The position numbers were made by a program, and so were the translations under genes. 11,662 nt of DNA, taken from assembly GCA_015655365.1 (NCBI GenBank), contig JAATFE010000037.1, positions 1 to 11,662 on the forward strand. The letters are read 5' to 3'. Source of the stretch: Terriglobales bacterium (GTDB lineage: Bacteria; Acidobacteriota; Terriglobia; Terriglobales; Acidobacteriaceae). The notes below the pieces were generated by a model. It had not been told where the DNA came from, made no database searches, and was given only the letters and a program-made list of their open reading frames with translations. How positions within the stretch are numbered: position 1 is the first letter of the stretch; every line of letters begins with the position of its first letter. Of the stretch, positions 1 through 11,662 are shown one piece after another.

Positions 1-29
1 GCGGCCGACAAGAGTCCCAAGCCGGCCGC
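1..29 (-). other. Possible hairpin downstream of the first VWA gene
   Basis: A 7-bp inverted repeat, GCGGCCG at 1-7 and CGGCCGC at 23-29, lies about 21 bases past the stop codon of the minus-strand VWA gene. It could be the stem of a terminator for that gene. The bases where a U-tract would be are outside the window, so this cannot be decided. The stem is pure GC and could be chance in GC-rich DNA. Confidence 0.25.
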
Positions 30-50
30 ACTTCCTGAAGAGGTCACTTT

Positions 51-1364
51 TTAACGAGCATCCTGGGCAGAGGGGTAATAACCCGTCTTGGCGATCACTT
101 CGAGTCCGGGCCTATCCACGCGCACATCGATCTTGCGGAACCTGCCGTCGATCACCGGCTGGTGGCTCAGGTAGCCCAGCGTGTACTGGGTGCGCGCCTC
201 CTCGGCGATCTTGGCGTAGCTCTTCTCGATGCCGTTCAGGCCGCGCTCGGAATCCAGCGTGCCGCCGGTGGCCAGCGTATACCTGGCCAGGATGTTCTCG
301 TACATGGTGAAGGGCACATGGATGCGGCTGATGTAGCCCTCGCCCCAGCGGGCCGAGTCGCCCACCGCGGTGCCATAGACGGCGACCTTGTTGGTCTGAA
401 GGTAGCGCAGCACTTCCTTATAGGTGGCCTTGCTGCCCGCTTCCTTGCCGTCGGAGATGACGTAGATAATGCGGCGGCGTCCCTTGGGGCGGGTGGAAAG
501 CTCTTTGGCCGCGGCCAGGATGGCGTCGTTGAGGGTATGAATCTCTTTGGGGATGGTCATGAACGAGCCGCCGCCAGCCGAGCGTCCCGGCTGCAGATTC
601 ACGTCGGCGCAGTTGCCGTTCACATGCACGTTGCAACCCGCCAGCGGGCCGCTGTTCATCGGCACCAGCATTTCGCTGCCGGTCTCCTTGGTCAGGGCCA
701 GCACGGCGGGCAAACGTGTGCTCTGCGCGCCGGTAAAGCCGGTCCGCTCTTGCGCTCCGTTGTTGTAAGAGAAGACCGCCACTTCGTCATAGGGCGTGAG
801 CGCGCCCTGGATGGCGCCCAGGGAGTTGTTCACCTTGGCCATCACGTCGGAGGTCAGGCTCTGATCGATGACAAAGGCGATGGAGAGCGGGAATGCGTCT
901 GTGGAAAACAGCCGTAACGGCTCGCGCGCATCGTTCTCGAAAACCTTGAAGTCGCGAAACGTGAGGCCGGCCACCAGCTTGCCCTTGTTGTCCTTGACCG
1001 TGACGGGAACTTCGACAAAGTTCACGTTGACCACGAAACGGGTGGTAGCGGCTACGCCTTCTCCGGCTGTGGGAATCTCCGGGGGGGTGTTCTGGAAGTC
1101 GTCTTTACCCTCCGTGGAAGGCGCCTGGCTGCTGCTGGGGACCTGCTGCTGAGCGGGAAGAGTCGAAGACGAACTGGATGCTGCCGGCTCGTCTCCTGCG
1201 CCCAGACCGGGTGTAATGGCGCCCTCGCCAGAGATCAGCGGCCGCGCCTGTGGGGTAGGAGCATCGGGTACCGGGGATTGTTGCTGTTGGGCCAGAGCCG
1301 GAGTCAAATTCGGGCTCGAACTCAGGAGCGCCGCCAGCGCTATTACGGTCAAACCAAGCTTCAC
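51..1364 (-). CDS. Secreted VWA-domain protein, Acidobacteria VWFA-related family
   Basis: This 437-residue protein starts with a signal peptide (residues 1-25, hydrophobic core LTVIALAALL, cleavage likely after ALA). A low-complexity Gln/Ser/Pro-rich linker covers about 26-105. A small beta domain (about 108-155, VEVPVTVKDNKGKLV) precedes a von Willebrand factor A domain (about 158-335). The metal-binding (MIDAS) motif is D167-x-S169-x-T171, and the second acidic loop is VISDG with D305. The tail, ARTQYTLGY then GRFRKIDVRV and KTGYYPS, is the typical end of the Acidobacteria VWFA-related family (TIGR03436), whose function is unknown; adhesion or matrix binding in the periplasm or outside the cell is an inference. 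Cys244 and Cys252 lie in an insertion and could form a disulfide. The start is GTG, with GGAG about 8 bases upstream. It is transcribed away from a second VWA gene of the same family. Confidence 0.9.
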   Translation of the reverse strand: MKLGLTVIALAALLSSSPNLTPALAQQQQSPVPDAPTPQARPLISGEGAITPGLGAGDEPAASSSSSTLPAQQQVPSSSQAPSTEGKDDFQNTPPEIPTAGEGVAATTRFVVNVNFVEVPVTVKDNKGKLVAGLTFRDFKVFENDAREPLRLFSTDAFPLSIAFVIDQSLTSDVMAKVNNSLGAIQGALTPYDEVAVFSYNNGAQERTGFTGAQSTRLPAVLALTKETGSEMLVPMNSGPLAGCNVHVNGNCADVNLQPGRSAGGGSFMTIPKEIHTLNDAILAAAKELSTRPKGRRRIIYVISDGKEAGSKATYKEVLRYLQTNKVAVYGTAVGDSARWGEGYISRIHVPFTMYENILARYTLATGGTLDSERGLNGIEKSYAKIAEEARTQYTLGYLSHQPVIDGRFRKIDVRVDRPGLEVIAKTGYYPSAQDAR

Positions 1365-1380
1365 AGGTATTCTCCAGTGG

Positions 1381-1509
1381 TCAGTTGTCAGTATTCAGTA
1401 ATCAGTCAAAAACGATCCCTGATCTCTGATGTATCCGCCGCTTCCGGAGAACTGTGGTTCATGGTCCTCGACAACTGTCTGCTGACCACTGTCCACTGAC
1501 AACTGACGA
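1381..1509. repeat. Inverted element made of 7-bp tandem units (TCAGTnn / CTGACnA)
   Basis: On the left arm the word TCAGT begins at 1381, 1388, 1395 and 1402, exactly every 7 bases. On the right arm five 7-base units (CTGTCTG, CTGACCA, CTGTCCA, CTGACAA, CTGACGA) run from 1475 to 1509. The arms are complementary: 1380-1392 pairs perfectly with 1495-1507 over 13 bases. The sequence between the arms shows no gene. The element fills most of the 268-bp gap between the two divergent VWA genes. Its left arm starts only 17 bases upstream of the GTG start of the minus-strand gene, so it lies in the leader or promoter region of that gene. Confidence 0.75.
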
Positions 1510-1572
1510 AAGACCGGCCACAGGGCTCCACTCGACAGACTATCAGACGCGCCAAACCCGCGCTGGTTGCCT

Positions 1573-1600
1573 TTGAGCCCTCAAACAGTTCGCGTATGCT
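1573..1600 (+). promoter_or_regulatory. Candidate sigma70-type promoter of the plus-strand VWA gene
   Basis: The -35 box TTGAGC (1573-1578) and the -10 box TATGCT (1595-1600) are separated by 16 bases. Each matches consensus at 4 of 6 positions. Transcription would begin near 1607, giving a leader of about 25 bases before the ATG at 1633. A similar TTGAGC / TATGAT pair lies before the small gene at 3021. It is a moderate match, not proof. Confidence 0.4.
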
Positions 1601-1632
1601 TTCTTCGGGGGTTCAATCCCGTCTATAAAAGC

Positions 1633-2676
1633 ATGATGAGCGTCCGATGGGGAATTGCCGCTTTGCTGCTTGGCCTGCCGGTTTTGCCCACGGCGGGATG
1701 GGCCCAACTCGCGCCCTCGCCCGACGCCCCCCCGGTGAGCCACGCGCCGGCGGCTCCCGAGGAAGAATCGGTCGCCACCATCAAGCTCGAAGTGAGTCTG
1801 GTCAACGTCTTTTTTACCGTCAAGGCCAAGGACGGCACCCTGGTTCCTCACCTGAACAAGGACGACTGCGCGGTTCTGGAAGACAAAGAGCCGCAAAAGC
1901 TCAAGAGCTTTGTGGCGGAGACCAATCAGCCGCTCACCCTGGGCATTCTGCTCGACACCTCCGGCAGCCAGCAGAATGTTTTGCCCCTGGAACAGGATGC
2001 GGGCAGCCATTTTCTGGAACGGGTTCTCAAGCAGAAGGACGAAGCCTTCCTGCTCTCCTTTGACGTGGATGTGGATCTGTTGCAGGACTTCACCAACAGC
2101 CCCCGGCTGCTGTCGCGCGCCATGAGCAAGGCGGAGATCAACACCGCTGGCGGCAATGGTGCGGGCGGCATTCCCGGAGCCGGCGGGGGAACCATCCCCA
2201 CGCATGGAACTCCCAAGGGAACCCTGCTCTACGATGCGGTCTACCTGGCTTCCAACGAAAAACTGAACCAGGAGACGGGCCGCAAGGCCATGATCCTGCT
2301 GACCGACGGCGAAGACCAGGGCAGCCGCATCAAGATCGGTGAAGCCATCGCCGCGGCGCAGCGATCCAACGTCATCGTCTACGTGATTCTGATTGCCGAC
2401 CGCGGTTTCTACGGCGGTTGGGGCTACAGCGGTTTCTCCGCCATGAAAAAGATGACCGAGGAGACCGGCGGCCGCCTTATCGATGTGGGTAACAACGGGA
2501 AGAAACTCGAAGCCGCCTTCCAGCAGATCGAAGACGAGCTGCGCACCCAGTATGTGGCCACCTATACGTCTAGCAACACGAAACTCGACGGAACTTTCCG
2601 CAAACTCTCGGTCGAGTGCCGCGGGGATGGCCTGAAGGTGCAGACCCGCAAGGGATATTTTGCGCCCGCGCCATAG
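1633..2676 (+). CDS. Secreted VWA-domain protein, Acidobacteria VWFA-related family
   Basis: The protein has 347 residues from the chosen ATG at 1633. The frame stays open back to a TTG at 1567, but 1633 places a clean signal peptide at the N-terminus (about 1-25, core GIAALLLGLPVL, cleavage after GWA) and fits the promoter candidate upstream. A short acidic/proline linker leads to a beta segment (about 48-95) and a VWA domain (about 100-285). The MIDAS is canonical, D108-T-S110-G-S112, with a GTLLYDAV segment containing T197 and the LTDGED loop with D225. A glycine-rich loop (about 173-187) interrupts the domain. The end, ELRTQYVATY then TFRKLSVEC and RKGYFAPAP, is characteristic of the family. 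It is a paralogue of the gene at 51-1364 but shorter, with a better-conserved metal site. Likely periplasmic or extracellular; the ligand is unknown. No clear ribosome binding site precedes either ATG at 1633 or 1636. Confidence 0.88.
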   Translation: MMSVRWGIAALLLGLPVLPTAGWAQLAPSPDAPPVSHAPAAPEEESVATIKLEVSLVNVFFTVKAKDGTLVPHLNKDDCAVLEDKEPQKLKSFVAETNQPLTLGILLDTSGSQQNVLPLEQDAGSHFLERVLKQKDEAFLLSFDVDVDLLQDFTNSPRLLSRAMSKAEINTAGGNGAGGIPGAGGGTIPTHGTPKGTLLYDAVYLASNEKLNQETGRKAMILLTDGEDQGSRIKIGEAIAAAQRSNVIVYVILIADRGFYGGWGYSGFSAMKKMTEETGGRLIDVGNNGKKLEAAFQQIEDELRTQYVATYTSSNTKLDGTFRKLSVECRGDGLKVQTRKGYFAPAP

Positions 2677-2959
2677 ACCTCGCAATGGCGACCTGACAAA
2701 GAACCTCTCAATAAGTGGCTGTTTTGAAAGGGCACGACTTTAGTCGTGCCGTAACTGCAATCAAATAAACGTGGGCTTTAGCCCCTGCGGAACGCATTTC
2801 GGAAGTCTGGCACCCGATCAAAGATTCCATCCATCGCAGAGTCAGATAGCAAGCAAAACACCTGTTCCTTTTTTGGACAAGGAGTTACCTGCGCCCCTTC
2901 CCCCCGTAATCTGGTGCTTTTCATCGCTCCTCATTAATATCGGCACAGAGATAAAGAAC
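2677..2959. other. Gene-free spacer with two REP-like palindromes
   Basis: No convincing coding region was seen between the second VWA gene and the promoter of the small gene at 3021. The stretch holds the two palindromes listed separately (2731-2750 and 2773-2784). The remainder (about 2800-2955) is AT-richer than its surroundings, with no recognisable RNA, repeat or gene remnant. No terminator with a clear U-tract follows the VWA gene, although the 2731-2750 stem could stall transcription. Confidence 0.6.
2731..2784. repeat. Tandem pair of REP-like palindromes with a shared CTTTAG core
   Basis: GGCACGACTTTAGTCGTGCC (2731-2750) is a 9-bp stem with a TT loop. GGGCTTTAGCCC (2773-2784) is a 5-bp stem, also with a TT loop. 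Both share the core CTTTAG and lie 22 bases apart. Short palindromes of this look, with an ACTTTAGT or GCTTTAGC centre, are in my memory scattered between genes in Acidobacteriota, which makes a dispersed REP-type family likely. Only these two copies are seen here. Neither is followed by a T-run, so they are not typical terminators. Confidence 0.6.
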
Positions 2960-2989
2960 TTGAGCTTGGCCTGGAAAGTCTCTTATGAT
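2960..2989 (+). promoter_or_regulatory. Sigma70-type promoter of the small gene at 3021
   Basis: The -35 box TTGAGC (2960-2965, 4 of 6) and the -10 box TATGAT (2984-2989, 5 of 6) are separated by 18 bases. Transcription would begin near 2996. The ATG at 2985 lies inside the -10 box, which excludes it as a start for this transcript and supports the ATG at 3021. Confidence 0.5.
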
Positions 2990-3020
2990 GGCGCTCAGGT
3001 TTCACCCTCGAGAGGCCGCC

Positions 3021-3272
3021 ATGATCGCCGATTACGAACAGCTTGAAGGCTTTGAAATCAGCCCCCATTTTCGCCGCACCATCGAAGAGCGCATTGCCCG
3101 GCTGGAGCAGGATGCCGCAGCCGACGAGGCTCACGCGGCCTTGCTCAAAAACGGCGACCATCTGCGCCGCCACATGCGCCTGGTGGCCGTGCAACGAGCC
3201 GAAGCGCTGCGCATGAGGCTCTTCCTCGACCGCACCAGTTCGCACCTTCCCCGGCCGATGATCGCTCTCTGA
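3021..3272 (+). CDS. Small helical protein of unknown function
   Basis: This 83-residue protein is not recognised with confidence. The start at 3021 is chosen because AGAGG lies 5 bases upstream and the promoter -10 box overlaps the earlier in-frame ATG at 2985. The protein has no signal peptide or membrane segment. It is charged and rich in Arg, Glu and Ala (FRRTIEERIARLEQD, then LRRHMRLVAVQRAEALRMR), so it is probably two or more long amphipathic helices and cytoplasmic. The second helix faintly resembles the soluble C-terminal tail of some Na+/H+ antiporters (AERAxLLRLRDEG type), which would make it a remnant, but the resemblance is weak. A promoter, ribosome binding site and terminator all fit this frame, which argues that it is a real single-gene unit. 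Confidence 0.6.
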   Translation: MIADYEQLEGFEISPHFRRTIEERIARLEQDAAADEAHAALLKNGDHLRRHMRLVAVQRAEALRMRLFLDRTSSHLPRPMIAL

Positions 3273-3316
3273 ACTTTCTCTCCCCGAATTGATTCTGCAC
3301 GCCTGCAAAACAATAA

Positions 3317-3353
3317 GGCCGCTGCCCTCGAATTGAGGCAGCGGCTTCTTCTT
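3317..3353. terminator. Bidirectional rho-independent terminator
   Basis: The stem is GCCGCTGC (3318-3325) paired with GCAGCGGC (3338-3345), continued past one bulged C by CTC/GAG, with the loop GAATT. On the plus strand it is followed by TTCTTCTT (3346-3353), ending the small gene at 3021-3272. On the minus strand it runs into TTATTGTTTT, the complement of 3307-3316, ending the minus-strand gene at 3402-3674. One hairpin thus serves two converging genes. Confidence 0.8.
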
Positions 3354-3401
3354 GCACGATCTTGGAGCGCTGGGCGGAAATAGAACTTGCGCATAGCGAG
3401 G

Positions 3402-3674
3402 TTATGGCGTCATGCCCTGGTTGGTGTTGCGCCGCAGTTGCCAGCAGGGGCTTTGGCCCGTCTGCGGAAACAGTGAAACCGTGCAGGGAACGTCGATGGA
3501 GCCAACGTAGTCGAACTCCTTCTTATTGCCCTTCAGCGGAATCGTCACGTAGCGATTGACGGTCACTTTGGACAGGGGCGAGCCGCGCAGATTGAAAGCG
3601 GCCCAGTCGCCCGCATAGACCACGACAAAGCCAGCCACCAGCACCACAACGATCCGCTTGATCCATCGCTTCAT
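3402..3674 (-). CDS. Small membrane-anchored protein of unknown function
   Basis: The protein has 90 residues from ATG 3674. A basic N-terminus (MKRWIKR) leads into one hydrophobic segment, about 8-21 (IVVVLVAGFVVVY), so it is either an uncleaved signal anchor or a signal peptide; the rest would face the periplasm. The outer part is compact with two cysteines in a distinctive context, VPCTVSLFPQ with C64 and QSPCWQLRR with C77, which may form a disulfide. From memory, short proteins with the pattern PC-SLFP-x5-PCW occur in Terriglobia, with no known function. A GTG six bases upstream (3680) is an equally good start, because AAGGA sits 8 bases before it. The frame is open to ATG 3746, but that start adds an unsupported N-terminus. 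It shares the terminator at 3317-3353 with the converging gene. Confidence 0.65.
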   Translation of the reverse strand: MKRWIKRIVVVLVAGFVVVYAGDWAAFNLRGSPLSKVTVNRYVTIPLKGNKKEFDYVGSIDVPCTVSLFPQTGQSPCWQLRRNTNQGMTP

Positions 3675-3836
3675 TCGCACTGCGCCTTTCCTTGCATCGC
3701 GCTCGATTGCCACAACGGCTTTCGCGAGCACGGTAGCCTCAATCATATCCCAGGCCGTTTCGTGGGCTTCTCTCTCGTCGAAGATGCGAAGAAGCAGGAC
3801 TCAAGGTCCGGCGCGCACCCGGATGTTGCATACGCA

Positions 3837-3879
3837 TTGACAGATATAATCTCATACAATATATTCGTATAAACGTATG
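3837..3879 (+). promoter_or_regulatory. Strong promoter with an overlapping dyad before the arsenate reductase gene
   Basis: The -35 box TTGACA (3837-3842) is a perfect consensus match. The -10 box TATATT (3860-3865) matches 5 of 6, and the spacer is the ideal 17 bases. A second TATAAT (3845-3850) lies in the spacer. An AT-rich dyad overlaps the -10 box: CATAC at 3853-3857 is matched by GTATG at 3875-3879, and ATAC/GTAT at 3854-3857 and 3867-3870. Such a dyad fits a repressor operator, and ArsR-family repressors commonly bind AT-rich dyads over arsenic-gene promoters. No arsR gene is in the window, so the identity of the regulator is inference. Confidence 0.6.
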
Positions 3880-3886
3880 TGATGCA

Positions 3887-3930
3887 GACGGCGCGGCGTG
3901 ACACGGCGCTGTTTTTTTCAAAAGGGGGAG
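3887..3930 (+). promoter_or_regulatory. arsC: Leader hairpin, T7 run and ribosome binding site before arsC
   Basis: Within the roughly 60-base leader, GCGC arms with an inner CGT/ACG pairing form an imperfect stem (about 3891-3909). It is followed by a run of seven T (3912-3918), giving the shape of a weak intrinsic terminator. Next come AAAAGGGGGAG and the TTG start. The T-run can also pair with the AAAA next to the ribosome binding site. This may be an attenuator, or only the chance result of GC-rich and T-rich patches. The G-rich ribosome binding site is what decides the TTG start at 3933. Confidence 0.3.
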
Positions 3931-3932
3931 TT

Positions 3933-4430
3933 TTGCAGAGACCTTATAACATTCTCGTCTTGTGCACCGGCAACTCGGCGCGCAGCATCCTAGGCGAAGC
4001 GCTCTTCAACACGCTGGGCGCGAGCCGCTTTCGGGCCTACAGCGCGGGCAGCCATCCCAGCGGCAGGGTGAACCCTCTTGCCATTGAACAGGTGAAGGCG
4101 CTGGGGTATCCAGTGGAAAACCTGCGCAGCAAAAGTTGGGACGAGTTTGTCCAGCCCGGCGCGCCGCAGATGGATTTCGTGGTGACGGTCTGCGACAACG
4201 CGGCCGGCGAGGTGTGCCCGCTGTGGCCGGGCCATCCGGTGACGGCGCACTGGGGCTTTCCCGACCCCGCCGCAGTGGAGGGCACGGACGAGGAGAAGCG
4301 CGCGGCTTTTGCGCAAACCCTGCGGCAGATACGAAATCGCGTCCAGTTCTTCCTCAGCCTGCCCCTGGAGACGCTGGACCGGATGGCGATCGAAAGCCGG
4401 ATGCGCGAACTTGGCAAGCAACCGTTGTAA
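3933..4430 (+). CDS. arsC: Arsenate reductase, thioredoxin-coupled LMW-phosphatase type
   Basis: The 165-residue protein has the low-molecular-weight tyrosine phosphatase fold (PF01451). It reduces arsenate to arsenite in the cytoplasm for export by an efflux pump. The phosphate-binding loop CTGNSARS carries the nucleophile C11 and R17 (C-x5-R). C87 and C95 in VCDNAAGEVCPLWPG correspond to the relay cysteines of thioredoxin-dependent ArsC. D111 in FPDPAAVEG is the expected acid. A plain LMW phosphatase would lack the two relay cysteines, so ArsC is preferred. The TTG start at 3933 follows GGGGGAG and puts the P-loop at the usual distance from the N-terminus; an ATG at 3882 is in frame but would add 17 residues with no ribosome binding site. 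No ars pump or arsR neighbour is present in the window. The CPBP-like gene 85 bases downstream may be in the same transcript. Confidence 0.88.
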   Translation: MQRPYNILVLCTGNSARSILGEALFNTLGASRFRAYSAGSHPSGRVNPLAIEQVKALGYPVENLRSKSWDEFVQPGAPQMDFVVTVCDNAAGEVCPLWPGHPVTAHWGFPDPAAVEGTDEEKRAAFAQTLRQIRNRVQFFLSLPLETLDRMAIESRMRELGKQPL

Positions 4431-4515
4431 CTGCGCGCGGAAAATGTTGACAGGACACAACGCTTCCGCGCGGCGCTTGCCGGCCCTCCTGGATTTGAAT
4501 GTATTCTGGGCGGGG

Positions 4516-5181
4516 ATGGGTCAGGTTATGAAGCGTGCCGCGCTGATTGCCGAGTTCTTGCTTTTGTTTTTCGCGCTGCCTCTGGCCTACTTGTTTTCGC
4601 CGGTGCGGTTCCCGGCGCTGCCGCTGCTGTGGATTGTGGCGGGCTATGCCGGATGGCAATTGCTGCGCGACCCGCATTTTGACCGCTCCAAGCTGTGGAA
4701 CCTGGGCCAACTGACGGGCCGCATGACGGCGATTCTAGGCCTGTTTGCCGTCTGCGCGCTTCTGACGTGGCTGGGGGTGTGGTTGTTTACGCCCCAACTG
4801 GAGTGGAGCCTGGTGCGCCAGCATCCCGCGTTCTGGCTGGTTGTGATGTTGGCCTATCCGGTTCTGTCGGTCTATCCCCAGGGACTGCTTTACCGCGCTT
4901 TTTTCTTCGAGCGCTATGCGGGACTGTTTCCCGGCAAGTGGTCCATGATCCTGGCCAGCGCCGTGGTCTTCGCCTTCCTGCATATCGTCTTCCGCAACCC
5001 GCTGGCTCTGGCTCTCACCCTGAGCGGCGGGCTGCTGTTTGCCGCCCGCTACCAGCAGAGCCGCTCGCTGGCTGCGTCGAGCTTTGAGCACGCGCTTTAT
5101 GGCTGCTTCCTGTTCACCGTTGGCCTGGGACAGTTCTTTTACGAAGGAACCATCGCCACGGTGGGCACGGCGTTGCGGTGA
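4516..5181 (+). CDS. CPBP-family membrane protein, probably catalytically altered
   Basis: The protein has 221 residues and about six hydrophobic segments (roughly 7-28, 34-50, 70-91, 105-120, 142-160, 163-177, with another near 195-207). It resembles the CPBP (CAAX protease/bacteriocin-processing, Abi) family of intramembrane proteins. Motif 2 is present as F152-x3-H156 (FAFLH) and motif 3 as E191-H192-ALYG. Motif 1, normally EExxxR, reads Q122-G123-LLY-R127, so both glutamates are replaced. The protein may therefore be a non-proteolytic member, or the nearby E132 or E191 may serve instead. ATG 4516 is taken as the start; ATG 4528 and ATG 4444 are in frame, and none has a clean ribosome binding site. 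It ends at a bidirectional terminator (5189-5250). Role unknown; CPBP members elsewhere process prenylated proteins or bacteriocins, or give self-immunity. Confidence 0.75.
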   Translation: MGQVMKRAALIAEFLLLFFALPLAYLFSPVRFPALPLLWIVAGYAGWQLLRDPHFDRSKLWNLGQLTGRMTAILGLFAVCALLTWLGVWLFTPQLEWSLVRQHPAFWLVVMLAYPVLSVYPQGLLYRAFFFERYAGLFPGKWSMILASAVVFAFLHIVFRNPLALALTLSGGLLFAARYQQSRSLAASSFEHALYGCFLFTVGLGQFFYEGTIATVGTALR

Positions 5182-5188
5182 GAGAGCT

Positions 5189-5250
5189 TTCAGAGGACAT
5201 AAGTCCTCTGAAGCAAAAAGGGCCAGCCGGTTCGGCTGCCCCTCTTTGTT
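5189..5250. terminator. Double-hairpin bidirectional terminator between converging genes
   Basis: The first hairpin is a perfect 10-bp stem TTCAGAGGAC / GTCCTCTGAA (5189-5198, 5203-5212) with loop ATAA. The second (5220-5242) is an AGCCG/CGGCT stem with a GTT loop, one mismatch, then GGG/CCC. On the plus strand it is followed by TCTTTGTT, ending the CPBP-like gene. Read on the minus strand, the second stem runs into CTTTTTG, a strong U-tract for the glucokinase gene. The first hairpin then follows on that strand as a back-up. Confidence 0.8.
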
Positions 5251-5270
5251 CCTGTTCATAATCGGTGTTT

Positions 5271-6290
5271 TTAGATCTTTACCGAAGCGGCGCGCGGAGA
5301 GATCCCGCTCAGTTCGGCGGCGCGGGCTTCGGCGTAGGCGGCTGCGCCCAGCAGGGCGGCGCGGCTTTCCAGGATGACACGGACCGGCATGTTGACCAGC
5401 AACTGGCTCAGGCGGCCCTTGTCGGTGAAGGCCTTCATGAAAGTGCCGTCCTTGAGCTTTTCCAGGATGCGGGGGGCTATGCCGCCGCCGACATAGAGAC
5501 CGCCAACCGAAAGCACCTTGAGCGCCAGGTTGGCCGACTCGGCGCCGTAGGCGGAGACGAACATGTCCAGAGCCTTCTCGCAGATCTCGCTCTTGGCCGC
5601 CAGGGCCAGTTCGGTGATCACCACGTTGGGGTCTCCCTGGGCCATGCGCTCGGCCAGCCAGGCCGGCTCTTCCACGCCGCGAACCTCGCGGAGAAACTCG
5701 TAGATGTTGGTCAGGCCCATGCCGCTGACGATCCGCTCAAAGCTGATGCGGCCGTTGTACTTCTGCTTGAGGAAGCGAAGCAGGTCGATTTCGTCCTCGT
5801 TGCGCGGCGCGTAGTCCGCATGGCCGCCCTCGGAGGGATAGGGGGTATGGCTGTGGCCGTTCCACACCAGGAAGCCTTCGCCCAGGCCGGTTCCGGCCGC
5901 AATCAGGGCGCGGTTGCCCATCTGGCTGGCGTCGCCCTCGCTCAAGGTGAAGATCTGGTCGGCGGAAAGCTCGGCAATGCCGTAGCCGTTGGCCTCCAGG
6001 TCGTTGATCAGGAAGACATGCTGGATTCCGAGCCCGGCAGCCAGTTCGCGGCTGTCCAGGGTCCAAGGCAGGTTGGTGAGGCGCAGACGGCCGTCGCGCA
6101 CCGGTCCCGGCACGCCGAAACACGCAGCCGTTACTTTTTCCGCCCCGAGAAATTCGGTGACGATCTCTTCCAGTCCGGAGTATTCTTTGGCTGGATACTG
6201 TTTATCGCGGGTGTACCCGAGCTTTCCATTGATAAAGTCATACAGCGCCAGGTGTACTTTGGTGCCGCCTACATCGCCCGCCAGAATCAT
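5271..6290 (-). CDS. glk: Glucokinase
   Basis: The 339-residue protein phosphorylates glucose to glucose-6-phosphate with ATP in the cytoplasm, and belongs to the Glk family (PF02685). The ATP-binding start is LAGDVGGTK (residues 3-11). Then come CFGVPGPV (58-64), NLPWTLD (73-79), INDLEANG with the catalytic-base candidate D97, the adenosine-site loop AAGTGLGEG (131-139), SEGGHADYAP (153-162) and ERIVSGMGLTNIY (185-197), as in E. coli Glk. GGLYVGGGIAPRIL (263-276) is the C-terminal glycine-rich element. The start ATG at 6290 has GAGGG 5 bases upstream and overlaps the stop of the 6-phosphogluconolactonase gene by ATGA, so the two are translationally coupled. Length is close to the usual 320-340. 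A terminator follows at 5189-5250. Confidence 0.95.
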   Translation of the reverse strand: MILAGDVGGTKVHLALYDFINGKLGYTRDKQYPAKEYSGLEEIVTEFLGAEKVTAACFGVPGPVRDGRLRLTNLPWTLDSRELAAGLGIQHVFLINDLEANGYGIAELSADQIFTLSEGDASQMGNRALIAAGTGLGEGFLVWNGHSHTPYPSEGGHADYAPRNEDEIDLLRFLKQKYNGRISFERIVSGMGLTNIYEFLREVRGVEEPAWLAERMAQGDPNVVITELALAAKSEICEKALDMFVSAYGAESANLALKVLSVGGLYVGGGIAPRILEKLKDGTFMKAFTDKGRLSQLLVNMPVRVILESRAALLGAAAYAEARAAELSGISPRAASVKI

Positions 6291-7084
6291 CGTTCCCTCT
6301 CCAAAACCCCGCAACCCTCCGCATCTGTTGCGGGCAAAAATGCAGCTGCGGCCTTATCCAGAATCACAGTAAGTATACCGCTAACCGGCCATATCAACTG
6401 GCTGGGCAGCCGTTCCGCGTCGCGCGGTCCGGTGAAAACTTCCTTGACCATTTCCGCCTTGTCGGCCCCGGCGATCGAGAAGAAGACCGAACTGGCGCGG
6501 TTGATCACCGGCAAGGTCAGGGTGATCCGCCAAGTGTCTTTCTGGGGCACATGATTGGCGACAACCAGCCGGTTCGTCTCGTGAATTCCTTCAGTGAACG
6601 GGAACAGCGAGGCGGTGTGGCCGTCGTCGCCCATTCCCAGCGCCACCAGGTCGAAGCGCGGCATCTCGGCGCCCTCCAGACGGAAGCTGTTGCGCAACTC
6701 CGACTCGTAGCGGTCCGCGGCTACCTCCGGCGGGAGCTCGGCCTCAATGCGGTGAATCTGCTCAGGCGCCAGAGGCACGTGGTCCAGCAAGGACTCGCGC
6801 ACCATGCGGTAGTTGCTTTCCGCGTCATCGGGAGGAACGGCTCGCTCGTCGACCCAATAGAGGTCCAGATTGTCCCAGGGCATGCGTGCGCGCCAAGGCT
6901 CATTGGGATCGGCCAACAACCGCATGGCGGCTTTGGGAGTGTTTCCGCCGCTGATGGCGATGCGCGCCCGGCCATTGCCGGCGACTGCTTCGCCCGCCAT
7001 TTCCACAAGATATTGCGTGGCCCGGCGAGCTAAAGCTGCCGCATCCGGTTCCACATAGTATTTGATTCCCAACTTCCTGGACAT
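6287..7084 (-). CDS. pgl: 6-phosphogluconolactonase
   Basis: The 265-residue protein hydrolyses 6-phosphogluconolactone to 6-phosphogluconate in the oxidative pentose phosphate or Entner-Doudoroff pathway. It is the DevB/SugarP_isomerase type (PF01182), not the beta-propeller YbhE type. Hallmarks are AISGGNTPK (43-51), YWVDERAVPPDDAESN (76-91), and GMGDDGHTASLFP (150-162). The sequence VPQKDTWRITLTLPVIN (179-195) is also typical. Cytoplasmic, with no signal peptide. The start ATG at 7084 follows GGGGGAG, about 9 bases upstream. The stop TGA overlaps the glucokinase ATG. Together the pair supplies glucose-6-phosphate and drives its oxidation. The usual partner zwf is not in this window, and the gene directly upstream on this strand is the unrelated TolC-like gene 260 bases away, so a promoter in 7085-7343 is expected, but none was clear. 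Confidence 0.93.
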   Translation of the reverse strand: MSRKLGIKYYVEPDAAALARRATQYLVEMAGEAVAGNGRARIAISGGNTPKAAMRLLADPNEPWRARMPWDNLDLYWVDERAVPPDDAESNYRMVRESLLDHVPLAPEQIHRIEAELPPEVAADRYESELRNSFRLEGAEMPRFDLVALGMGDDGHTASLFPFTEGIHETNRLVVANHVPQKDTWRITLTLPVINRASSVFFSIAGADKAEMVKEVFTGPRDAERLPSQLIWPVSGILTVILDKAAAAFLPATDAEGCGVLERER

Positions 7085-7343
7085 GGCTTTCGGCTCCCCC
7101 GATCACATTACTCTACTAGATCGATCCCCCTATGAATGTGCCTTTTCAGGCATCGAGCAAGGGGACATTTTCTTGAGAATAATGCACTTGAGGGCAGTGG
7201 CTTGGGGTAGATCAATCGTAGAACCGCTCCGGCGAGAACGAAGCGGGTGCCTGAAGCGAATAACTCTTGCGCATTTGCAGCGATGTAGCTTCTACACCCA
7301 GGCACAGCGATCGGGTCCGGGCCAAAGCGCCGTGAAGCCGCGC
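7085..7343. other. Intergenic spacer with weak hairpins, no clear gene
   Basis: This region follows the TolC-family gene and precedes pgl on the minus strand. It has a TGCCT/AGGCA stem (7139-7152) with a TTTC loop and a small TGTAG/CTACA stem near 7286-7298. No T-run follows a strong stem, so no terminator for the TolC gene was identified. On the minus strand a sequence resembling TTGCTC with a poor -10 is the best promoter-like match for pgl. An open frame at 7108-7305 (minus) looks non-coding. Confidence 0.45.
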
Positions 7344-8795
7344 CTACTGGCCCAGATAAACCTTGTATTGCTGCTCCAAAATGCCCGCCGACTTGGCCAG
7401 CGCCAGTTTCGCCAAATTGTATTGGTAGAGACTTTCCACAAGATTGCTTTGCGCCGAGGCCAGCGTGGACTGCGCCGTAACCAGGGGCAGGTTGTCGTCC
7501 ACGCCAGCGGTGACGCGATCCGTCTCGTCCGCCAGGGCGCGGGTGGTCAGTTCCACGTTGGACCGGGCCACTTCCACCAGCTTGTTGGTTGCGTCCACGT
7601 CCAGCAGCGCCGAGCGCACCTGGAATTCGATGTTGCCGCGCAGGTCGGCCAGTTGCGCGTCGACGGCGGCCAAGCGAGCCTGGGCCGTTTCCGCATCGCC
7701 GCGCAATTTGGCTTCGCGGAAAAGCGGCACGCTCAAGTTGCCCTGGGCTGTGAAGTTTCCGTGCGATCCGGCTCCACCTACCTGGCTGATGCTGTAGTAG
7801 CCGCCAAAACTCAGGCTGGGCAGCCGCTGGCTGCGATAGGCTGCATGAATGGCCTTGTACTCCACGACCTGATTCTGCAGCATCCGGTAGTCCTGGCGGT
7901 TCTGGTAGGCAACGGCGCGCACCTCGTCCGGGGTTTGCGTGGCCAAGTCGCTGTAGGGCGCCGGGTCGGAGAGCGCAATCTTCTGGCCGGGATCGACGCC
8001 GATCTCGCGCTTGAGCAGGATCAGGTTCTTTTCCAGGCTGTTTTGGGCGGCGATCAGGGCCTGCTGCTGCGCTTGCAGTTCCACCTTCGCCCGCAGTTCG
8101 TCGAGATTGGATGCGGTGCCTGCCTCGTGCTTGGCGTGAGCCTGATCCAGCAGCACCTGGTCGGACGCCAAAAGCGATTTGGCATTATCCACCTCGCTGG
8201 CGGCGGCTATGGCATGCAAATAGGCCGAGGCCACCTGCTGCACCACTTCGTTCCGGGCCGAGGTCTTTTCGAAATACGCGGCCCTCTCGGCGGCTCCCGC
8301 GGCCTTCCAACCGGCGATGACAGGGCCGGAAAAGAGCGTCTGCGCAAAGTGAATTTGGCCCTCGGTCAGGTCGTCGCGGGTGATGTTGGAGAGGCCCGCG
8401 GGCAGCACCCCGCCCGGAAATAGCGGCGTGAACATGGCGATGACGCTCGGCCCAAAGCCCAGCGCGGAGAGGTCGTTCTGGTGCACGCCGCGGTCCGCGG
8501 TCAGGGTAATGGTGGGCAGAAAGTTCTGTAGCGCCTGGTTCTTTTGGCCCTGAAGCGACTTTTCGTCGTTTTCGGCTTCCTTCAGGCCCAGGTTGGTCTC
8601 CAGGCCCCGGCGCACGGCCTCGTCCAGCGAAAGCTTCAAGGTCTCGTCGCTGACCTTGCCGGCGGTGACGCTGCCCAAAAAGGGGTTGGTGGCAGAAGTC
8701 GGGTTGGGCGCCTGCGCCGCCACGCCGGCGCAGGCCAGGGCGAGAACCGAAAGAGACACCGGCGTCAGCGCCAGGTGATAGAAAAAATGTCGCAT
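7344..8795 (-). CDS. TolC-family outer membrane efflux protein
   Basis: The 483-residue protein starts at ATG 8795. A signal peptide covers 1-28 (core LTPVSLSVLALACAG, cleavage near VAA-QA). It has the two-repeat architecture of outer membrane efflux proteins (PF02321). Repeat 1 begins at LKLSLDEAVRRGLETNLGL (about 53-71) and covers helices to about 268. Repeat 2 runs about 289-475, with QNRQDYRMLQNQV (298-310) and RLPSLSFGGYYS (324-335). Long Ala/Gln-rich helices and VPLFREAKLRGDAETAQA are typical. It forms the trimeric exit duct for a tripartite pump or type I secretion system. No membrane-fusion or inner-membrane pump gene is visible, so its partners are elsewhere or unknown. The frame is open upstream to 8924, but ATG 8795 puts the signal peptide at the terminus; a GTG at 8804 is an alternative. 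The gene runs away from the sigma factor gene. Confidence 0.9.
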   Translation of the reverse strand: MRHFFYHLALTPVSLSVLALACAGVAAQAPNPTSATNPFLGSVTAGKVSDETLKLSLDEAVRRGLETNLGLKEAENDEKSLQGQKNQALQNFLPTITLTADRGVHQNDLSALGFGPSVIAMFTPLFPGGVLPAGLSNITRDDLTEGQIHFAQTLFSGPVIAGWKAAGAAERAAYFEKTSARNEVVQQVASAYLHAIAAASEVDNAKSLLASDQVLLDQAHAKHEAGTASNLDELRAKVELQAQQQALIAAQNSLEKNLILLKREIGVDPGQKIALSDPAPYSDLATQTPDEVRAVAYQNRQDYRMLQNQVVEYKAIHAAYRSQRLPSLSFGGYYSISQVGGAGSHGNFTAQGNLSVPLFREAKLRGDAETAQARLAAVDAQLADLRGNIEFQVRSALLDVDATNKLVEVARSNVELTTRALADETDRVTAGVDDNLPLVTAQSTLASAQSNLVESLYQYNLAKLALAKSAGILEQQYKVYLGQ

Positions 8796-9109
8796 CTTAT
8801 CCACTGTTCCTATTCTCTCAGATGATCCAAAGGGCGAGAGGATTCCGCCGCTGGACGGAAAGGCCACGGTCTCCCTTTTTCCGTGGATGAGGCTTTCTCC
8901 CCCTGCGGCAGAGTGGCGACGCAAAAGATGGGCACGGAGAGTTCGCTGCTTTCGCCTTCACCCGCTTTCTGAGCAGGCTCAGGAGGTTAGGCGGGACCAT
9001 GTCAAATTCCTCAACTTCTGCGGTGGGGCAACGCGTCCCTTGGCGGCTGGGGTAATTTGCAAAGTAATTACTATTGGCGCACGATTACGGTAAACTGGTT
9101 TACCGCGCA
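8796..9109. other. Divergent intergenic region between the TolC-like gene and the sigma factor gene
   Basis: The 314-base gap has no gene. It holds one hairpin, CCACGG/CCGTGG (about 8863-8885) with an 11-base loop, whose role is unknown. The right end (9052-9105) is rich in dyads and is listed separately. No confident promoter for the TolC-like gene was found on the minus strand. The central part (about 8890-9040) shows nothing notable. Confidence 0.5.
9052..9105 (+). promoter_or_regulatory. Cluster of dyads at the start of the sigma factor gene
   Basis: GTAATT occurs at 9052 and again at 9064, 12 bases apart, and the inverse AATTAC closes a dyad at 9066-9071. A perfect palindrome, CGGTAAAC-TG-GTTTACCG, occupies 9088-9105. 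It ends 4 bases before the likely ATG at 9110. As DNA it is a good operator shape. As RNA it forms a 7-bp stem with a CTGG loop right at the ribosome entry site, where no clear Shine-Dalgarno sequence is visible. A clean -35/-10 pair was not found. Confidence 0.45.
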
Positions 9110-9763
9110 ATGGAACGACTTCGCGTCACCACAAACGATCTCGCCAAGGCTTGTGCCCACTCCGCTGACGCAGCCGAGTGGGAAGAATTTTTGCGTCGCT
9201 GCGCCCCCTTGGCCTCGCTGGTTGCTCTGCGCGTTTGCCGGCTGTGGGTGAATACACCGTCTTCGGCAACGGTGGACGACATTGTGCAGGAAGTCTTTCT
9301 CAAGCTCTGCGAGCAAGAGCGCCGCATCCTGCGAACCTTCGAGCCCCGCGGCGAAGATTCCTTCCTGGGCCTCTTGCGCATTGTTTCCGCCTCGGTGGCC
9401 AACGATTACTTTCGCCGCATCTACTCCGCAAAGAGGGGTGGCAACGTGATCACCACCTCGCTGGTGGAGGATGCGCCGCAATCCGCTGTGGCCACCAACA
9501 ACCAGACCGCCCAGATGCATCGGGCTGTCCTGCTCTCCCAGATGGACGAGAAACTTCGCTCCGCGCCGGAAGTCATCGGCGAACGCGATCGCGCCCTGTT
9601 CTGGCTTTATTACCGGCAAGGTTTCACGGCCGAGGAGATTGCCGGACTGTCCGCTACGGGACTGACTCCCAAGGGGGTAGAGAGCGCGTTGCGGCGCGTG
9701 GCCACGTGGCTGCGCGGAGAAATGCAAGGACATAAGCCGCAAGACCAGGCCGAGCCAGGCTAA
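9110..9763 (+). CDS. ECF-like RNA polymerase sigma factor
   Basis: The protein has 217 residues from ATG 9110. It would direct RNA polymerase to a specific promoter set. Region 2 covers about 25-105: DDIVQEVFLKL (56-66) is the region 2.2 core-binding helix, and SFLGLLRIVSASVANDYFRR (84-103) fits regions 2.3-2.4, which melt and read the -10 element. Region 4 covers about 150-203: ERDRALFWLYYRQGFTAEEI then the helix-turn-helix end TPKGVESALRRVATWLR. The turn is two residues longer than in most ECF factors (GLSATGLTPKGVESAL). I associate this variant with Acidobacteriota sigma factors that sit next to TPR/CHAT proteins. Regions 1 and 3 are absent, as in ECF factors. A TTG at 9074 in the same frame would add 12 residues but lies after an in-frame stop at 9065 and has no ribosome binding site. 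The gene downstream likely encodes its anti-sigma factor. Confidence 0.82.
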   Translation: MERLRVTTNDLAKACAHSADAAEWEEFLRRCAPLASLVALRVCRLWVNTPSSATVDDIVQEVFLKLCEQERRILRTFEPRGEDSFLGLLRIVSASVANDYFRRIYSAKRGGNVITTSLVEDAPQSAVATNNQTAQMHRAVLLSQMDEKLRSAPEVIGERDRALFWLYYRQGFTAEEIAGLSATGLTPKGVESALRRVATWLRGEMQGHKPQDQAEPG

Positions 9764-9844
9764 AAAAGATGAAGTATCTAAGGAATAGATCGGGATTTGT
9801 GAAAGGAATATGGCACGCGACCTCGTTACCTAGAGAGTGCAGCT
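9764..9844 (+). other. Spacer with a 7-codon mini-ORF before the anti-sigma gene
   Basis: This 81-base spacer holds a mini-ORF at 9810-9833 encoding MARDLVT. It is preceded by AAAGGA (9802-9807) only 2 bases from its ATG and ends 11 bases before the ATG of the next gene. It could be a leader peptide coupling translation, or chance. A 28-codon frame (9769-9855) also overlaps the start of the next gene but has a poor ribosome binding site. Confidence 0.25.
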
Positions 9845-11662
9845 ATGAAAGATAATCTCAATCCGGGACACCGCTCGAGCGGCCGCGAAAATGCGCTTCC
9901 CCGCGCCTTGGAGGACCTTCTCGACGGTCTGTCCTCTGCCCCTGCCGCATCGAACGCGGACTCCACGGGTGCGCCAGCGGCAACCGCGACCGGTCCCTGT
10001 CCGGCGCCGAACGAGTGGAGCACCCTCGTCGCAGGGGAAGTGCGCCCTGCGGAAGTGAATGCCTTGCTGGCCCATGCGGCGGCTTGTCCGGCCTGCGCCG
10101 AGCGTCTGCGCAAATTTTCTTCCGGCCCCTCGCCGGAAGAGGCAGTCGAAGTAAGCCAACTGGCCTGGGCATCCCAGGAGTGGCAGCACCAAATGGCGGT
10201 TCAACTCGCCCATACTCCCCGCCAGCAAAAGCAAGTCAAAACCTGGTATTTGTGGACCGGCGCTGCCCTGGCCGCGTCCCTGGCCATCGCGATCGGGTTG
10301 ACCGCTTGGTGGCAGCATGTGAATACCCCGGAGCGTCTGCTGGCCGAGGCCTATACCCATTCGCGCATCTTCGAGTTGCGCATGCCCGGCGCGGCATTTG
10401 CCGAGGTCACTCCGGAATCGCATCTTCGCGGCAGCGCTACCGGACGGGAATCGTCCAGACTGCTGGATGCCCGCTCCCGCATCGAGCGCAAGCTTGAAAC
10501 CGCCCCCCAGGATCCGCACTGGCTTCAACTCGAAGCCCGCGCCGACGTGCTGGAAGAGAAATTCGATCCCGCCATCGACATTCTCGACCGCCTGCTTGCC
10601 TCCGGACCTGTAACTTCAAGTCTTTTGGCCGACGCCGCCGCCGCCTACTTTCAGCGCGGGGCGGCCAACGGCAGCGAAAACGATCGCGCTACGGCCCTGG
10701 ACTATCTGCGCCGCGCCGACGAACTGGCTCCCGACGAGCCGGTGATCCTCTTCAACGAAGCCGTAGCCATGGAAGATCGGGGCCAGGTGATGAATGCGGT
10801 CGAGACCTGGAACCGCTATGTGCGCTTCGAACGCGATCCTCGCTGGCTGGCCGAGGGCCGCCGCCGCCTGGAGATCCTGCAACAGAAGCTGAGCCAGTTG
10901 AAGAGCCATAGCAGCCGGATGGAGCAGCATCTGGCCTCTCCGCAGGCCATGCGCGCGCTGGCCGCCGATGCCGGAACCCTTGCCACTCTCGATGAGGAAT
11001 TCACCGGCACCCATCTGCCCCGCCTGCTCGATTCCGCTTTCCCTATGCCGGGAGATCGTTCGCGCGGGTCGCCGTGTGAGGAGAGCTGTCAGGCTGCCCG
11101 CACCCTGCTCCACGCCCTGGCCGCTTCTCTCCAACACAAGCATCAAGACCCTTGGCTCACCCAGTTTCTTCCTTCCGTTTCATCCCCCCCCGATCCGGTC
11201 TTCCTTCAAGCCTCCCATGCCCTGGCCCAGGCCATTGGCGAGGACTTGTTTGGCGATTACCCCGCCGGAGAGCAGTCGGCCCTGAAAGCCAGTCAGCTTT
11301 TTCATCGCCTCGGCAATGCCGCGGGAGAAGACCGCGCCGTCATCGAGCGGTCCTACGCATTGCAGCGCGCCTCCAAAATGAGCGCCTGCTATAGCGCGGT
11401 TCATCCCTTGCTGGGCCGCGACCCGCAGTTTGCCTGGATTCAGATTCACGCCCTCACGCAAGACACCCTCTGCGACCCCACTCCGGGAACCGGAGCGGAG
11501 AACAACGCCAATTTTCAACGTGCAGTGAGCCAGGCCCACGACCGCCACTATGGAATTCTCGAATTGCGGGCCAGGAACCTGTTGGGCGCACCGGCTGTCA
11601 ATTCCGGAGATGCCGAAGCCGCCTGGCAGATCTACCTCACGACGATTCGTGCCTTTTACGCC
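9845..11662 (+). CDS. Membrane-anchored zinc-finger anti-sigma-like protein with TPR repeats (runs off the window; probable CHAT domain beyond)
   Basis: 606 residues are visible, with no stop. The N-terminal cytoplasmic part has a zinc-binding anti-sigma signature: C52 then H77-AAA-C81-PA-C84 (HxxxCxxC), in the ZAS/zf-HC2 style. One membrane span follows at about 134-156 (WYLWTGAALAASLAIAIGLTAWW). Beyond it lie TPR-like helix pairs at about 205-342 (HWLQLEARADVLEEKFDPAI, LDYLRRADELAPDEP, LFNEAVAMEDRG). Later helices include GEQSALKASQLFHRLGNAAGE and SYALQRASKMSACYSAVHPL. This order matches Terriglobia proteins that I remember ending in a CHAT (caspase-like) protease domain, but that domain is outside the window. 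The gene is 81 bases downstream of the sigma factor, so it is probably the cognate anti-sigma factor. ATG 9845 is the only start in frame after the stop at 9800. A run of eight C lies at 11184-11191. Confidence 0.75.
   Translation, partial: MKDNLNPGHRSSGRENALPRALEDLLDGLSSAPAASNADSTGAPAATATGPCPAPNEWSTLVAGEVRPAEVNALLAHAAACPACAERLRKFSSGPSPEEAVEVSQLAWASQEWQHQMAVQLAHTPRQQKQVKTWYLWTGAALAASLAIAIGLTAWWQHVNTPERLLAEAYTHSRIFELRMPGAAFAEVTPESHLRGSATGRESSRLLDARSRIERKLETAPQDPHWLQLEARADVLEEKFDPAIDILDRLLASGPVTSSLLADAAAAYFQRGAANGSENDRATALDYLRRADELAPDEPVILFNEAVAMEDRGQVMNAVETWNRYVRFERDPRWLAEGRRRLEILQQKLSQLKSHSSRMEQHLASPQAMRALAADAGTLATLDEEFTGTHLPRLLDSAFPMPGDRSRGSPCEESCQAARTLLHALAASLQHKHQDPWLTQFLPSVSSPPDPVFLQASHALAQAIGEDLFGDYPAGEQSALKASQLFHRLGNAAGEDRAVIERSYALQRASKMSACYSAVHPLLGRDPQFAWIQIHALTQDTLCDPTPGTGAENNANFQRAVSQAHDRHYGILELRARNLLGAPAVNSGDAEAAWQIYLTTIRAFYA
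11184..11191 (+). repeat. C8 homopolymer inside the anti-sigma-like gene
   Basis: Eight consecutive C bases encode part of SSPPDP (about residues 446-451) of the long anti-sigma-like protein. A one-base slip here would truncate the protein before any C-terminal catalytic domain. Seven-base G/C runs also occur in the two VWA genes (1081-1087 and 1727-1733). In GC-rich DNA such runs may be chance. Confidence 0.9.

Follow-up and report, generated by a model that had tools for sequence, protein, structure and literature searches.

Canonical ZAS anti-sigma factors, such as ChrR, RslA and RsrA, have a C/H/C/C zinc set and lie beside an ECF sigma factor gene, and many of them are membrane-anchored, features that the protein described here shares; regulated proteolysis of anti-sigma factors is exemplified by RseA/DegS/RseP. 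Apart from DdvA, we know of no canonical ZAS anti-sigma factor with a protease domain of its own. DdvA of Myxococcus xanthus (PDB 8ROT and 8RW5; ZAS domain, 8RLZ), which was deposited as a dimer, has a zinc anti-sigma domain, one membrane helix, TPRs and a C-terminal CHAT domain. In the passages cited, it is the inhibitor of the ECF factor DdvS, and inhibition of the sigma factor is shown for it (PMC4374960).

In the type III-E CRISPR Craspase, according to the excerpt cited, the RNA-activated protease Csx29 and the inhibitor that it cuts, Csx30, are two separate proteins (PMC10028731), whereas here inhibitor and CHAT domain are joined in a single membrane protein of 1189 aa. In the ECF54 group, too, a CHAT gene occurs near an ECF sigma factor; the excerpt cited places CHAT and subtilase genes in its context and proposes proteolysis, but the example given there is actinobacterial and the group is described as being without an anti-sigma factor (PMC8999054). 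EACC2/caspase neighbourhoods bring together a caspase-fold domain, ECF sigma and TPR genes, and differ, by the description in the part cited, in that they are conflict systems of several genes, with EACC2 and C-terminal domains that vary (PMC8195603). A search of one literature library for a CHAT domain tied to an anti-sigma factor returned only the Craspase paper (PMC10028731), and searches for CHAT, ECF sigma factor, zinc finger and TPR jointly, or for CHAT, tetratricopeptide and sigma factor in Acidobacteria, returned none.

The sigma factor and its upstream region

The window, which is the whole stretch of 11,662 nucleotides analysed, is the entire contig C241 of a 2.42-Mb, 528-contig assembly of a soil acidobacterium that is 67% complete. 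Near its start it encodes two secreted-looking proteins, back to back (51-1364, minus strand, and 1567-2676, plus strand), whose weak matches to von Willebrand A stay under the cut-off.

The ECF-type sigma factor (9110..9763, plus strand, 217 aa) matches TIGR02937 (sigma70-ECF) with 47.4 bits (cut-off 42.9) and PF07638 with 27.9 bits (cut-off 21.1), while Pfam Sigma70_r2 and r4_2 are both under their cut-offs; these searches were run on a 229-aa form that starts at TTG 9074, and the relatives mostly begin at ATG 9110. Its region 4 contains the turn G-L-T-x-K-G-V-E-S (residues 184-192, x variable), which is identical in all 16 aligned sequences, the window included, and which we take to be two residues longer than is usual in ECF factors. 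The sequence-only reading had singled out this turn as atypical, and it proves to be a family-wide trait. The C-terminal tail is also conserved (mostly ESG, the final Gly being invariant in the 16) and is preceded by a variable linker. Profiles of the sigma factor (A2) and A3 were compared with the PDB and found no relative, A2 giving just weak rows up to E 10.

The hexamer TAAACT (9091..9096, plus strand), which resembles a -10 element, lies 13 bases upstream of the sigma start codon, and all 18 upstream regions compared, from the window and its near relatives, contain TAnACT. It is a putative promoter element, and its position shortly ahead of the start codon suggests a very short or absent leader. 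A pattern derived from the hexamer gave zero matches in the three genomes searched and missed even the window's own site, so the pattern is too strict and no regulon is proposed.

The joined partner gene and its CHAT domain

The partner gene follows the sigma gene after 81 bases (9764-9844). Its ORF starts at ATG 9845 and runs for 606 codons up to the window end, where it is open at the contig edge; this part (9845..11662, plus strand) is the 5' portion, 606 of 1189 codons, of a DdvA-type membrane anti-sigma factor with TPR and CHAT domains. The final 141 bases of the window (11522..11662) are an exact reverse-complement match to the end of contig C54 (L001), on which the frame runs on along the minus strand down to a stop at base 1316 and encodes the rest of the TPRs and the CHAT domain with His1039 and Cys1088. 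The joined protein has 1189 residues and contains, in order, an N-terminal tail, the zinc motif, one membrane helix, a juxtamembrane segment, the TPRs and the C-terminal CHAT domain. The join is sound, because P0001, a database protein encoded on a 5526-base contig, has the same length of 1189 residues and differs from it at only 4 positions. The idea that the overlap fuses two unrelated genes was discarded, since P0001, whose contig is neither C241 nor C54, matches end to end.

A CHAT domain with a His/Cys dyad had been predicted beyond position 11662 from the sequence of the window, and the continuation on C54 confirms it: PF12770 matches with E 4.8e-40 and 137.7 bits (gathering cut-off 24), and the pair His1039/Cys1088 is intact. 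No other CHAT protein besides that on C54 was found in the 67%-complete assembly of this genome. PF12770 is found at E <= 0.01 in 31 of 31 members of the alignment A5, whose rows, like those of A6, were hand-picked from relatives having the domains, L020 being left out. Among 31 partners chosen as full-length and 22-75% identical to the first, 25 columns are invariant, including H77, C81, C84, H1039 and C1088, as well as W1121. The catalytic pair is retained in 29 of 29 full-length rows, that is, the joined protein and the ORFs of more than 1000 residues with N-terminal, TPR and CHAT matches, a set that omits shorter, split or cut relatives and in which L039 and L017 are one locus; other CHAT families, and rows that stop short of the catalytic site, are not counted here. 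Cys1088 is present in 119 of 120 homologues. The CHAT domain is thus a predicted clan CD cysteine peptidase with a conserved catalytic pair.

The zinc anti-sigma domain

The N-terminal domain of the partner carries H77-x3-C81-x2-C84 plus C52 (9998..10096, plus strand), and these four putative zinc ligands are the only invariant columns among 20 N-termini, which were chosen for having the zinc domain and two of which come from proteins without CHAT. In 120 listed homologues these positions never hold a different letter and are gaps in 17-23, mostly because the called start is later. Of the 29 full-length rows, 28 contain the ligands; the exception is L020, whose ORF begins downstream of them. 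Pfam zf-HC2 matches weakly and under its cut-off (0.025 on the 606 aa, 0.0084 on the N-terminus) and the fold match to canonical ZAS anti-sigma factors is weak, while a profile of the N-terminus matches the solved ZAS domain of DdvA (8rlz, E 0.0045) with the H-x3-C-x2-C motifs aligned. The invariant ligands and the 8rlz match agree with the earlier assignment of the HxxxCxxC domain to the anti-sigma kind. In divergent partners, at L037, L068, L070-L073, L078, L079 and L088, the H-x3-C-x2-C motif occurs twice ahead of the membrane helix, at a spacing of about 60 residues.

Membrane topology and the TPR exterior

A single membrane helix is predicted at residues 136-159 (10250..10321, plus strand), where hydropathy, the helix in the model and the Lys/Arg bias agree with the one span noticed earlier in the partner. 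The AlphaFold model of P0001, built with 74 sequences (mean pLDDT 80.2, pTM 0.76), has this helix, although its first residues have pLDDT under 50. At this stretch the hydropathy peak exceeds 1.4 in all 31 divergent relatives and in 119 of the 120 close ones; Lys/Arg residues are richer ahead of the helix than behind it in 27 and 119 of these relatives, respectively. Behind the helix, on the periplasmic side, lies a segment that is conserved in the alignment of 31 (residues 160-200, LLAEAYTHSRIFELRMPGA...RG; 10322..10444, plus strand), a candidate cleavage or switch segment.

The first part of the TPR superhelix covers residues 204-606 (10454..11662, plus strand). The TPR-like exterior proposed from the window is supported by PF14559, which matches the partner with 28.1 bits (cut-off 25), and by the TPR superhelix of the model. 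Cysteine patterns suggest candidate disulfides, Cys411/415 and Cys515/543. Cys411 and Cys415 are jointly kept or lost in 27 of 29 rows (17 both, 10 neither), and Cys827 and Cys834 in 29 of 29 (both kept in 19, both lost in 10), the losses running mostly within one clade. All 29 rows contain Cys515 as well as Cys543, but among 120 homologues they are lost singly in nine and together in one, which speaks against a strict bond. Because of the clade-wise losses and the single losses of Cys515/543, the pairs are supporting evidence for the topology and not proof of it. An even number of cysteines (96 of 120 close relatives, 19 of 31 in the divergent set) was dropped as a sign of disulfides, being near chance in the divergent set, and pairwise patterns were used instead.

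The charge bias and the conserved neighbouring cysteines of the exterior, taken together, make it likely that the zinc domain is inside the cell and the TPR-CHAT part in the periplasm. CHAT domains are mostly known from cytoplasmic proteins, and if the hydrophobic stretch were no true span, the whole partner, CHAT included, would be cytoplasmic like Csx29. This is very improbable given the near-universal hydropathy peak and Lys/Arg bias, the conserved cysteine pairs of the exterior and the naming of DdvA as a 'transmembrane anti-sigma factor'.

Relation to DdvA and to Craspase

The best Foldseek match of the model is the Myxococcus 'transmembrane anti-sigma factor DdvA' (E 2.5e-18), while VIA-align gives Csx29 and separase Z values slightly above that of DdvA, over shorter stretches. 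Sequence profiles lead to DdvA as well, that of A4 at 4.1e-14; the L035 query alone reaches TPR proteins only. The two proteins share the zinc anti-sigma domain, the single membrane helix, the TPRs and the C-terminal CHAT domain; His and Cys stand at the catalytic places in both, the membrane stretches align, and nearly the whole exterior aligns with the same TPR-CHAT fold. Each is the partner of an ECF sigma factor, encoded here at 9110-9763 and, for DdvA, described in the passages cited (PMC4374960). They differ in sequence (about 16-17% identity) and length (991 residues in DdvA versus 1189 here), and W1121, invariant in the acidobacterial partners, is not Trp in the DdvA alignment. By sequence and model, the pair is an acidobacterial branch of the DdvS/DdvA kind, a conserved relative and no new category, because DdvA has the same layout.

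The sequence-only reading had named the gRAMP-associated TPR-CHAT protein of Craspase as an example of a CHAT domain fused to TPRs, and a kinship with it beyond the TPR-CHAT fold is unsupported: the sigma factor scores 15.1 bits against CAS_III-E_sigma (NF041236, CASP-sigma; cut-off 100) and so is not a member, and the Csx29 alignment rows begin at model residue 401 or later. For the role in cell death that the same reading had suggested as possible, nothing was found.

Distribution of the pair

The sigma gene lies upstream of the partner in 20 of the 20 loci that have upstream DNA, out of 22 loci from named genomes, all acidobacterial, so the pairing is conserved, with the sigma gene truncated in L032. 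At E <= 0.001, the protein database has 611 partner-like matches (of 7998 candidates scored) and 906 sigma homologues (of 1342 candidates), some of which may not belong to such a pair. Among 120 genomes from the host's family, the sigma factor is found in 22, the partner in at least 19 and both in at least 17 (E <= 1e-12), and in one of these 17, G378, the CHAT match is an unlinked protein of another kind. At the phylum level, at least 8 of 297 genomes match at E <= 1e-20, three of them with a distant zinc-less kind (L034-L036). The partner counts at both levels are lower bounds, because few candidates were scored per genome (2 at the phylum level, up to 5 at the family level). The family is patchily distributed.

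L034, L035 and L036 belong to acidobacteria of other families. There a membrane TPR-CHAT protein is encoded downstream of an ECF-like gene whose TIGR02937 score is under the cut-off, and the N-terminal domain of this protein (YLLG... DDY) has no H-x3-C-x2-C motif.

Proposed mechanism

Architecture, conserved pairing, catalytic pair, likely topology and relationship to DdvA are read from sequence and model, and the way in which these parts would work together is probable rather than firm. The cytoplasmic ZAS-like domain would keep the sigma factor off RNA polymerase, as its family membership and DdvA suggest, while the single helix would span the inner membrane. Outside, the TPR superhelix, with a CHAT cysteine protease resembling separase and Csx29 at its end, would face the periplasm and may read an envelope signal that turns CHAT on. 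CHAT, acting as a built-in site-1 protease, would then cut its own anti-sigma factor or that of its dimer partner near the juxtamembrane segment, and the usual intramembrane and cytoplasmic proteases would free the sigma factor. Cleavage of the anti-sigma factor by CHAT is plausible, and a built-in site-1 protease fits the location of CHAT and the conservation of both its catalytic pair and the juxtamembrane segment.

Variants of the partner and the role of CHAT

Of the 28 places where the sigma factor was found in these genomes of the host's family, 15 have a one-gene ZAS-TM-TPR-CHAT partner, the joined window counted. In two the partner is split in two genes (in tandem in L084; in L074 the CHAT gene is on the opposite strand, 1 kb on), in one it is cut by the contig end (L075, its remainder probably on L087) and in one only a ZAS-TPR fragment is present (L040). 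Seven have a zinc protein in which no CHAT is visible; among these, that of L085 is truncated at a contig end and that of L076 lacks a membrane helix. The remaining two have no convincing zinc partner.

In L080-L083, L085 and L086, the same sigma family is accompanied by a zinc/membrane protein, 367-408 aa from stop to stop, with an exterior other than TPR-CHAT (L080 5683-6783, L081 8970-10112, L082 1262-2392, L083 5868-7091, L085 1-687 and L086 311-1420), L085, cut by the contig end, being grouped with the others by resemblance. In L080-L083 and L086 this protein has SCMVCHSAM near its C-terminus, with a haem-c-like CxxCH, and is possibly a redox- or haem-sensing anti-sigma factor. In L030-L033, most of the second TPR part and CHAT are lost, with breaks at residues 355-396, which could be an assembly error; in L031, an in-frame fusion links residue 396 to 1091. 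L030, L031 and L033 retain an intact sigma gene, and in L030, where the partner's CHAT half is gone, a distant CHAT gene follows downstream (9856-12783).

These variants bear on an alternative in which CHAT serves the same anti-sigma pair as a folded module for sensing or dimerisation: when the TPRs bind a ligand or a misfolded protein, the dimer would change shape and pass the signal across the membrane, CHAT would cut no anti-sigma factor, and any cutting may fall to an outside DegS/RseP-like protease. The anti-sigma factor seems functional without CHAT, since L080-L083 and L086 have the same zinc domain with a CHAT-less exterior and L031 and L033 retain the sigma gene without CHAT. A pure scaffold, however, would need neither His nor Cys, and the conservation of both residues in every full-length row, and of Cys1088 in nearly all homologues, makes this alternative rather unlikely. 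The loss of CHAT in L031 and L033 with the sigma gene kept, the loss in L030 and the other exterior of the sister zinc proteins count against a built-in site-1 protease and suggest that CHAT is one of several input modules. The favoured reading, cleavage by CHAT, can be extended tentatively in this direction: the anti-sigma factor would carry its own site-1 protease, with a signal read by the TPRs leading the periplasmic, caspase-fold CHAT domain to cut the juxtamembrane segment of its own chain or dimer partner, which would start sigma release with no need of a DegS-like protease, and the zinc domain would be a plug fitted to several exteriors, such as CHAT or the CxxCH-bearing domain.

In the neighbourhoods of the 22 largest clusters, the pair is at one chromosomal place in up to 17 loci, where the neighbours look by eye like MltG, RuvX and a MoxR-type cluster. 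A divergently transcribed membrane-protein gene adjoins the sigma gene in 13 loci. CHAT could also be an output: once triggered, it would act in the periplasm as a protease on other proteins, of the envelope or foreign, while the freed sigma factor would raise matching transcription. Separase cuts a protein other than itself. Likewise the CHAT protease Csx29, whose substrate is known, cleaves a second protein, Csx30, according to the excerpt cited (PMC10028731). No obvious substrate gene was noticed beside the pair, a weak objection given the divergent membrane-protein gene, and PADLOC gave no defence match for the three proteins tried; an output role is improbable.

Significance for the acidobacterial family

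The layout of DdvA, for which one Myxococcus protein was the only precedent found, is that of a sizeable family in acidobacteria. Its natural variants, with CHAT active, split or deleted or with the exterior swapped, would let the control of transcription by a caspase-fold protease be tested. An anti-sigma factor with a built-in caspase-fold protease would be a membrane-bound parallel to Craspase.
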